The notes under the pieces are model-generated. The model worked only from the letters and a program-made list of their open reading frames with translations. It had not been told where the DNA came from and ran no database searches. DNA of 64,000 bases, from NCBI RefSeq assembly GCF_026870175.2, contig NZ_CP113977.2, forward strand, positions 3,472,001-3,536,000, in the 5' to 3' direction. The DNA comes from Flavobacterium aestivum. Its GTDB lineage: Bacteria; Bacteroidota; Bacteroidia; Flavobacteriales; Flavobacteriaceae. A program made the translations under genes and the position numbers. Position 1 is the stretch's first letter. Each line of letters starts with the position of its first letter. This document shows, piece after piece, positions 1 through 64,000 of this stretch.

Positions 1-126
1 GTTTTTTGCCCAATCAAAATGGGATTGTAATTCCGAATTACCAGATGTTAATGTCAAATTACTTGTTTGACCAAACGAATTTATCGTGCAAAATCCAGTA
101 ATGAGTAAAATGTAAATTCTTTTCAT
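1..126 (-). CDS. N-terminus of a secreted protein (runs off left edge)
   Basis: Only the first 42 codons of this leftward gene are inside the window. The ATG opens a typical Bacteroidota export signal: a basic MKR start, a hydrophobic stretch of about 12 residues and a likely signal peptidase site after SFGQ near residue 20. A Ser/Thr/Asn-rich segment ending SHFDWAKN follows. That is enough to call a secreted protein but not to name a family. The next gene to the right is 770 bp away on the same strand and ends at its own terminator, so this gene is probably transcribed separately. Confidence 0.6.
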   Translation of the reverse strand, partial: MKRIYILLITGFCTINSFGQTSNLTLTSGNSELQSHFDWAKN

Positions 127-784
127 TTTTTCATAAGTTTTTGTTTATAATAAGTTGGGGCATTTAGTTTACAGTTTTATACAAATCGAATTTTTTAAAA
201 GCATTTATCATATTAAAAACACTAATAAAACAAATGCAGATAAATAGATTATTTTTTAACCTTTTTTTTATGATTTAAAAAATTAAAATCATAATTAAAT
301 AAACTTCTTTCTGTACAAACCTGATCTTTTCAAAAATACACGTTTTTTATATGTAATTTAAAACTTATTAAAAAAATTCAAAAAACCCTGATATTCATTG
401 ACTTAAGAGCTGATTTTTTACACTAAAAATGCTCAAAAAAACATCATTTTGCCGAATAAAATATTCAAAATTCTTCTCAAAAAAACCTACTAGACCCCTC
501 CAGATCGGTTTTTTCTTTACAAAAGCTTAAATTTAAATAAACTAAAAAATAACATTGGATATAATCAATTGACAACTAAACACTCATAGCTTTTACCCGG
601 TGAATTAGTATGTTTTTTTTTAAGAGAAAGAAATGATTACTGAGGAATTTTGATAACATTGTTAGAAAAGTTTTATTCAAACCTTAAACTATTTTTTAAA
701 AAATTGCATTTGTTTAATATGCAATCTAACTTAAAGAAAAGCGTCACTTTTATTCCATTTAAGACATTGCTATAAAAAATAAAA
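127..784. other. Long AT-rich intergenic region, no gene seen
   Basis: No open frame with coding character and no recognisable RNA gene were found on either strand. The sequence is very AT-rich with many homopolymer runs. It should contain the promoter of the leftward gene at the left edge, but no clean TAnnTTTG box stands out. Confidence 0.5.
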
Positions 785-818
785 GCCATCAATTATTTAC
801 GAACAAATAATTGATGGC
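785..818 (-). terminator. Intrinsic terminator of the aminotransferase gene
   Basis: A perfect 14-bp inverted repeat (arm GCCATCAATTATTT at 785-798, complement at 805-818) encloses a 6-nt loop. On the minus strand the stem is followed by a U-rich tract read from 784 downward. It lies about 80 bp past the stop of the gene ending at 897. Confidence 0.8.
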
Positions 819-896
819 TTTATACAAGATGTGCTGGGTTTAGCAAGCAAAATATCTTCTTTTACCACTAAACTATTATATCCTAAAACTTACTAA

Positions 897-2402
897 TTAC
901 AAAGAGAACCAGTTACTTACTAATCCGTCTTCTAACATTTGTGTGTTTTTATGTAAAAACTCATTCGTGTCTTTATTGTAATTATAATCTAATGACCAAG
1001 TTTTATGGTTTTCTGCCAAAGCTTTGATACTATTACAAACATATTCAATTTCAGCCGATGTAGTGGTAGGATGAATCGACATTCTAATCCAACCTGGCTT
1101 TTTGATTAAATCCCCTAAAGTAATTTCATCTATAAGTTTATGAGATGTTTCTTGATCTACATGCAATAGGAAATGCCCATAAGTTCCGGCACAACTGCAA
1201 CCTCCACGGGTTTGAATTCCAAATCTATCATTCAATAATTTCACACCTAAATTAAAATGCAAGTCATCTATAAAAAATGAAATCACTCCTAATCGATTAT
1301 GATGTTGACCAGCAAGAATCTTGATATTTGGAACGCTTTCTAATGAGTCAAAAACATACTCCACAATTTCATGTTCACGTTTGAGAATATTTTCAATTCC
1401 CATTTGCTCTTTTAGTTGGATAGCCAATGCCGTTTTGATAACTTGAAGAAAACCAGGAGTTCCTCCGTCTTCCCTATCTTCAATATCATCAATATATTTG
1501 TGTTCTCCCCAAGGATTAGTCCAGGAAACCGTTCCTCCGCCCGGACAATCAGGAACCATATTGTGATACAATTTTTTATTAAAAACCAAAACTCCAGAAG
1601 TACCTGGTCCTCCAAGGAACTTGTGAGGTGAAAAGAAAATCGCATCTAAATACGACTCTTGATCTTCTGGGTGCATATCAATTTCTACATAAGGCCCAGA
1701 ACAAGCAAAATCCACAAAACAAACTCCATTATTTTGATGCATTAATTTAGCAGCTTCATGATAAGGTGTTCTCAACCCTGTTACATTCGAACATGAAGTT
1801 ATTGAGGCAATTTTAAAGGTTCTATCTTTGTACTTATCTAATAGCTTAGCGAGATTTTCTATACTAAAAAGACCGTCTTCTGTTGAAGGTATAACCTCTA
1901 CATCAGCAATAGTTTCCAACCAAGACGTTTGGTTAGAATGGTGCTCCATATGAGAAATAAAAACAATCGGCTTCTTATCGGCAGGAATATTGATAAATTC
2001 TTTTAGATTTTCAGGAATTTTCAATCCCAATATTCTTTGAAATTTATTTACAACTCCTGTCATTCCCGTACCATCTGTTATAAGAACATCATCAGAATTG
2101 GCATTCACATGATGTTTAATAATATGACGGGCATGGTGATAGGATTTGGTCATTGCAGTTCCGGAAACGGTAGTTTCAGTATGGGTATTGGCTACAAATG
2201 GTCCAAACTCATTCATCAGCTTTTCTTCGATAGGACGATACAAGCGTCCACTGGCAGTCCAGTCAGTATAAATAATTTTTTGCAAACCAAAAGGCGATTC
2301 AAACGTTTGGTCGATTCCTATAATATTCTTGCGAAACTGTTGAAAATATTGCTCCAGTTGAGTTTCTTGTATTGTCGATGGGGTCATGCTCATTTTAATC
2401 AT
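897..2402 (-). CDS. Class V (NifS/SufS-like) PLP-dependent aminotransferase
   Basis: Predicted PLP enzyme of the class V aminotransferase/cysteine desulfurase superfamily, about 501 residues. The Schiff-base lysine lies in FFSPHKFLGGPGTSG, preceded by the cofactor-binding stretch VCFVDFACSGPYV. Near the C-terminus TRGGCSCAGTYGH occupies the place where SufS-type enzymes carry their catalytic cysteine loop, so desulfurase-like chemistry is possible but the substrate is unknown. The protein is longer than classical NifS/SufS (about 400). I chose the ATG at 2402. The upstream TTG at 2438 would add 12 residues but overlaps the -33 element, and a full promoter (2411-2439) sits directly before the ATG. 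It is monocistronic, bounded by a strong terminator. Confidence 0.85.
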   Translation of the reverse strand: MIKMSMTPSTIQETQLEQYFQQFRKNIIGIDQTFESPFGLQKIIYTDWTASGRLYRPIEEKLMNEFGPFVANTHTETTVSGTAMTKSYHHARHIIKHHVNANSDDVLITDGTGMTGVVNKFQRILGLKIPENLKEFINIPADKKPIVFISHMEHHSNQTSWLETIADVEVIPSTEDGLFSIENLAKLLDKYKDRTFKIASITSCSNVTGLRTPYHEAAKLMHQNNGVCFVDFACSGPYVEIDMHPEDQESYLDAIFFSPHKFLGGPGTSGVLVFNKKLYHNMVPDCPGGGTVSWTNPWGEHKYIDDIEDREDGGTPGFLQVIKTALAIQLKEQMGIENILKREHEIVEYVFDSLESVPNIKILAGQHHNRLGVISFFIDDLHFNLGVKLLNDRFGIQTRGGCSCAGTYGHFLLHVDQETSHKLIDEITLGDLIKKPGWIRMSIHPTTTSAEIEYVCNSIKALAENHKTWSLDYNYNKDTNEFLHKNTQMLEDGLVSNWFSL

Positions 2403-2410
2403 GTTTGAGG

Positions 2411-2439
2411 CAAATTTAGTCTTTCTTATTGAATTCAAA
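2411..2439 (-). promoter_or_regulatory. Two-box Bacteroidota promoter
   Basis: Read on the minus strand: TTTG (2436-2439), a 17-bp spacer, then TAAATTTG (2411-2418), matching the TTTG/TAnnTTTG consensus. The expected transcription start is only a few bases before the ATG at 2402, giving a very short leader. Confidence 0.6.
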
Positions 2440-2494
2440 ACACCTAGAACAGTTAATTTCAGTTCTTTTTACCTAGAACTATACACTTAACACT

Positions 2495-2539
2495 GTTTTA
2501 GTACTATTTTTATTTTACAAATAAAAATAGTACTAAAAC
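2495..2539. repeat. Perfect 21-bp inverted repeat, operator-like
   Basis: Arms 2495-2515 and 2519-2539 are exact reverse complements around a 3-nt centre (core GTACTATTTTTATTT). It lies in the divergent region between the aminotransferase and the small barrel protein. There is no following T-run on either side of the kind expected for a terminator, so a protein-binding site or cruciform is more likely. A TATATTTG box on the minus strand abuts it at 2542-2549. Confidence 0.55.
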
Positions 2540-2782
2540 AACAAATATAATAAACTACAAATCAAGATATTAACTCAAAATATTTGTATTTTTGTTGAGC
2601 TTTTTGCCCTCAAAAAATATTAGGTTTAAAAATATTTTTAGCCTTATTTATAATCATTATTTTGCTTCTGTGAAACACTCCAAAAAAAGAAAATCCTATG
2701 TAACTGTTTTATAATTTATATACAAAAAATGGAGTAAGCAGAAAATCCGAACAAAGAGTAGGCAAATAAATATTTAGAAATT

Positions 2783-3064
2783 ATGGGAAAAATAGTGGTT
2801 CAAATGGACATTCCTGGTATGACATCAGATCAATACGATCAGGTATGGCAAGATTTGCGTGAAGCAGGTCATGAAAATCCAAAAGGTTTGGTACATCACG
2901 TAGGCGCCCCAACCGATAAAGGCTGGAAAGTGGTTGATGTTTGGGAAAATGCTGATAAGTTTAATGAATTCGGAGAAACATTGATACCTATTCTTAGCAA
3001 GAATGGAATCCCATCAATAGATCCAGTTATATCTCCATTACACTTTGAATACAATGGTGGTTAA
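2783..3064 (+). CDS. Small dimeric alpha/beta-barrel-like protein
   Basis: A 93-residue cytosolic protein with no signal peptide. The pattern (a strand GKIVVQMDIPG, a helix ending WQDLREAG, a strand with LVHHVGAP, then GWKVVDVWENADKFNEF and a final helix) resembles the ferredoxin-like dimeric alpha/beta barrel seen in antibiotic-biosynthesis monooxygenase and EthD families. No cofactor motif is needed for such proteins, so the reaction cannot be deduced. It is a single gene with its own hairpin terminator; a TATTTTTG box at 2587-2594 is the nearest promoter-like element, about 190 bp upstream. Confidence 0.75.
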   Translation: MGKIVVQMDIPGMTSDQYDQVWQDLREAGHENPKGLVHHVGAPTDKGWKVVDVWENADKFNEFGETLIPILSKNGIPSIDPVISPLHFEYNGG

Positions 3065-3099
3065 CCTATTACAATTTTATTATAGCAAAAATAAATGAG

Positions 3100-3128
3100 G
3101 GCGGATTGTCATAAGTGACAGTACCGCC
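3100..3128 (+). terminator. Hairpin after the barrel protein gene
   Basis: GGCGG (3100-3104) pairs with CCGCC (3124-3128), with a nested TGTCA/TGACA pair inside and TTATT following. Weak to moderate rightward terminator. Confidence 0.5.
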
Positions 3129-3240
3129 TTATTCAATTATCATACAGAACAGAATCAAAACTCGCCTATACAACCCACTTTACTCTTCCCAATTTTGTTC
3201 TAAATAACAGCGACAATTTAGAAATTGAGACAAAAAAACA

Positions 3241-3278
3241 AACCCTTTCAGTCCTGAGATTCCAGAACTAAAAGGGTT
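3241..3278. terminator. Bidirectional terminator between convergent genes
   Basis: AACCCTTT (3241-3248) pairs with AAAGGGTT (3271-3278), flanked by A-runs on the left and T-rich sequence on the right. It can end both the rightward small gene and the leftward glmM. Confidence 0.65.
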
Positions 3279-3302
3279 ATTTATTTTTAAAAAAAAGTGA
3301 TA

Positions 3303-4691
3303 TTAAATCCCAGCTACAGCTTTTATTTCATCAATAATTTTCAAAGCCAAATCATCTGCTAATTGTTGAGATGCCGCTTCGGTATAAATACGAATAATTG
3401 GTTCTGTATTCGATTTTCTTAAATGTACCCAATTTTCGGCAAAGTCAATCTTCACTCCATCGATTGTGGTAATATCTTCATTTTTATATTTTTCTGTCAT
3501 GGCAACAAGAATTGCATCTACATCAATTTGTGGAGTCAATTCAATTTTGTTTTTGCTCATATAGTACTCAGGATAAGAAGCACGTAAAGCTGAAACCGAC
3601 ATTTTTTTGTTTGCCAAATGAGTTAGGAACAAAGCCACACCTACCATACTGTCGCGACCATAATGTGATTCTGGATAAATAATTCCTCCATTACCTTCTC
3701 CACCAATGATTGCGTTGTTCTTTTTCATCAATTCCACTACGTTCACCTCACCTACTGCACTGGCTTCGTAATTTCCATTATGCTTTTTGGTTACATCACG
3801 TAATGCACGTGAAGATGACATATTTGAAACTGTATTTCCTGGAGTTTTACTCAAAACATAATCAGCACAAGCAACCAAAGTATATTCTTCGCCAAACATT
3901 TCTCCGTCTTCACAAATAAAAGCCAAACGATCCACATCTGGATCAACAACAACTCCTAAATGAGCACCTTCTTTTACTACTAATTCTGAAATATCCGTTA
4001 AGTGTTCTTTTAAAGGTTCTGGGTTATGAGGGAAATGTCCGTTTGGTTCGCAGTATAATTTTACTACTTCAACTCCCATCAACTCTAATAATTTTGGAAT
4101 AATAACTCCTCCTGATGAATTTACACCATCAACAACTACTTTAAATTTAGCCGCTTTAACCGCTTCAACATCAACTAATGGTAAATTCAACACTTCATCA
4201 ATATGAATATCCATATAAGCATCATTTTGAATAATTTCACCCAAATGATCTACATCCGAAAAATCAAAAGCATCATTTTCTGCAATCTCAAGGATTTTTT
4301 CTCCTGCAGCACCACTTAAGAATTCACCTTTCTCATTCAATAATTTCAAGGCGTTCCATTGTTTTGGATTATGAGAAGCTGTCAAGATAATACCACCATC
4401 AGCTTTTTCCAATGGTACGGCTACTTCAACAGTTGGTGTTGTAGAAAGCCCTAAATCAATTACATCGATCCCTAAACCTATAAGTGTATTGATAACCAAA
4501 TTATGAATCATTGGCCCCGAAATACGAGCATCACGACCTACTACAACTGTTAGTTTAGCTTTTTTGGAATATTCTTTTAGCCAAGTTCCGTAAGCCGAAG
4601 CAAATTTTACGGCATCAACAGGAGTTAAATTATCTCCAACTTTCCCACCTATAGTTCCTCGAATTCCTGATATTGATTTTATTAAAGTCAT
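3303..4691 (-). CDS. glmM: Phosphoglucosamine mutase (alpha-D-phosphohexomutase)
   Basis: A 462-residue cytosolic alpha-D-phosphohexomutase. All four family landmarks are present: the active-site serine loop ILTASHNPKQWNA, the Mg-binding loop DPDVDR, the sugar-binding loop GEGNGG and the C-terminal phosphate-binding RKSNTEPIIRIYTEA. Bacteroidota proteins of this length are usually GlmM, which turns glucosamine-6-phosphate into glucosamine-1-phosphate for peptidoglycan and LPS; a phosphomannomutase or phosphoglucomutase role cannot be excluded from sequence alone. Starts at the ATG at 4691. A TATATTTG box lies about 28 bp upstream. Confidence 0.88.
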   Translation of the reverse strand: MTLIKSISGIRGTIGGKVGDNLTPVDAVKFASAYGTWLKEYSKKAKLTVVVGRDARISGPMIHNLVINTLIGLGIDVIDLGLSTTPTVEVAVPLEKADGGIILTASHNPKQWNALKLLNEKGEFLSGAAGEKILEIAENDAFDFSDVDHLGEIIQNDAYMDIHIDEVLNLPLVDVEAVKAAKFKVVVDGVNSSGGVIIPKLLELMGVEVVKLYCEPNGHFPHNPEPLKEHLTDISELVVKEGAHLGVVVDPDVDRLAFICEDGEMFGEEYTLVACADYVLSKTPGNTVSNMSSSRALRDVTKKHNGNYEASAVGEVNVVELMKKNNAIIGGEGNGGIIYPESHYGRDSMVGVALFLTHLANKKMSVSALRASYPEYYMSKNKIELTPQIDVDAILVAMTEKYKNEDITTIDGVKIDFAENWVHLRKSNTEPIIRIYTEAASQQLADDLALKIIDEIKAVAGI

Positions 4692-4718
4692 TTTTTTAAA
4701 TTAGATTGTTATTGGATA

Positions 4719-4726
4719 CAAATATA
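4719..4726 (-). promoter_or_regulatory. -7 box of glmM
   Basis: TATATTTG on the minus strand matches TAnnTTTG about 28 bp before the ATG. No matching -33 TTTG was found at the usual distance. Confidence 0.4.
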
Positions 4727-4916
4727 AAAAAGTTGCCGAGTTTCTGAGGTGCTAAGAAGCTAAGTTTTCCCAAAATTGACTCTTCAATTCTACATTCTAA
4801 AAACACAACATTTGTTCTGGGAGCTTTATTTTTAAAATAATCTATAAAAAAGTTTATACATTTACGAAAGTAAACCTAGAATCTTAGTCCTTAAGAAACT
4901 TAGAAACTCAACAAAA

Positions 4917-5501
4917 ATGAATTTTCTAGCCCATATTTATTTATCCGGAGATAATGATTTAATAAAAATAGGCAACTTTATGGCCGATGGAATTCGTGGG
5001 AAACAATTTGGCAGTTACCCCTTAGAGATTCAAAAAGGAATCATTTTACATCGTTTTATTGACACTTATACCGATTCCCACCCTATTTTTAGAGAAAGTA
5101 CCAAACGCTTACACAAAAACTATCATCATTATGCCGGTGTGATTGTAGATGTTTTTTACGATCATTTTCTGGCTAAAAACTGGGGCAATTATTCTGATGA
5201 AAATTTGGTAGATTTCACAAATCATTTTTATCAATCTTTACAGGATAATTATGCATTTTTATCAGAAAGAACAAAAGGAATGATGCCTTATATAATCAAT
5301 CAAAATTGGTTAGTAAGTTATCAATCTGTAGAAGGAATTAGCCAAATTTTAACTCGAATGGACAGTAGAACCAAAAACGAGTCGAAAATGAGATTTGCTC
5401 AGAATGAGCTTAAAGAATTCTACTCTGAATTTGAACAAGAATTCACAACTTTCTTTGAAGATTTAAGAATAGAATCCCATCAAAAACTAATAACGCTATG
5501 A
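4917..5501 (+). CDS. Acyl carrier protein phosphodiesterase-like protein (AcpH family)
   Basis: A 194-residue protein matching the AcpH/DUF479 family: MNFLAHIYLSGDND at the start, KIGNFMADGIRG, IILHRFIDTYTDSHP and AGVIVDVFYDHFLA, which carry the conserved His and Asp residues of this HD-like hydrolase fold. Family members remove the 4-phosphopantetheine arm from acyl carrier protein and are about 190-195 residues, so the length is normal. It starts at the ATG at 4917. The enzyme role is known from the E. coli homologue and only inferred here. Confidence 0.8.
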   Translation: MNFLAHIYLSGDNDLIKIGNFMADGIRGKQFGSYPLEIQKGIILHRFIDTYTDSHPIFRESTKRLHKNYHHYAGVIVDVFYDHFLAKNWGNYSDENLVDFTNHFYQSLQDNYAFLSERTKGMMPYIINQNWLVSYQSVEGISQILTRMDSRTKNESKMRFAQNELKEFYSEFEQEFTTFFEDLRIESHQKLITL

Positions 5502-5613
5502 AATTAGCATGACCAAAATTCGTTGTAAACACCAATGATGATAAGTGACTCGAGCGATAGCGAACAGGCGAAGCAATAACATATGACCTATAAAAAACAA
5601 TAAATATCAGCAT

Positions 5614-7299
5614 ATGAAAAAATTCATCCTACTACTTGCAGTCTTATTTTTAAGTTGCAAATCGAACGAAAAAATAGTCGAGCCTACTGGCTTAGTTACG
5701 TCTAAAGCCATGGTCGTTTCGGCACGAGAAGAAGCTTCTAAAATTGGATCGGAAATCTTAAAAAAAGGCGGAAATGCTTTTGATGCTATGGTTGCCACCG
5801 AATTGGCTTTGGCGGTAAGCCATCCTCAGGCAGGAAACATTGGAGGCGGAGGATTTATGGTTTTTAGAAAAGCCAATGGAGAAACTGGTGCTATTGATTA
5901 TAGAGAAAAAGCGCCTCTATCAGCATCAAAAAACATGTACTTGGATGAAAAAGGAAATGTGATTAAAGGAAAAAGTACCGAAACTGCTCTAGCCTCAGGA
6001 ATTCCCGGAACGATTGCTGGTGTATTTGAAGTACACAGAAAATATGGTTCCTTACCAATAAGTGAGATTCTAAAACCTGTTATTGCCTTGGCAGAAAGAG
6101 GAGTTATAGTTACTCAACATCAAGCACAAAGCTTAGCAGAACATAGAGCTTCCTTTATAAAAGCAAATGGCCCTAATAGCTTGTTTTCTAAAGTATATAA
6201 AGCGAATGACACTATCAAATATTTAGCTTTGGCCGAAACCTTGAAACGAATCTCAAAAAATGGTAAAGATGAATTCTATAAAGGGGAAACTGGGCAAAAA
6301 CTAGTTTCATTTTTAAATAAAAAAGGCGGAATTATAACTCTTGAAGATTTGGCAAAATATCAGGCCAAATGGAGAACTCCAATCACTTTTAATTACAAAG
6401 ATTTAAAGATTACCTCCATGTCTCCACCGAGTAGCGGCGGTATCTGTTTGAATCAAATCATGAAAATGATTGAGCCTTATGATCTTGCCAAAATGGGACA
6501 TAATAGTATGAAAGCCATTCAGGTAATTACTGAAGCCGAAAGAAGAGCCTATGCAGATAGAAACTATTTCTTGGGTGATCCTGATTTTGTAAAACTCCCG
6601 TTAAAAGAAATGCAAGACCCTACTTATTTAAAAAAACGAATGAGTGATTTTTCATTCGATAAAGCCACAAAATCAGCAGATATTGCCCACGGTGCAATTC
6701 AAGGTTACGAGAGCAAACAAACTACTCATTATTCGATAGTCGATGCTAAAGGAAATGCAGTTTCGGTTACTACAACTCTAAATGACAATTATGGTTCTAA
6801 AATTTATTGTGATGAATTGGGTTTCTTTCTGAACAACCAAATGGATGACTTTAGTGCCAAACCAGGAGTACCCAATTTATATGGACTCACAGGAACGGAA
6901 GCCAATAGCATTGCTCCCGAAAAAAGAATGTTGAGCTCTATGTCGCCAACTATCGTAGAGAAAAACGGCAAACTCTTTATGGTTGTGGGAACTCCCGGAG
7001 GATCTACTATTATTACTTCGGTATTACAAACAATTTTGAATGTTTACGAGTTTAATTTGAGTATGCAAGAAGCAGTCGATGCTCCTCGTTTTCATCATCA
7101 ATGGTTACCTGATGAAGTTGTTTTTGAACCCAATTCGTTTTCTAAATCATTGCTCGAAGATTTAGCCAAAAAAGGATACATCATCAATGAAAAAAACAAA
7201 GAAATAATTGGTCAAGTCGATGCGATTTTGGTACTTCCAAACGGGAAACTAGAAGGTGGGGCAGATAAAAGAGCAGATAATAAAGCGGTGGGATTTTAA
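5614..7299 (+). CDS. ggt: Gamma-glutamyltransferase, lipoprotein
   Basis: A 561-residue gamma-glutamyltransferase of the Ntn-hydrolase fold, which breaks gamma-glutamyl bonds of glutathione and similar peptides. The precursor is cut before the nucleophile Thr in QTTHYSIVDAKGNAVSVTTT. Later SSMSPTIV and GTPGGSTIITSV form the glutamate-binding and oxyanion region. The N-terminus MKKFILLLAVLFLSC ends in a lipobox, so the enzyme should be anchored to the envelope as a lipoprotein, as is common in Bacteroidota. It is the only gene between two intergenic spacers and probably monocistronic. Confidence 0.93.
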   Translation: MKKFILLLAVLFLSCKSNEKIVEPTGLVTSKAMVVSAREEASKIGSEILKKGGNAFDAMVATELALAVSHPQAGNIGGGGFMVFRKANGETGAIDYREKAPLSASKNMYLDEKGNVIKGKSTETALASGIPGTIAGVFEVHRKYGSLPISEILKPVIALAERGVIVTQHQAQSLAEHRASFIKANGPNSLFSKVYKANDTIKYLALAETLKRISKNGKDEFYKGETGQKLVSFLNKKGGIITLEDLAKYQAKWRTPITFNYKDLKITSMSPPSSGGICLNQIMKMIEPYDLAKMGHNSMKAIQVITEAERRAYADRNYFLGDPDFVKLPLKEMQDPTYLKKRMSDFSFDKATKSADIAHGAIQGYESKQTTHYSIVDAKGNAVSVTTTLNDNYGSKIYCDELGFFLNNQMDDFSAKPGVPNLYGLTGTEANSIAPEKRMLSSMSPTIVEKNGKLFMVVGTPGGSTIITSVLQTILNVYEFNLSMQEAVDAPRFHHQWLPDEVVFEPNSFSKSLLEDLAKKGYIINEKNKEIIGQVDAILVLPNGKLEGGADKRADNKAVGF

Positions 7300-7380
7300 A
7301 TTTTAGAAGTTAGAAATTCCGAATTATCATTGATATTTATAAATACACAACAAATTGCCTTTCATAAGGATTTTAAAAAA

Positions 7381-7436
7381 AATCTGCGTAAATCTGCCGA
7401 ATCTACGTGTCAAATTTCACGCAGATTCACGTAGAT
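7381..7436. repeat. Interleaved inverted-repeat cluster (AATCTGCGT units)
   Basis: Four related words lie within 56 bp: AATCTGCGT (7381), AATCTACGTG (7400), CACGCAGATT (7418) and CACGTAGAT (7428). They form two interleaved inverted pairs and could fold as hairpins or a pseudoknot-like structure. Confidence 0.5.
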
Positions 7437-7459
7437 AAAATAGATTAATTTTTTTATAT

Positions 7460-8128
7460 ATGAATTTTATATCCTCTTTAGAAAAGACTTTTAATGACAA
7501 TAGCAATGCCGAAAATGCAGTTGCCATGTCAAAATACATGAAAAACAATTTTCAGTTTTTTGGAATAAAAACTGAGGACAGAAGAAGAATTTTCAAAAAT
7601 ATTTGGACAGAAAACAAAAAAGAAGTTTCCGATAATGCAAGAGAAATAGCTTTGTCTTTATATTCAAAAAAAGAACGGGAGCTACATTATTGCGCTATGG
7701 AAATTTTGATAAAAAACCTCAAAAATAATTATATAAAAGACGACATTCAACTTATTGAAAAACTAATCATAATCAACTCTTGGTGGGACAGTATTGATTT
7801 TCTAGCCAAATATCTATTGGGAAATTATTTACTGCAATTCCCTGAAGAAACAGATTCAGTTATTCATAAATTCTCCTCTTCCGACAATATGTGGCTCAAT
7901 CGAAGTGCTATTCTTTTTCAGTTAGGTTACAAAGAAAAAACAAATTTTAATCTATTAAAATTGGTCAGCGAGAAACATAAAATGTCTACTGAGTTTTTTA
8001 TACAAAAAGCCATTGGTTGGGCGTTACGTGAATATGCAAAAACAAATCCCGAAGCGGTAAAGGATTTTGTTTCCAACACTGATTTAAAAAAATTGAGTCA
8101 GAAAGAAGCACTGAAAAACATGAAGTAA
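7460..8128 (+). CDS. AlkD-like DNA alkylation repair protein (HEAT repeats)
   Basis: A 222-residue all-helical protein of the DNA alkylation repair family. MSKYMKNNFQFFGIKTEDRRRIFK at the N-terminus, the central NSWWDSIDFLAKYLLG, and the helix QKAIGWALREYAKTNPEAV match AlkD HEAT-repeat glycosylases, which excise N3- and N7-alkylpurines. The Trp, Asp and Arg residues in SWWDSID and WALREYAK correspond to the positions lining the DNA-binding groove. The length is normal for the family (about 220-235). No partner gene adjoins it. Confidence 0.82.
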   Translation: MNFISSLEKTFNDNSNAENAVAMSKYMKNNFQFFGIKTEDRRRIFKNIWTENKKEVSDNAREIALSLYSKKERELHYCAMEILIKNLKNNYIKDDIQLIEKLIIINSWWDSIDFLAKYLLGNYLLQFPEETDSVIHKFSSSDNMWLNRSAILFQLGYKEKTNFNLLKLVSEKHKMSTEFFIQKAIGWALREYAKTNPEAVKDFVSNTDLKKLSQKEALKNMK

Positions 8129-8161
8129 AATGAATGGTTTTCTTCTTATCTCATTCATTTT
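8127..8161 (+). terminator. Hairpin overlapping the alkD-like stop codon
   Basis: AAAATGAATG (8127-8136) pairs perfectly with CATTCATTTT (8152-8161). The T-run is inside the stem, so its strength as a terminator is uncertain. Confidence 0.35.
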
Positions 8162-8291
8162 GAGCTTCTAGACCCCAAACTATTTAAAGAAAAAACAACC
8201 ATAAAACACTCACAAATAACATTTTAACAAAAAAGGCAAAAATAATTTTGATTAAAATAAAACTACACATTATTAGTACGGTTTGTTTTAT

Positions 8292-8299
8292 TAAATTTG
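8292..8299 (+). promoter_or_regulatory. -7 box of the protease gene
   Basis: TAAATTTG matches TAnnTTTG, 18 bp before the ATG at 8318. No clear -33 box. Confidence 0.4.
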
Positions 8300-8317
8300 C
8301 TCACAAATTTTTAAAAA

Positions 8318-9484
8318 ATGTTAGAAAATCAAGCTTCAGAAGAAAAAAATAATGTCGATACATTACAAGCCGATAAAAAGGCTAGAAATAAAAAAATAGC
8401 TCTAATCGTTGCAGGAGTATTAGTCCTTGGTATAATTATCGTACCTCGTATTTGGGATAAATTCCATAAAAAAGAGCTGGTATGCCTCAATAATCAAACT
8501 GAGATTTACGATAAATACAAAGATGCTGTTGTGCTTGTCAAACATACTTATGCTTTGCAAATTTCAATCAAAGGATCAGAACCTTTTCAAATTAATGTTG
8601 AAGATAGTTCATTTGAAGACAAAACAATTTCCGGAACTGGTTTCTTTGTATCAAACGATGGAAAAATTGTTACCAATCACCATGTTGCTGAACCTTGGAA
8701 ATATTCTGAACAAAAAACAGAAAATTTTGATGAATTAAAAGGACATATTGCTGCTATTCTTCCAGATTCTATTGAGAAAAAAGACTATAAAACCTATTTA
8801 GAATCTCATTGGAATGATTATTATAATGATGGAGAAGGTTCGGAAGAAGAATATAGTGAAGAAAGTGAGTCAGCTGCGGCTGCAGCACCAGTTGCAAATG
8901 TTGATTCAACAAATGTAAATAGTGAAGTAAATGATTTGATTTCAGACAATCAATCAGAAGAAAAAGCTGTAACAAGCCAAGTAACTTATACAAATCTTGA
9001 AGATATCGAAATTGTTCCTCAAACAGTTGAAATTAGCGTAGCCCTTCATGGTTCTAAAGACGATTGGTTAAAATGTAAAGTTTTTAAAATAGCCGACGGA
9101 GACGAAGTAGATGTTGCTGTTTTACAACTTATGAGCGAAACTCTACCAGGTTCTGTAACGGATTATGTTGATTTAGACAATGCGATAAAAGATGACGCTA
9201 GTATAAAACCAGGAACTAATGCAATCTTAATTGGTTACCCAATGGGATTACAGCTAGCCAACACACGCAGAGGTATAAAAGTACAAGTTTACGAAGGCCA
9301 AATTAATAAAGAATCAGACGGTGTTAGTCTACAATACAATGTAACATCAACACATGGTGCCAGTGGATCACCCGTTTTTAACCAATGTGGTCAGCTTATC
9401 GCTATCAATTATGCTGGTTATGACGAAGCCCAGGGGTATAATTTTGGAATTGTTGCCAAACATGCTATGGCTTTAGTGAATTAG
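8318..9484 (+). CDS. Membrane-anchored trypsin-like serine protease
   Basis: A 388-residue protein with a short cytosolic N-terminus, one membrane helix (about residues 29-46, KIALIVAGVLVLGIIIV) and a chymotrypsin-fold domain facing the periplasm. The triad is visible: His in GKIVTNHHVAEPW, Asp in DEVDVAVLQL, Ser in HGASGSPVF. An acidic, Ala-rich low-complexity insert (EGSEEEYSEESESAAAAAPV) separates the His and Asp regions. There is no PDZ domain, so it is a Do/HtrA-related protease without the usual regulatory module. The ClC gene begins 59 bp downstream, and the two may share a transcript. Confidence 0.82.
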   Translation: MLENQASEEKNNVDTLQADKKARNKKIALIVAGVLVLGIIIVPRIWDKFHKKELVCLNNQTEIYDKYKDAVVLVKHTYALQISIKGSEPFQINVEDSSFEDKTISGTGFFVSNDGKIVTNHHVAEPWKYSEQKTENFDELKGHIAAILPDSIEKKDYKTYLESHWNDYYNDGEGSEEEYSEESESAAAAAPVANVDSTNVNSEVNDLISDNQSEEKAVTSQVTYTNLEDIEIVPQTVEISVALHGSKDDWLKCKVFKIADGDEVDVAVLQLMSETLPGSVTDYVDLDNAIKDDASIKPGTNAILIGYPMGLQLANTRRGIKVQVYEGQINKESDGVSLQYNVTSTHGASGSPVFNQCGQLIAINYAGYDEAQGYNFGIVAKHAMALVN

Positions 9485-9542
9485 TTTGTTACCATTTGCA
9501 CTAAAAAGCTTATTTTTGTGATAAACCATCTTCAAAAATATA

Positions 9543-11336
9543 ATGCTTAAAAAGATAATTTCAAAAGTAGAGAATATAATTGCCTTATCGCAATCCGTTT
9601 TAAGTCCAAAGCAATTTATCTTTTTATCAAGTGTTTTGGTTGGTATTTCATCAGCATTTGCCGTAATTGTTTTAAAAACATTTGCTCACTGGGTTTTTAC
9701 ATTTGCTACTTATGTAACCATACATGCAACCTTTTTTAAATTAGGCCTCCTAAAAGTAATGTTACCGGTAATTGGTATTGTACTTACAGTATTTGTAGTA
9801 AAACGATTTTTAGGAGGCACAATTGAAAAAGGAACTTCACAGATTTTATATGCCGTAGCCAAAAAAGCAAGTATTATTCCAGAAAAACAAATGTATGCCC
9901 AAATTGTAACCAGTTCGCTTACCGTCGGACTTGGGGGTTCTGCAGGACTTGAAAGTCCAATTGTGATTACAGGAGCTGCATTCGGCTCTAATTATGCCCA
10001 AAAATACAGTTTAAATTACAAGGACAGAACAATGCTTATTGGCTGTGGAGTTGCAGCGGGAATAGCCGCCGCATTTAATGCTCCAATTGCAGGAGTTTTG
10101 TTTGCTGTAGAAGTATTACTTGTAGACGTAAGCATTTCCGCATTTACACCAATTATGATTGCTGCTGCAACCGGAGCATTAGTATCTGCAATGGTTTTGG
10201 ATGAAACAATCTTATTGAATTTTACAGGAAAACAAACTTTTAATTATCATAATATCCCTTACTACATTCTTTTAGGGATTATTACTGGATTTGTAGCTAT
10301 TTTTTATGCCCGAAATTTTCAAAATACAGAGCATTTTTTTAGTCGACTCAAAATTTCACCCTATAAAAAAGCATTCTTTGGGGCATCAATTTTAGCTCTT
10401 TTAATTTTTATTTTCCCAACACTTTTTGGAGAAGGATATGAAAGTATAAGAACTTTATCCGATAGTGACCCCGGTGAATTATTAGAAAACACACTTTTTA
10501 GTGAATTTAGAAATAACAGTTGGGCTTTATTAGCATTTGTAGGTTGTGCTTTAATGCTTAAAGCTTATGCTACAGGAATTACCCTAGGAAGTGGTGGTAA
10601 TGGAGGTAGCTTTGCTCCTTCTCTATTTTTAGGTTCTTATGTCGGCTTTTTCTTCTCAAAACTATTGAATTTAACAGGCTTAACCAATTTACCTATTAGT
10701 AATTTTACAATGGTTGGCATGGCTGGTATTTTAAGTGGATTGTTTCATGCTCCATTGACAGCAATCTTCTTAATCGCAGAGATTACTGGAGGTTACGGGT
10801 TAATGATACCACTTATGATTGTTGCCTCTATTAGTTTTGCCATTTCTAAAGCTTTTGAAAAACACTCATTGGACGTTAAGGGATTAGCAAAAAAAGGACA
10901 TGTTTTTACCAGTAATAAAGATTCTAACGTACTTTCAACTTTAGATACAAATTCTATTATCCAAACCGATTATCTAACTGTTTTTCCAGATGAAAATTTA
11001 GAACGATTAGTAGATCTAATTTCCCATTCTAATCAAGTTATTTTTGCTGTGATAAACGAAGAAAATAAACTCTTGGGAATAGTACATTTTAATGATATCA
11101 GAGAAATTATTTTTAATCAGTATCGAGTAAAATACACTTTGATAAAGGAAATAATGAAAACACCAATTGACGTTATATATCCTGCTGATAGCATGGAAAC
11201 GGTAATGGATAAATTTGAAGCCACAAAAGTAGCTTTTTTACCAGTACTTAAAAACGGCATCTACTATGGTTTTATCTCAAAATCTGTAGCCTTAGAAACT
11301 TACAGAACCAAACTAAAATCAATGATAATAGAATAA
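9543..11336 (+). CDS. ClC-family chloride channel/transporter with CBS domains
   Basis: A 597-residue integral membrane protein: a ClC core with 10 or more helices followed by a cytosolic CBS pair (about residues 470-590). Signature loops are GGSAGLESPIV (gating Glu at about 137), AAAFNAPIAGVLFAVEVLL and SGGNGGSFAPSLF. At the position of the internal proton-transfer glutamate of E. coli ClcA (second Glu of IIEE) this protein has Val (FAVEV), as in ClC channels; family knowledge therefore favours passive Cl- flow or altered coupling, but this is inference. It follows the protease by 59 bp and precedes uvrA by 87 bp. Confidence 0.88.
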   Translation: MLKKIISKVENIIALSQSVLSPKQFIFLSSVLVGISSAFAVIVLKTFAHWVFTFATYVTIHATFFKLGLLKVMLPVIGIVLTVFVVKRFLGGTIEKGTSQILYAVAKKASIIPEKQMYAQIVTSSLTVGLGGSAGLESPIVITGAAFGSNYAQKYSLNYKDRTMLIGCGVAAGIAAAFNAPIAGVLFAVEVLLVDVSISAFTPIMIAAATGALVSAMVLDETILLNFTGKQTFNYHNIPYYILLGIITGFVAIFYARNFQNTEHFFSRLKISPYKKAFFGASILALLIFIFPTLFGEGYESIRTLSDSDPGELLENTLFSEFRNNSWALLAFVGCALMLKAYATGITLGSGGNGGSFAPSLFLGSYVGFFFSKLLNLTGLTNLPISNFTMVGMAGILSGLFHAPLTAIFLIAEITGGYGLMIPLMIVASISFAISKAFEKHSLDVKGLAKKGHVFTSNKDSNVLSTLDTNSIIQTDYLTVFPDENLERLVDLISHSNQVIFAVINEENKLLGIVHFNDIREIIFNQYRVKYTLIKEIMKTPIDVIYPADSMETVMDKFEATKVAFLPVLKNGIYYGFISKSVALETYRTKLKSMIIE

Positions 11337-11398
11337 AACTAATTTTACACTTACATTAATTTTGTTCTCCCTCACATCAAAAGAATAAATCAAAATGG

Positions 11399-11406
11399 TA
11401 ACTTTG
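11399..11406 (+). promoter_or_regulatory. -7 box of uvrA
   Basis: TAACTTTG matches TAnnTTTG, 18 bp before the chosen ATG at 11424. It argues against the TTG at 11412 as the start, since that would nearly coincide with the transcription start. Confidence 0.45.
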
Positions 11407-11423
11407 CTTTTTTGCAAAAAATT

Positions 11424-14255
11424 ATGCTAGATACAGAAAATACGATTGAAGTACAAGGTGCACGCGTTCACAATCTTAAAAATATAGATGTTTCCATTCC
11501 TAGAGAAAAACTAGTAGTCATTACTGGTCTTTCCGGATCAGGAAAATCGTCATTAGCCTTCGACACTATTTATGCCGAAGGACAACGCCGCTATGTAGAA
11601 ACTTTCTCGGCTTATGCAAGGCAGTTTTTGGGCGGATTAGAACGTCCCGATGTCGATAAAATTGATGGGCTTTCTCCCGTTATTGCTATCGAACAAAAAA
11701 CAACCAGTAAAAGTCCACGCTCTACCGTGGGAACCATTACAGAAATTTATGATTTCTTACGTTTGCTGTATGCCCGTGGTGCTGATGCCTATAGTTACAA
11801 CACAGGCGAGAAAATGGTTTCTTATTCGGATGAGCAAATCAAAGAATTAATTATTCAGGATTTTACCGGAAAACGAATCAATATTCTTGCACCGATTATT
11901 CGAGCCAGAAAAGGGCATTACGCAGAGCTTTTTCAGCAAATTACCAAGCAAGGATTCCTAAAAGTTCGTGTGAATGGTGATATTCAAGATTTAGTTTCAG
12001 GTATGAAATTAGATCGTTACAAAACCCATGACATTGAGATTGTTGTTGACAGAATGGTTATTGAAGATACACCAGATAACGAAAAACGTTTATCCGAAAG
12101 TATTAACACCGCCATGCATCACGGCGAAAATGTACTGATGGTTCTAGATCAGGATACGAATGAAGTACGCTACTTCAGTCGTAATTTAATGTGTCCTTCT
12201 ACAGGAATATCATATCAAAATCCGGAACCAAATTTATTTTCTTTCAACTCACCAAAAGGAGCTTGTGATCATTGCAACGGCTTAGGAACTGTTAACCAAA
12301 TAAATGTTGAAAAAATCATCCCAAACCCTAAAATAACAATTAAAGCAGGTGGTTTTGCACCTTTGGGCGAATACAAATCATCTTGGATTTTCAAACAATT
12401 GGAAATTATAGGTGAAAAATATGGTTTTAAATTGACTGATCCTGTTGAAAACATTCCAGAGGAAGCAATGGAAATGATTTTGAACGGTGGAAAAGAAAAA
12501 TTCACCATTAATTCCAAAGATCTTGGAGTTGCCAGAGAATATAAGATTGATTTTGAAGGAATCGCCCATTTTATAAAAAACCAACACGACGAGAGTGGTT
12601 CATCATCAATAAAACGTTGGGCTGCCGCTTTTATGGACGAAGTAAAATGTTCTGTTTGCGAAGGCTCCCGTTTGAAAAAAGAAGCTAATTATTTTAAAAT
12701 CAACGAAAAAAGCATATCTGAGTTATGTGATATGGATATTTCGGATTTGACAGCTTGGTTTTTGGACTTAGATCATCATTTATCAGACAAACAAAAACGA
12801 ATTGCAACCGAAGTAATTAAGGAAATCAAAGATAGATTGGATTTCTTGATGAATGTAGGTTTAGATTATTTAGCTTTAAGCCGAAGCTCAAAATCCCTTT
12901 CAGGTGGTGAGGCACAACGTATTCGACTAGCAACCCAAATTGGGTCACAACTGGTTGGTGTTTTGTATATTCTGGATGAACCAAGCATTGGTTTGCACCA
13001 AAGAGACAATGACAAGCTGATTCATTCCCTTGAGCAATTACGAGACATAGGTAACTCTGTAATCGTAGTTGAGCATGACAAAGACATGATTGAACGAGCC
13101 GATTATGTAATCGATATTGGACCTAAAGCCGGTAAATACGGTGGTGAAATAATCAGTATTGGAACTCCTGGAGAAACTTTGGCATCGAATACCATTACAG
13201 CTCAGTATCTGAATGGAAAAATGAAATTGGAAATTCCCAAAAAACGTCGTGAAGGAAACGGGAAATTCCTAAAATTAACCGGAGCTACTGGTAATAACCT
13301 GAAAAATGTTTCGATTGAATTGCCTTTGGGAAAAATGATTTGCATCACAGGAGTTTCCGGAAGCGGGAAATCGACATTGATTAATGAAACCCTCTACCCT
13401 ATTTTGAATGCACACTATTTTAATGGTGTTAAAATTCCAAAACCGTATAAAAAGATTGAAGGTTTAGAGCATATAGACAAAGTAATTGATATTGACCAAA
13501 GCCCGATTGGACGAACACCGCGATCTAATCCTGCGACTTATACAGAGGTTTTTACCGAAATCCGAAACTTGTTTACAATGACTTCTGAAAGTATGATTCG
13601 AGGCTATAAAGCGGGACGTTTTAGTTTTAATGTCAAAGGTGGTCGTTGTGAAACCTGTGAAGGTTCCGGAGTACGTACGATAGAAATGAACTTCTTACCC
13701 GATGTGTATGTAGAATGTGAGACTTGCCAAGGAAAACGTTTTAACAGAGAAACATTAGAGATTAGGTATAAAGGAAAATCTATTTCGGATGTATTGGATA
13801 TGACAGTAGACGAAGCGGTTCCTTTCTTTGAAAACATACCAAAAATCTATAGAAAAGTAAAAACAATTCAGGATGTTGGCTTGGGCTACATCACTCTTGG
13901 TCAACAAAGCACAACGCTTTCTGGAGGTGAGGCACAACGTATCAAACTAGCTGGTGAACTCTCTAAAAAAGATACCGGAAATACGTTCTATATTCTTGAC
14001 GAACCTACAACAGGTTTGCATTTTGAAGACATCAGGGTATTGATGGATGTAATCAATAAATTGGTAGACAAAGGAAATACCATTTTGATTATTGAACACA
14101 ATATGGATGTAATCAAACTGGCCGATTATATTATAGATATTGGCCCAGAAGGTGGAAAAGGTGGCGGACAACTTGTAGCAAAAGGTACACCGGAAGAAAT
14201 TGCTAAAAATAAAAAAAGCCATACGGCACAGTTTTTGAAAAAAGAATTACTTTAG
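11424..14255 (+). CDS. uvrA: Excinuclease ABC subunit A
   Basis: A 943-residue UvrA, the damage-sensing ATPase of nucleotide excision repair. Two ABC modules are complete: Walker [15 protein letters not shown] and [14 protein letters not shown], signature LSGGEAQRI in each half, and Walker [11 protein letters not shown] and [10 protein letters not shown]. Zinc-binding pairs CDHC/CSVC in the first half and CETC/CETC in the second are present. Length matches the family (about 940). I start it at the ATG at 11424 ([12 protein letters not shown]); the TTG at 11412 is 12 bp upstream. No uvrB or uvrC is nearby, which is usual. Confidence 0.96.
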
Positions 14256-14275
14256 TAAAAGTTGAATTGAAAACG

Positions 14276-14367
14276 GATGCCCTAACCCCGATAGCAGTGG
14301 AAATCCTTTTTATTTTTCCTTTAAAAATGAAAAGATTAAAACGAATAGCGGGATAAAGCTCCTAAAA
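14276..14367 (+). other. Recurrent Flavobacterium intergenic element (putative structured RNA)
   Basis: The uvrA/LOG spacer contains the phrases CCCTAACCCCGATAGCAGTG, GGAAATCCTTTTT, ACGAATAGCGGGAT and AAGCTCCTAAAAA in this order. I recall near-identical text repeated in intergenic regions of other Flavobacterium genomes; this is memory, not a search. The CCCGATAGC and GAATAGCGGG ends could pair around an AT-rich centre. Function unknown. Confidence 0.45.
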
Positions 14368-14378
14368 ATAAAATAAAT

Positions 14379-15107
14379 ATGAGATTAGAAGATTTTGACA
14401 ATGACGAGGATAAAGTTATCCAAGACAAACTGAAACAAAAAACTTGGAATGATATTAAAACCAACGACAGTTGGGCTATTTTCAAAATCATGTCCGAATT
14501 TGTAAATGGATATGATACAATGAGTCGTATTGGTCCTTGTGTGACTATTTTTGGTTCAGCAAGGATAAAACCAGAAGATAAGTACTATCTGCTTGCTGAG
14601 AAAATTGCTTATAAAATAAGTAAAGCCGGCTACGGAGTGATTACTGGTGGTGGTCCCGGAATTATGGAAGCAGGAAACAAAGGTGCGCATTTAGGTGGTG
14701 GAACTTCTGTGGGATTAAATATAGAATTGCCTTTTGAGCAACATTTTAACCCATATATTGACAGAGACAAAAACTTAAATTTTGATTATTTCTTTGTTCG
14801 AAAAGTAATGTTTGTGAAATACTCACAAGGTTTCGTGGTTATGCCAGGTGGTTTTGGAACTATGGATGAATTATTTGAAGCTATAACCTTAATTCAAACC
14901 AAAAAAATTGGAAAATTCCCTATCATACTAGTAGGAACCACTTTTTGGTCTGGATTGATTGATTGGATAAAAGCAGTATTAGTAGAAAGAGAACATACGG
15001 TAAGTCCTGAAGATTTGAATTTATTCAAACTGGTTGATACCGAAGATGAAGTAGTTACAGTCTTGGATAATTTCTATAAAAAATACGATTTGAGTCCTAA
15101 TTTCTAA
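14379..15107 (+). CDS. LOG-family Rossmann-fold phosphoribohydrolase (TIGR00730)
   Basis: A 242-residue cytosolic protein of the LOG/lysine-decarboxylase-like family. It has the nucleotide-binding GGGPGIMEAGNKGA and the diagnostic PGGFGTMDELFEA, plus the arginine-containing VRKVMFVKYS before it. Characterised relatives hydrolyse nucleoside 5'-monophosphates, releasing free bases (cytokinin activation in plants). In bacteria the physiological substrate is unclear. The N-terminal 50 residues (charged, DNDEDKVIQDKLKQKTW) are an extension typical of the Bacteroidota members. It ends at a strong terminator. Confidence 0.87.
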   Translation: MRLEDFDNDEDKVIQDKLKQKTWNDIKTNDSWAIFKIMSEFVNGYDTMSRIGPCVTIFGSARIKPEDKYYLLAEKIAYKISKAGYGVITGGGPGIMEAGNKGAHLGGGTSVGLNIELPFEQHFNPYIDRDKNLNFDYFFVRKVMFVKYSQGFVVMPGGFGTMDELFEAITLIQTKKIGKFPIILVGTTFWSGLIDWIKAVLVEREHTVSPEDLNLFKLVDTEDEVVTVLDNFYKKYDLSPNF

Positions 15108-15140
15108 GACCCATCAAAAACAATTCTGACAATGTTATTT

Positions 15141-15202
15141 TGCCACGAATTGCATAAACTTCATACTAATTAATTCATATGAAATTTGTGCAATTCGTGG
15201 CA
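15141..15202 (+). terminator. Strong terminator of the LOG gene
   Basis: TGCCACGAATTGCA (15141-15154) pairs perfectly with 15189-15202 and is followed by TTTTTT. The 34-nt loop itself contains a TTCAT/ATGAA pair. Confidence 0.8.
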
Positions 15203-15393
15203 TTTTTTAATTGATTAATCCTACTCTAAAATTATTGCAGTAAAATTGTTTTTAGAACACTTAAGTGCTTTTAAAACAATGCTTTTAATTCATCGTGTTT
15301 TGATGTATTTTGGCTAATAAAAACAGAACTTTTCTTAATTATTTGTAAATTGTATTAGTTTTATACTTTTAAGTAATCTTATACATCCCCAGA

Positions 15394-18219
15394 TTGAAAA
15401 CTTACGGTAAAATCATCCTATTTCTTATTGTTTTGTTCATTTCACAAAAGCAATACGCACAGCATCACTCCAAAATGTCTGTTGATGTAAATATGGATAC
15501 CAAAACCTTATTTATTAATCAGGAAATCACTTATTACAATAAAAGTAACGATACTCTGTCATCTATCGTTCTAAATGATTGGAATAATGCTTTCTCTGAT
15601 AAAGAAAGTCCGCTGGGTAAACGTTTTTCTGATGAGTTTTACAATCACTTTCACTTGGCGACAGTAGAAGAACGAGGAGGAACAATCAATTTGATAATTG
15701 AAGATGAAAACAAAAATGTTATTCTTTGGGAAAGAACAAAAAAACATCCTGATTATATTGAACTTCCATTAAATAAAAAATTGGAACCCAATCAAAAAAC
15801 AACTTTACATCTATCCTACGCTTCAAAAATTCCCAGTGATAAATTCACCAAATTCGGTTATTCAGAAGACAGGATTTTGAACCTAAAAAACTGGTTCTTA
15901 ACTCCTGCTCGCTATGAGGATCATCAATTTATTAAATACAGCAATGAGAACCTAGATGATATTGCCAATGCCGTTTCTGATTTTGTTATTAGTCTTAAAA
16001 TTCCAAAAAACAGAACCATAACTACTGACTTGGATATCAATAACTCAACTCAAACTGAAACTCAGGCAACTTATACCCTAATAGGCAAAAAGATTCCCGA
16101 TTTTAGTCTCATTATTGAAAAAAAATCCAGTTACGAAAGTTTTAAAGTTGGTGATCTGGAAATCATTACTAATCTCAGGGCTAGCTCTAAGGTAGAAGAC
16201 AACCACAAAGCACTCCTTATTAATAGAATTGCAACCTTAGCAAAAGAACAAATAGGCACATATCCTTTTCAAAAAATAATAATTTCACAGGCTGATTATG
16301 ACCGTAATCCGTTTTATGGGCTGAATCAATTGCCGAAATTCATGAGACCGTTTCATGATGACTTTCTGTTTGAAATTAAATTCCTTAAAACCTATCTGAA
16401 TATTTTTCTAAGAAACAGTTTGCAATTAAATCCTAGAAAAGATAACTGGATTTATGATGGAATACAGGTTTTTACCATGATTGATTACATTGATAAATAC
16501 CATCCAAGAAGCAAAATGATGGGATCTGCCTCTAAATTTTTCTTATTGAGAGGATTTAAAATGGCTCAAACTGATTTTAATGAGCAATACAGCTATTATT
16601 ATATGCTTATGGCTCGAAAAAATCTTGACCAACCACTTAACTCGCCCAAAAACTCATTAATAAAATACAATGTTCAAATTGCCAATAAATACAAAGCTGG
16701 ATTGAGCTTACAATATTTAGATCATTATCTTGGCCATGACTTGGTAGATAATGGAATTCGACAATTTTACACTTTAAATAAAGAAAGACTAACTACTGAA
16801 GCTGATTTTGAAAACATCCTGAAATCCAATACACCCAAAGACATTGATTGGTTTTTTAAATACATTATAAACAGCAGAGAAAATATTGATTATAAATTTA
16901 AAGACGTTTCAAGAACAAAAGACAGTATTACTTTCTTCGTAAAAAACAAAGGAGTTCCATTAGTTCCTATGCCAGTATTTGGAATCAGAAAAAACCAAAT
17001 TATATTTAAAAGATGGCTAGAAACTAATGAAATAGACACTACCCTTATATTTGACAGAAAAAATATCGATAAATTAGTGCTCAACTACAATAATGAAGTG
17101 CCAGAATTTAATTTGAGAAATAACTGGAAATCATTAAAAACATTTTCGCTTAATCGTCCTTTAAAGCCAACTTTTTTTCAGGATTTAGAAGATCCACATT
17201 ATTCACAATTTTTTTACAACCCCACCTTTTATTACAATCTTTATGACGGGCTTTCGCCTGGAATTAGTTTTTACAATTATAGCTTCTTCGACAAACCCTT
17301 TATGTATGTTTTGAATCCTATGTACTCCATAAACACAAAATCTATCGTGGGTAATTATTCATTTATCATCAATAAATATTATAGAACAGGAACAGTATAT
17401 AATGTACGGTATTTATTAAGTGGCTCCTATTTTCATTATGCTCCAGATGCCGCTTATTTCAAATTAAATCCCAGCTTATCCTTATTTATAAGAGAACCCA
17501 ATTATAGAGATAACAGAAAACAAAGCATATTTGTTAAATACAACATCATAAATAAGGAACCATCAGCCATTGTGGTTGACAGTACAGACAATTATTCTAT
17601 TTTGAATCTTAAATATTACAACATCAAAACCGAGGTAACGAGTCATACTAAATTCTTTACTGATGTTCAATTTTCAGGCTATTTTGGAAAAATATCTGCC
17701 GAAATGGAATACCGAAAACTTTTTAACAACAAGCGTTTTTTTAATTCCAGGCTATACGGAGGAACATTTTTATATAATTCGAACAATACCCAAAACTATA
17801 ATTTTGGGGTATCCAGACCCAACGATTATCTTTTTGATTATGATGTTTATGCCCGCTCTGAGACCACAGGTATTTTAAGCCAACAATATTTCCTTGCCCA
17901 AGGTGGATTCAAATCTTTTGTAACCCCTTCAGAATCTAATAAATGGTTAATAACAAGCAATATGAGTTATACAATTTGGAATTGGATTGATGCTTATGCT
18001 GATTTTGGATTTGTAAAAAATAAAGGTCAAAATAATACATTTATATATGATGGTGGTATCCGATTAAATTTGGTTCAAGATTACTTTGAATTGTTTTTTC
18101 CGGTATATTCATCAAATGGTTTTGAAATAGCGCAAAAAAATTATGGTGATAAAATAAGATTTATCTTCGTTTTTAATCCTAAATCATTAATTAATCTTTT
18201 TACCCGAAAATGGTTTTAA
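15394..18219 (+). CDS. M1 aminopeptidase-like protein without zinc motif, barrel-like C-terminus
   Basis: A 941-residue exported protein. The start is TTG: the encoded KTYGKIILFLIVLFISQKQYAQ is a clear signal peptide, and the first ATG (Met28) would remove it. Residues about 28-480 follow the M1 (gluzincin) layout: an N-terminal beta domain and a helical domain with WIYDGIQVFTMIDYI in the place of the second Glu motif. The HEXXH zinc site is absent (LNQLPKFMRPFHDDF appears there), so peptidase activity is unlikely. The last ~350 residues are rich in aromatic beta-strand patterns (YYNLYDGLSPGISFYNYSFF) and end in Phe, as outer-membrane beta-barrels do. Barrel assignment is inference. Confidence 0.7.
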   Translation: MKTYGKIILFLIVLFISQKQYAQHHSKMSVDVNMDTKTLFINQEITYYNKSNDTLSSIVLNDWNNAFSDKESPLGKRFSDEFYNHFHLATVEERGGTINLIIEDENKNVILWERTKKHPDYIELPLNKKLEPNQKTTLHLSYASKIPSDKFTKFGYSEDRILNLKNWFLTPARYEDHQFIKYSNENLDDIANAVSDFVISLKIPKNRTITTDLDINNSTQTETQATYTLIGKKIPDFSLIIEKKSSYESFKVGDLEIITNLRASSKVEDNHKALLINRIATLAKEQIGTYPFQKIIISQADYDRNPFYGLNQLPKFMRPFHDDFLFEIKFLKTYLNIFLRNSLQLNPRKDNWIYDGIQVFTMIDYIDKYHPRSKMMGSASKFFLLRGFKMAQTDFNEQYSYYYMLMARKNLDQPLNSPKNSLIKYNVQIANKYKAGLSLQYLDHYLGHDLVDNGIRQFYTLNKERLTTEADFENILKSNTPKDIDWFFKYIINSRENIDYKFKDVSRTKDSITFFVKNKGVPLVPMPVFGIRKNQIIFKRWLETNEIDTTLIFDRKNIDKLVLNYNNEVPEFNLRNNWKSLKTFSLNRPLKPTFFQDLEDPHYSQFFYNPTFYYNLYDGLSPGISFYNYSFFDKPFMYVLNPMYSINTKSIVGNYSFIINKYYRTGTVYNVRYLLSGSYFHYAPDAAYFKLNPSLSLFIREPNYRDNRKQSIFVKYNIINKEPSAIVVDSTDNYSILNLKYYNIKTEVTSHTKFFTDVQFSGYFGKISAEMEYRKLFNNKRFFNSRLYGGTFLYNSNNTQNYNFGVSRPNDYLFDYDVYARSETTGILSQQYFLAQGGFKSFVTPSESNKWLITSNMSYTIWNWIDAYADFGFVKNKGQNNTFIYDGGIRLNLVQDYFELFFPVYSSNGFEIAQKNYGDKIRFIFVFNPKSLINLFTRKWF

Positions 18220-18372
18220 TTCAAAACAAAAACTTTAAAATATTAAATAATTATTCGATAAATTAAAATAAAATTACATAATTCATAAAAATAAATATGT
18301 TTTACTAAAAATTATTTGTTAAAAATTTAGAAAAATACAAAAGTGTATAACGATATATAGATAGTTTTTGAT

Positions 18373-18380
18373 TAGATTTG
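18373..18380 (+). promoter_or_regulatory. -7 box of the E1 dehydrogenase gene
   Basis: TAGATTTG matches TAnnTTTG, 29 bp before the ATG at 18410. Confidence 0.45.
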
Positions 18381-18409
18381 CAGCACAAAAAAAGCTATAC
18401 TTTTAAATT

Positions 18410-20818
18410 ATGATAAAAGAGAAAGTGAATACTGGTTTAACATTTGAAGACTTTAGAACCGAAGTCCTGAATGATTACAGAATCGCCATAATAAGCAGAG
18501 AATGTAGTTTATTAGGTCGAAAAGAAGTATTAACCGGAAAAGCCAAATTCGGAATATTTGGTGATGGTAAAGAAGTTCCGCAACTTGCCATGGCTAAATC
18601 CTTTAAAAATGGAGATTTCCGTTCCGGATATTATCGCGATCAAACTTTTATGATGGCCATAGGTGAATTGACAGTACAACAATTCTTTGCCGGATTATAT
18701 GCACATACAGATATAAATCAAGAACCAATGTCGGCTGGAAGGCAAATGGGAGGGCATTTTGCAACCCATAGCTTAAATGAAGATGGATCTTGGAAAAACT
18801 TAACTGAACAAAAAAATTCTAGTTCAGATATTTCTCCTACAGCTGGACAAATGCCACGTTTATTAGGATTAGCACAAGCATCTAAAATATACAGAAATGT
18901 TCCAGGTATTGAAAATGCAAGCAATTTTTCTATAAATGGAAATGAAATTGCTTGGGGAACTATTGGAAATGCAAGTACATCTGAAGGTTTATTTTTTGAA
19001 ACCATAAATGCTGCCGGTGTATTACAAGTTCCTATGGTAATGAGCGTTTGGGATGATGAGTACGGAATTTCTGTACATGCAAAACACCAAACTACCAAAG
19101 AGAATATTTCTGAAATCTTAAAAGGATACCAAAGAGAAGAAGGAACTAACGGATTTGAAATCCTTAAAGTAAAAGGTTGGGATTATGTAGATTTGATTGC
19201 TACTTATGAAAAAGCGGCAGAAATTGCACGTGAAAAACATATCCCAGTTTTGATTCACGTTGATCAACTAACACAACCTCAAGGACACTCAAGCTCTGGT
19301 TCACACGAAAGATATAAAAATGCAGCTCGATTAGCTTGGGAAAAAGATTTTGACTGTATTCGTCAGATGAAATTATGGATGATTGCCATTAACATTGCAA
19401 CACCAGAAGAGATTGAAGCTATTGATCTAGAAGCTAAAAAAGAAGTTTTTGAGGGCAAAAAAGCCGCTTGGAATGCTTTTATTGAACCAATTGTAGAAGA
19501 ACAAAACGAATTGGTAGCCATATTAGAAAGAGTAGCTGTTAGCAGTAATAGAAAAGAAGAAATTCTTAGAAATGTATCTAACCTAAAAGGGATTAAATCT
19601 CCTCTAAAAAAGGAAATATTGGTAATCGCACGTAAAACATTACGTTTGGTTATCAATGAAGAAGATAAATTAGAATTATCCCGTTGGATTACCAACTACA
19701 TTAGCAAAACACAAGAAAAATTCAGCAGTAACTTATATTCAAACTCAGATTTGAATGTGTTTTCAGTTAAAGAAGTTCTACCAGTATATTCTGAAAACAA
19801 CAAAGAAGATATCGATGGTAGAATGATCTTGAGAGATAACTTTGATGCTATTTTTTCAAAATACCCAGAAGCATTAATTTTTGGGGAAGATGCAGGAAAT
19901 ATTGGTGATGTTAACCAAGGTCTTGAAGGAATGCAAGAGAAATATGGAGAGTTACGCGTTGCCGATGTTGGAATTCGTGAAGCTTCTATATTAGGGCAAG
20001 GAATCGGAATGGCTTTAAGAGGATTACGTCCTATTGCCGAAATTCAGTATTTGGATTACCTATTATATGCTATCCAAATCATGAGTGACGATTTAGCCAC
20101 TTTGCAATACAGAACCGTTGGAAAACAAAAAGCGCCACTTATTATTCGTACTCGTGGGCACCGCTTAGAAGGTATTTGGCATTCAGGCTCTCCAATGGGA
20201 ATGATTATCAATGCCATTAGAGGAATTCACGTTTTGGTTCCAAGAAACATGACACAAGCAGCTGGTTTTTACAACTCTTTATTAGAATGCGACGAACCTG
20301 CTTTGGTTATCGAATGTTTGAACGGATACCGTTTGAAAGAAAAAATGCCTTTGAATTATGGTGAATTCAAAACACCAATTGGAGTTATTGAAACGCTGAA
20401 AACAGGAAACGATATTACACTTGTTTCCTATGGTTCAACATTACGATTAGTAGAACAAGCTGCCAAAGAACTACTTGAAGTAGGAATTGATTGCGAAGTT
20501 ATTGATATACAATCTTTACTCCCACTTGATGTTAATCAGGATATTATAAAAAGTGTTGCAAAAACCAACAGATTATTGGTTATAGACGAAGATCTTCCAG
20601 GTGGAGCTTCTGCTTATATTTTGCAACAAATTTTAGAACAGCAAGACGCTTATAAATACCTAGACAGCAAGCCACAAACCTTGACTGCCAAAGAACATAG
20701 ACCTGCTTACGGAACAGATGGAGATTACTTCTCTAAACCTTCTGCAGAAGATATTTTTGAAAAAGTATATGCTATGATGAACGAAGCAAATCCTTCAAAA
20801 TATCCAAGTTTGTATTAA
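18410..20818 (+). CDS. Fused alpha/beta E1 subunit of 2-oxoacid dehydrogenase (branched-chain type)
   Basis: An 802-residue fusion of the two E1 chains of a thiamine-diphosphate 2-oxoacid dehydrogenase complex. Residues about 1-390 are the alpha part (AGRQMGGHFATHS, GNASTSEGLFFETINAAGVL, DEYGISVHAKHQTT). Residues about 460-802 are the beta part (FGEDAGNIGDVNQGLEGM, VADVGIREASILGQGIGMALRGLRPIAEIQY, IRTRGHRLEGIWHSGSPMG, VIDEDLPGG). Bacteroidota usually annotate it as 2-oxoisovalerate dehydrogenase, feeding branched-chain acyl-CoA primers to iso-fatty acid synthesis; substrate choice cannot be read directly. The E2 and E3 genes are not adjacent. It ends at a strong terminator. Confidence 0.9.
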   Translation: MIKEKVNTGLTFEDFRTEVLNDYRIAIISRECSLLGRKEVLTGKAKFGIFGDGKEVPQLAMAKSFKNGDFRSGYYRDQTFMMAIGELTVQQFFAGLYAHTDINQEPMSAGRQMGGHFATHSLNEDGSWKNLTEQKNSSSDISPTAGQMPRLLGLAQASKIYRNVPGIENASNFSINGNEIAWGTIGNASTSEGLFFETINAAGVLQVPMVMSVWDDEYGISVHAKHQTTKENISEILKGYQREEGTNGFEILKVKGWDYVDLIATYEKAAEIAREKHIPVLIHVDQLTQPQGHSSSGSHERYKNAARLAWEKDFDCIRQMKLWMIAINIATPEEIEAIDLEAKKEVFEGKKAAWNAFIEPIVEEQNELVAILERVAVSSNRKEEILRNVSNLKGIKSPLKKEILVIARKTLRLVINEEDKLELSRWITNYISKTQEKFSSNLYSNSDLNVFSVKEVLPVYSENNKEDIDGRMILRDNFDAIFSKYPEALIFGEDAGNIGDVNQGLEGMQEKYGELRVADVGIREASILGQGIGMALRGLRPIAEIQYLDYLLYAIQIMSDDLATLQYRTVGKQKAPLIIRTRGHRLEGIWHSGSPMGMIINAIRGIHVLVPRNMTQAAGFYNSLLECDEPALVIECLNGYRLKEKMPLNYGEFKTPIGVIETLKTGNDITLVSYGSTLRLVEQAAKELLEVGIDCEVIDIQSLLPLDVNQDIIKSVAKTNRLLVIDEDLPGGASAYILQQILEQQDAYKYLDSKPQTLTAKEHRPAYGTDGDYFSKPSAEDIFEKVYAMMNEANPSKYPSLY

Positions 20819-20840
20819 TCAGTACAATTTAGAATTATAG

Positions 20841-20866
20841 AATCCCAATCTTAACCGATTGGGATT
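20841..20866 (+). terminator. Terminator of the E1 dehydrogenase gene
   Basis: AATCCCAATC (20841-20850) and its complement (20857-20866) form a perfect 10-bp stem with a 6-nt loop, followed by TTTTT. Confidence 0.85.
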
Positions 20867-20897
20867 TTTTTATATCTTTATTTAAACTTATTTCGCA

Positions 20898-21569
20898 ATG
20901 AAGCCCCTAAACGATTTGTTTTTAGATTTAAAAGATATTAAAGTAATAGATAATACTATTCCCTATCAACAATATACCCCTATAAATCTATCTCCTTCAA
21001 ACCTTGAATTAAATCAATTAAACATTACTAATGCTAATGAATTTGAAAACTTTATAGAACATTTTTTAGCAACAAATAAGGCAAAAGTAGCATATGGAGG
21101 CTATAATGAAATTCGCAATCTATACAAACGAAGCACTTCATTTAATGATTCAGAGGAAAGAAACATTCATATCGGTTTAGATTTATGGATCAAAGCAGGA
21201 ACACCCGTTTTAGCCGCTTTAGACGGAAAAGTACATAGTTTTCAATACAATAATAAAATAGCCGATTACGGCCCAACTATTATACTGGAACACCAAATAG
21301 AAAATCAAACTTTTTATACTTTATACGGTCATTTATCTCTAGAAAGTATTACTTCTATCAAAATAGGTAACTTTTTCACAAAAGGACAACAACTCGCTAC
21401 ATTAGGAGACTCGACTGTAAATGGTGATTATGCACCACATTTGCATTTTCAGATTATAAAAGACATAAAAGAAAATTTCGGAGATTATCCGGGAGTTTGC
21501 AGTAAAAGCAACTTGGATTATTATTTAGAAAACTGTCCTGATCCAAATTTACTATTGAAGATATCATAA
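20898..21569 (+). CDS. M23-family metallopeptidase domain protein without signal peptide
   Basis: A 223-residue protein with a LytM/M23 domain (about residues 80-200). Zinc ligands are visible in NIHIGLDLW (HxxxD) and HLHFQI (HxH), with the typical TLYGHLS strand between. M23 enzymes cut peptidoglycan cross-bridges, but here no signal peptide or membrane helix precedes the domain; the start MKPLNDLFLDLKDI is polar. The protein may stay in the cytosol, be exported by another route, or act on a non-murein substrate. It lies alone between two terminator-bounded genes. Confidence 0.8.
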   Translation: MKPLNDLFLDLKDIKVIDNTIPYQQYTPINLSPSNLELNQLNITNANEFENFIEHFLATNKAKVAYGGYNEIRNLYKRSTSFNDSEERNIHIGLDLWIKAGTPVLAALDGKVHSFQYNNKIADYGPTIILEHQIENQTFYTLYGHLSLESITSIKIGNFFTKGQQLATLGDSTVNGDYAPHLHFQIIKDIKENFGDYPGVCSKSNLDYYLENCPDPNLLLKIS

Positions 21570-21743
21570 TCAAGGATAAAAAATTATTTCCGCTTTTTGA
21601 CACATACCAAGATCTTGAAAAGCAATCATTTAACTTTTAATTTAGAAACAAGCAACATAATTTTAAGTACAAATCACTTATATTGAACGTTATAATAGAT
21701 TACAGTTCTTTTTAAAAATCTATAACATTTAAATATCAATATC

Positions 21744-23036
21744 ATGAAATTTATAAGTAAAATAGCAGTTTTGCTCATTGCTTTCAATTCATGGACAATG
21801 ATAGTGCCTCAACAGGCAACTGCACAAGTTTCAATAAGTTTTCAGGTTTTTTACGATGATCTAAGCCCCTATGGCAGTTGGGTACTTAATACTCATTATG
21901 GATACGTTTGGCTTCCTGATGTTTCTCCCGGCTTCATTCCCTATGGTACTAATGGACATTGGGTATATTCTAACGTAGGATGGACATGGGTTTCTAATTA
22001 TTCATGGGGATGGGCGCCATTTCATTACGGTCGATGGTATTACGACTATATTTATGGATGGATATGGGTACCTGATTACGAATGGGGACCAGCTTGGGTT
22101 GTTTGGCGAAGATCTGAAGGTTATTACGGATGGGCACCTATAGGTCCCGGAATTAGTATAAACATTGCATATGGTGGTAATTATATTTTACCTTATAATC
22201 AATGGATAGTAGTGAGAGATCGGGATTTAGGGCGAACAAACATCAATAACTATTATGTTAGAACTCCCGATAACAGCAGAATTCTAAAGAACTCTACCGT
22301 GATAAACAATATTAGGACAGACAACACTAGTCATGCAAGATACGGAATAGGCCCTAATAGAAACGAAGTACAAAGAAGCTCAGGAAATGCAATTACAACT
22401 TACACCGTAAGAGATAGAAATAAACCTGGGCATAATTTGAGCAATAGAGAGCTTAATATCTATAAACCTAGAGTTGAAAAACACAATGCCTCAGGGCAAA
22501 AACCTATTCCATATAAAGTCATAAGTATGAAAGACGCAAAGTCTACAAAGCAAAGTAATACTAGAACTAATCCATCGCAACAAAAGCGCTATGATCAACC
22601 TACTCAACAACCACAACAGAAACATCAAGAACAACCCAAACAGCAACAACGTTATGATCAACCTGCTCAACAACCACAGCAGAAACGTCATGAACAACCC
22701 AAACAGCAACAACGCTATGATCAACCTGCTCAACAATCACAGCAAGATCGTGGTCAACACATGAAACAACCACGTTACGAGCAACCTGCTCAACAACCAC
22801 AGCAGAAACATCATGAACAACCCAAACAGCAACAACGTTATGATCAACCTGCTCAACAGCCACAACAAGATCATGGTCAACCTATGAGACAACCACGTTA
22901 CGAGCAACCTGCTCAACAACCACAACAAGATCGTGGTCAACATATGCAACAACCACATTACGAACAACCTGCTCAACAACCACAACAGGATCGTGGTCAA
23001 CATATGCAACAACAGCATTCACAAAAACATAATTAA
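21744..23036 (+). CDS. DUF6600-type secreted protein with Gln/Pro-rich repeat tail
   Basis: A 430-residue exported protein: signal peptide to about residue 28 (ATAQ). A Tyr/Trp-rich domain (28-180) has repeats of the form YGSWVxxxxYGYVWLP, GWTWVSNYSWGWAPFHYGRW and GWIWVPDYEWGPAWVVWR, as in DUF6600. A basic linker follows, then seven tandem 20-21-residue repeats from 22587 to 23015. Two repeat types alternate: RYDQPAQQPQQKRHEQPKQQQ-like and RYEQPAQQPQQDRGQHMQQP-like. The tail is expected to be disordered. Function unknown; an envelope or matrix role is plausible. The long frames on the other strand here are by-products of the repeats. Confidence 0.8.
   Translation: MKFISKIAVLLIAFNSWTMIVPQQATAQVSISFQVFYDDLSPYGSWVLNTHYGYVWLPDVSPGFIPYGTNGHWVYSNVGWTWVSNYSWGWAPFHYGRWYYDYIYGWIWVPDYEWGPAWVVWRRSEGYYGWAPIGPGISINIAYGGNYILPYNQWIVVRDRDLGRTNINNYYVRTPDNSRILKNSTVINNIRTDNTSHARYGIGPNRNEVQRSSGNAITTYTVRDRNKPGHNLSNRELNIYKPRVEKHNASGQKPIPYKVISMKDAKSTKQSNTRTNPSQQKRYDQPTQQPQQKHQEQPKQQQRYDQPAQQPQQKRHEQPKQQQRYDQPAQQSQQDRGQHMKQPRYEQPAQQPQQKHHEQPKQQQRYDQPAQQPQQDHGQPMRQPRYEQPAQQPQQDRGQHMQQPHYEQPAQQPQQDRGQHMQQQHSQKHN
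22587..23015 (+). repeat. Seven 60-63-bp tandem repeats encoding QP-rich units
   Basis: In-frame tandem repeats with units of 63, 63, 60, 63, 60, 60 and 60 bp (429 bp total) encode variants of RYDQPAQQPQQ. Two unit types, a 21-residue K-type and a 20-residue D-type, are interspersed in the order K K D K D D D. Confidence 0.85.
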
Positions 23037-23159
23037 TGTCTAATTTTTAAAACTTGATGAGTCAAAACATCAAATACCAAACATAACAATCTCACATTTA
23101 GACAACATAAGTGAACACTTTAATTCAATAAATCAACGTAGTAACCAAAATCAAAAGCA

Positions 23160-23933
23160 ATGAAAACAATAAAAATAATCCTGACTCTTATCTTTCTTGG
23201 ATTTTTAACGAATTCATGTAATGATGATAACGATGATAGTAATAATGCCATGAAAGCAACTTATCCGTATACCGTTTCCATGACTGATGCTCCAGGCCCA
23301 TATGAAGCTGTACTTATAGACCTTAAAGGTGTTGAAATAACTGGAAATAATGGACAAACAGTTGCACTAAATGTGATTCCGGGTATTTACGACCTTCTAG
23401 AACTATCAAACGGAACAACAACACTTATTGCTACCGATACATTAGAAAGTGCCAATGTGGAGCAAATAAGACTCATATTAGGACCTAATAATTCCGTTGT
23501 AGTAAATAACATAAGTTACCCTTTGAGTACGCCCAGTGCAGAACAATCAGGATTAAAACTTCAAGTGCATCAAACCCTTCAAAGCGGCATAATTTACAAT
23601 GTACTTCTCGATTTTGATGCCAATCAATCTATAGTTGCTCAAGGCAATGGCGGTTATAAACTTAAACCGGTTATTAGAACAATAGAAACCGCAATAAGCG
23701 GAATCATCAAAGGAAAAATTTCACCAATGGGCACTTTGGCTGTAGTTAGTGCCACTTCGGATGTTGCTTATTCTACAAATGTAAATGACAGCGGTGATTT
23801 CCAACTTTTAGGACTTCCTCCAGGAACTTATACTGTGACCGTCACACCAGCATCACCCTTGCTCCCTGTGACCATAAGTGGAGTCGTCGTTACTGCAGGA
23901 CAAACAACGGACATAGGAACAATAACTTTTTAG
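23160..23933 (+). CDS. DUF4382 lipoprotein with carboxypeptidase-regulatory-like domain
   Basis: A 257-residue lipoprotein: MKTIKIILTLIFLGFLTNSC ends in a lipobox and is followed by an Asp/Asn-rich linker. The DUF4382 domain (about 35-175) begins with the characteristic YTVSMTDAPGPYEAVLIDLKGVEI and includes GIYDLLELSNG and LDFDANQSIV. A C-terminal beta-sandwich (about 180-257; GDFQLLGLPPGTYTVTVTP) resembles the carboxypeptidase regulatory-like fold. This architecture is common on the Bacteroidota cell surface; binding partner unknown. Starts at ATG 23160, ends before a strong hairpin. Confidence 0.85.
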   Translation: MKTIKIILTLIFLGFLTNSCNDDNDDSNNAMKATYPYTVSMTDAPGPYEAVLIDLKGVEITGNNGQTVALNVIPGIYDLLELSNGTTTLIATDTLESANVEQIRLILGPNNSVVVNNISYPLSTPSAEQSGLKLQVHQTLQSGIIYNVLLDFDANQSIVAQGNGGYKLKPVIRTIETAISGIIKGKISPMGTLAVVSATSDVAYSTNVNDSGDFQLLGLPPGTYTVTVTPASPLLPVTISGVVVTAGQTTDIGTITF

Positions 23934-23998
23934 TCCCGATGCAGCGATAGATTTCGCGAAGAAAATTAAGAATACCAATTGAATTCATTTTTTTTACC

Positions 23999-24035
23999 AA
24001 AAACACCTCCCTTTTCATAAGAGTGAGGTGTTTTT
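23999..24035. terminator. Terminator of the DUF4382 gene
   Basis: AAAAACACCTC (23999-24009) pairs with GAGGTGTTTTT (24025-24035). The A-run/T-run flanks allow function in both directions, though only the rightward gene needs it. Confidence 0.75.
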
Positions 24036-24151
24036 ATTTGAAATTGAATCAATTATGATTATTTTAAAGACAATTTTTCTTGCAATATTTTATAAGAAGA
24101 CGTATATCGAATCTAAAAATTCATTATTTTTACTATCTAACTCTATATAAA

Positions 24152-24628
24152 ATGAATTCAAAAGAGCAACTAATTCATAAATTTTATACCGCTTTCGCGA
24201 ATGCTGACACTAAAACTATGTGCGAATGCTATCATCCGAAAATTAAATTTTATGACCCTGTTTTTGGTCTATTAAAAGAGAATGATGCATGCCAAATGTG
24301 GAAGATGTTGATTGAAAAAAGCAAAGGCAATATCAAAATAGAATTTTCAGATATTAAAGCGGATGAATACATGGGATCCGCAAATTGGATTGCAACCTAT
24401 AATTTTAGCAAAACCAATAGAAAGGTAATAAATCGAATCGAAGCCCAATTTCAATTTAAGGATGGCTTAATCATCAAACATACTGATGATTTTTGCATCT
24501 GGGAATGGTCTAAACAAGCTTTGGGCTTTAAGGGATTATTATTAGGATGGACCGGTTTCATGGAAATGAAAATTCAAAAACAATCACTTACCACTTTAAA
24601 ACACTACCAAGAAACAACATTAGTATAA
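24152..24628 (+). CDS. NTF2-like (SnoaL-type) protein
   Basis: A 158-residue cytosolic protein. EQLIHKFYTAFANADTKTMCECYHPKIKFYDPVFG is the usual first half of a SnoaL/NTF2-like cone fold, and KVINRIEAQFQFKDGLIIKHTDDFCIWEW the strand pair at its end. Such proteins act as small hydrolases, isomerases or ligand binders; none can be chosen here. The ATG at 24152 is preferred to an upstream in-frame TTG (24080) because the extension has no family character. Its TAA overlaps the next ATG (TAATG), so the DinB-like gene is translationally coupled. Confidence 0.78.
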   Translation: MNSKEQLIHKFYTAFANADTKTMCECYHPKIKFYDPVFGLLKENDACQMWKMLIEKSKGNIKIEFSDIKADEYMGSANWIATYNFSKTNRKVINRIEAQFQFKDGLIIKHTDDFCIWEWSKQALGFKGLLLGWTGFMEMKIQKQSLTTLKHYQETTLV

Positions 24629-25074
24629 TGGCTATTGAAACTCTAAAAACCCTATTTAACCGAGATTTAAATAAACTAAAAACAGAAATCGGGTCGTACC
24701 AAAATGAGAGCAGAATTTGGTCTATAGATAAAAATATATCAAATTCAGCAGGAAACCTGTGCTTACACTTAATCGGGAACCTAAACACCTATATTGGAGC
24801 TCAAATTGGAAAGACAAATTACATTAGGAATAGAGAACTCGAGTTTACACAAAAAGACATTCCACAAGCGGAATTAATAACCAAAATCGAAGCTACAATT
24901 GTTGTTGTAAATGACGCGCTTGTCCAATTAACTGATGAGGAATTAAAGGAAGAATATCCACTTTTAGTTTTTGAAACAAAGACTTCGACAGAGTTTTTAT
25001 TAATTCACCTCACAACTCATCTTGCTTACCACTTAGGACAAATAAACTATCACAGGCGTCTATTAGACAATTAA
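24628..25074 (+). CDS. DinB-like putative metal-dependent protein (DUF1572 type)
   Basis: A 148-residue four-helix-bundle protein of the DinB superfamily. Histidines consistent with the metal triad appear in NLCLHLIGNLNTYIG and HLTTHLAYHLGQINYHR. In this superfamily related proteins are thiol transferases (bacillithiol- or mycothiol-dependent), but many are uncharacterised. Start at 24628 (MAIETLKTL) in the TAATG overlap with the NTF2-like gene; longer starts fall inside that gene. The 3' end overlaps the convergent menC stop by 4 bp, leaving no space for a terminator between them. Confidence 0.8.
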   Translation: MAIETLKTLFNRDLNKLKTEIGSYQNESRIWSIDKNISNSAGNLCLHLIGNLNTYIGAQIGKTNYIRNRELEFTQKDIPQAELITKIEATIVVVNDALVQLTDEELKEEYPLLVFETKTSTEFLLIHLTTHLAYHLGQINYHRRLLDN

Positions 25075-26114
25075 AAGCGATCCAAATTAAGCGGCCAAAT
25101 CCCATCCTTACTATACCATAATTGCCCTTGCAAAACTTGTAACGGGCAATCAAAATTATTTGTATATAAAGCTCCCGTCCCTAATCCTTGAGGCATTAAA
25201 TTATGTTGCAAAAATGTCCATTGAGCAATAGCATTTAGACCTATATTACTTTCTAAAGCCGAGGTAATCCACCATCCAATATTATACTTTTCAGCCAAGG
25301 AAATCCACTCCTGCGCACCTCTAAAACCGCCTATAAAACTAGGCTTCAAAATGATGTATTGCGGCTTAATCTTAGTCAATAATTTTTCTTTTTCAGCCTT
25401 TGTAAAAACCCCGATCAGTTCCTCGTCTAACGCGATAGGAAAAGGAGTGATTTTACACAGCTCTGCCATACTGTCAGTGTTGTTTTTTTGAATTGGCTGC
25501 TCAATACTATGCAACACAAAACCAGCTAGTTGATTTAATTTATATAAAGCTTCATTTGAATCGAAAGCACCGTTCGCATCCACTCTAATTTCAACTTGTT
25601 CCGGAGTAAAATGTTCTCGAATAAATTGCAATAATTGCAGTTCTTTATCAAAATCTATAGCCCCAATTTTGAGTTTTATACAACGGAAACCATCAGCCAA
25701 TTTTTCTTCTATTTGTTGCTTCATAAAAGACTCCTCACCCATCCAAACCAAACCATTAATCGGGATCGATTTTATACCTTTTGTAAAGTCGGAAGGAAAG
25801 AGCAAAAATGGAGTTTCACTAACCAAAGATTGGAACGCCATTTCGACCCCAAACTGTATCGAAGGAAACTCAATTAAAGCATCCCAAAGTTCATCTTTCC
25901 CCAAATGAATATTCGCGCAAGTCCATTGTAATTTTTCTTCATAATCGGGACGATCATCAGCACTCAAACCTCTTAAGATTCCACACTCACCTATCCCCTT
26001 TTTCCCGTCTTGTTCTAAGACAATAAACCAAGTTTCTTTTTCGGTCATCACACCACGAGAAGTTCCTGATGGACGTTTGAAGTTTAGAATGTATTTGTGG
26101 TAAGAAGCAAACAT
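25071..26114 (-). CDS. menC: o-Succinylbenzoate synthase
   Basis: A 347-residue enolase-superfamily enzyme that dehydrates SHCHC to o-succinylbenzoate in menaquinone synthesis. Seen: the KxK catalytic motif in RCIKLKIGAIDF, metal ligands in RVDANGAF, SIEQPI and ALDEELIG, and the second catalytic lysine in ILKPSFIGG. The N-terminal capping domain carries the usual GIGECGILRGLSADD loop. It is the last gene of a leftward series (menB, PH pair, menA, hydrolase, TPR, menC). Its stop overlaps the stop of the convergent DinB gene. menE, often adjacent, is missing here. Confidence 0.9.
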   Translation of the reverse strand: MFASYHKYILNFKRPSGTSRGVMTEKETWFIVLEQDGKKGIGECGILRGLSADDRPDYEEKLQWTCANIHLGKDELWDALIEFPSIQFGVEMAFQSLVSETPFLLFPSDFTKGIKSIPINGLVWMGEESFMKQQIEEKLADGFRCIKLKIGAIDFDKELQLLQFIREHFTPEQVEIRVDANGAFDSNEALYKLNQLAGFVLHSIEQPIQKNNTDSMAELCKITPFPIALDEELIGVFTKAEKEKLLTKIKPQYIILKPSFIGGFRGAQEWISLAEKYNIGWWITSALESNIGLNAIAQWTFLQHNLMPQGLGTGALYTNNFDCPLQVLQGQLWYSKDGIWPLNLDRF

Positions 26115-26152
26115 GTTTTGATTTTTGGATTATTTGATTATTGGACTTTTCA

Positions 26153-27352
26153 TTATTCTTTTATCAACTTCAGCACTCTTTCAAAATCCTCGTTTTGGAT
26201 TCCAGCTTTTTGGAAAGCTTTAAAATCTAACTCTGTTTTTTGAACCCAACTCAAACTATCGGTTACGTTTTGTTTTTGATATTTTTTATAGATCGTTTTA
26301 GCTTCTTTATAATTATCATTCAGCAAGTATGCGTGCGCCAAATTCAATTTAATCAACAACTCTGTATCATCAAGTTTTTCACCTTCTTGCAGGTATTTTA
26401 AGGCTTTTCCGTATTGCTTAGTCATCAGGTAAGCATTCCCAATGGCGCTATAATCCAGAACCGTACCTTTACCATCATTTATAATTATCCCTAATTTTGC
26501 AATTGCATCGCCGTATTTGCCTTGTTTTACCAAAAGCGACGCTTGGTTACGCAAATCAGCATAAACAGTGTTAGAAGTGCTCGTTTCACCAAAACAACTA
26601 TTCCCTGAATCCTTAAAGAACTTAGAACGCTCTACCGGCAATAATTTTTGAAATTCCTGAAACTTATATTTTGTTTGGATTTTATCCAGCACACAAACAC
26701 AAAAATCATCTGAATTAATCATTTTTTGAGCCAAATTAGAAGTTTTACATTGCTCAATAATGCTTCTTCTATTCTCAAGACTCCAGCCACGGCTTAATTT
26801 TTTATCAACCCAAGGCACAACTTCCAAAATGATTTTTTGATTCATGATCCAGTTTTTGCTTTCAAAACCAAACCACATGGCATTTCCTTTCAAACAGGTT
26901 GATTTTTCTACAGAAAGTCGCTTGGCATCTTTACTTACCGGTTCATCCTGAACCAAGCAGGACTCTAAGGTTTTACCCGAATCTTTGTACTCAGAAGCTA
27001 ATTTATCTGTTGAAAAAATAGCATAAGTACACTTATCGTCTCCCGATATTTTTGACAAAACAAAAACAGCTCCGGCTGATCCTTGACTAATCCCAGTAGG
27101 ATCCGGAATCGATTTTAAAACTGAAACCAAACTACTCGCCAATTGCTGATTTTGATCTAAAAGTGTGATTCTATATACAACTTCAGTAGTTCCTAAAGGC
27201 AGATCCTCCGTTTTGATAACAATTCGGTCTCTAGCTGAAACATTGACTTCTTTAGTGGTAGATCTGTCTTTATCCCAATAGCCGTCTTGTTGCGAAAAAG
27301 TATTTATAGTAATTTGTAGTGCAATAAATAATAGAAAATATTTTTTTCTCAT
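26153..27352 (-). CDS. Exported TPR-repeat protein
   Basis: A 399-residue secreted protein. The signal peptide is MRKKYFLLFIALQITINTFSQ. The N-terminal half is a beta-rich domain with several Cys (GDDKCTYAIF, STCLKGNAMWFGFE, FCVCVLDKI). The C-terminal part (about 270-385) has TPR motifs: LRNQASLLVKQGKYGDAIAKL, SAIGNAYLMTKQYGKALKYLQEGEKL, KLNLAHAYLLNDNYKEAKTIYKKY. TPRs bind partner proteins, but none is indicated. It lies 38 bp before menC on the same strand and is probably cotranscribed; a menaquinone role is not implied by the sequence. Confidence 0.7.
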   Translation of the reverse strand: MRKKYFLLFIALQITINTFSQQDGYWDKDRSTTKEVNVSARDRIVIKTEDLPLGTTEVVYRITLLDQNQQLASSLVSVLKSIPDPTGISQGSAGAVFVLSKISGDDKCTYAIFSTDKLASEYKDSGKTLESCLVQDEPVSKDAKRLSVEKSTCLKGNAMWFGFESKNWIMNQKIILEVVPWVDKKLSRGWSLENRRSIIEQCKTSNLAQKMINSDDFCVCVLDKIQTKYKFQEFQKLLPVERSKFFKDSGNSCFGETSTSNTVYADLRNQASLLVKQGKYGDAIAKLGIIINDGKGTVLDYSAIGNAYLMTKQYGKALKYLQEGEKLDDTELLIKLNLAHAYLLNDNYKEAKTIYKKYQKQNVTDSLSWVQKTELDFKAFQKAGIQNEDFERVLKLIKE

Positions 27353-27467
27353 TATGAAAATATTGGTCTTTCTTTAAAATGAAAGATATTAAATTTATAG
27401 AACGGCCTAGTCCTGAAAAACAGAATTAAGACTTGAGAAGACAACTAGCGAAGTAAAAAAATCTAAA

Positions 27468-28145
27468 TTACAATTCGATATAACCACCAATTTCAAGTAA
27501 CATCAAATCTTTTCCTTTGTCAAAAAACTTCTTGATAGCTTCCTCATGATTAATCTCAATATAACCAAACGTATCGTAGTGCATACCAAGAATTTTATCG
27601 CAAGCCACAAAATCTGAAGCAATTATGGCATCATCAACATCCATCGTAAAATTATCTCCAATTGGCAAAATAGCCAAATCAAGCTTGGTTCGCATCGGGA
27701 TTAATTTCATATCCATTGTAAGTGCAGTGTCCCCAGCTATGTAAATATTTTTATGTTCACCCTCTATTACAAAACCACCTGGATTCCCACCATTACTCCC
27801 ATCAGGAAAAGTACTGGAATGTACTGCATTGACATATTTTAGCTTTCCGAAATCAAAACTCCAACTCCCTCCATGATTCATAGGATGATTTTTAAATCCC
27901 TTCGCTCCATAATGAGTAGCTATTTCATAATTGGAAACAATTACTGCTCCTGTTCTTTTAGCAATAGCTTCTACATCCAGAATATGATCGCCATGCGCAT
28001 GGGTAATCAGAATAAAATCAGCTTTCAGGGTATTAATATCAATATGCGCCGCTTTTGGATTGGCTGAAATATAAGGATCAACAAGTATGTGCTTACCACT
28101 CACTTCAATCCCCAAAGAGGCGTGACCATAGAATGTTACTTTCAT
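27468..28145 (-). CDS. Metal-dependent hydrolase of the UPF0173/metallo-beta-lactamase fold
   Basis: A 225-residue cytosolic MBL-fold protein. The metal-binding motif is LITHAHGDHILD (HxHxDH), with further ligands in HPMNHGGSW, AGDTALTMDM and LGMHYDTFG. This matches the UPF0173 group of small metal-dependent hydrolases. The natural substrate is unknown. It sits between menA and the TPR gene on the same strand with 44-115 bp gaps, a neighbourhood I believe is common in Flavobacteriia. Confidence 0.87.
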   Translation of the reverse strand: MKVTFYGHASLGIEVSGKHILVDPYISANPKAAHIDINTLKADFILITHAHGDHILDVEAIAKRTGAVIVSNYEIATHYGAKGFKNHPMNHGGSWSFDFGKLKYVNAVHSSTFPDGSNGGNPGGFVIEGEHKNIYIAGDTALTMDMKLIPMRTKLDLAILPIGDNFTMDVDDAIIASDFVACDKILGMHYDTFGYIEINHEEAIKKFFDKGKDLMLLEIGGYIEL

Positions 28146-28189
28146 TTTTTTTTATAAGCTTAAAAATTGAACATAAAATTGATTTTGAC

Positions 28190-29149
28190 TTACCTTCCTC
28201 CCAAAAAGGCATTTACAAAAATGTCTGAAATCAAAGAAATCATACATAACGAAAGTAATATAGAAAGGAAAAAGGTACTCAATGCCACTTTCTTTAATTC
28301 AGGATCAAGCAATTTTGGATCTTGATTTTTAGACACTGTGATTAAATGTTTTGTCAACGGAATATAAGCCAATACAAACAAATATTGATCGAAACGAAAA
28401 TCATTCAATATAGCAAAAACCAGCACAGACACCATTGCTGAAATTATCAAAAAGTAATGGTATTTTTTGGCTGCTTCAGCACCAATTTTTACTACTACGG
28501 TATTCTTTCCAGACTTAGCATCCGAAGCCTGATCACGCATATTGTTCAGATTCAAAACTCCAACGCTCAATAATCCAACAGCAATCGCTGGTAAGATCAA
28601 AACTAAGTCCAATTGTTTTGAATACAAAAAATTAACTCCTATAGTACTCACCAAACCAAAAAACACAAAGACAAAAATATCTCCGTATCCACGATATCCA
28701 TAAGCAGAATTCCCTACTGTATAACGAATCGCAGAAGCTATAGCTAAGATCCCCAATACTAAATAGAATAAGGAATACACAAGATTACTCTCTCCAAAAG
28801 CAACATAAATCAATAATATTGCAGAAAGCAATGTAAGTATTGAAGTTATCACTAAAGCACGTTTCATAGCTTGTGGAGTGATTACTCCACTTTGGATAGC
28901 ACGTTTTGGTCCTACTCTATCTTCATTATCGGTTCCTTTAACGCCATCTCCATAATCATTGGCAAAATTAGACAGCACTTGCAATCCCAAAGTCGTTAGC
29001 AATGCAAAAGCAAATATTTTCCAACTAAAAACATCTGTTGGAGTATCTATATTCTCAGTAGGTCTAAGTGCATACATACTTCCCACTATAATTCCGGAAA
29101 CTGATAATGGTAATGTTCTTAATCTTGCGGCTTCAATCCAGTGTTTCAT
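28190..29149 (-). CDS. menA: 1,4-Dihydroxy-2-naphthoate polyprenyltransferase
   Basis: A 319-residue UbiA-superfamily integral membrane prenyltransferase with about eight or nine helices. The first Asp-rich motif is NFANDYGDGVKGTDNEDR, preceded by FALLTTLGLQVLSN; the second is NNMRDQASDAKSGKNT. VGPKRAIQSGVITP is characteristic of MenA. It attaches the polyprenyl tail to DHNA, giving demethylmenaquinone. It lies between the PH-domain pair and the hydrolase gene on the same strand. Confidence 0.92.
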   Translation of the reverse strand: MKHWIEAARLRTLPLSVSGIIVGSMYALRPTENIDTPTDVFSWKIFAFALLTTLGLQVLSNFANDYGDGVKGTDNEDRVGPKRAIQSGVITPQAMKRALVITSILTLLSAILLIYVAFGESNLVYSLFYLVLGILAIASAIRYTVGNSAYGYRGYGDIFVFVFFGLVSTIGVNFLYSKQLDLVLILPAIAVGLLSVGVLNLNNMRDQASDAKSGKNTVVVKIGAEAAKKYHYFLIISAMVSVLVFAILNDFRFDQYLFVLAYIPLTKHLITVSKNQDPKLLDPELKKVALSTFFLSILLSLCMISLISDIFVNAFLGGR

Positions 29150-29226
29150 TATATTTTTTTATTTAAAGTTTAAAGTTTCGTATTTTCAGACTCCAAATTT
29201 GAAATCTAAAACTTGAAACTATTTTT

Positions 29227-30741
29227 CTACATCCAATTACTATCGGACGTTTCCATTTCGTATAACCAAAGGTTGACGTATTGTTTTATGGTTGTAAAAT
29301 TACCTAATTGAAAAGCAATATTTCCGCCAGCGGTATGCAAAGTTAAGGAACCAATATTGATATTTTTATGCCAAAAAAGTTGTGATACAGTAATCGCCTG
29401 AATCTTACTAGGTTCTATAATTTCATTACTAATATCCCATGCTCCACTTTGTAGAATTATAAAATCATCATTGATAAAAAGGCGATTATTTTTGTAAATA
29501 AAAAACTGAATCAGCCCCATAAAAACAACAAAAAACATTACCAAATAATCAATCATTGGCATTTGTGTCACAACAAAATCTCTAATAAAATAAAAGCCTA
29601 ACAAAGGTAAACCTATGGTTAAAAACACTGAAAATCCCAACTTTCTAAAATTTGGCTTTAACATAACACCTTTCTCAGGTATTTTTTGAAACAACAATTT
29701 CAAAATAGCATCTTTTTCCGGTCTACTACAACCCGGAATATCAATAGCTAATTTATGTGCTTCTTTTTCACCATTTGCAGCCTGCTTGATTTTAAGTTCT
29801 AAAACATTCATTTTCTTTTGCAAAAAATTCTGTGTTATACTGGTAATTTGAACTTTTTCAGGCTTCACAATCGTACTTCTGGTATTCAATAAACCATAGG
29901 AAAGCAACAATGAACCCTTTTGTCTCGTAATTTTATAATCAAAATAAGTAAATACTGTTTTGATTAGATTAATAACAATTACAGCAAGAAAGAAAAGAAT
30001 AAAAAGTATTAGAAACACATTGACTATTTGTCTTTTACCTACATAATCCTCAATATTTTCATCCTGTAAAACATCTCGTCCTGTGATTTGTTTGATATGA
30101 TCGAAAACCGTGAAGAAAAAAGCCAGTAATACAAAAAAGCTCTTTACATAATTTGAAGTAATTCCAATTTTTATCAAACTTAAAAAACTGATATTTATAA
30201 AAGGAATATCGGTTTCAACTTGTTTTTCTACTGGAATTTCGGTTTGATCAATACTGCCATCCTCAATTACTCTCTTTTTTTCATTTTCTAATAAACGAAC
30301 TTTCAGGTCTAATGCCAATGCATGTGAAATCGCTTTGATATCGGCTTCTTTTTTATTGGATCCAGCAGTATCAACCGCTAATTCGTAAACCCCAACCACT
30401 CTTTGAATAAAAGACTGATTGATATTTACTTGTTGTATTTTATGAAGTTGTATAGCTGTTTTTGTTTTATTAAAAACACCTTCAGTTATAATAAATTCAT
30501 CATTTTCCTGATCTATATAAAAGGTAAAGTTCCTATATCGTAAATAAGCAATAACTCCAATAAAGGCAAAAACAGCAATCGTTCCTGCCAATAAATACCC
30601 TTTATTAATTTCATTGAACTTGAAAATCCAAATAACCAGAATTGGCCAAAATGCTTTTAGATATCCTTGAAGCGAATAAACAAACATGACAAAAATCCCC
30701 ACAATGGATTGTCGCTGGGGTTGACTAAAATCACCTTCCAT
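29227..30741 (-). CDS. Bacterial PH-domain (bPH2) membrane protein, YdbT-like
   Basis: A 504-residue membrane protein with three paired-helix plus PH-domain units. Helices include residues about 25-65, 185-250 and 375-415. PH strands include FYIDQENDEFIITEGVFNKTKTAIQLHKIQQVNI, RSTIVKPEKVQITSITQNF and NNRLFINDDFIILQSGAWDISNEIIEPSKIQAI. This triplicated layout matches Firmicutes YdbT, which works with a single-PH partner (YdbS). Here the partner is the adjoining 171-residue gene, whose stop overlaps this start by one base, implying translational coupling. Function is not established; envelope stress or membrane protein regulation is only inference. Confidence 0.8.
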   Translation of the reverse strand: MEGDFSQPQRQSIVGIFVMFVYSLQGYLKAFWPILVIWIFKFNEINKGYLLAGTIAVFAFIGVIAYLRYRNFTFYIDQENDEFIITEGVFNKTKTAIQLHKIQQVNINQSFIQRVVGVYELAVDTAGSNKKEADIKAISHALALDLKVRLLENEKKRVIEDGSIDQTEIPVEKQVETDIPFINISFLSLIKIGITSNYVKSFFVLLAFFFTVFDHIKQITGRDVLQDENIEDYVGKRQIVNVFLILFILFFLAVIVINLIKTVFTYFDYKITRQKGSLLLSYGLLNTRSTIVKPEKVQITSITQNFLQKKMNVLELKIKQAANGEKEAHKLAIDIPGCSRPEKDAILKLLFQKIPEKGVMLKPNFRKLGFSVFLTIGLPLLGFYFIRDFVVTQMPMIDYLVMFFVVFMGLIQFFIYKNNRLFINDDFIILQSGAWDISNEIIEPSKIQAITVSQLFWHKNINIGSLTLHTAGGNIAFQLGNFTTIKQYVNLWLYEMETSDSNWM

Positions 30742-31256
30742 TATAGTTGTTTTTGAATTTTACCCATCAACAATTGCTTGATATTTTCGGCTTCTTCTTT
30801 GACAATTCCAGGAATCTCTATATCACTAGAACTCCCACCAGCAGTAAAAATTTCTATTTTGGCTAAACCAAAAAACCTTGAAATCAATCCTTCATGTAAA
30901 GCTACGTGTTGCACTCTATTATATGGAATTACAAGTGTGTTCGTTGCAATTACTCCATGTCTGAATAAAACATCATGTTGTCTAAATGCAAATCCTTTTT
31001 TCTTGAATGCAATTCTAGAAAAGAATAATACTACAACTACCATACAAGCAAAAGCAATGCTAAATTCTAATACAAATGAAGCAAGGAGATCATTAAAAAA
31101 TAACGTGAGTCCCACTCCTATTCCAATAATCAAAAAGAAGACTGTTAGACTTATTAAAGTTACTTTCCAATAATTAGGATGCAAAACCGAGAATTGTACT
31201 TCCTCAAATTTTGGAAGCAGTGTAGTATCTATGGTTTCGTTTGTGAAGTTTTCCAT
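30741..31256 (-). CDS. Single bPH2-domain membrane protein, YdbS-like
   Basis: A 171-residue protein with two membrane helices (about 33-53 and 58-78, VTLISLTVFFLIIGIGVGLTLFF then AFACMVVVVLFFSRIAF). One bPH2 domain follows: GFAFRQHDVLFRHGVIATNTLVIPYNRVQHVALHEGLISRFFGLAKIEIFTAGGSSSDIEIPG. It is the small partner of the downstream YdbT-like gene, with a one-base overlap. A repeat-bearing hairpin separates it from menB upstream, so the pair may have its own promoter. Confidence 0.8.
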   Translation of the reverse strand: MENFTNETIDTTLLPKFEEVQFSVLHPNYWKVTLISLTVFFLIIGIGVGLTLFFNDLLASFVLEFSIAFACMVVVVLFFSRIAFKKKGFAFRQHDVLFRHGVIATNTLVIPYNRVQHVALHEGLISRFFGLAKIEIFTAGGSSSDIEIPGIVKEEAENIKQLLMGKIQKQL

Positions 31257-31280
31257 TTTTATTTTTTGGGTTCAGGTTTT

Positions 31281-31357
31281 AAGCTTCTCGTTTCGAGTTT
31301 CGAGTTTCAGGTTTCAGGTTTCAGATTTCAAAAAAAACTAACTTGAAATCTGAAACC
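31281..31357 (-). repeat. GTTTCGA/GTTTCAG heptamer repeats with 15-bp hairpin
   Basis: Tandem heptamers (GTTTCGA, GTTTCGA, GTTTCAG, GTTTCAG, then GTTTCAG) run into a perfect 15-bp inverted repeat: GGTTTCAGATTTCAA (31317-31331) with 31343-31357, loop 11 nt. It lies between menB and the PH pair, so it could attenuate or terminate leftward transcription from menB. Confidence 0.5.
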
Positions 31358-31393
31358 ACCAATCTTTAAATCTTTAAATCTTTCAATATCTCT

Positions 31394-32224
31394 TTATGGC
31401 AACCATTTTTTCTCAAAATTCGGCTTACGTTTTTCAAGGAAAGCATTTCTTCCTTCTTTAGCTTCTTCGGTCATATAGGCTAATCTTGTCGCTTCACCAG
31501 CAAAAACCTGTTGTCCAACCATACCATCATCAGTAAGGTTCATGGCAAATTTTAGCATTTTGATAGCCATAGGTGATTTTCCTAAAACTTCCTGAGCCCA
31601 TTGATAAGCTGTCTCTTCTAGTTCAGCATGAGGGATAACCGCATTAACCATCCCCATTTCAAAAGCTTCCTGAGCTGAATAATTACGTCCTAAAAAGAAA
31701 ATTTCACGAGCTTTTTTCTGACCTACCATTTTGGCAAGATAAGCTGATCCGTATCCTCCGTCAAAGCTTGTTACATCAGCATCCGTTTGTTTAAAAATAG
31801 CATGCTCTTTACTAGCCAATGTCATATCACAAACTACGTGCAAACTGTGTCCTCCTCCAACAGCCCAACCTGGTACTACGGCTATAACTACTTTTGGCAT
31901 AAAACGAATTAAACGTTGCACTTCAAGAATATTCAAACGGTGTTGACCATCATCTCCAACATAACCTTGATGTCCACGTGCATTTTGGTCACCTCCACTA
32001 CAAAAAGAATACACTCCATCTTTAGACGAAGGCCCTTCGGCAGAAAGTAAAACTACCCCTATTGAAGTATCTTCTTGAGCGTCATAAAAAGCCTGATACA
32101 ATTCTGATGTTGTTTTTGGTCTAAATGCATTTCGTACATCAGGTCTATTGAATGCTATTCTAGCTACTCCATTGCATTTTTTATAGGTTATATCTTCAAA
32201 TTCTTTGGCGGTAATCCAATCCAT
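31394..32224 (-). CDS. menB: 1,4-Dihydroxy-2-naphthoyl-CoA synthase
   Basis: A 276-residue crotonase-fold enzyme that closes the second ring of DHNA-CoA from OSB-CoA. Oxyanion-hole glycines are in FCSGGDQNARG and GWAVGGGHSLH; SFDGGYGSAYLAKMVGQKKAREIFFLGR is a MenB hallmark. In the catalytic loop KQTDADV the position that is Gly in E. coli MenB (bicarbonate-using) is Asp, as in mycobacterial MenB, so this should be the bicarbonate-independent type (family knowledge plus inference). It is the first gene of the leftward men/PH series. Confidence 0.95.
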   Translation of the reverse strand: MDWITAKEFEDITYKKCNGVARIAFNRPDVRNAFRPKTTSELYQAFYDAQEDTSIGVVLLSAEGPSSKDGVYSFCSGGDQNARGHQGYVGDDGQHRLNILEVQRLIRFMPKVVIAVVPGWAVGGGHSLHVVCDMTLASKEHAIFKQTDADVTSFDGGYGSAYLAKMVGQKKAREIFFLGRNYSAQEAFEMGMVNAVIPHAELEETAYQWAQEVLGKSPMAIKMLKFAMNLTDDGMVGQQVFAGEATRLAYMTEEAKEGRNAFLEKRKPNFEKKWLP

Positions 32225-32595
32225 TTTGTATTAATTTTAAATTATTTTAGCGTAAAAATAAACCATTTTTTTTATTTTTCTGAACAATTTGTAGCTATTC
32301 ACTTGGAACTTTTGGCTGTTCAAAAAAATCAACCCAAAAATGGGCTAAACTTCGAACAAATTTTATCAAATATTATACAAAAAAGTATCTTATTTTTTCC
32401 ATTCATTGCAGTAAAGACAATGGCTTTCATAAAAACATTTCAAAATAGTAAAACAGCCAAATAATAGAAAATGAAATGTTAATTTCAGATACATTTTCAA
32501 TAGTTCTTCGTAAATTTAATTGTCTTTTAATCATGGAAACAGTTCCATTTTTAAGAGAAGATTGCTAACTAAATTATTAACTAAATTTTTTATTT
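32225..32595. other. Divergent intergenic region, nothing distinct
   Basis: Between menB (left, minus) and the small lipoprotein (right, plus). AT-rich, with no repeat or hairpin of note. A TATTTTTG word at 32591-32598 overlaps the lipoprotein start codon and is therefore unlikely to be its promoter. Confidence 0.4.
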
Positions 32596-32814
32596 TTGAA
32601 AAAAGCCGTAATTTTTGTCGCTCTATTATCTGTTGTATTTTTCTCGAATTGCAAAAACAAGTCTGAAGCTACTTCAGAAGAGCAAATGGAACAAACTGTT
32701 ACAGACAGCACTGCTACTGTTACAGATAGCATTAAAACAGACAGCACCAAAACAGATGAAGTAACACCTGAGGTTGTAACTAAAGATACATTGACAACTC
32801 CTGCTGGAAAATAA
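32596..32814 (+). CDS. Small Thr/Asp-rich lipoprotein with TTG start
   Basis: A 72-residue lipoprotein. The encoded MKKAVIFVALLSVVFFSNC is a complete lipoprotein signal with the lipobox Cys at 19. The mature part is acidic, Thr/Ser/Asp-rich and low in complexity (TDSTATVTDSIKTDSTKTD). The start codon must be TTG: no ATG or GTG lies between it and the in-frame stop at 32578-32580. Unknown function. A frame of similar length on the opposite strand has no such features and was left out. Confidence 0.7.
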   Translation: MKKAVIFVALLSVVFFSNCKNKSEATSEEQMEQTVTDSTATVTDSIKTDSTKTDEVTPEVVTKDTLTTPAGK

Positions 32815-32989
32815 GAATTCATAATTTTTCTAAAGGACATTTTTCAATTTTCTTTTAATAAATGATGAAACCCAATGGTTAAAATGTGAAAATCTCTTTG
32901 ATGTCACCTGAATAAGCAAACCATTTCAAGACAAATAAATTCAATCAAGCGATTTATGAAAGTACTTTTAGATCGTCTTGTTCTTAATG

Positions 32990-33100
32990 TATCTTTGTGC
33001 AGATAATACTTCAATAATAGAAGATTTTTCTAAGCAAAAATATTTAAATGAATTTCTAACAATAAACTAGGCTAATCCTAAAAAGGTTAGCCTAATTTAT
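32990..33100 (+). ncRNA. Candidate small RNA between lipoprotein and DUF3943 genes
   Basis: A TATCTTTG box (32990-32997) is followed about 70 bp later by a hairpin TAGGCTAA (33068-33075)/TTAGCCTA (33087-33094) with T-rich sequence after it. No open frame lies between. The predicted transcript is about 95-100 nt. No -33 box was seen, so this is a weak candidate. Confidence 0.28.
33068..33094 (+). terminator. Hairpin with T-rich tail
   Basis: 8-bp perfect outer stem plus an inner CCT/AGG pair with one bulged T, followed by TAATTTATTATAT. It has no annotated gene immediately upstream. Confidence 0.5.
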
Positions 33101-33323
33101 TATATCTAAAACCCGTATTCTCAAGCTAAAGTTAACATGTCATCATTTCTTGAAAATGATCCAAAAATTCTGAAACATTTTTCACTACATTTGCACCGTT
33201 TTTTATATAGAGAGTACCAGCTTTATTTTTCATTTCATCCCTGAATGATAACTTTTGAAGTTTCTTTTTATATCAAATCATTATACAAATAACCCCCAAG
33301 ATATTAATAACATTAAGCTTGAC

Positions 33324-34196
33324 ATGACTCAAACAAAAATATTTTTAAGTTTCGTTCTCTTAACCCTAACAGGTTTTACTGTATTTTCTCAACAAGTTGA
33401 GAATAATAATACCCCACAAGACATCAATTTAAATCATTTTGATAATTTGGTAGCAGTAAATGATGTAAACGTAACTACTCCAGATTCTCTTTACAACAGC
33501 ACTTCTTACAACAATACAACAACACTAATAGACACTACATTAGTAAAACAAAATACTCCTGTCTACCCTCCCGCTTTTAGAGATTATAGAAGATTAGGAT
33601 ATGATACAGCTATGTATCTTGGTGCTGCCGTTGTTGCTTTTGGTATTCTCTATGCTATGCCGGAGAGTGCGACCAATTGGGACAAAGAAGCCATGAAAGA
33701 AAATGGCATTACCTATAAATGGAAACAAAATGTAAAAGCCGGACCAGTTTGGGATGAAGATGACTGGGTTCTAAATTATATTACCCACCCTTATTCTGGG
33801 GCTGTTTACTATATGACATCCAGAAGTAGTGGTTTTACCATTTTTGAGTCTTTTTTATATTCAGCTTTTATGTCTACTTGCTTCTGGGAATACGGAATTG
33901 AAGCTTTTGCTGAAATCCCTTCTAAACAAGATTTAATAGTAACTCCCGTAATAGGATCAGCATTAGGTGAAGGTTTTTTCTATGCCAAGAAAAGCATTAT
34001 AAAAAATGACAGAAGAGTATTGCGCTCTAAATTTTTAGGATACACCTCTTTGCTACTTATGGATCCATTCAATACTATATTGGATAGTTTTGGTTACAAA
34101 GAAAGACAAAAAACACAATTAAGTTTAGCTCCAGTTGGATTTGACAAAGGTGCAAATAAAGCCATTTGGGGGCTTACCTTTAACATGCAATTTTAA
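33324..34196 (+). CDS. DUF3943 exported protein
   Basis: A 290-residue exported protein. The start is ATG 33324 (MTQTKIFLSFVLLTLTGFTVFSQQ, a signal peptide); an in-frame upstream start would place 23 polar residues before the signal. The DUF3943 region (about 140-260) includes DDWVLNYITHPYSGAVYYMTSRSSGFTIFESFLYSAFMSTCFWEYGIEAFAEIPSKQDLIVTPVIGSALGEG, with conserved aromatic, His and Glu positions. Family members are thought to be envelope proteins of unknown function. Downstream lies a long gene-poor stretch. Confidence 0.8.
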   Translation: MTQTKIFLSFVLLTLTGFTVFSQQVENNNTPQDINLNHFDNLVAVNDVNVTTPDSLYNSTSYNNTTTLIDTTLVKQNTPVYPPAFRDYRRLGYDTAMYLGAAVVAFGILYAMPESATNWDKEAMKENGITYKWKQNVKAGPVWDEDDWVLNYITHPYSGAVYYMTSRSSGFTIFESFLYSAFMSTCFWEYGIEAFAEIPSKQDLIVTPVIGSALGEGFFYAKKSIIKNDRRVLRSKFLGYTSLLLMDPFNTILDSFGYKERQKTQLSLAPVGFDKGANKAIWGLTFNMQF

Positions 34197-34813
34197 TTAG
34201 TAAGAATTAAAAAACCATTGATAATCTATTTATTAAATCATTTCTTTCAATAGTTTTACAATACTCCTCAAAAGAGTTAAAATTTTCATTTAAAGTGAAA
34301 AAAAATTGGTAATTAACAATCATCAATAGAAATAATTATTACTTTTATCACCTGCTAATCAGTATTTTACATTCAATCAATGTTAATTATTAGTTCCGGT
34401 TAGCATATAGATAGTTCACTGATTTATTAACCTAAAAAATGATTTTTTTGAGTAAATTTGAAATTATTGTCGCTTCTATTTTTATGGTTTTAAATTATAT
34501 TATTATTTCTAAGACTATTTCAAAATACAAGCACATAAATATGAGTTTTTGCAGAAATAGTATGAATTAAAAAGTAACACCTAAGGGTTAACAAAAGATT
34601 TACGGTTCAACAATTGTATTTTGCATAAATGCTGAATTGTTTCAGGAAAAGTAAACTTTCAATGTATAAATTAACCAATGGTCTTATTGTGAAATTGTTT
34701 CTTTACAAAATAAGCAGATGCTTTTTATTTATAGACAAACCATTTAATAAAGAAATTTAAACTTTAACAATATCAGTATCTATATACTTTAGATATTTTG
34801 AAGAACTTAAATA
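34197..34813. other. Gene-poor AT-rich stretch
   Basis: Apart from one possible 43-codon frame (34439-34570) nothing with coding character is seen on either strand. The stretch ends at the candidate small RNA starting near 34825. Confidence 0.4.
34439..34570 (+). CDS. Possible 43-residue membrane miniprotein
   Basis: ATG 34439 to TAA 34568-34570 encodes MIFLSKFEIIVASIFMVLNY followed by IIISKTISKYKHINMSFCRN and a short tail: one hydrophobic helix of about 20 residues and a basic tail. No ribosome site or promoter box is evident, and an AT-rich region easily yields such a frame by chance. Conservation would be needed to accept it. Confidence 0.2.
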   Translation: MIFLSKFEIIVASIFMVLNYIIISKTISKYKHINMSFCRNSMN

Positions 34814-34921
34814 TACTTTTGAGGATGCAAGGAATTTATTTTATTTCTGTTCAATACTACATCGTTAAAAACAGAAATAAAGAGAGAAAGACTAGTCAAA
34901 ATGATTAGTCTTTCTTTTTTT
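34814..34921 (+). ncRNA. Candidate two-hairpin small RNA
   Basis: TACTTTTG (34814-34821) matches the -7 consensus. A perfect 12-bp stem follows, TTTATTTCTGTT (34840-34851) with 34870-34881 around an 18-nt loop. It is immediately followed by a terminator stem AGAAAGACTA (34885-34894)/34906-34915 and TTTTTTT. There is no reading frame inside. Expected RNA about 95 nt. It is not the leader of the C1 protease gene, because the terminator ends about 75 bp before that ATG. Confidence 0.42.
34885..34915 (+). terminator. Strong terminator without an upstream protein gene
   Basis: 10-bp perfect stem, 11-nt loop and a long T-run; the nearest upstream plus-strand protein gene ends about 690 bp earlier. 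Confidence 0.8.
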
Positions 34922-34994
34922 ATACGGATTATACCAATACACATTTTTTTTACCATTATTTGTTTTATTTTCGCTCAAAAAAAACTTAACCAAA

Positions 34995-36104
34995 ATGAAA
35001 ACACGATTTCTATCTATTGCTTTACTTAGCCTAGCTTTTAATAGCTATGCTCAAAAGTATGAATTCCAAACCATTAAAGATATTGAAGCAACACCTATCC
35101 TTTCCCAAGATAAAACAGGTACTTGCTGGAGCTTCTCTACTACTTCTTTTTTAGAATCCGAAATTATCCGTATAACAGGTAAAAAAATAGATTTATCTGA
35201 AATGTACAATGTTCGAAATACCTATCCAAAAAAAGCCTCAAATTACATTATGCGACAAGGAAAAGCGCAATTTAGCGAAGGTGGATTAAGCCATGATGTT
35301 ATTAATAGTGCTAGAGATTTTGGCTTAGTACCACAAAGTGCCTATTTCGGTTTAGTACAAAATGAGACTACCTATAATCATTCTGAAATGGTTGCAGTTC
35401 TTGAATCTATGCTAAAAACTTATGTTTCAAATCCTGCAAAAAAACTTTCTCCACACTGGAAAGAATCAGTTTCTGCAATTTTAGATATCTACTTAGGAAA
35501 AAATGTAACTGAATTTACATACGAAGGGAAGAAATATACTCCGGCCACCTTTTTAGAAATGACTAAAATTAATCCGGCTTCTTATATCGCTATTTCATCA
35601 TTTACTCATCAGCCGTTTTACAAACCATTTTTATTAGATATTCCAGATAATTTCTCCAATGGTCTTTTCTACAATCTACCATTAGAGGAATATATTCAAA
35701 ATATTGATAATGCTTTAGATAATGGATACACTGTAGCTTTGGATAGTGATGTGAGTGAAAACACTTTCTCCAGCAAAAATGGTATAGCTGTAATTCCTGC
35801 CAGTTCAGATGATGAAAAAGCAATTCTAACAGAGATTAAACCTGAAAAAAGCATCTCTCAAGAATACCGTCAACAGGAATTTGAAAATCTTAACACAGCA
35901 GACGATCATCTAATGCACATTGTTGGAAAAGTAAAAGACCAAAATGGAAATATTTACTATAAAGTAAAAAATTCATGGGGTACAATTGGACAAAATAATG
36001 GTTTTATTTATATGAGCGTTCCTTATATGAAACTAAAATCAATTTCTGTTTTATTACATAAAGATGGATTATCTAAAAAAACCAGAACTAGTCTAGGTGT
36101 ATAA
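34995..36104 (+). CDS. Exported papain-like C1 peptidase (PepC/bleomycin hydrolase type)
   Basis: A 369-residue exported cysteine protease: signal peptide MKTRFLSIALLSLAFNSYAQ. The catalytic Cys is in DKTGTCWSFSTTSFLESE, the His in DDHLMHIVGKV and the Asn in YYKVKNSWG, in the order of the bleomycin-hydrolase/aminopeptidase C branch. The 110-residue insert between Cys and His is typical of that branch. PepC is normally cytosolic, whereas the Bacteroidota relatives, like this one, carry signal peptides. Monocistronic, bounded by terminators on both sides. Confidence 0.87.
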   Translation: MKTRFLSIALLSLAFNSYAQKYEFQTIKDIEATPILSQDKTGTCWSFSTTSFLESEIIRITGKKIDLSEMYNVRNTYPKKASNYIMRQGKAQFSEGGLSHDVINSARDFGLVPQSAYFGLVQNETTYNHSEMVAVLESMLKTYVSNPAKKLSPHWKESVSAILDIYLGKNVTEFTYEGKKYTPATFLEMTKINPASYIAISSFTHQPFYKPFLLDIPDNFSNGLFYNLPLEEYIQNIDNALDNGYTVALDSDVSENTFSSKNGIAVIPASSDDEKAILTEIKPEKSISQEYRQQEFENLNTADDHLMHIVGKVKDQNGNIYYKVKNSWGTIGQNNGFIYMSVPYMKLKSISVLLHKDGLSKKTRTSLGV

Positions 36105-36129
36105 CACTTTTTCTATTGTTCATACAATC

Positions 36130-36167
36130 AAAAAAAGCGAAAAACAATATTGTTTTTCGCTTTTTTT
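36130..36167. terminator. Perfect palindromic bidirectional terminator
   Basis: A 38-bp perfect palindrome (arm core GCGAAAAACAAT) with A-run and T-run outer ends, between the convergent C1 protease and CvfB genes. Confidence 0.85.
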
Positions 36168-36221
36168 ATGACTCTTTTTAAACCTAAATCTGCATTATAA
36201 AATTAGATTCGAAGAATAAAA

Positions 36222-37076
36222 TTATTCTTTAACCAAGTAAATTCCGTCCTCTTTTATCTCGATTAATTTTTCTTTGTATAAAGCACCAATAGCTTTTTTG
36301 AATGTCTTTTTACTCATTTTTAAGACCGTCTTGATGTCTTCAGGATGTGAGTTATCCGTTAATCGTAAAAATCCTCTACTAGCTCTCAATTCATCCAGAA
36401 TTTTTTCGGCATTTGGTTCAACATTTTGATAGCCTTGCATTTGTAAAGACACGTCAATTTTATTATCAGGTCTAATGTTTTTAATATAGCCACGCATGCG
36501 ATCTCCTGTACGAATAGAATCATCATACACCTCATCTTTATACAACAAACCTTTGTGTTTTTCGTTGATGATCACATTGATTCCTAATTCAGTTATATGA
36601 GAAACAATTAACTCTACTTCTTCACCTTTTTCAACAGTGAGATGGTCATTATTTAAAAATTGATTCAATTTACTTGATGCTACCAAACGATTGGTCTTTT
36701 TATCCATGTATAGATAAACCAAATAACGTTTTCCTTTCTCCATAGGACGCGCTTGTTCCTTAAACGGAACCAAAATATCCTTCTCCATTCCCCAATCCAT
36801 AAAAGCACCTATTTGATTGGTATAATTTACACGCAAAAGTGCAAATTCATTCAATAAGATATAAGGCTCCAGAGTTGTAGCAACCGGACGTTCTTCATGA
36901 TCCAAGTACACAAAGACAATAAGCTCCTCGCCTATTTCAAATTCATTGGGTACATATTTATTAGGTAAAAGTATATCGTGTTTCCCTTCTGGATCTTTTT
37001 CCGGGTTTCCTAAAAACAACCCCACTTTGGTATCACGCAATATAGTAAGCGTATTGTATTTTCCTATTTCAATCAT
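36222..37076 (-). CDS. cvfB: CvfB-like S1-domain RNA-binding protein
   Basis: A 284-residue cytosolic protein of the CvfB/YitL family. Three S1-like OB domains are followed by a C-terminal winged-helix (LRASRGFLRLTDNSHPEDIKTVLKMSKKTFKKAIGALYKEKLIEI). Domain landmarks are GAFMDWGMEKDILVPFKEQ, LGINVIINEKHKGLLYKDEVYD and GDRMRGYIKNIRPDNKIDVSLQ. Characterised homologues bind RNA and modulate expression of virulence or stress genes. A TACATTTG box lies at 37120-37127. DUF2853 and menD follow upstream on the same strand. Confidence 0.85.
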   Translation of the reverse strand: MIEIGKYNTLTILRDTKVGLFLGNPEKDPEGKHDILLPNKYVPNEFEIGEELIVFVYLDHEERPVATTLEPYILLNEFALLRVNYTNQIGAFMDWGMEKDILVPFKEQARPMEKGKRYLVYLYMDKKTNRLVASSKLNQFLNNDHLTVEKGEEVELIVSHITELGINVIINEKHKGLLYKDEVYDDSIRTGDRMRGYIKNIRPDNKIDVSLQMQGYQNVEPNAEKILDELRASRGFLRLTDNSHPEDIKTVLKMSKKTFKKAIGALYKEKLIEIKEDGIYLVKE

Positions 37077-37119
37077 TTTTATCGAGGTTCTAAGTTGCCG
37101 AGCAACTAAGTTTAAAATG

Positions 37120-37127
37120 CAAATGTA
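37120..37127 (-). promoter_or_regulatory. -7 box of the CvfB gene
   Basis: TACATTTG on the minus strand, about 43 bp before the ATG at 37076. Confidence 0.4.
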
Positions 37128-37169
37128 CGAAGTTTGAAAATGGGAATTAGAAAAACATTTCCAATAAAA

Positions 37170-37192
37170 AAAGCGCCCATATAAGGCGCTTT
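37170..37192 (-). terminator. Terminator of the DUF2853 gene
   Basis: AAAGCGCC (37170-37177) pairs with GGCGCTTT (37185-37192), loop 7 nt. On the minus strand it is followed by a U-run (37169 downward). Confidence 0.8.
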
Positions 37193-37210
37193 CATAATAG
37201 TAATGTTATT

Positions 37211-37552
37211 TTAATTGTACGCACTTTCACGTCCAAAATGCTTAGTCAGCAAATAATAGAAAACGGCTCTATATTTATTTCTATTTGACCTTCCGTATTG
37301 CTCTAGTACAGTATCAATTCCTTCCTTAAGAGCCGGGCCATCTGGCAAGCCTAACTTCTTAATTAAGAAATTTTTTTTAACAGTATCAATCTCCGATTTT
37401 TGAGTTCCGGCTATAATTGAGGAATCAGGGTTAAATATGGATGGACCACATCCAATAGTTACTTTTTTTAATAAATCCATTTCTGGATTAATCCCGCATT
37501 TTTCTTTCAAGTCGGCTGCATACTTTACAATTAATTCGTCTTTTGCGCTCAT
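37211..37552 (-). CDS. DUF2853 family protein
   Basis: A 113-residue cytosolic all-helical protein matching DUF2853: it starts MSAKDELIVKYAADLKEKCG and ends with NRNKYRAVFYYLLTKHFGRES, with GCGPSIFNPDSSIIAGT in the middle. Function unknown. A TAAATTTG word at 37594-37601 on the minus strand could be its promoter. It lies between cvfB and menD on the same strand, separated from cvfB by a terminator. Confidence 0.82.
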   Translation of the reverse strand: MSAKDELIVKYAADLKEKCGINPEMDLLKKVTIGCGPSIFNPDSSIIAGTQKSEIDTVKKNFLIKKLGLPDGPALKEGIDTVLEQYGRSNRNKYRAVFYYLLTKHFGRESAYN

Positions 37553-37725
37553 AAAAATATAATTAAGGGTTATTCATTCATTTATAACTACCTCAAATTT
37601 AATAATTTATTGAATACATGTACGATTTTTATTCACTTTTTTATTGTTAAATTTTTAATCAGCGTAATACAATTCGTTGATACTCTTAAATCATTACAAC
37701 AAACGCGTTGACATTGTTAATGCAA

Positions 37726-39387
37726 CTACGTCAGCTCCTTAAAATACTGCAATAAGACAACATTATTTTCTAATGTTGGAGTAAAAACTTCTAGAATACT
37801 TGGTTTTTCATTTTGATTGTATAATGAATCTAATTCTTTTGACAAGCTTGTTTCATCATTGGCAACAGCATAATCAAAGCCATACATTTTTGCTAAATGT
37901 TCTGCTGTCAAGCCATGAGACGTTTCGAAATAAGTATTAAAAACAGGTGTTTCTTCGTGTCCTGGCAAAATTCTAAAAATGCCTCCACCCCCATTATTTA
38001 TCAAAATAATTTTGAAATTTTTCGGAATATAACTGTTCCAAAGAGCATTACTGTCATATAAAAACCCGATGTCACCTGAAATGAAAACGGTTGGTTTTGT
38101 ACTGGCAAAAGCTGCACCAATGGCTGTTGATGTACTACCATCTATCCCACTGGTTCCTCTATTGCAATACACTTCGATAGATGGATCTATTGCTATTAAT
38201 TGAGCATAACGTATCGCCGAGCTATTACTTATTTGTAATTGGCATGATTTAGGCAAAGTAGAAATCACTTGATCAAAAACTTTAAAATCTGTAAAAGGAG
38301 TTTTAGACAAATAGATTTCGTGTTTTTCTTTTCGCAATGCTTTAACTGCATTCAGTTGAGAGAAATAATCACTTTCTATTCTTGAGGTCAAAGGCAAAAA
38401 GGCTTCGAAAAAAGTATTAGGGTCAGCCTCAAAATGCTGAGTCAAACAACCAAATGTATCATAGGCTCTCAATGTGTCGATATGCCAATGGTGTTCTGGT
38501 TTGTATTTTCTCAAAAAGGCTTTAATACGTTTAGAGACTACCATTCCGCCAAAAGTGATTAAGATTTCTGGGCGATATGCTTCAAAATCTTCTGCCGTAA
38601 AAGGTGTAATGATTGTATCTATATTGCTTATAAAACTTTGATGATGCAAATTTGAAGTGTTTTCGGTCATCACTACAATCGATTCATCATTAGCAAAGCT
38701 TTCAATAACCTTTTTAGAAATTGAATTGGGTTCGTTTACTCCAATAAGTATTAATTTTCGGCTAGCATTGTTCCAAAGATTAGCATATTGCTGCAACTCT
38801 TTAGTCTCTATTGCCTGTTGCTCTTTTGCGGAAGCGAAAACTGTACTATTAACACTTAGCTCCGAAACCGTTTCGTACAAAGGCTCTTCAAAAGGAGCAT
38901 TGATATGCGTTGGTCCTTTTTTATCAATAGCAGTATTAATGGCTTCATTTATTTTTCGATCGTTTTCCTCCGAAACCTCTTCAACCAAATTAGCATTGTA
39001 CAAAGAATGATTTGCGAATACATTTTCCTGACGAATGGTTTGCCCATCGCCAATGTCTATCTTACTTTGTGGTCGATCCGCCGATATAACAATTAACGGA
39101 ATCTGACTGTAAAATGCCTCTGCAATTGCAGGATAATAGTTTAATAAAGCCGAACCTGAGGTACAAACAAGCACTGTAGGCTTCTGGGTTTGCTGAGCTA
39201 TTCCCAAAGCAAAAAAAGCAGCTGCACGTTCATCAGCAATACTGTAACATTGAAAAGCGGGATTGCTTGCAAAACCTATCGTTAAGGGTGCATTTCTTGA
39301 ACCTGGAGATATAATAATGTTAGTGATTCCTTTGGCTAAAAAAATTTGGAGTATACTTTGAGCTAGTGGTATTTTGGGGTAAATCAT
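37726..39387 (-). CDS. menD: SEPHCHC synthase
   Basis: A 553-residue thiamine-diphosphate enzyme that joins 2-oxoglutarate to isochorismate in the first committed menaquinone step. The N-terminal domain has NIIISPGSRNAPLTIGF and KPTVLVCTSGSALLNYYPAI, followed by IVISADRP. The C-terminal ThDP/Mg domain has NRGTSGIDGSTSTAIGAA, ISGDIGFLYDSNALWN and INNGGGGIFRILPG. Length is normal (about 550). A TAACTTTG box is 71 bp upstream. It is about 5.5 kb from menB on the same strand, with a plus-strand block and the cvfB/DUF2853 genes between. Confidence 0.93.
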   Translation of the reverse strand: MIYPKIPLAQSILQIFLAKGITNIIISPGSRNAPLTIGFASNPAFQCYSIADERAAAFFALGIAQQTQKPTVLVCTSGSALLNYYPAIAEAFYSQIPLIVISADRPQSKIDIGDGQTIRQENVFANHSLYNANLVEEVSEENDRKINEAINTAIDKKGPTHINAPFEEPLYETVSELSVNSTVFASAKEQQAIETKELQQYANLWNNASRKLILIGVNEPNSISKKVIESFANDESIVVMTENTSNLHHQSFISNIDTIITPFTAEDFEAYRPEILITFGGMVVSKRIKAFLRKYKPEHHWHIDTLRAYDTFGCLTQHFEADPNTFFEAFLPLTSRIESDYFSQLNAVKALRKEKHEIYLSKTPFTDFKVFDQVISTLPKSCQLQISNSSAIRYAQLIAIDPSIEVYCNRGTSGIDGSTSTAIGAAFASTKPTVFISGDIGFLYDSNALWNSYIPKNFKIILINNGGGGIFRILPGHEETPVFNTYFETSHGLTAEHLAKMYGFDYAVANDETSLSKELDSLYNQNEKPSILEVFTPTLENNVVLLQYFKELT

Positions 39388-39457
39388 TTAAAAAGTTTAG
39401 AAAGTTTAGAAAAATTTAGAAAGTTTAGTACCAAACAAACTTCTAAAAACTGTTTTG

Positions 39458-39465
39458 CAAAGTTA
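39458..39465 (-). promoter_or_regulatory. -7 box of menD
   Basis: TAACTTTG on the minus strand, with a leader of about 65 nt. The leader contains short GTTTAGAAA repeats (39395-39430). Confidence 0.4.
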
Positions 39466-39508
39466 CAAAGTTGCCAAAGCTTTTCCTTTCATTTGAGTCT
39501 ATTTTTCT

Positions 39509-39516
39509 TAATTTTG
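39509..39516 (+). promoter_or_regulatory. -7 box of the GNAT gene
   Basis: TAATTTTG, 19 bp before the ATG at 39536; divergent from the menD promoter. Confidence 0.4.
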
Positions 39517-39535
39517 AAGAACAAATATTTACTTC

Positions 39536-40033
39536 ATGCAAATCACATTAAGATCTTATCAAACAGAGGATACGCAAGCAATATTAGATATTATCAATTA
39601 TAATATTCTAAACTCAACTGCCTTATATGATTACAATATTCGAAATTACGAACAACAAAAAACTATACTAGAAGAGAAAATCAACAAGAACTTCCCTGTT
39701 ATTGTTGCTATAGAAGATGATAAGGTCGTCGGGTTTGGTATGTATAGTGAATTCCGATTTAGAGAAGCTTATAAATATACCGTAGAACATTCTGTTTATG
39801 TAGATAATACCCATCACGGAAAAGGCATTGGAAAACTTCTGCTTCAAAAATTGATTCAATTGGCAAAAGAGCAAAAACTCCACACCATGATTGCCGTTAT
39901 CGATGCCGAGAATCAAAGCAGTATTGAGTTTCATGAGAAATTTGGATTTAAAACGGTTGGCATTATCAAAGAATCCGGTTATAAGTTCGATCGCTGGCTG
40001 CATTCCGTATTTATGCAATTGATATTGGAGTAA
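39536..40033 (+). CDS. GNAT N-acetyltransferase (phosphinothricin acetyltransferase-like)
   Basis: A 165-residue GNAT. Starts MQITLRSYQTEDTQAILDIINYNI, has the substrate-side FRFREAYKYTVEHSVYVD strand and the acetyl-CoA loop HHGKGIGKLLLQKLI, and ends with the helix/strand NQSSIEFHEKFGFKTVG. This pattern fits the PAT/YncA branch, which acetylates methionine sulfoximine or related amino compounds. The precise substrate is unknown. It is single, divergent from menD and followed by the Dus gene 121 bp later. Confidence 0.85.
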   Translation: MQITLRSYQTEDTQAILDIINYNILNSTALYDYNIRNYEQQKTILEEKINKNFPVIVAIEDDKVVGFGMYSEFRFREAYKYTVEHSVYVDNTHHGKGIGKLLLQKLIQLAKEQKLHTMIAVIDAENQSSIEFHEKFGFKTVGIIKESGYKFDRWLHSVFMQLILE

Positions 40034-40130
40034 TATCTTTAAACATAGATTTTATAAATTAATCTGAATCAAACTTCATAATTGTTCTAGAATAAAACGC
40101 AGTCTAAAATCATAACCGCATAAAGAATTG

Positions 40131-40138
40131 TATCTTTG
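40131..40138 (+). promoter_or_regulatory. -7 box of the Dus gene
   Basis: TATCTTTG, 16 bp before ATG 40155. It overlaps the in-frame TTG that could otherwise be taken as a start (40128). Confidence 0.5.
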
Positions 40139-40154
40139 CACTTTTACAAATATT

Positions 40155-41102
40155 ATGAGTTTTACATTGCTTTCTTCTCCCTTACAAGGATTTACCGATT
40201 TTCGTTTTCGAAATGCCATCAATAAATATTTTGGTGGGATTGACACCTATTATTCTCCATACATCCGCTTGAACGGAAAGTTAGTCATAAAATCATCTTA
40301 CGAACGAGACTTGCTTCCAGAAAACAATGTTGGTCTGGAAGTAATTCCGCAAATTATAACCAATGATGCCGATGAGTTTTTGTTTGTCGCCAAATATGTT
40401 CAAGAACTAGGCTATAAAGAATTAAACTGGAATTTAGGCTGTCCGTATCCTATGGTTACCAAATCTGGCATGGGATCAGGACTCATCAGTAATACCGAAA
40501 GAATCAATCACATTCTTGACCGTGCACACTCAGAAACTGACATTATAGTCTCTATGAAAATGCGTCTGGGTTATGATACTACTGAAGAAATTCTGGATGT
40601 TTTACCCATTTTAGACAACTACCCTATTAAGAATATTGCCATTCATGCCCGTATTGGGAAACAACTATACAAAGGAGGCGTACATCTGGATGCGTTTCAA
40701 CAATGTATTGACAATACCAAGCACAAACTGTATTATAACGGTGATATTACTTCGGTAGCTAAATTTCAGGAAATGCAGCAACGTTTTCCTAGTATTGACC
40801 ATTGGATGATCGGTAGAGGATTAATTGCCGATCCTTTTTTACCGAGTATGATAAAAAACAACGCTACTGAATACCCTAAAAACAAAATGGAATTATTCAG
40901 TGCTTTTCATGACACTCTTTATGAAGGTTACAGTGAGTCATTATCCGGACAAGCACATATATTACTCAAAATGCATCATTTATGGGAGTATTTTTCGGTT
41001 ATCTTTTCTAATCCCCATAAAGTCCATAAAAACATTAAAAAAGCCAAAAGCATCAAAAATTACGAGGCTACTGTTAAAGAAGTTATTGCTAAAGAAAAAT
41101 AA
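40155..41102 (+). CDS. tRNA-dihydrouridine synthase
   Basis: A 315-residue FMN enzyme that reduces uridine in tRNA. Visible: LSSPLQGFTDFRFRN (FMN phosphate side), the catalytic Cys in LNWNLGCPYPMVTKSGMGSGLI, KMRLGYD, IHARIGKQLYKGG and GRGLIADPF. The short C-terminal helical domain is tRNA-binding. The compact length (about 315) fits the DusC-like group, though the target uridine cannot be told. I start at ATG 40155 because the promoter box lies over the longer alternative. Ends at a bidirectional terminator. Confidence 0.9.
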   Translation: MSFTLLSSPLQGFTDFRFRNAINKYFGGIDTYYSPYIRLNGKLVIKSSYERDLLPENNVGLEVIPQIITNDADEFLFVAKYVQELGYKELNWNLGCPYPMVTKSGMGSGLISNTERINHILDRAHSETDIIVSMKMRLGYDTTEEILDVLPILDNYPIKNIAIHARIGKQLYKGGVHLDAFQQCIDNTKHKLYYNGDITSVAKFQEMQQRFPSIDHWMIGRGLIADPFLPSMIKNNATEYPKNKMELFSAFHDTLYEGYSESLSGQAHILLKMHHLWEYFSVIFSNPHKVHKNIKKAKSIKNYEATVKEVIAKEK

Positions 41103-41145
41103 TAGAATTAAGTAGTTAACTTTTTTCTGGATTAGACTAAAACAA

Positions 41146-41182
41146 AAAAATCCCAATCTTTATTAAACAGATTGGGATTTTT
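41146..41182. terminator. Bidirectional terminator between Dus and dsbD genes
   Basis: AAAAATCCCAATCT (41146-41159) pairs perfectly with 41169-41182, a 14-bp stem with a 9-nt loop. Its core ATCCCAATC is identical to that of the hairpin at 20841. Confidence 0.85.
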
Positions 41183-41186
41183 GCTT

Positions 41187-43214
41187 TTACTTTTTGAATT
41201 TTGAAATTCCTTCTTTTAACCATGCTTCATATTCCTCAACGGACACATAACTTATTGTAGGTTGTTTTTCATTAAGATTATTTCCTTGTAAATCTGTTAA
41301 AACATACAAAGGCTGTGTATTGGTATTGTATTTTGTAATCATAAAATCTGTCCACTTATCACCAATTGTTTCAATTTCGGCTCCAGTAGATTTAGAGATA
41401 AATTGTTCACTTTTTGGTAATTCTCTTTTATCATCCACATACAGTGAAATTAATACTACTTCATTTTTAAGAATTGGAAGTATCATTTCATCAGACCAAA
41501 CGTTATTTTCCATTTTTCTGCAATTCACACAAGCATGTCCTGTAAAATCAAGCATTATAGGTTTGTTTACCATTTTGGCATAAGCTAATCCTTTGTCATA
41601 ATCATCAAAAGAAACAATTTGATGTGGTCCAAATTTAGCACCATCAGGCAAAACTGTAGTCGATGCATTTCCTGTAACGGAACTACCAACCCCAAGTGGA
41701 CTTTCACTATACTCCATTGGAGGTGGAAAAGCACTTATCAATTTAAGTGGTGCTCCCCAAAGACCCGGTATCAAATAAATGGTAAATGATAAAACAAGTA
41801 AGCCTAAAGACAATCTCCCCACTGAAATATGCATCAATGGACTATCGTGTGGCAAGGTAATTTTTCCAAATAAATAAAAAGCCAATGTTCCAAAAATAGC
41901 AATCCAAATTACCAAAAACACTTCTCTTTCCAATAAATGCAATTGTAAAACCAAATCTGCATTAGATAAAAATTTGAAGGCCAAGGCTAATTCCAAAAAC
42001 CCTAAAACAACTTTTACGGTATTCAACCATCCTCCTGATTTAGGTAAAGAGTTCAACCAACCCGGGAACATCGCAAAAAGCATAAAAGGCAAAGCTAGTG
42101 CCAATGAAAAACCAAGCATCCCAATTATAGGTGCAATTCCACCTTTGGAAGCTGCATCTACTAAAAGTGTCCCTACTATAGGTCCTGTGCAAGAGAACGA
42201 AACAATAGCAAGCGCTAATGCCATAAATAATATCCCAATAATTCCGCCTCTATCGGCCTGACTGTCTACTTTATTCGCCCAGGAATTAGGCAACATAATC
42301 TCAAATGCACCAAGAAATGAAGTTGCAAATACGATTAATAGAATAAAGAATATAATATTGAACCAAACATTGGTTGACAAGGCATTGAGTGCATCGGCGC
42401 CAAAAATCCAAGTAACCAGAAATCCTAATAGTACATAAATTAGAATAATAGAAACTCCATAAATAATAGCGTTTTTAATTCCGGCAGCTTTGGTTTTACT
42501 CTGCTTTGTAAAAAAACTCACTGTCATAGGAATCATAGGAAATACACAAGGTGTCAACAAGGCTGCAAATCCAGAGAAAAAAGCAATAAAGAAAATTGAC
42601 CATAATCCTATTTGCGAAGCGGGTTTTGGTTGCTCAACTGTCTTTTTATCAATAGGTGCAACACTTTCTTTTGCTGTAACAGTAAAAGTGTTTGTAGTAT
42701 CTACTTTGGCAGTATCCAATTTAACAGGAGCAACCGTAGTTGGTGCTGTAACAGCAGTCACTTCTGTTCCCGGTATTTTGAACGTGAATTTCTTTTCTAA
42801 ATTAATACACACTTCTTTACATATCTGGTAATTCAATTCGGCTTGAATAGAAGTGATTTTTGGATTTATAAGGGTTATTTCTTGTTGAATTTGGGCTTTA
42901 TCGTGAAAGAAAATTTCGTTTACACCAAAAATATCATTAAAAGCGGTTGTTGTTTTACTTTCTTTGGCTTTACCTACCAAATTAAAATTCCCTTTTTGAT
43001 CTTTAAAAACAATTTCTAGAGCCAGTGGTCCTCCATCTGGTGTAAACTGTGAATATAAATGCCAATCTTTTTCGATTACTGCATTAAAGGTTAGAATATA
43101 ATTGTTTTCAGATTTCTTTTCAATTGTAGTTGTCCATTTTGCAGGATCTAGAACCTGAGCATTCCCTTTTGCGAAAGCCAAAAAAGCAAGCAGTATAAAA
43201 AGTGTTTTTTTCAT
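41187..43214 (-). CDS. dsbD: Thiol:disulfide interchange protein DsbD
   Basis: A 675-residue membrane electron carrier moving reducing power from cytosolic thioredoxin to the periplasm. Three parts: signal peptide (MKKTLFILLAFLAFAKGNAQ) and nDsbD domain with Cys pair YQICKEVCINL; an eight-helix core (about 205-510) with LLTPCVFPMIPM and SFSCTGPIVG holding the membrane Cys pair; and a C-terminal thioredoxin domain with HACVNCRKMENNVW (CxxC). Start at ATG 43214; an ATG three codons earlier (43223) abuts the tilS stop. In operon with tilS. It may supply electrons for cytochrome c maturation with CcsBA elsewhere in the window. Confidence 0.92.
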   Translation of the reverse strand: MKKTLFILLAFLAFAKGNAQVLDPAKWTTTIEKKSENNYILTFNAVIEKDWHLYSQFTPDGGPLALEIVFKDQKGNFNLVGKAKESKTTTAFNDIFGVNEIFFHDKAQIQQEITLINPKITSIQAELNYQICKEVCINLEKKFTFKIPGTEVTAVTAPTTVAPVKLDTAKVDTTNTFTVTAKESVAPIDKKTVEQPKPASQIGLWSIFFIAFFSGFAALLTPCVFPMIPMTVSFFTKQSKTKAAGIKNAIIYGVSIILIYVLLGFLVTWIFGADALNALSTNVWFNIIFFILLIVFATSFLGAFEIMLPNSWANKVDSQADRGGIIGILFMALALAIVSFSCTGPIVGTLLVDAASKGGIAPIIGMLGFSLALALPFMLFAMFPGWLNSLPKSGGWLNTVKVVLGFLELALAFKFLSNADLVLQLHLLEREVFLVIWIAIFGTLAFYLFGKITLPHDSPLMHISVGRLSLGLLVLSFTIYLIPGLWGAPLKLISAFPPPMEYSESPLGVGSSVTGNASTTVLPDGAKFGPHQIVSFDDYDKGLAYAKMVNKPIMLDFTGHACVNCRKMENNVWSDEMILPILKNEVVLISLYVDDKRELPKSEQFISKSTGAEIETIGDKWTDFMITKYNTNTQPLYVLTDLQGNNLNEKQPTISYVSVEEYEAWLKEGISKFKK

Positions 43215-43223
43215 TATTAACAT

Positions 43224-44534
43224 CTAAATTAATTCTATTTTAAGTATATTTTTTGTTGTGTTACTTGTTCTGAATCGGTTGTCAGCTCTTATGCCAATTA
43301 CCCAAACAATTTGATCGTTTGAGCATAAAAGCCAGGTATTTTCTTTCTCTATTAATGATAATTTTTCATCTTTAAAAAGTTTGCTCACCTTCTTTGATTT
43401 TCCATCCATCCCAAATGGCGTAAAAACATCTCCGGTTTTCCACTTGCGTAAAACCAATGGAAAATCCAATTGATCCTCATCAACAAATATAGTTCTATTT
43501 GAAGCAACCGAAAGGTCGGCTACTTTACAAAAAGTCATATTTAAGGGAATCTTAACTTCTGTTTGGTTTTTATTAATAAGAAATTCTTCCTGCTTTTCCG
43601 AATAATCTATGGGAAACAAAATCAGGGAATCCCTGTCTTTCAATAAGCGGAAATCTGCAGCAAAAACCTGCTTTCCTGATTGACTTTCTACCAAATCATA
43701 AATATCATTCCAAGCGGTAAAGCCAAATTCTTTTAGCCATTGGTACAAATACGATTGATAATTGGGTAATCTCAACAATTGATTTAAATCAAAATGAATT
43801 TGATCCTCTACCTCTCGGGCCACTTGCTGATATACCATAATAGCTGCATCTTCGACCATTCCCAACGATTGCTGTAAATAACTTTCGGTTTTCAAAAATG
43901 AAGTCATAAAATTAGGATTCAATTCCTTCAAAATAGGAATCAAATGATGTCTAATTTTGTTTCTCACATATTTATCCGATGCATTGCTACTGTCTTCTCT
44001 CCATTCAATGTCCTGCTCTTTGGCATAATTATCAATTTCATGGCGAGATAAAAACAGTAAAGGCCTAACTATTTTATCATTTTGCTCAGGAATACCAGTC
44101 AGTCCTTCAAGTCCTGTTCCTCTGGTTAGGTTAATTAGAAACGTTTCCAGATTATCATCGGCATGATGTGCCGTTAGGATATAATCATAATTTTCTATTT
44201 CCAACAATTCGTAAAACCAATTGTATCTTAGTTCTCTCGCAGCAACTTGAGTCGATAATCTATAATCATTGGCAAAAGCCTCAGTATCAAATTGGGTTAC
44301 AAAAATTGGAATTGCATTAACCTCAGCATAATCTTGTATGAATTTTTGATCTCCAAAGCTTTCTACTCCCCGAAGCTGAAAATTACAATGAGCTATGGCA
44401 ATATCATAGTGCAACTCCCTAAATAAATGTAATAAAACCATACTATCCAGACCACCACTTACGGCAAGAAGTAGCTTTTTATGCTTTAAAAAAGGCATTT
44501 CCTTTTCGATATGATTTTGGAGTGATTTTTTCAT
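43224..44534 (-). CDS. tilS: tRNA(Ile)-lysidine synthetase
   Basis: A 436-residue N-type ATP pyrophosphatase that converts C34 of tRNA-Ile(CAU) to lysidine. The PP-loop is LLLAVSGGLDSMVLLHLF; YILTAHHADDNLETFLINLTRGTGLEGLTGIP and WREDSSNASDKYVRNKIRHHLIPIL are TilS signatures. The C-terminal substrate-binding domain includes VLRKWKTGDVFTPFGMDGKSKKVSKLFKDEKL. Essential in most bacteria. Its TAG stop is directly followed by a possible dsbD ATG. A TATTTTTG box sits only 4 nt from the ATG, suggesting a leaderless mRNA. Confidence 0.94.
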   Translation of the reverse strand: MKKSLQNHIEKEMPFLKHKKLLLAVSGGLDSMVLLHLFRELHYDIAIAHCNFQLRGVESFGDQKFIQDYAEVNAIPIFVTQFDTEAFANDYRLSTQVAARELRYNWFYELLEIENYDYILTAHHADDNLETFLINLTRGTGLEGLTGIPEQNDKIVRPLLFLSRHEIDNYAKEQDIEWREDSSNASDKYVRNKIRHHLIPILKELNPNFMTSFLKTESYLQQSLGMVEDAAIMVYQQVAREVEDQIHFDLNQLLRLPNYQSYLYQWLKEFGFTAWNDIYDLVESQSGKQVFAADFRLLKDRDSLILFPIDYSEKQEEFLINKNQTEVKIPLNMTFCKVADLSVASNRTIFVDEDQLDFPLVLRKWKTGDVFTPFGMDGKSKKVSKLFKDEKLSLIEKENTWLLCSNDQIVWVIGIRADNRFRTSNTTKNILKIELI

Positions 44535-44538
44535 TTAT

Positions 44539-44546
44539 CAAAAATA
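44539..44546 (-). promoter_or_regulatory. -7 box almost touching the tilS ATG
   Basis: TATTTTTG on the minus strand, then ATAA and the ATG at 44534. The transcription start should fall at or next to the start codon. Confidence 0.5.
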
Positions 44547-44680
44547 CTGATTATTATTTAATCCTATTACTCATGAGGATCTGGTCTTGAATAACACTTT
44601 TCTACCTTCACAAAACAGCGCTCTAAATCAAATACTTAGATTTTTCAGATTCAGAAACTAAAATTGAATTATTAAAATCA

Positions 44681-44715
44681 CAAAAAAAGAGTTTGACAAG
44701 CAAACTCTTTTTTTG
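44681..44715 (-). terminator. Terminator of the glutathione peroxidase gene
   Basis: CAAAAAAAGAGTTTG (44681-44695) pairs perfectly with 44701-44715 over 15 bp, loop ACAAG. It can work in both directions. Confidence 0.85.
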
Positions 44716-44732
44716 TGAATGATTTTATAAAA

Positions 44733-45278
44733 CTATGCTTTAATCCATTTTACCACTTCAGGGTCTGTTGGTAAAGTTTTTGGAGAAATTACTTTTTCTA
44801 ATTCACCTTTTTCATTGATAAGGTATTTTTGAAAATTCCATTGCACCTCTGAATCCTGTAAACCGTTTTTAGACTTTTGTGTCAAGAACTGATAAACAGC
44901 ACACATATCGTCTCCTTTTACTGAAACCTTATCCATCATTGGGAACGTAACTCCGTAATTCATTTTACAGAAAGTTGCAATTTCTTCATTGGTTCCAGGC
45001 TCTTGTGAAGCAAAATTATTGGCTGGAAAACCTATAATCACAAATCCTTTGGCTGAATATTCATTATACAAAGCCTCTAAATCTTTATATTGAGGAGTCA
45101 ATCCACATTTTGAAGCGGTATTGACAATCATTACTTTTTTACCTTTTAGTGTGGCAAAATCAAAAGTCTTACCGTATAAGTCTTCTACTTTGAATTGATA
45201 GATATTTTGTTTCACTTGTGCTTGAATTTGGATATTAAAAAGGAACATTGCGAAGATCGCTACTACTATTTTTTTCAT
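44733..45278 (-). CDS. Exported glutathione peroxidase family protein
   Basis: A 181-residue thioredoxin-fold peroxidase with signal peptide MKKIVVAIFAMFLFNIQIQAQ. The catalytic tetrad is visible: Cys in NTASKCGLTPQY, Gln in NNFASQEPGTNEE, and Trp/Asn in VQWNFQKYLI. The peroxidatic residue is Cys rather than selenocysteine, so it probably uses thioredoxin-type reductants to destroy peroxides. Export places it in the periplasm, where DsbD (same region) could recycle it; this link is inference. The structured RNA candidate lies upstream on the same strand. Confidence 0.9.
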   Translation of the reverse strand: MKKIVVAIFAMFLFNIQIQAQVKQNIYQFKVEDLYGKTFDFATLKGKKVMIVNTASKCGLTPQYKDLEALYNEYSAKGFVIIGFPANNFASQEPGTNEEIATFCKMNYGVTFPMMDKVSVKGDDMCAVYQFLTQKSKNGLQDSEVQWNFQKYLINEKGELEKVISPKTLPTDPEVVKWIKA

Positions 45279-45419
45279 ACGTTTAATTTTTTATATAAAA
45301 TTAGGACAAATAGCAGTTCCTGAAAAATTTATTTAGGTTAAACAGAAGTTAAAAAAAGAACTCTGCCTTCATAAACTAAACTTATATACCACTCCAACTT
45401 TAAAAAACAGGATTATACA

Positions 45420-45565
45420 TAAAAAAAGATGTTCCCAGAAGGAACATCTTTTGCAAATAATAATTTGATAATTTTTTAAAAGTGCCCCATTTGTATTTAA
45501 TCTCCTAAACCTAACCTACTAAATTAGAAATTTACAAACTTTTAATAATTATCGTTGAATAGATA
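45420..45565 (-). ncRNA. Candidate structured RNA with own promoter and terminator
   Basis: Two-box promoter at 45569-45601, expected start near 45564. The transcript can fold as a nested hairpin: TTAAAAGT (45545-45538) with ACTTTTAA (45483-45476), then TTGTA (45537-45533) with TACAA (45495-45491), leaving a 7-nt bulge ATGGGGC (45490-45484) and a ~37-nt apical region. It ends at the 12-bp terminator 45452-45424. No meaningful frame inside (the only ATG gives 4 codons). Length about 145 nt. It could be a free small RNA (possibly of the 6S-like or Flavo-1 classes, untested) or a leader with attenuator for the peroxidase gene 140 bp on. Confidence 0.55.
45424..45452 (-). terminator. Terminator of the RNA candidate
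   Basis: AAAAGATGTTCC (45424-45435) pairs with GGAACATCTTTT (45441-45452), loop CAGAA. The minus-strand transcript ends in a long U-run. Confidence 0.85.
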
Positions 45566-45568
45566 AGT

Positions 45569-45601
45569 CAAATATAAAACAAAAAATCCATTAAAAGCAA
45601 A
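45569..45601 (-). promoter_or_regulatory. Two-box promoter of the RNA candidate
   Basis: Minus strand: TTTG (45601-45598), 21-bp spacer, TATATTTG (45576-45569). It fits the Bacteroidota -33/-7 consensus in both boxes and spacing. Confidence 0.6.
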
Positions 45602-45820
45602 TTTTATCGACAAAATACATAATTTTTTATTTTATGTAAGTTTTTAACTAGTTTTTAGTTTTGTTACAATAAAAAGAAAATTCTATTAAAAGTAAGAATA
45701 TAAAGATAAATATAATGTTAATTTAGTTAATAAAACCAAAAAATCACAATTTTTTAAGAATTCTTTATTTGAAACAATAATTTTAACTCCTTCATTTACA
45801 GCAAGAATTATTTATAAAAT

Positions 45821-48800
45821 TTAGTTTGGTGGTATCATAACTCTCCAATATGTTCCATCAAAAATAAGGGTTACACCTTGGTTACTTCCTAATGGCATAT
45901 CAGATGAACATTTAATTTTTTGAGTTCCGCCTGCATTGTCATTTTGAAAAACCACTCCGGTACAGCAACTTATTGCATCATTATTTGCATTTATAATTTG
46001 AATAACCTGACCTAAAACCCCACCTGAAAAGCCTGCTATATTTTCCCAACTATTGTTAGGCACAATAAATAAGACTCCAATACCGGAAACATCATAATTA
46101 CTTACAGAAGCTGAAGATTGTGTTGCTGTATTCAAAATAAGTCTTCCAAACGAACCACTTGCACCACTTACAGTTCCGGATGATGTTACATTCCCACTAG
46201 TAGTCACTGTCGTTCCAGTTAAACCTCCGGTTAATGTTCCGCCTGCCAATGGTAAATAAGTACTTGCTGCACTTGCACTTGTCAAATAGGTATTACTATC
46301 TACACTTCCGTCTCCTTTTAAAAATTGTGAAGATGTACCACCTGTTTTAATATAAGAGGCTGCTGTAATTGAAGCACTGGTATTTACACTAGTCACACTG
46401 GTATTACCCAACTGAATTTTATTGCTTGCATTAACAACCGCTCCGTTACCAATAGCTGTGGCATTGGTCAAAGCACTGGAAGATAAATCAGAATTATACC
46501 CAATTGTAGTATTATTACTTCCTGAAGTGTTATTACTTGCTGAACCGAACCCTACAGCCACATTAAAACTACCTGAACTATTGTTGTACAAAGACTCCCC
46601 ACCCATTGCAGCATTTTTATTTCCTGTATCATTACCTTGCAAAGCTTCCTGTCCAAATGCAGCATTTTGATAACCTGTACTATTACTTACCATGGTTAGA
46701 TGACCAAATGCAGCATTGTGGTGACCTGTAGAATTTGACTCTAATGTTTCTAGACCAACAGCCGTATTGCTTGCACCAGTCATATTACTTAACATCGACT
46801 GTCTACCAATAGCAATATTTTGATACCCTGTTGTATTGCTCACTAATGACTGATAACCAATAGCTATATTATCATCTCCTGATGTAATAGAAGTTAACGC
46901 CCCTATACCTATACCTATATTTCTGTCTGCATTACTTAATACCCCGGTAGTTTGGTGACCAATCAATATACTGTTTGAAAAGTTAGTACCCCCACTTTTA
47001 GCATCGGTAAGCCCATCTAAAGTTGTAACTGCACTTGTTAAGTAAGTATTTGAATCAACGCTTCCGTCTGCTTTTAAAAATTGAGAAGATGTACCACCAG
47101 ATTTAATAATTGATGTTCCAGTGATTGCTCCAGCAGAAAAATTACCAGAAGCATCTCTTGCGACAATTGCACTTGCGGTGTTCGCAGCTGTGGCAGTAGT
47201 AGCCGAGTTAGACACCTTTCCTGCTGTTGCTATCGTAGCTAGCTTAGTGTCTACAATGCCCGCAGTCGGAGAAATTTTACTATTATTTATTGCATCATCT
47301 GCCAGTTGATTTGTCCCTACTGCTAAATCATCAATTTTGTTAGTGGTAACAGCTTTATTAATAATTTTTACTGAAGTTATTGCATCATCTGAAATCACAG
47401 GAGTAGCAGCAGTTGAACCTGTTCCTGCTAAATCTCCTCCCAGCTGTATTTTACCCTTTACTAATGCAGTTGCATCTGGGGTGGCGTTTGTGCTGATTGC
47501 ATTATCCACATAGTTTTTTACCGATTTAACACTTGGGTATTTCGTATCAGAAGCTCCATCTGTGGCAACATTTGTGCTTTTATTAGCCAAATCTTCTTTC
47601 GTAGCTTCTGCAGCGGTAGCACGGGTAGTTTCGGATGCCAAATCTGTGGTTAATGTATTTTCAGCATTGGTAGCGCGGGCAACTTCTGTGCTTAAATCAT
47701 TAGTCAAAGTAGTTTCGGCATTGGTCGCTCTGGTAACCTCTGCCGCTAAGGCTGTAGATGCCGTAGAAGCAACTCCATCAGCATAGTTCTTTACCGATTT
47801 TACACTTGGGTATTTCGTGTCTGATGCTCCGTCTGTAACAACATTCGTGCTTTTATTAGCCAAAGCTTCTTTCGTAGCTTCTGCAGCGGTGGCACGTGTA
47901 GTTTCGGACGCTAAATCTGTGATTAATGTGTTTTCAGTATTCGTGGCACGAGTAACTTCTGCGCTTAGATTTGTAGTCAAAGTAGTCTCGGCATTGGTTG
48001 CTCTGGTTACCTCTGCCGCTAAGGCTGCAGATGCCGTAGAAGCAGCTCCATCAACATAGTTTTTTACCGACTTAACACTTGGATATTTCGTGTCTGAAGC
48101 ACCATCTGTAGTAACGTTTGTGCTTTTATTAGCCAAAGCTTCTTTTGTAGCTTCAGCAGCAGTGGCGCGTGTAGTTTCGGCTGCTAAATCTGTCGTTAAT
48201 GTGTTTTCAGCATTTGTGGCACGAGTAACTTCTGCGCTTAGGTTTGTGTTCAAAGCAGTTTCGGCGTTGGTTGCTCTGGTAATTTCTGCCGTTAAGGCTG
48301 CTGATCCAGTTGAAGCAACTCCATCAACATAGTTTTTTACCGACTTAACACTTGGGTATTTCGTATCTGAAGCGCCATCTGTAGTAACATTTGTGCTTTT
48401 ATTAGCCAAATCTTCTTTAGCAGCTTCTGCTGTGGTGGCACGAGTAGTTTCGGTTGCCAAATCTATTGCTAGCGAGTTTTCCGCATTTGTAGCGCGAGTA
48501 ACTTCTGTGCTTAGATTCGTGGTCAACGTAGTTTCGGCGTTGGTTGCTCTGGTAACCTCAGCCTCAATTGATCCTCCTCCTGCTGAAAAAGCTATATTAT
48601 CAACGTACTTTTTTACCGCATTTTGAGTTGGATATAAAACATCACTCGTTCCTAATAGAATTGAAGTAGATTTATTGACCGCATCTTCCTTAAGATTTAA
48701 TGATGCCTGAGTAGCTGAACTAATTGGTTTATTTAAATCACTAGTGTTATCAACATTTTCCAGTCCTAATTCTATTTTTGCCCCTATCGCAGTATTTGCA

Positions 48801-49273
48801 CCGGTTCCTCCATTTTCAATAGATACTAATCCTGTTACATTTGTTGAATTTGCGGCGTTTAATGCAAAAGGCACTGCCGTAAATACTTGATTACTTATTT
48901 CTTCAAAAGAAGCACAGGATCCTTGTGTGTCTAAGGATACTTTCAAACTTTTTTGACTCGAATTCCAAACAATTGCACCAAATGAGGAAACATATCCTCC
49001 GGATTGCTGTCCGGTTCCAATAACCAAATTAACCATTCCAAATCCATCTGTAGTTGTACTTATTGTTTCCTGGTATTCTGTTTGAAGCAATGCATCCAAA
49101 ATTGTAAATTGCAAACAAATTCCTTTGTTTACTAATGGCGAACCTGCATCATTTCCGCTGGAAAGTCCTCCTGAATTTGGGTTAAAAATAACCGCTTGAT
49201 AAGTTATTCCATTCGTTTGGGAGTAAAACACTGATGAAATAAATAAAAATAAAAGTAAAGTAATTTTTTTCAT
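45821..49273 (-). CDS. Large repetitive fibre/adhesin-like exported protein
   Basis: A 1150-residue exported protein (signal MKKITLLLFLFISSVFYSQ). Order: an N-terminal beta domain (20-145); a phage-tail-fibre-like linker ENGGTGANTA...LGLENVDNTSDLNKPIS; four 91-residue repeats (about 235-600) each with AEVTRATNAETTL, TTRATAAEATKE, ANKSTNV and DGASDTKYPSVKSVKNYVDG; a spacer; nine or ten 17-residue YadA-head-like repeats (IAIGYQSLVSNTTGYQN style, about 775-945); and a C-terminal domain (ENIAGFSGGVLGQVIQIINAN...GTYWRVMIPPN). Such layouts form trimeric rods on cells or phage. No T9SS domain and no YadA anchor are present, but the next gene upstream has a T9SS domain. Partner and target unknown. 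Confidence 0.75.
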   Translation of the reverse strand: MKKITLLLFLFISSVFYSQTNGITYQAVIFNPNSGGLSSGNDAGSPLVNKGICLQFTILDALLQTEYQETISTTTDGFGMVNLVIGTGQQSGGYVSSFGAIVWNSSQKSLKVSLDTQGSCASFEEISNQVFTAVPFALNAANSTNVTGLVSIENGGTGANTAIGAKIELGLENVDNTSDLNKPISSATQASLNLKEDAVNKSTSILLGTSDVLYPTQNAVKKYVDNIAFSAGGGSIEAEVTRATNAETTLTTNLSTEVTRATNAENSLAIDLATETTRATTAEAAKEDLANKSTNVTTDGASDTKYPSVKSVKNYVDGVASTGSAALTAEITRATNAETALNTNLSAEVTRATNAENTLTTDLAAETTRATAAEATKEALANKSTNVTTDGASDTKYPSVKSVKNYVDGAASTASAALAAEVTRATNAETTLTTNLSAEVTRATNTENTLITDLASETTRATAAEATKEALANKSTNVVTDGASDTKYPSVKSVKNYADGVASTASTALAAEVTRATNAETTLTNDLSTEVARATNAENTLTTDLASETTRATAAEATKEDLANKSTNVATDGASDTKYPSVKSVKNYVDNAISTNATPDATALVKGKIQLGGDLAGTGSTAATPVISDDAITSVKIINKAVTTNKIDDLAVGTNQLADDAINNSKISPTAGIVDTKLATIATAGKVSNSATTATAANTASAIVARDASGNFSAGAITGTSIIKSGGTSSQFLKADGSVDSNTYLTSAVTTLDGLTDAKSGGTNFSNSILIGHQTTGVLSNADRNIGIGIGALTSITSGDDNIAIGYQSLVSNTTGYQNIAIGRQSMLSNMTGASNTAVGLETLESNSTGHHNAAFGHLTMVSNSTGYQNAAFGQEALQGNDTGNKNAAMGGESLYNNSSGSFNVAVGFGSASNNTSGSNNTTIGYNSDLSSSALTNATAIGNGAVVNASNKIQLGNTSVTSVNTSASITAASYIKTGGTSSQFLKGDGSVDSNTYLTSASAASTYLPLAGGTLTGGLTGTTVTTSGNVTSSGTVSGASGSFGRLILNTATQSSASVSNYDVSGIGVLFIVPNNSWENIAGFSGGVLGQVIQIINANNDAISCCTGVVFQNDNAGGTQKIKCSSDMPLGSNQGVTLIFDGTYWRVMIPPN
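46430..46950 (-). repeat. 51-bp YadA-head-like repeats
   Basis: Nine to ten consecutive 17-codon units with pattern A-x-G-x-x-(S/A)-(L/M)-x-x-N-x-(T/S)-G-x-x-N, for example TAVGLETLESNSTGHHN and AAFGQEALQGNDTGNKN. They match the left-handed beta-roll repeats of trimeric adhesin heads. Confidence 0.7.
47485..48575 (-). repeat. Four 273-bp in-frame tandem repeats
   Basis: The word GCCAAA(T/G)CTTCTTT recurs at about 47587, 47860, 48133 and 48406, a period of exactly 273 bp (91 codons). The units are highly similar at DNA level, so they can recombine to change rod length. Confidence 0.85.
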
Positions 49274-49472
49274 AATTTTTTATTTTAGTGATATTGGAAT
49301 GTGTTATTTAATAGAATCAAAATACACTACAAGTTGTTTTTCCTGCTAAATATTAAGTCACTTTATATGTACTTTGAAAATTACTTTTAACCAAAATATT
49401 AAGTTTTGATAAGCAATGTCTTTTACTAGCCTTTTTGGGGTATTATGGTTTAGTAAACTCTTATCTTAAAGT

Positions 49473-49943
49473 TTATTTGGTTTTTAATAGTTTACCTGTA
49501 TAACTATAATTTTTAGATATCAGTTTTATAAAATATTCACCTTCGGCAATATTTGGCAGATCAATTGTCAAAATATTGTTTTCCAGATTTTTATTCTGCC
49601 TGAGAATAGTATGACCAAGCATATCAAAAACATTAACTTCTATGCTTTCGGTAATTGGCTTTGAAAATTTAAAATGGATCGCTCCAACAAATGGATTTGG
49701 ATAGGCAATGGTTTTAATATCATCCAAAGAAACAGGAATAATACTGCCCCGAGCATTCTGCTGGAATCCCTGCATGACAATATAATTTTTATTAGAAGTA
49801 CCTGTCAAACTTTGTTGACCGATAGTTTGCCTAACTATTGTACCGTCTGACATTTTTTTGGACAGTCCTTGAGAAGAAATCATTTGATGATGTAAAACCT
49901 GTCCTTGTAAAGTAATAGTGAAAATTAAAAATAAATATTTCAT
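49473..49943 (-). CDS. Small T9SS type A sorting-domain protein
   Basis: A 156-residue exported protein. A short signal (MKYLFLIFTITLQGQ) precedes a 60-residue segment MSDGTIVRQTIGQQSLTGTS and a full T9SS type A C-terminal domain (about 75-156): IAYPNPFVGAIHFKFSKPI, NVFDMLGHTILRQN and GEYFIKLISKNYSYTGKLLKTK. The domain directs secretion through the gliding-linked type IX system. The cargo is small for a T9SS substrate. It lies just upstream of the fibre-like gene on the same strand (199-bp gap), so a functional pairing at the cell surface is plausible but unproven. Confidence 0.85.
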   Translation of the reverse strand: MKYLFLIFTITLQGQVLHHQMISSQGLSKKMSDGTIVRQTIGQQSLTGTSNKNYIVMQGFQQNARGSIIPVSLDDIKTIAYPNPFVGAIHFKFSKPITESIEVNVFDMLGHTILRQNKNLENNILTIDLPNIAEGEYFIKLISKNYSYTGKLLKTK

Positions 49944-50174
49944 ATCAATGCAATTTTAATTAATACTCACAATCTATTTTTATGCTAAACTTATATTTTA
50001 AACTAATTTACTATTAAAATAGATACAAATCGACAAACAGTCAATAAAAATAGATTAAAAGCATGTTTTAAGCAATAAAACAATATAATTCTTACAAAAT
50101 AATTATTGTAAATAAAATTATTACCCAAAAAAATTGTCTTTTTAGAAATACTGTGAGGAAAAATAGTTGCAAAA

Positions 50175-50202
50175 AAAAGTCCAACCGCTAAGTTGGACTT
50201 TT
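50175..50202 (-). terminator. Terminator of ccsBA
   Basis: AAAAGTCCAAC (50175-50185) pairs with GTTGGACTTTT (50192-50202), loop 6 nt, with a U-run on the minus strand. Confidence 0.85.
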
Positions 50203-50224
50203 AGGATCTAAAAAATAATTACAA

Positions 50225-53200
50225 TTATTTCTTATAAAATTTTTTGTATTTTGGATAAGTCAAAGCTCCAATTAGAGAAATGGTTCCAAATGAATACCAT
50301 ATCCAGCTCAAAGAATGTGCCTCTCCACTAGCATATGAATGCAATCCTACTAAATGGAAGTTTACTCCGTAATAGGTAAATAAAATAGATATAAAGGCAA
50401 ACATACTCATTAAATTAAAAATCCACTTCCCTCTTAATGAAGGAACAAATCGAGCATGAATCACAAATGCATATACCATAATACTGATTAAAGCCCATGT
50501 TTCTTTTGGATCCCATCCCCAATAACGTCCCCAACTTTCGTTAGCCCATTGTCCTCCAAGGAAATTCCCTATAGTTAACATAATCAGACCAACTGTTAAT
50601 GACATTTCATTGATGTAACTGATTTCTTTAATGTTTAAATCCATCTTTGCTTTATTCTTTTCATTGGTAAAAAAGATTAAAACAAGTGATACAAATCCTA
50701 AGATCATACCCAGGGCGAATGGTCCATAACTTGCCACAATTACCGCCACGTGAATCATTAACCAATACGAATTAAGAACAGGCTGTAAGTTTGCAATTTC
50801 CGGATCGATCCAGTTAGCGTAAGCTGCAGCAAGTATCATTGCTGTTACAAATGCTGCCGAAGCCACAGTTAATTTTGATTTGATATCAAATACCAATCCA
50901 AAGAACATAGTCGCCCAAGCCACATATACAATGGCCTCATACGCATTACTCCAAGGTGCATGTCCCGAAATATACCAACGCGCTCCTAATGTAATGGTAT
51001 GCAGAAAGAAGAATACCGCAATCAAAATATGCATCGAATTGACTAAAACATTCAAAACTTTAGTCTCTTTAAAGATTTTTATAATGGTAAACAATAACAT
51101 CAAAATTGCTGCAAATAAATAGGCAAAAGGCAACTTTTGTAGCAAGTCGTATTTGTTATAGGCTATTTCTAAATCAATTTTCTTTTCAGACGGTCTTACT
51201 CTACTACCAAATTTTTTCTGAAAACCATTAATGCTCTCCAATAAATCATCGGCTGTTTTGTAATTCTTAGACTCAATAGCATGTCCTAGTGTACCAAAAT
51301 AAAGGGGTAAGATACTTTTTGTATAAGTAGAATCCATACCTTTCATTCCGGCATGCTCTAATTCAAGATACGAAATCCATTTATTTCCGGGATCATTAGG
51401 TATAGGGAAGATTCTTAATATACTACCACTCAAGGCAGATTCCATCAAGTTTACTTTCTTGTCTGTCTCTATAAAATCTTTTTCAAAATTGTTTGGATTA
51501 CCCGCTTTATAAGCAGCATCCAGATAAGGTGATAATTTATAATTTCCTTTCTCGTCAAAGAAAGCAATAAACGGAGCAAATTTTTGTTTAGCATCTATCC
51601 CAATAATTTTACGGATACTATCGTTTTCCGGTTTAATATAAATTATCGGAATTTCTATCCACAATTGAGCGCTTTGCGTCATGGACAAAAACACTTGGTC
51701 AGAGTTCATCCCTTTGTATGAATCAGAATGACTTACTTTTCTCAATAATTCAGAAGAGAATGTATTGATTGGTTTCATTCTACCTCCAGCGTCCTGGATT
51801 ATTAATCTACCAAATTTTGCTGCATGTTTTTCATTTACTGTAAAGAGTGGCAATAGAGAATCTAATTGCTTTTCTGTAGGTTTAACTCTTACATGACCGG
51901 TACTTTCATCATGCGAATGTTCAGTTTCGCCAGCTGCATGGTTATGTCCTTCATGTTCTTGTGCAAAACCACTTAAACTAAATAACAATACCAAAATCGT
52001 CATTAGCTTTGCTTTCTTATTTTTCACAACGTCTAATTTTCTTTTTAAATCGGCAAAACGGGAATGCTTGGTAAACAGAATAGCAATCATGGAAAGAAAC
52101 AGCATAAAATACCCAATATAAGTAATGGTAGTTCCCCAGTAATCATGGTTTACAGACAAAACAGTTCCTTTTTCATCTGGGTCAAATGAAGATTGAAAGA
52201 AACGATAACCTTCATAATCCAAAACATTATTCATATAAATTCTGGCATCAAATGGTTTTACAGAATCTTGAACTGTTACCTGACTTTCAAAAGAAGAGTA
52301 ACTTTTCTCGGTTCCTGGATATTTTTGAGCAATAAAATCATTTAGTTTTATTTTGAAAGGCAAAACATAAGCTTTACTTCCGTAGAAAAGAGAATACTCT
52401 AACCCTCCTATTTTAACGGTTTTAGAATCCCCTGTTTTTCCTTTAGATCCTAATAAAGTAACTTTTTCTTCTTTTCCATTTGCTATTACTTTAACAGTCA
52501 AAGCATCTTCATGATTTTTCTCTTTAAAATCATTTTTAGTTTCATAATCAATCACCCCAGTAACTGCAGGCTCTGGAAAAACAAATCTGATGTCACCAAT
52601 ACTGTACAAAGAACGCATCATCAAAGGTTGTACAATATCTTTTACCACTTTTCCTTGCATTTTATCAGCCATTCGCATAAAATTCCCTTCAAAAGGCATT
52701 TGAATGGTATAACTACTTCCGGTGGTATTAATATTGATTGCCCCTTCAGTAAATTTATTCAAGGCAAAAAGTACGTTATGGATATTCTGAACTTCTCCTG
52801 ATTTCAAGAAATGCTCTTCACGACCACCATCTCCGGCTTCAACCAATTTAAAATACAAATTCCCTTTTGGATCGGGTTTAACGTATTCTTTGGCACCCAT
52901 TATAAAATTATCGAATTTTACTTCAAACTTAGTATCGGCAAAATCGCCTTTCATAGTAAAATCATTATCTGTAACTGGTGATAATAAAACGGCTTTTTCA
53001 AAAACTCTACGTTTCATTTCGCCTTTATATTCTCCATCTACAAAAAGAGTCAGAAAGGTTTTATCCGAATAGAATTGATTTTCGGCAGCTCCTTCACGTA
53101 TTGGCATCATTCCTTCATAGCTAATGTAACGAGTGATAAATGCACCCGCTATGATAAATATAAAAGCCAAATGCAGTAATAAGGTTGCCCATTTTTCTTT

Positions 53201-53419
53201 TCTAAGCAAATGGTAACGCTTGATATTCCCTATGAAATTGATCATAAAGAATCCCATAATGGCTTCAAACCACCAGGTATTATACACTAAAATTCGAGCA
53301 GTATCGGTATTGTATTTGCTTTCTATAAAAGTCCCAGTACCCATTGCAATTGCAAAAGTCAGGAATAACAAAGCCATTAATCGAGTTGAAAACAGAACAG
53401 AGAATAATTTTTTATCCAT
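50225..53419 (-). CDS. ccsBA: Fused cytochrome c biogenesis protein CcsB-CcsA (System II)
   Basis: A 1064-residue membrane protein fusing ResB/CcsB and CcsA. The N-terminal part has membrane helices (about 12-30, 45-60, 75-95) and a large periplasmic ResB domain. A His-rich periplasmic stretch HEGHNHAAGETEHSHDESTGH follows (about 485-505). The C-terminal CcsA part has six or more helices and the WWD heme motif WGRYWGWDPKETWALISI, with flanking His in MHILIAVFFFLHT, MIHVAVIVAS and HLVGLHSY. The protein exports heme and ligates it to apocytochrome c. Start at ATG about 53419; a GTG at 53473 adds 18 residues but lies upstream of the likely promoter box. Confidence 0.92.
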   Translation of the reverse strand: MDKKLFSVLFSTRLMALLFLTFAIAMGTGTFIESKYNTDTARILVYNTWWFEAIMGFFMINFIGNIKRYHLLRKEKWATLLLHLAFIFIIAGAFITRYISYEGMMPIREGAAENQFYSDKTFLTLFVDGEYKGEMKRRVFEKAVLLSPVTDNDFTMKGDFADTKFEVKFDNFIMGAKEYVKPDPKGNLYFKLVEAGDGGREEHFLKSGEVQNIHNVLFALNKFTEGAININTTGSSYTIQMPFEGNFMRMADKMQGKVVKDIVQPLMMRSLYSIGDIRFVFPEPAVTGVIDYETKNDFKEKNHEDALTVKVIANGKEEKVTLLGSKGKTGDSKTVKIGGLEYSLFYGSKAYVLPFKIKLNDFIAQKYPGTEKSYSSFESQVTVQDSVKPFDARIYMNNVLDYEGYRFFQSSFDPDEKGTVLSVNHDYWGTTITYIGYFMLFLSMIAILFTKHSRFADLKRKLDVVKNKKAKLMTILVLLFSLSGFAQEHEGHNHAAGETEHSHDESTGHVRVKPTEKQLDSLLPLFTVNEKHAAKFGRLIIQDAGGRMKPINTFSSELLRKVSHSDSYKGMNSDQVFLSMTQSAQLWIEIPIIYIKPENDSIRKIIGIDAKQKFAPFIAFFDEKGNYKLSPYLDAAYKAGNPNNFEKDFIETDKKVNLMESALSGSILRIFPIPNDPGNKWISYLELEHAGMKGMDSTYTKSILPLYFGTLGHAIESKNYKTADDLLESINGFQKKFGSRVRPSEKKIDLEIAYNKYDLLQKLPFAYLFAAILMLLFTIIKIFKETKVLNVLVNSMHILIAVFFFLHTITLGARWYISGHAPWSNAYEAIVYVAWATMFFGLVFDIKSKLTVASAAFVTAMILAAAYANWIDPEIANLQPVLNSYWLMIHVAVIVASYGPFALGMILGFVSLVLIFFTNEKNKAKMDLNIKEISYINEMSLTVGLIMLTIGNFLGGQWANESWGRYWGWDPKETWALISIMVYAFVIHARFVPSLRGKWIFNLMSMFAFISILFTYYGVNFHLVGLHSYASGEAHSLSWIWYSFGTISLIGALTYPKYKKFYKK

Positions 53420-53450
53420 TTGAAAGGAGTTTCGTTTTATTTGAGTGTCG

Positions 53451-53458
53451 CAAAAGTA
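53451..53458 (-). promoter_or_regulatory. -7 box of ccsBA
   Basis: TACTTTTG on the minus strand, about 32 bp before the chosen ATG. It lies downstream of the GTG alternative start. Confidence 0.4.
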
Positions 53459-53625
53459 CTCAAAATTGTCCACTTGTATTCGAAGACAATTGTTAATTTA
53501 ATCCAAAAATAAGGAGGTTTTTTTAGACAAAAAAACAATAAACCGTTCCTTTAATTCTACATAAAATTAATCATTAAATATTTAAAAACCAATCAAATAC
53601 ATAATCCAAAATATGAAGCCTTTTT

Positions 53626-54042
53626 TTAGATTATATATTCTTTTACAAAATTTTCTGAATAATCTTTAATTTGTTGCCTTACAAATCTAAACTCTTTCAA
53701 AATTTCATCTTCAGTTCCTATTGCTTTTGCCGGGTCAGGAAAATTATAATGAAACTTTTTTGCCTTTGTTGGAAAAAATGGACAACGTTCTTTTGCATTA
53801 TCACAAACTGTGATAACAAAATCAAAATCTATTTCATAATATTCTTCAACATTGTTTGATGTGTGATTTGAAATATCAATTCCATCTTCTTTCATAATGG
53901 CAATTGCTTTTGAATTTACTCCATGAGTTTCAACTCCCGCACTATAAATTTCAGCTTTATTTTTGGCAAAATATCTCAAATATCCTTCTGCAATTTGACT
54001 TCTGCAACTGTTTCCTGTGCATAAAACTAATATTTTTTTCAT
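53626..54042 (-). CDS. arsC: Arsenate reductase / low-molecular-weight phosphatase-like protein
   Basis: A 138-residue protein of the low-molecular-weight tyrosine phosphatase fold. The P-loop is VLCTGNSCRSQIAEG (CX5R variant), the general-acid Asp is in NFPDPAKA, and Cys residues in ITVCDNAKERCPFF match the Cys82/Cys89 redox pair of thioredoxin-linked ArsC. It reduces arsenate to arsenite. It is the last gene of the arsR-DUF6428-arsC set, 227 bp after DUF6428. The arsenite exporter that normally follows is absent; ccsBA comes next. Confidence 0.88.
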   Translation of the reverse strand: MKKILVLCTGNSCRSQIAEGYLRYFAKNKAEIYSAGVETHGVNSKAIAIMKEDGIDISNHTSNNVEEYYEIDFDFVITVCDNAKERCPFFPTKAKKFHYNFPDPAKAIGTEDEILKEFRFVRQQIKDYSENFVKEYII

Positions 54043-54198
54043 TTTTCATTTTATTAAACTAGCAACCAAATTATATTTATGATGCAAAATTTTGGATCAA
54101 AACCCCAAATCAATTGTAGTGTTGTAATGGATGTGGTAATTATAATTGGCTTTTTATATTTTATGATAAATTCTTTCATATGTGTAAATTTTATTTGA

Positions 54199-54262
54199 CA
54201 TAGGTCACCTATGGTATCGCCAGATCTTCATTGGTGTTTGCGACAGCTTCTGTCATGGCGAT
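54199..54262. repeat. Nested palindromes between DUF6428 and arsC
   Basis: CATAGGT-C-ACCTATG (54199-54213) lies next to an outer pair ATCGCCA (54216-54222)/TGGCGAT (54256-54262), which encloses GACAG-CTT-CTGTC (54242-54254). There is no T-run after it. It could be an mRNA processing or stability element or a remnant of a small mobile repeat. Confidence 0.45.
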
Positions 54263-54269
54263 TTCATAT

Positions 54270-54737
54270 TTAGCAACAGTTTCCGTCTGGAGCACAGCAA
54301 GGCTCATTATTTTTATCTGACAATCTCACTTTTTCTTTTTCCAATGAAATACCGCATTGATCTTGAGCTAAACAAGCCGTTTGTTTATTTAGCAATTGAA
54401 AATTTTCTCCATTGAATCCTAAATCGTATTTAGCAATTGTCCTATCTTGATATTCGACTTCAATTTCAAAATCTTCTATCCCTAAAACTTTTTCTGACAA
54501 TTGAATAATGTCCAAAAGTTTTTTAGGTTTTAGCCTGTGTTCAAAATCATTTGCATCCCAAAGTTGAAAATTTACAACCGTTTCATTACGAACAGTTCCG
54601 CCACAATCAATAAAATTTTTATTAATTAAACCAACTTCTGTAACGTGAAAATGTTCTGGAACAAATGTTCCGTTTGGCAATTGAAAGTTTACTGTTTCAA
54701 CTGTGCCTAATAACTGTTTAATTTGTGATAGTTTCAT
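54270..54737 (-). CDS. DUF6428 family protein of the ars cluster
   Basis: A 155-residue cytosolic protein. Start at ATG 54737 (MKLSQIKQLLGTVETVNFQLPNGTFVPEHFHVTEVGLINKNFIDCGGTVR), which is the usual start of this family; the longer frame overlaps the arsR stop. Conserved HFHVTE and WDANDFEHRLKP segments are visible. The C-terminus is Cys-rich (NNEPCCAPDGNCC), likely metal- or arsenite-binding. In Bacteroidota this family sits between arsR and arsC. The role is unproven; a metallochaperone or arsenite buffer is an inference from position and Cys content. Confidence 0.8.
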   Translation of the reverse strand: MKLSQIKQLLGTVETVNFQLPNGTFVPEHFHVTEVGLINKNFIDCGGTVRNETVVNFQLWDANDFEHRLKPKKLLDIIQLSEKVLGIEDFEIEVEYQDRTIAKYDLGFNGENFQLLNKQTACLAQDQCGISLEKEKVRLSDKNNEPCCAPDGNCC

Positions 54738-54756
54738 AATATGCTTTTTTCTAAAT

Positions 54757-55089
54757 TCAACAACAATCAGTTTTCTTTTTTTCAATATGAGCATTTACGT
54801 TTTGAAAAAAACTTTTGATTTTTTCAAATCCATTTTCGTCAATACAATAGCAAATCGCATTTCCTTCAACACTTCCTTTTATCAACCCTGCATTTTTAAG
54901 TTCTTTTAAATGCTGTGAAATTGTTGGCTGTGCCAATGACAATTCATTTACAATATCGCCACAAATACAAGAATTAACTTTTAGAATGTATTCTATAATT
55001 GCAATACGAGCAGGATGTCCTAATGCTTTTATTAAAATTGCCAGTTCGTTTTGGTTATCTGTATAAAAATCTGTTTTTGTCGCTCCCAT
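54757..55089 (-). CDS. arsR: ArsR-family transcriptional repressor
   Basis: A 110-residue winged-helix repressor. LAILIKALGHPARIAIIEYILKVNSCICGDIVNELSLAQPTISQHLKELKNAGLIKGSVEGNAICYCI is the HTH/wing core. The CIC in NSCICGDIV sits at the metal-sensing alpha-3 position of ArsR proteins, and a terminal CC (KKKTDCC) may add a ligand. It should repress its own operon until arsenite or antimonite binds. The start ATG 55089 fits the family; seven upstream codons would run into the operator. The inverted repeat at 55101-55122 is the likely binding site. Confidence 0.9.
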   Translation of the reverse strand: MGATKTDFYTDNQNELAILIKALGHPARIAIIEYILKVNSCICGDIVNELSLAQPTISQHLKELKNAGLIKGSVEGNAICYCIDENGFEKIKSFFQNVNAHIEKKKTDCC

Positions 55090-55100
55090 AGTTATATATC

Positions 55101-55122
55101 TATATTGCAATATTACAATATA
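55101..55122 (-). promoter_or_regulatory. Probable ArsR operator/promoter
   Basis: TATATTG (55101-55107) and CAATATA (55116-55122) form a 7-bp inverted repeat. The 8-bp spacer read on the minus strand is TAATATTG, a one-mismatch -7 box. A repressor bound here would cover the promoter core, 12 bp from the arsR start. Confidence 0.55.
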
Positions 55123-55258
55123 TCTTTCAATTAAAAAAATATAGACTATTTTTTTTAGTTATTTTCATCTGAGGATCGTGTGTACAAGCATATAAGTTAA
55201 GACATATACGTGTTATACCAGGATTAAAAAATTGAAACCAACACTTCATTTTTTTTGT

Positions 55259-55266
55259 TAATTTTG
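55259..55266 (+). promoter_or_regulatory. -7 box next to the DUF2520 ATG
   Basis: TAATTTTG, then CAAA and ATG at 55271; the transcript is expected to be nearly leaderless. Confidence 0.5.
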
Positions 55267-55270
55267 CAAA

Positions 55271-56032
55271 ATGATTAAAATAACGATTATCGGTTCAGGA
55301 AATGTGGCGCAACACTTGATTGATGCTTTCGCAAAAAGCAATGCGGTAGAAATCATTCAGGTTTTTTCAAGGACACAAAAACCAATTTCTCCACTACTCG
55401 ATTCCACTAAAATCACGAACGATTGGAACACTTTGGCAGAAGCCGATCTATACATTATAGCCGTTTCGGACGATGCAATTGCAGCGGTTTCATCCCAATT
55501 GCCTTTCGAGAATAGATTAGTAGTTCACACTTCGGGAAGTGCTCCTTTGATCTCGTTAGACAACAAAAACCGAAAAGGGGTTTTTTATCCGTTACAGACT
55601 TTTACAAAAGGAAAAGCGGTAGATTTTAAAGGCATTCCTTTTTGTTTGGAAACTCAATTCGAAAACGATTATCAGGTATTAGAAAAAGTAGCCCAATCCA
55701 TTTCGGATAATGTTTTTGCTATTGATTCACACCAACGAAAAGCTTTGCATGTTGCGGCCGTTTTCGTTAACAATTTCACCAATCATTTATATCAATTAGG
55801 AAACGAAATCTGTCAGGAAAACAAGGTTCCTTTTGATATTTTGAAACCTTTAATCCTTGAAACTGCAGAGAAAATCCAGACCCTTTCACCCAGTGATGCC
55901 CAAACAGGCCCTGCAAAACGCAATGATCTTTCGACCATTGCAGCGCATGAATCTTTTTTAACCAATGAAAATCAATCTACAATTTATAAAATACTAACAC
56001 AATCAATACTAAATCATGGCAAAAAGCTATAA
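55271..56032 (+). CDS. Rossmann-like/DUF2520 oxidoreductase-like protein
   Basis: A 253-residue protein: NAD(P)-binding N-terminal domain with ITIIGSGNVAQHLIDAF and DLYIIAVSDDAIAAV, then the helical DUF2520 domain (about 115-250) with RKALHVAAVFVNNFTNHLYQLG and SDAQTGPAKRNDLSTIAAHESFL. The layout resembles ProC/ketopantoate reductase relatives. The substrate is unknown. First gene of the tight run DUF2520-kdsC-UbiA-maf-mscS; its 3' end overlaps kdsC by 17 bp. Confidence 0.87.
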   Translation: MIKITIIGSGNVAQHLIDAFAKSNAVEIIQVFSRTQKPISPLLDSTKITNDWNTLAEADLYIIAVSDDAIAAVSSQLPFENRLVVHTSGSAPLISLDNKNRKGVFYPLQTFTKGKAVDFKGIPFCLETQFENDYQVLEKVAQSISDNVFAIDSHQRKALHVAAVFVNNFTNHLYQLGNEICQENKVPFDILKPLILETAEKIQTLSPSDAQTGPAKRNDLSTIAAHESFLTNENQSTIYKILTQSILNHGKKL

Positions 56033-56543
56033 AGAAATAATGAATGATATTACTACGTTTATTTTTGACGTAGATGGCGTACTAACAGACAGTTCGGTTT
56101 TTGTAACCAATGAAGGAGATATGCTTAGAACAATGAATATTCGTGATGGTTATGCCATGAAAGCGGCTATAGAAAGTGGTTATCATGTATGTATTATTTC
56201 AGGAGGAAGCAATGAAGGCGTACGAGTGAGACTTAGAAATTTAGGAATAACAGACATACATTTGGCCACTCCGGACAAGGTTGAAACGTTTAAAGAATAT
56301 ACAGATCTTTACTCTATTAATCCGGAGCAAGTTTTATATATGGGTGATGACATTCCAGATTATCACGTCATGAAATTAGTAGGATTACCGGCTTGTCCAC
56401 AAGATGCAAGTCCAGAAATCAAAGCCATTTCTACTTACGTTTCCCACAAAAGCGGTGGTAAAGGCGCTGTTCGCGATGTCATCGAACAAGTAATGAAAGT
56501 ACAAGGAAAGTGGATGACCTATTTTGACGGGAAACACGACTAA
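56016..56543 (+). CDS. kdsC: KDO 8-phosphate phosphatase (HAD, KdsC family)
   Basis: A 175-residue capless HAD hydrolase that releases KDO from KDO-8-phosphate for lipopolysaccharide. Motif I FIFDVDGVLTDSS, motif II IISGGSNEGV, Lys in TPDKVETF and motif IV VLYMGDDIPDYHVM are all visible, and SHKSGGKGAVRDVIEQVM is the KdsC C-terminal loop. Start at ATG 56016, inside the upstream gene; an ATG at 56040 would shorten it by eight residues. The 17-bp overlap implies cotranslation with DUF2520. Confidence 0.88.
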   Translation: MAKSYKEIMNDITTFIFDVDGVLTDSSVFVTNEGDMLRTMNIRDGYAMKAAIESGYHVCIISGGSNEGVRVRLRNLGITDIHLATPDKVETFKEYTDLYSINPEQVLYMGDDIPDYHVMKLVGLPACPQDASPEIKAISTYVSHKSGGKGAVRDVIEQVMKVQGKWMTYFDGKHD

Positions 56544-56599
56544 AAAATTTTAGATTACAGACTTCTGAGAATCGATAACCAACAACTGAACCCCAAAAC

Positions 56600-57526
56600 A
56601 TGAAATACCTCAAATTAATACGCTACCAAAACCTACTAATGCTTGCCTTGATGCAACTATTATTCCGTTACGGATTCTTGAAATTGCAAAATATTCCTTT
56701 GGCACTTACTGATTGGCAGTATTGTCTTTTGGTCCTTACTACAGTTTTAATTGCTGCTGGAGGTTATGTAATTAATAATATTTTGGATCAGGCAACTGAC
56801 AATGAAAACAAACCCGATCAAGTAGTTGTAGGCAAAAGTATTTCTGAAACCCTAGCTTATAATATCTATTTAGCATTAACTGTTGTAGGTGTCAGCATTG
56901 GGTTTTATTTGTCTAATGTAATTTCAAAACCCGGTTTTGCTTCTATCTTTATTATGATAGCCGCTACGTTATATTTATACGCAACAAGTCTCAAACAAAT
57001 GATGCTTGTAGGGAATCTAATCGTTGCTTTACTACTATCATTTAGCGTTATTATTATTGGTGTTTTTGACCTTTTTCCGGTTACCAATGCAGGGAATCAA
57101 CAAACTATGGCTGATTTATTTTCAATACTTCTTGATTATGCCATATTTGCTTTTATCATTAACTTCATCAGAGAGATAGTAAAGGACCTGGAAGACGTCA
57201 ATGGAGATTACAATCAAGGTATGAATACATTACCAATAGCCCTAGGAATTAACCGAACATCAAAACTGGTATTAATTATAAGCTTCATTCCCTTACTATT
57301 GGTTATATTCTATATTAATGCCTATTATATTGAATACAATTTACACATCGCAACAATATATGCTTTGTTATTTATTGTTTCCCCCCTGCTCTATTTTACC
57401 ATAAAAATGGCTACGGCAAAAAATACCAAAGATTTTCATCACTTAAGTACAGTTCTTAAGTTTGTGATCTTATTGGGATTGTTCTCTATTGCAATTGTTA
57501 CCTATAATATTCAACATCATGCTTAA
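56600..57526 (+). CDS. UbiA-family prenyltransferase
   Basis: A 308-residue integral membrane prenyltransferase with about eight or nine helices. First Asp-rich motif GGYVINNILDQATDNENKPDQ (NxxxDxxxD); second motif EIVKDLEDVNGDYNQGMNTLPI. Homologues in Flavobacteriia are often labelled geranylgeranylglycerol-phosphate geranylgeranyltransferase, an archaeal-lipid activity. That name rests on similarity and should be treated with caution; the aromatic or lipid acceptor is unknown. The 3' end overlaps maf by 8 bp. Confidence 0.82.
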   Translation: MKYLKLIRYQNLLMLALMQLLFRYGFLKLQNIPLALTDWQYCLLVLTTVLIAAGGYVINNILDQATDNENKPDQVVVGKSISETLAYNIYLALTVVGVSIGFYLSNVISKPGFASIFIMIAATLYLYATSLKQMMLVGNLIVALLLSFSVIIIGVFDLFPVTNAGNQQTMADLFSILLDYAIFAFIINFIREIVKDLEDVNGDYNQGMNTLPIALGINRTSKLVLIISFIPLLLVIFYINAYYIEYNLHIATIYALLFIVSPLLYFTIKMATAKNTKDFHHLSTVLKFVILLGLFSIAIVTYNIQHHA

Positions 57527-58100
57527 AGGAAAACTAAAAAATTATAAACTCATACTGGCTTCAGGTTCACCTAGAAGACAACAATTCTTTAAGGATTTAG
57601 ACTTAGATTTTGAAATTCGACTCAAAGAAATAAAAGAAATTTTTCCTCCTGAATTGAAAGCTGAGGAAATTACCAACTATCTCGCAGAATTAAAAGCCAA
57701 TGCATTTGAAGGTGAATTGCAAAACAATGAAATTTTAATCACCAGTGACACTATTGTTTGGCACAAAAATTGTGCTTTAGGTAAACCAAAGGATCATCAG
57801 GACGCTTTTCAAATTTTAAAGTCATTATCGAATGCAACGCACGAAGTCATTACTTCTGTATGTTTTAAGACAAATACAACATCCGATTTGATTTTTGAGA
57901 TAACAAAAGTTACCTTTAATGAATTAAGTGATGAAGCTATTCTTTATTATTTAGAAAACTACAAGCCTTATGACAAAGCTGGATCGTATGGAATTCAGGA
58001 ATGGATTGGGTTTATTGGAGTTTCAAAAATAGAAGGATCCTATGCTAATGTTATGGGAATGCCCACAGACAAAGTATATGAGTATTTAAATAATTTATAA
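57519..58100 (+). CDS. maf: Maf-like nucleotide pyrophosphatase
   Basis: A 193-residue Maf/ITPase-fold protein. KLILASGSPRRQQFFKDLDLDFEI, ILITSDTIVWHKNCALGKPKDHQDA and YKPYDKAGSYGIQEWIGFIGVSKIEGSYANVMGMP are the family signatures. Maf enzymes hydrolyse dTTP/UTP or modified nucleotides to prevent incorporation. The start is ATG 57519, overlapping the UbiA stop; an in-frame TTG further upstream has no support. mscS follows after 14 bp. Confidence 0.9.
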   Translation: MLKGKLKNYKLILASGSPRRQQFFKDLDLDFEIRLKEIKEIFPPELKAEEITNYLAELKANAFEGELQNNEILITSDTIVWHKNCALGKPKDHQDAFQILKSLSNATHEVITSVCFKTNTTSDLIFEITKVTFNELSDEAILYYLENYKPYDKAGSYGIQEWIGFIGVSKIEGSYANVMGMPTDKVYEYLNNL

Positions 58101-58114
58101 ACAAAATAAGATTA

Positions 58115-58648
58115 ATGGAGTTTTTTGATCAATATCTTAAAGAACAAATAAGTACTGGAGTATTGATATTGATTGTTATTTTATTACGCACTACTGTTTC
58201 AAAATTAGTGCGACGATATGCCAAAACAAGTCAGATTATTGAGAGAAGAACCAACTTGGTTATCAAATACATTAACATCCTTATCAATATTTTGGCAATA
58301 ATCACCTTAATATTAATTTGGGGGGTTCAAGCCAAAGACATTTTTATTACGCTTTCGTCTATTGCCACCGTAATTGGTGTGGCCATGTTTGCCCAATGGT
58401 CGATCTTGAGTAATATTACTTCCGGAATCATTTTGTTTTTTTCTTTTCCTTTCAAAATTGGAGATGTAGTTTTAATTCATGACAAAGATTTTATTGAAGA
58501 AGGAGAAATAGAAGATATTGGCGCTTTTCATGTGACTTTGCGATCAAAAGAAGGAGAAATAATAATCTATCCAAATAATTTATTTTTTCAAAAAGGAATT
58601 TCGATCATAAAAAAACCTTCAACCAATGATAAGGAGTTTACTGATTAA
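58115..58648 (+). CDS. Short MscS-family mechanosensitive channel-like protein
   Basis: A 177-residue membrane protein with three helices: ISTGVLILIVILLRTTVS (about 11-28), YINILINILAIITLILIWG (about 52-70) and the pore-like ITLSSIATVIGVAMFAQWSILSNITSGIILFFSFPF (about 80-115). Then the MscS beta domain KIGDVVLIHDKDFIEEGEIEDIGAFHVTLRSKEGEIIIYPNNLF. The alpha/beta C-terminal cage of E. coli MscS (286 residues) is missing, and the frame ends shortly after the beta domain. Such short forms occur in Bacteroidota, so this is probably a natural size. Last gene of the run. Confidence 0.82.
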   Translation: MEFFDQYLKEQISTGVLILIVILLRTTVSKLVRRYAKTSQIIERRTNLVIKYINILINILAIITLILIWGVQAKDIFITLSSIATVIGVAMFAQWSILSNITSGIILFFSFPFKIGDVVLIHDKDFIEEGEIEDIGAFHVTLRSKEGEIIIYPNNLFFQKGISIIKKPSTNDKEFTD

Positions 58649-58968
58649 ACAAAAAGGTTTTAATTACAAATAACTAAGATATTTTATTCGGAACTTCTTA
58701 AAATTATACAAGACTTGCATAAAATTTCTTAATCCATATAAAATTTAATAATCATATAAAACAATGTGAACTTTTACAAGCTAAAAAGAATACTATTAAT
58801 GTTTTACAAAAGAAATCATAAAAATAAAACATCTTAAATTATTCGATTTTCATGATACAATAATAACATTATAGTTTAGTTATTGTCTATCTAAGAAATT
58901 CAAAAAAAAATAATTTTACACCTAATAAGCAGTATACAAATAAACCCTAAATACCAATTTTAAAAACA
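58649..58968. other. Intergenic, nothing distinct
   Basis: 320 bp of AT-rich sequence between mscS and the His-rich secreted protein. No terminator-grade hairpin, promoter box with both elements, or small frame with coding character was found. Confidence 0.4.
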
Positions 58969-59493
58969 ATGAAAACAATTAAAACAATTATTATTGGACT
59001 CCTGTTTTTTGCAGCGAGTTCAACACAAGCCCAGGTTTCTGTGAATGTAAACATAGGAACGCCCAACGTAAATGTGAATGTGGGAAGACCTCCTGTTTGG
59101 GGTCCAGTAGGCTATGATGATACAGAATATTATTATTTGCCAGATATAGAAGTGTATTATGATATACGAGCATCACAATATATTTATTTCGGAAACGGTG
59201 GCTGGATAAGAGCAAGACAATTACCTCATCGTTGTAGAAACTATGACTTATATAGTGGCTATAAAGTAGTACTGACTGATTATCATGGTCATACACCGTA
59301 TTCTTATTTCAATACTCACAGAGTAAAATATTATAAAGGATACAAAGGAAAACCACAAAAAAACAGAGGTGAATACAGAGTACGCTATGAAAATGATGAT
59401 TATGATGATCACGGTCACGATCATCATGATAAGCATGAAGGAAGAGGTCATGGAAATGGACACGGTCATGGACATGGACACGGAAATCATTAA
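58969..59493 (+). CDS. Secreted protein with His/Gly-rich tail
   Basis: A 174-residue exported protein. Signal peptide MKTIKTIIIGLLFFAASSTQAQ, then VSVNVNIGTPNVNVNVGRPP and a Tyr-rich domain (EYYYLPDIEVYYDIRASQYIYFGNGGWIRARQLP). The C-terminal 29 residues are mostly His, Gly and Asp (DDHGHDHHDKHEGRGHGNGH and on), a probable low-complexity metal-binding tail. The overall style resembles other Tyr/Trp-rich envelope proteins of Flavobacterium. Function unknown. It ends at a very strong bidirectional terminator. Confidence 0.75.
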   Translation: MKTIKTIIIGLLFFAASSTQAQVSVNVNIGTPNVNVNVGRPPVWGPVGYDDTEYYYLPDIEVYYDIRASQYIYFGNGGWIRARQLPHRCRNYDLYSGYKVVLTDYHGHTPYSYFNTHRVKYYKGYKGKPQKNRGEYRVRYENDDYDDHGHDHHDKHEGRGHGNGHGHGHGHGNH

Positions 59494-59503
59494 TCCATTT
59501 TTG

Positions 59504-59553
59504 TTATAAAAGAAGAAGCCGACTCAAAATTGAGTCGGCTTCTTCTTTTATAA
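59504..59553. terminator. 24-bp perfect-stem bidirectional terminator
   Basis: Arms 59504-59527 and 59530-59553 are exact complements with a 2-nt loop (core GAAGAAGCCGACTCAA), shared by the convergent His-rich and CDGSH genes. Confidence 0.88.
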
Positions 59554-59574
59554 AGTAATAAGTAAACGAATGTT

Positions 59575-59802
59575 TTAATTCGTTTTCATAGGTGGTAAGT
59601 CAAAAGCTTTAGAATCGTGTTCAAAACTATTGCGATGCGCACCATCACAAAAAGGTTTATTAGATGATAACCCACAACGACAAAGCCCTAATGCTGCTCT
59701 TCCTTGTAGTCCATAAACGTTACCTTCCTGATCCATTATTTCGAAATCGCCTTCAATTTTTATAGACCCATTGCGATTGATTACTAATTTTGTCTTGCTC
59801 AT
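59575..59802 (-). CDS. CDGSH-type iron-sulfur protein
   Basis: A 75-residue cytosolic protein with one CDGSH motif: CRCGLSSNKPFCDGAHR (C-x-C-x2-S-x3-P-x-C-D-G-A-H), which binds a 2Fe-2S cluster with three Cys and one His. The N-terminal strands IKIEGDFEIMDQEGNVYGLQGRAALG complete the fold. Small stand-alone CDGSH proteins are thought to act in redox sensing or cluster transfer. Convergent with the His-rich secreted gene. Confidence 0.9.
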   Translation of the reverse strand: MSKTKLVINRNGSIKIEGDFEIMDQEGNVYGLQGRAALGLCRCGLSSNKPFCDGAHRNSFEHDSKAFDLPPMKTN

Positions 59803-60115
59803 ACTGCTATTATATTTTTTTTGAGCCCAAAGATTGCAAAATATATTTTTAGTCTTTAGTGTTATGCTACTTTTTTATAGTTCAAAGCCCTAATTTACAT
59901 TAATTCTATTTTACTCAAAAAACCAATCGCAGATTTGTTTTATCAGTTTGTTATCTCTAAAGCGATGTCACTTGCATTATCAATTTCATACTAAAAACAT
60001 CATAAATCACCTTCCTATAATAATAAATTAGTAAACATTAACTTATTATTAGGTTAACATCGCAAATAGGGAATTAAAATATTTTTGCGCCAAATTAACA
60101 AAAACAAAATTCTAG
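59803..60115. other. Divergent intergenic region
   Basis: 313 bp between the divergent CDGSH and 193-residue secreted genes. The only distinct element is a TATTTTTG box at 60080-60087, about 28 bp before the secreted protein's ATG. Confidence 0.4.
60080..60087 (+). promoter_or_regulatory. -7 box of the secreted protein gene at 60116
   Basis: TATTTTTG matches TAnnTTTG; no matching -33 element. Confidence 0.4.
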
Positions 60116-60697
60116 ATGAAAAACCTATTCCCAATCGTAGCAACACTACTTTTTGCTTTTAGCGCAAATAGCCAAACCAAGGACTACGCCACTCTTAAAG
60201 TAAAAGTCACCAATCTTCAAGTAGATTCTTTAGTGATTATCTCATACAAAAGACCAAATTTCAAAAAAATCATAAAAGTAAATAAGGAAGGTGTACTGAA
60301 AGACACTCTAAATGTAAAAGGAGATAAATATTATGTAAGCAATTGTTCTAATCTATTCCCTAACGGAATATACTTAAGCAACGGATACGATTTAAAGATT
60401 AGTGTTGATGCCAAAGAACCGGGACAAACCCTTGAATTTAGCGGAAAAGGCGCTGCCGAAAATGAATTTGCAACCACCTTTGCCAAAAACGAAGAGAACT
60501 TTGATTATGAATCTTTATTACAATTAAGCGAATCCGAATTCAATAAGGAAATTGATAAAATACGTTTGAATTTATTCGCAACTCTGGACAAAAAGAAATA
60601 TGCTTCAGATTTTGTTGCTTACCAAACCAGTTATTTAGATTATTTTATCGAAATGAAAACCCAAGCCTACAAAGACATTGTAGAAGAGAAAAAATAA
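60116..60697 (+). CDS. Exported protein resembling the N-terminal part of TlpA-like proteins
   Basis: A 193-residue exported protein: signal MKNLFPIVATLLFAFSANSQ, a beta domain (LKVKVTNLQVDSLVIISY, NVKGDKYYVSNCSNLFPNGIYLSNGYDLKISVDA, TLEFSGKGAAENEFATTF) and a helical C-terminus (SESEFNKEIDKIRLNLFATLDKKKYASDFVAYQTSYLDYFIEM). This is the pattern that precedes the thioredoxin domain in many Bacteroidota TlpA-family proteins, but the thioredoxin domain is absent here. Either a stand-alone version or a shortened gene; no remnant of the missing domain was seen downstream. Confidence 0.65.
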   Translation: MKNLFPIVATLLFAFSANSQTKDYATLKVKVTNLQVDSLVIISYKRPNFKKIIKVNKEGVLKDTLNVKGDKYYVSNCSNLFPNGIYLSNGYDLKISVDAKEPGQTLEFSGKGAAENEFATTFAKNEENFDYESLLQLSESEFNKEIDKIRLNLFATLDKKKYASDFVAYQTSYLDYFIEMKTQAYKDIVEEKK

Positions 60698-60727
60698 GAA
60701 ATCATTTTCTCCTAACATTACAAAAAG

Positions 60728-60766
60728 CAAAAGCTATAAAAGTCTACTTGATTTTTATAGCTTTTG
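60728..60766 (+). terminator. Terminator of the gene at 60116
   Basis: CAAAAGCTATAAAA (60728-60741) pairs perfectly with 60753-60766, followed by TGTTTTT. Confidence 0.75.
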
Positions 60767-60860
60767 TGTTTTTAAAACCCTTTTTGGGAAAATAACAACT
60801 CCCCTATTTTTACAAACAACAGTCGCCTATCAAAACCATAGGCGAGCCTACATTTCCATA

Positions 60861-60964
60861 CTACAGTGATTTTGGAACTAAATTGAGTCTCTCGAATTTG
60901 ACAAATTACCCCAAATACAAAACTAATTTTCCATTAAGCCAATTGCCCAAATCCGTTGTAGTAG
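60861..60964 (-). repeat. Element A: ~105-bp imperfect inverted-repeat cassette end
   Basis: Begins CTACAGTGATTTTGG and ends CCAAATCCGTTGTAG on the plus strand; these ends are imperfect complements (11 of 15). The interior CCCCAAATACAAAACTA...TTCCATTAAGCCAA is shared with the copy at 61573. It lies 16 bp past the stop of the small membrane-protein gene at 60981. A separate 8-bp hairpin TCGCCTAT/ATAGGCGA sits at 60823-60845. Confidence 0.65.
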
Positions 60965-60980
60965 CTATTGCACCCAGTTT

Positions 60981-61544
60981 TTATTTACGATTTAGTTTAA
61001 TTCTACTATATTTTTTGTCCAAAGGTTGTAAAATACTGTCCGAAATTATCAAATATCTTTTAGTGATTTCTTTGTCTGTTTTACTTTCTATATTTTCATC
61101 ATCAAGAATAATTATATTCTTTTCAATATGATATTTTCCAATAAATGTGCATCGATTTTCAATATACGATCTTGTTACTTCAAAGGAATTATTTTCATAC
61201 AATACTATCCAAGCTCTCTCATACTCGTCTTCAATAACTCCTTCATATTTAATTTCTCTCCAAAATTTATTTTCATTAGCTATAATTAGAAAACTATTCA
61301 AGGTAACAAACATAATAAAGAGGTACAAAGGAATAAAATCAAATTTTTCTCCTTTGTTAAACAATTTAAACAAATCTCGAATTTCAATTATTATAAAACT
61401 AAGAATAAAAATTACACTTAAAAAAGCAAATAATAAACCTTTAGCCATTCCTTCGCAGAAATCACCAAAATGAAGGTTTAAACATAAAGTCAATAAGAGC
61501 AAAATTGCTAATATTCCGTATTTAATTTTCTTTCGTTCTTTCAT
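60981..61544 (-). CDS. Small hypothetical membrane protein (cassette 1)
   Basis: A 187-residue protein that I do not recognise. A basic start (MKERKKIKYG) leads into three hydrophobic segments (about 10-25, 36-56 and 74-94), then a soluble C-terminus with EYERAWIVLYENNSFEVTRSYIENRCTFIGKYHIEKNIIILDDENI, a beta-rich segment. ATG 61544 is preferred to an upstream TTG (61562), which lies in the conserved flank TTAAAATTGAGTACAAC shared with the neighbouring gene. The stop is followed at once by repeat element A. Small two- or three-helix proteins of this kind are common in accessory strips; an immunity-type role is only a guess. Confidence 0.6.
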   Translation of the reverse strand: MKERKKIKYGILAILLLLTLCLNLHFGDFCEGMAKGLLFAFLSVIFILSFIIIEIRDLFKLFNKGEKFDFIPLYLFIMFVTLNSFLIIANENKFWREIKYEGVIEDEYERAWIVLYENNSFEVTRSYIENRCTFIGKYHIEKNIIILDDENIESKTDKEITKRYLIISDSILQPLDKKYSRIKLNRK

Positions 61545-61556
61545 CTTTAAAATTGA

Positions 61557-61563
61557 GTACAAC
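61557..61563 (-). repeat. GTACAAC cassette flank, copy 1
   Basis: TTAAAATTGAGTACAAC just before the ATG 61544 gene matches TTAAAATGTCGTACAAC before the ATG 62254 gene. On the minus strand it reads GTTGTAC. Confidence 0.5.
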
Positions 61564-61572
61564 GTTCTGATG

Positions 61573-61679
61573 CTACAGCGGGTTTGGTTCTAAATCAACC
61601 CCTATTTTTCGGATTTTCCAAATCATCCCAAATACAAAACCAACTTTCCATTAAGCCAAATGTCTAAATCCCTTGTAAT
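61573..61679 (-). repeat. Element B: second copy of the cassette-end repeat
   Basis: Begins CTACAGCGGGTTTGG and ends CTAAATCCCTTGTAA; interior matches element A with about five extra bases and roughly 85 % identity over the best 70 bp. It lies about 20 bp past the stop of the gene at 61700 and just before the start of the gene ending at 61544. Confidence 0.65.
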
Positions 61680-61699
61680 AGCTATTTTACGTCGTTTTT

Positions 61700-62254
61700 T
61701 TATTTGGTTCTGTTAAACAAAACATCTAATGGTGATAATCCTTTAGCTTTGTTCAATACGTTATCTAGTATGAATTTTTCGTCTAGAATTATTTTCTCCT
61801 CTTTATTTTTTTTAAACTCTTTATAAATCTCTACAATAGTAAAATAATCCCAATTAAATAATTTATTAATATCATAAACCTCTTTATCACAAGATAATCT
61901 CAATAAATACTGAATGTTAGATTTACCACCTTTTGATTTAATTTTGATTTCAGTTCTTTTAATATCTATTTTTTCTTCCCATTTGCTGTTGAATTCATAT
62001 CCGATTAAAGTGATTTTTTCTTTATCAATTCTAATTTCACTTATAAAATTAATGGAATTTATATAATTTTCTATTGTATAAAGTAGTGCAGCAATTATAA
62101 AAAATACTAAACCTATTAATTCCCCATAATCTTCTTCGCTGGCACAAAACCAGTAAATAATTATTCCTAAAATAATCAAAATACAAAAAAACATGTCATT
62201 TTTTATTCGGTCTGTAAATTTTATAAAATCAGTTTTAAAAACCTTCTCGTTCAT
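61700..62254 (-). CDS. Small hypothetical membrane protein (cassette 2)
   Basis: A 184-residue protein that I do not recognise. A charged N-terminus (MNEKVFKTDFIKFTDRIKND), two membrane helices (about 22-38 and 44-64) and a soluble beta/alpha C-terminus with EIRIDKEKITLIGYEFNSKW and KIKSKGGKSNIQYLLRLS. The layout is reminiscent of YcxB-like proteins. Two ATGs are possible: 62287 adds 11 residues but its codons are the conserved GTTGTAC flank seen before the neighbouring gene, so I prefer 62254. The stop is followed by repeat element B. Transcription probably runs leftward into cassette 1. Confidence 0.6.
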   Translation of the reverse strand: MNEKVFKTDFIKFTDRIKNDMFFCILIILGIIIYWFCASEEDYGELIGLVFFIIAALLYTIENYINSINFISEIRIDKEKITLIGYEFNSKWEEKIDIKRTEIKIKSKGGKSNIQYLLRLSCDKEVYDINKLFNWDYFTIVEIYKEFKKNKEEKIILDEKFILDNVLNKAKGLSPLDVLFNRTK

Positions 62255-62278
62255 TAGATTTCGTTCGGTTAAAATGTC

Positions 62279-62285
62279 GTACAAC
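62279..62285 (-). repeat. GTACAAC cassette flank, copy 2
   Basis: Part of TTAAAATGTCGTACAAC on the plus strand, matching the flank at 61557-61563. Confidence 0.5.
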
Positions 62286-62387
62286 ATGCATATATCTATG
62301 ACTAATCACTCCAATCCACCCAAATCTGGGTAATTTTGTGTGACAAACTCTCGGTATTACTTTTTCTAAATATATAAGGATATATAA

Positions 62388-62419
62388 AAGAGAGGCTGTC
62401 TATTTAGACAACCTCTCTT
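62388..62419 (-). terminator. Terminator of the XRE gene
   Basis: AAGAGAGG (62388-62395) pairs with 62412-62419 and TGTCTA (62397-62402) with 62405-62410, one mismatch between, with a U-rich tail on the minus strand. Confidence 0.8.
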
Positions 62420-62443
62420 ATCAAAACCAAATTTGGCAGTATG

Positions 62444-62857
62444 TTATTTCTTATCAGTTAATTTTTCTAGATAAGCGTTTTTTTCTTTTTCCGCAGCTAG
62501 TAAGCGTTCGTAAAGTTTTTTATTTTCATCGTAAGCTTCTACTAACTTATCAAGTGGATTGAATGTACAATTAGTTGCAAAAATACTTCCAGTTGTAACA
62601 ACGTTGTCTTGAAAAGTATTAAAATAATTAATAACCCCATCTTCCGAAAAGTTTTTAATTGCTTCTACACTTACACCAAGAGCTTTTGCAACTTCTACCA
62701 GTTTTTCTTCCTCGATAGTTTCGCTATTCTCCATAACAGATATTGCCTGTTGATTTGTTCCTAAAGCCTGTGCTAAAGCTTCTTGCTTCATGTCTCGGAG
62801 TTCGCGAATACGGCTTATTTTTCGCCCTATATGGTTTGGTTTTGTTACTGTGCTCAT
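62444..62857 (-). CDS. XRE-family helix-turn-helix regulator
   Basis: A 137-residue regulator. The HTH_3 domain (about 9-65) is IGRKISRIRELRDMKQEALAQALGTNQQAISVMENSETIEEEKLVEVAKALGVSVEAIKNF. The C-terminal part (about 70-137) ends in a predicted coiled coil, LDKLVEAYDENKKLYERLLAAEKEKNAYLEKL, for dimerisation. Start is ATG 62857 (MSTVTKPN); the longer frame upstream encodes a hydrophobic, non-family stretch and crosses the promoter. The TATCTTTG box is 4 nt from the ATG, so the mRNA should be leaderless. Possible regulator of the neighbouring small genes, but no operator was identified. Confidence 0.87.
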   Translation of the reverse strand: MSTVTKPNHIGRKISRIRELRDMKQEALAQALGTNQQAISVMENSETIEEEKLVEVAKALGVSVEAIKNFSEDGVINYFNTFQDNVVTTGSIFATNCTFNPLDKLVEAYDENKKLYERLLAAEKEKNAYLEKLTDKK

Positions 62858-62861
62858 AGGC

Positions 62862-62869
62862 CAAAGATA
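62862..62869 (-). promoter_or_regulatory. -7 box touching the XRE start codon
   Basis: TATCTTTG on the minus strand, then GCCT and ATG at 62857. Confidence 0.5.
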
Positions 62870-62952
62870 TTTAAAATTCTGTAAAAAAAATCGGTTTTGG
62901 TAAAAAACTAGTATGCATTTGTAAGATACATTTTTCAATATTTTCAAGAATA

Positions 62953-63384
62953 TCAATCATAATATTCGTTACCTATTTCATCAATATATCCGCTTTTTCC
63001 ATTATCTAGGGTAAAACGTGCGAGATTAAACCGGTATTTTTCTAATACTTTGTATTTAATTTTAGTAATTCCAAAGTACCCAAAATGATGATCCTTTTCT
63101 AATTTAATAATGAAATTTTTAACACTAATATTATCGTAAAAAGTAATATTCCCATTTTTTAAAATTCCAAATAGATTATCTTTTTCAATAATAACAGTAT
63201 GCGGATAATATTTTATATCATCAAATATGAATGTGTTTTCATCATAAGTTAACGTTGTTTGACAATTTGGAAAATAAATTTCATTGACTTTATCAATACT
63301 AATTGAATCGATCGGTTTCGCTTTTATTGTGTCATTATGCAAACGAAATGGCAAGATTCTTTCCGTTACAACATACTTATTCAC
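62953..63384 (-). CDS. Second half of a split WG-repeat-like protein
   Basis: A 143-codon frame beginning at a GTG (63384) that overlaps the previous stop. Segments FGILKNGNITFYDN, FGYFGITKIKYKVLEKYRFNLARF and a final GKSGYIDEIGNEYYD are WG-repeat-like (G-x-I-D-x-x-G). It has no signal peptide or independent ATG. A -1 shift at the A_AAA_AAG heptamer joins it to the upstream frame, giving one exported protein of about 258 residues. I consider it the downstream half of that gene. Confidence 0.55.
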   Translation of the reverse strand: MNKYVVTERILPFRLHNDTIKAKPIDSISIDKVNEIYFPNCQTTLTYDENTFIFDDIKYYPHTVIIEKDNLFGILKNGNITFYDNISVKNFIIKLEKDHHFGYFGITKIKYKVLEKYRFNLARFTLDNGKSGYIDEIGNEYYD

Positions 63385-63725
63385 TTTTTTTCAATATTAT
63401 ATTCGTAAGTATTAACTGTTCCACATACTGACAATGCTAACCTTGTTTTTTTTAATTTCTTAAATCTGGTATCCAAAAATATCATTTGATTTTTATCATC
63501 AAGACATTGCAGAATTTGATTGCTTAAATTACCAATATATTTATAATTTTTAAGTTTTATTTTTCCGTTATCATTTATTAAAAAGTATTTATTAGATATT
63601 GTATCTCTATAAATGTTATATTCCTTATCATTTTTAGAATTAAAATAGCCTTCATTAGATAAGTTTTCTTGGCTAAAAACATTAAAGTGTATAATTATAA
63701 TTAATAGTAAATAGATTTTTTTCAT
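63381..63725 (-). CDS. First half of a split exported WG-repeat-like protein
   Basis: A 114-residue frame with signal peptide MKKIYLLLIIIIHFNVFSQ and a beta-rich mature part (YNIYRDTISNKYFLINDNGKIKLKNYKYIGN, CLDDKNQMIFLDTRFKKL). It ends GAA AAA AAG TGA; the GAA-AAA-AAG codons contain the slippery heptamer A_AAA_AAG. Reading one base back continues into the frame at 62953-63384 without loss of beta-strand character. Either a recent indel, programmed -1 frameshifting or an assembly error; without the shift the product is a short secreted protein. Confidence 0.55.
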   Translation of the reverse strand: MKKIYLLLIIIIHFNVFSQENLSNEGYFNSKNDKEYNIYRDTISNKYFLINDNGKIKLKNYKYIGNLSNQILQCLDDKNQMIFLDTRFKKLKKTRLALSVCGTVNTYEYNIEKK

Positions 63726-63746
63726 TTTGGTTATTCTAATTATTAT

Positions 63747-64000
63747 TTAGTTCACAATTTCTTCCGTTATTGTTTTTCCGGTTTTGGCATCTATACTAAA
63801 AAATTATAATTGGTCGTTTGTAGAGAGAGTCCATTTCATGATTTTTTTCTTCGATTTACCTGTAGTACCGTCTATATAGTAATACAAATCACCTTTGTTG
63901 TGTTTGTAATATTTATCCTGAAGATTGTTTTCATAGACACTACCATCTTCTTTTCGGGCAATAGGTCTTACAATCCATAAAGGCGTATCATTAGGACGGT
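63747..64000 (-). pseudogene. C-terminal part of a gene interrupted by in-frame TAA (runs off right edge)
   Basis: The frame entering from the right edge reads ...DGTTGKSKKKIMKWTLSTNDQL, then TAA at 63804-63806, then in the same frame FFSIDAKTGKTITEEIVN and a second TAA at 63747-63749. The segment after the first stop has strong coding character and echoes the one before it (YYYIDGTTGKSKKK versus YFFSIDAKTGKTIT), with the PepSY-like (I/V)DA-x-TGK pattern. A single base change from Tyr TAT/TAC to TAA explains it. If the first TAA is the true end, the gene is simply shorter (63804-64000). Confidence 0.55.

Follow-up and report, generated by a model that had tools for sequence, protein, structure and literature searches.

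A probable decayed cassette array of an integron-like system in Flavobacterium aestivum

Here we describe a region of the Flavobacterium aestivum genome that is, with high probability, a decayed cassette array of an integron-like Bacteroidota system whose recombinase is not IntI. The region lies within the window, the 64,000-nucleotide stretch of contig NZ_CP113977.2 that was analysed. In the order that we propose, a recombinase gene, lost here, would be followed by an attI-like site, cassette 2, hairpin site B, cassette 1 and hairpin site A. About 39 copies of the hairpin site, each of 131–162 nt, occur at eight places of the genome. Judged by sequence comparison, the cassette system is integron-like, yet, by its recombinase, it is not an IntI integron.

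All features of the array lie on the minus strand. The attI-like site (62278 to 62385) has its expected crossover at CAT^GTT, with the G of GTT at 62285, and is followed by cassette 2 (61563 to 62284, delimited from the TT of GTT to the next G). The ORF of this cassette (61700 to 62254) encodes about 184 aa from MNEKVFKTDF, with the start codon chosen by eye. Site B (61556 to 61691) separates cassette 2 from cassette 1 (60851 to 61562), which carries an ORF (60981 to 61544) of 187 aa from MKERKK..., and site A (60844 to 60974) is the final site of the array, with a decayed R' that reads GTA in place of GTT. Both products appear membrane-type by eye, and neither gave a Pfam match at E 0.01 (cassette 2 was scanned as a 195-aa version). 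As the preliminary description had stated, no integrase is present in the window: the recombinase gene is absent, and the place upstream of the attI-like site, a site which that description missed, is occupied by an ORF (62444 to 62956) named by eye as an XRE-type regulator.

The two elements recognized earlier are real and homologous. Sites A and B form a 109-nt ungapped direct repeat of 77% identity, and both were found by model R3, which rests on 62 sites from other species, all own-genome sequence being excluded (site B, 120.3 bits, E 3.8e-20; site A, 98.7 bits, E 4.5e-16); since R3 holds no sequence of this genome, the matches are far from chance. Relative to the positions given earlier, the true limits extend 10–17 nt further on each side. 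Model R1, built partly from sites A and B of the window, scored them at 133.2 bits (B) and 118.5 bits (A), and its next match within the window alone had an E of 0.21. A search with element A as query gave at least 30 matches in the 4.58-Mb single-contig genome (40 of 80 candidates scored), ranging from E 4.6e-74 (the element itself) to 5.9e-4. These matches were clustered, with a spacing of mostly 0.6–1.7 kb and some longer gaps. At E 0.01, R3 returned 42 rows on nine stretches covering the eight places, 39 of them distinct, with the three weakest at 28–32 bits. The elements are thus multicopy, dispersed and placed beside different genes, not fixed single copies. Within one array the sites have a common orientation, each 3' of its ORF.

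Read in the direction of the genes, the left half of a site runs ...NNNNNNNAAC, AGC, TACTACA, AC and GGATTTGG to a variable tip, after which the right half runs CCAAACCC, GC, TGTAGTA, CCAGAAC and GTTRNNNNN...; 3 and 7 nt separate the AAC/GTT box from the first inner helix. A tip palindrome of about 26 nt (GCTTCGCC...CTCGGGT) is present in many own-genome sites (L010, L011, L012, L015 and L016) and missing from both window copies. Covariation, likewise put forward earlier as a check, was clear for the 21-pair hairpin in 62 sites from relatives: 101 double-change cells were counted against 27.0 after shuffling, and 13 pairs had changed on both sides. The proportion of cells paired was 96.3% versus 88.0% for shuffles, a percentage flattered by the fitting of the alignment (A5) to the structure. 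The folding energy of the window sites, on either strand, was not clearly better than that of shuffles (z from −1.51 to +1.05), the best z among all sites tested being −2.07, on the bottom strand. No site was matched by Rfam at gathering scores. attC sites have R and L boxes, a folded hairpin and the consensus RYYYAAC/GTTRRRY; for these attC-like sites a hairpin and AAC and GTT were observed, and the RRRY is not kept.

The ends of the cassettes carry a further signature. Each cassette opens with GTT and an arm that is complementary to the 3' end of the same cassette and not of its neighbour. The flank TTAAAATnnnGTACAAC, reported earlier at both window genes, is present there exactly, but GTTGTAC as a conserved flank did not hold elsewhere; the conserved part is GTT (in relatives, 76 of 81 cassettes begin with GTT plus purine), because the bases after GTT belong to the cassette-specific arm. 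In cassette 2, the 5' arm GTTGTACGAC forms 7 of 10 Watson–Crick pairs and one G-T pair with its own 3' arm GACGTAAAAT; in cassette 1, the 5' arm GTTGTACTCA and 3' arm TGGGTGCAAT form seven such pairs and three G-T pairs, that is, zero mismatches in the 10. The arms of the window cassettes thus pair imperfectly. Among 22 cassettes of this genome, whose arms average 8.1 of 10 pairs, positions 4–10 were paired at 5.32 of 7 within a cassette versus 2.93 with shuffled partners (none of 20000 shuffles as high), and R'' and R' within a single site, which belong to neighbouring cassettes, paired at 3.13 of 7 (n=24). In relatives, the corresponding values were 6.22 for own arms, 2.82 for shuffled (maximum 3.33 of 5000) and 2.84 for the same site (n=64). 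Own pairing there reached at least 9 of 10 in 70 of the 81 cassettes and 10 of 10 in 48, with 11 cassettes below 9, and 12 of 14 attI-proximal cassettes had 9 or 10 own pairs. Own-arm pairing is therefore nearly perfect beside recombinase genes and eroded without them.

The attI-like stretch was defined from 16 aligned loci of relatives, in which about 100–110 nt directly 3' of the recombinase stop codon hold three palindromes and typically end in TATATAC(T/A)A^GTT, where the first cassette starts. Model R2, made from these 16 sites with none from this genome, found the window site at 46.6 bits (E 1.8e-5 over 460 kb) and at least eight attI-like sites of at least 43 bits in the genome, the window one included (150 of 5537 candidates scored). 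In the 16 sites, the outer palindrome was paired in 87.5% of cells, with five of seven pairs changed on both sides; the first palindrome was weak (44.8% of cells paired), and two of five whole-structure measures were no higher than in shuffles. The palindrome on the crossover side varies by species and stays palindromic (L117 6920–7029 and other attI-like sites), as though coevolving with some DNA-binding partner, for instance the additional N-terminal region of the recombinase. The attI described here is analogous to integron attI by position, not by sequence.

The attI also appears to hold a promoter. The flavobacterial sigma-A −7 consensus is given as TAnnTTTG in a passage of PMC9723704. 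At the expected attI position, 17 of 18 Flavobacterium-type loci have TAnnTT(T/A)G, in 14 of them with TTTG. An upstream TTTG, also a promoter motif, lies 18–22 nt before it in 16 of the 18, mostly within the last Phe-Asp codons of the recombinase gene, against only 8 of 17 more distant loci. From these sequence matches, attI likely holds a sigma-A −7 box and thus a predicted promoter. Vestiges of the gene precede several attI-like sites of this genome: residues 320–347 (the last 28) of the recombinase, at 50% identity, are encoded at L016 9052–9135, ending 5 nt before attI (E 0.15, accepted for its position); KSSLDYL-stop and SSFDYL-stop precede two other sites by eye; and C-terminal recombinase fragments at L011 17478–17770 (E 6e-5 and 7e-5) head the largest array. 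The last codons may have survived the loss of the gene because the promoter within them was kept under selection. A Flavo-1 RNA on the plus strand (L011 17674–17751) overlaps the last of these vestiges, which is on the minus strand, and another lies in the window at 14280–14359 (RF01705, 75.9 bits). Flavo-1 RNA near the arrays was taken as unrelated, with 38 copies above threshold across the genome.

We used 20 stretches of the genus chosen for closeness of recombinase and array. They contained 19 recombinase loci, most encoding 347 aa, one with an internal stop (L121) and one of another type (L127). The preliminary description had proposed looking for a tyrosine recombinase next to other copies, and one was found: in 16 of these 19 loci, chosen for that closeness, R1 sites lie downstream on the same strand, and two of the three loci without R1 sites (L128 and L130) are near a contig end. 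In relatives the gene stands upstream of attI and is co-directional with the array. The L116 protein contains the tyrosine recombinase core (PF00589, 136.8 bits); members of the family are mostly 344–385 aa long, the catalytic residues are conserved across 18 diverse members, and the N terminus is extended by about 70 residues. The second type of recombinase (L127 7050–8120), from a genus genome, has 356 aa and a similar N-terminal part. The best NCBIfam model for L116 was a XerA one, at 219.9 bits with a cutoff of 220. The catalytic core and domain layout are common to XerC, XerD and XerA, which differ in that the sites here are hairpins after each array gene, not dif, and in the extra N-terminal stretch. 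In the own genome, no orthologue was found, the best match being a Xer-like protein of 33% identity. Because of long branches in a tree of 21 recombinases, in which the position of IntI1 was not settled, no origin is claimed for the recombinase.

Integrons are characterized by an IntI integrase, attI, attC sites, cassette arrays and R'/R'' complementarity, and single-strand recombination moves their cassettes in circular form. The likenesses are a promoter-proximal attI-like site, tandem one-gene cassettes, a hairpin after each gene, a G^TT junction, R'/R'' complementarity within each cassette, arrays without integrase, and cargo much of which is of unknown function, with some defence and toxin–antitoxin type genes. 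A canonical integron remnant (CALIN), with ordinary attC sites made and movable by an IntI integrase, would be laid out alike, with attI, cassettes and hairpin sites, and would have the same GTT/AAC core, and integrase-less CALINs are common according to passages of PMC9668308 and PMC9024848. This reading is nevertheless very unlikely in view of the recombinase at intact arrays, which is without the 41-residue IntI1 insert. When the L116 protein was compared with the IntI4 structure 2a3v, query residues 254–269 stood opposite residues 185–242, and the spacer between two motifs was 58–59 residues in 209 of 240 close homologues (those with both motifs found) and 63 in one distant member, compared with 100 in IntI1. 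Against TIGR02249 (cutoff 265), the recombinase scored 186–209 bits in two stretches and the IntI1 control 508.7 bits in one, and none of 249 genus genomes gave a score above the cutoff (at most 8 candidates scored in each). Below the threshold, these genomes have split matches beside arrays, in ORFs of roughly 350 aa; TIGR02249 alone was dropped as a detector, its matches in all 249 lying below the cutoff. Several of the homologues listed carry the NCBI name 'site-specific tyrosine recombinase/integron integrase', which is the wording of NF040815. Further differences from integrons are the extra N-terminal residues, the co-directional recombinase gene, the spacers of 3 against 7 nt, the AAC-to-GTT distance (often about 117–119 nt here, and 38–42 nt in the Bacteroides branch) and an attI with a variable covarying palindrome. 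Lacking the IntI insert and scoring below the TIGR02249 cutoff, the recombinase of the cassette system is not an integron integrase. The earlier proposal of attC-type or other single-strand-recombined cassettes is supported by the conserved ends around different cargo, the covarying hairpin and the own complementary ends, with the refinement that the enzyme is not an integron integrase.

The sites are also multicopy, imperfectly palindromic, intergenic and about 130 nt long, as interspersed palindromic repeats of the MITE/REP type or structured terminators would be if placed by chance between small genes. Such a repeat, inserted between genes, would not create complementarity between the two ends of one cassette; unit ends match their own partner and not the neighbour's, the next unit almost always begins with GTT, and identical blocks stop exactly at cassette limits. 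The copies in an array have one orientation, 3' of ORFs, and insertions in either orientation were not seen in the fetched arrays; we give this explanation a negligible probability. Growth of the arrays through homologous recombination between repeats, or through duplication between them, with the recombinase acting elsewhere, would fit the many site-bearing genomes without a recombinase orthologue, and repeats could indeed recombine. This process, however, would swap the arms and destroy the own complementarity that is nearly perfect beside recombinase genes, and the attI-proximal cassette is joined at a fixed base, which makes it highly improbable.

R1 sites were found in 174 of 249 genus genomes (E 1e-3; 13 candidates scored per genome, single weak matches counted). 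A survey of the family, for the most part with a single genome from each genus, found them in 7 of 199 genomes, two from the own genus and five others with weak matches. The recombinase was detected in 131 of the 249 at E 1e-60, its homologues in 219 of 396 genomes of the class Bacteroidia at E 1e-45, and, by profile search at 1e-60, in 151 of 298 genomes of another order; such homologues do not all lie beside arrays. Carriers among the matches listed include Flavobacterium enshiense, F. aciduliphilum, F. psychrophilum, Algoriphagus ornithinivorans, Arundinibacter roseus, Algibacter onchidii and Bacteroidales MAGs. Recombinase and sites co-occur weakly across the genus: with orthologues of at least 58% identity, 81 of the 249 genomes had both, 22 the recombinase only, 93 sites only and 53 neither (Fisher p 0.012), so that 93 of the 174 site-bearing genomes are without such an orthologue; a looser recombinase set gave 96, 35, 78 and 40 (p 0.27). 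Of 14 loci from other families and species, 11 contained R3 sites, mostly weak ones. For distant loci, self-BLAST for repeats was weak, and a model-free search for chains of self-complementary GTT...AAC units spaced 85–175 nt, applied to 31 loci that had been chosen out of 100 for downstream length, did better. Chains of at least four units were found in 10 of the 31, with up to 11 in F. enshiense and a core spacing of often 116–121 nt; shuffles in 2-base blocks reached four once in 155, and the upstream stretches, 11 of which are only 1.5–2.5 kb long, reached at most two. The recombinase is also found, at 67% identity, on two Chryseobacterium plasmids (L342, from Chryseobacterium oryzae, and NZ_CP041688.1), and these copies are possibly mobile integrons of the integron-like type. 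Klebsiella and Aeromonas plasmids encode a recombinase 50.6% identical over residues 99–347 (NZ_CP084417.1 47025–47774 and similar).

Passages of a 2025 preprint (PMC12247911) describe the rAID (recombinase-associated acquired interbacterial defence) arrays of Bacteroidales as a tyrosine recombinase upstream of co-oriented short genes with conserved intergenic motifs and low GC, and say that their assembly is under active research. The reference recombinase of rAID is BF9343_RS08045 of B. fragilis. In Bacteroides ovatus and Parabacteroides distasonis, plasmid records contain a recombinase of 44–45% identity followed by co-oriented genes; the B. ovatus recombinase has 44% identity over 294 residues to the Flavobacterium one. 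Their cargo is partly annotated as immunity (SMI1/KNR4, Imm26, PoNe and PoNi types, and Tdi1). Loci L340 and L341, with GC of 34.5% and 35.2%, have co-oriented genes and a hairpin motif. The cassette ends, TTA...TAA, are self-complementary, with at least 8 of 9 pairs in 11 of 12 cassettes of B. ovatus and 7 of 10 of Parabacteroides; 3 of the 10 rows of L341 are spoilt because the motif scan took in a spurious and a terminal site. Arms of this Bacteroides branch were paired at positions 4–9 at 4.64 of 6 within a cassette, versus 2.21 when shuffled (0 of 20000) and 2.14 across one site. The intergenic motif is a 12-pair hairpin with 85.3% of cells paired versus 64.8% in shuffles and 57 double-change cells versus 18.7, while the number of further pair types was no higher than in shuffles. 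These loci match the described rAID, an identity that rests on architecture and cargo. Like the Flavobacterium system, rAID has an upstream tyrosine recombinase, co-oriented short genes, intergenic motifs and low GC, and the rAID-like B. ovatus locus also has self-complementary ends and a covarying hairpin. The rAID-like loci differ in short sites and a cassette start of TTA, versus GTT in Flavobacterium, and their annotated cargo, besides hypotheticals, is mostly immunity genes, whereas Flavobacterium cargo is mixed. Set against the rAID criterion of orphan immunity cargo, the window ORFs had no Pfam match, and 59 ORFs of relatives included one Tdi1 and one SUKH, the rest being other or none. 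The same kind of system appears to assemble toxin–immunity gene arrays in gut Bacteroides.

Indirect signs of cassette movement were found in several arrays. One array contains two copies of a non-coding 324-nt cassette that are 100% identical up to their exact ends (L116 3606–3929 and 14009–14332), one at attI and the other internal. A cassette of the own genome (L016 12589–13162) has a counterpart in another species with 90.5% identity along the full 581 nt; for the cassettes beside that counterpart, the own-genome stretches gave no match of 80% coverage. Cassettes of 345–405 nt were found repeatedly, across four species, one of which has such a cassette at attI. Recurrent cassettes of 324–405 nt without an ORF of at least 50 aa on either strand were seen in L116, L117 (10053–10397), L126 (3533–3913), L122 (2095–2463) and L125 (2819–3223), some at attI, and are possibly RNA or promoter cassettes. 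Of 29 listed cassette ORFs in the own genome 20 were scanned, and 12 of these had no Pfam match at E 0.01; others include TIR, RNase T, Lgt, beta-lactamase-fold hydrolase and SocA antitoxin domains. In relatives (59 of 63 ORFs scanned), single members of Tdi1 immunity, SUKH, NERD, PIN, Gp49, DMP19, LprI and GNAT were found, and one cassette encodes a reverse transcriptase close to AbiP2.

In the mechanism that we propose, the attC-like site would fold into a hairpin as single-stranded DNA, and the tyrosine recombinase would bind the folded site and recombine it at G^TT with another site (excision) or with attI (insertion). The own 5' arm (GTT...) would pair with the own 3' arm (...AAC), the cassette being excised as a circle, and insertion at attI would put it beside the recombinase gene and its promoter. 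Folding in vivo, the strand used, cleavage, the circular intermediate and transcription of the array from attI are all proposed steps of this scheme, as is the loss of the recombinase gene in the own genome, rather than its never having been there.

Among the open-licence PMC titles and abstract openings listed, none named such a system. We lean, with some reserve, towards a phylum-wide second integron lineage in Bacteroidota, based on a Xer-like recombinase without the IntI insert and comprising a long-site branch with mixed cargo (Flavobacterium, Cyclobacteriaceae, others and the Chryseobacterium plasmids) and a short-site branch, the rAID arrays of gut Bacteroidales. If this is true, cassette capture through folded sites arose, or persisted, in the absence of the domain by which integron integrases are thought to be defined. 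Given the homologue in 219 of 396 class genomes and sites in 174 of 249 within the genus, the niche seems to be occupied by a related machine that integron scans would miss. The proposed scheme offers a concrete, testable mechanism for the assembly of rAID arrays, and, with cargo of anti-phage and anti-toxin type, the system may be a route for the trade of defence genes among these bacteria.
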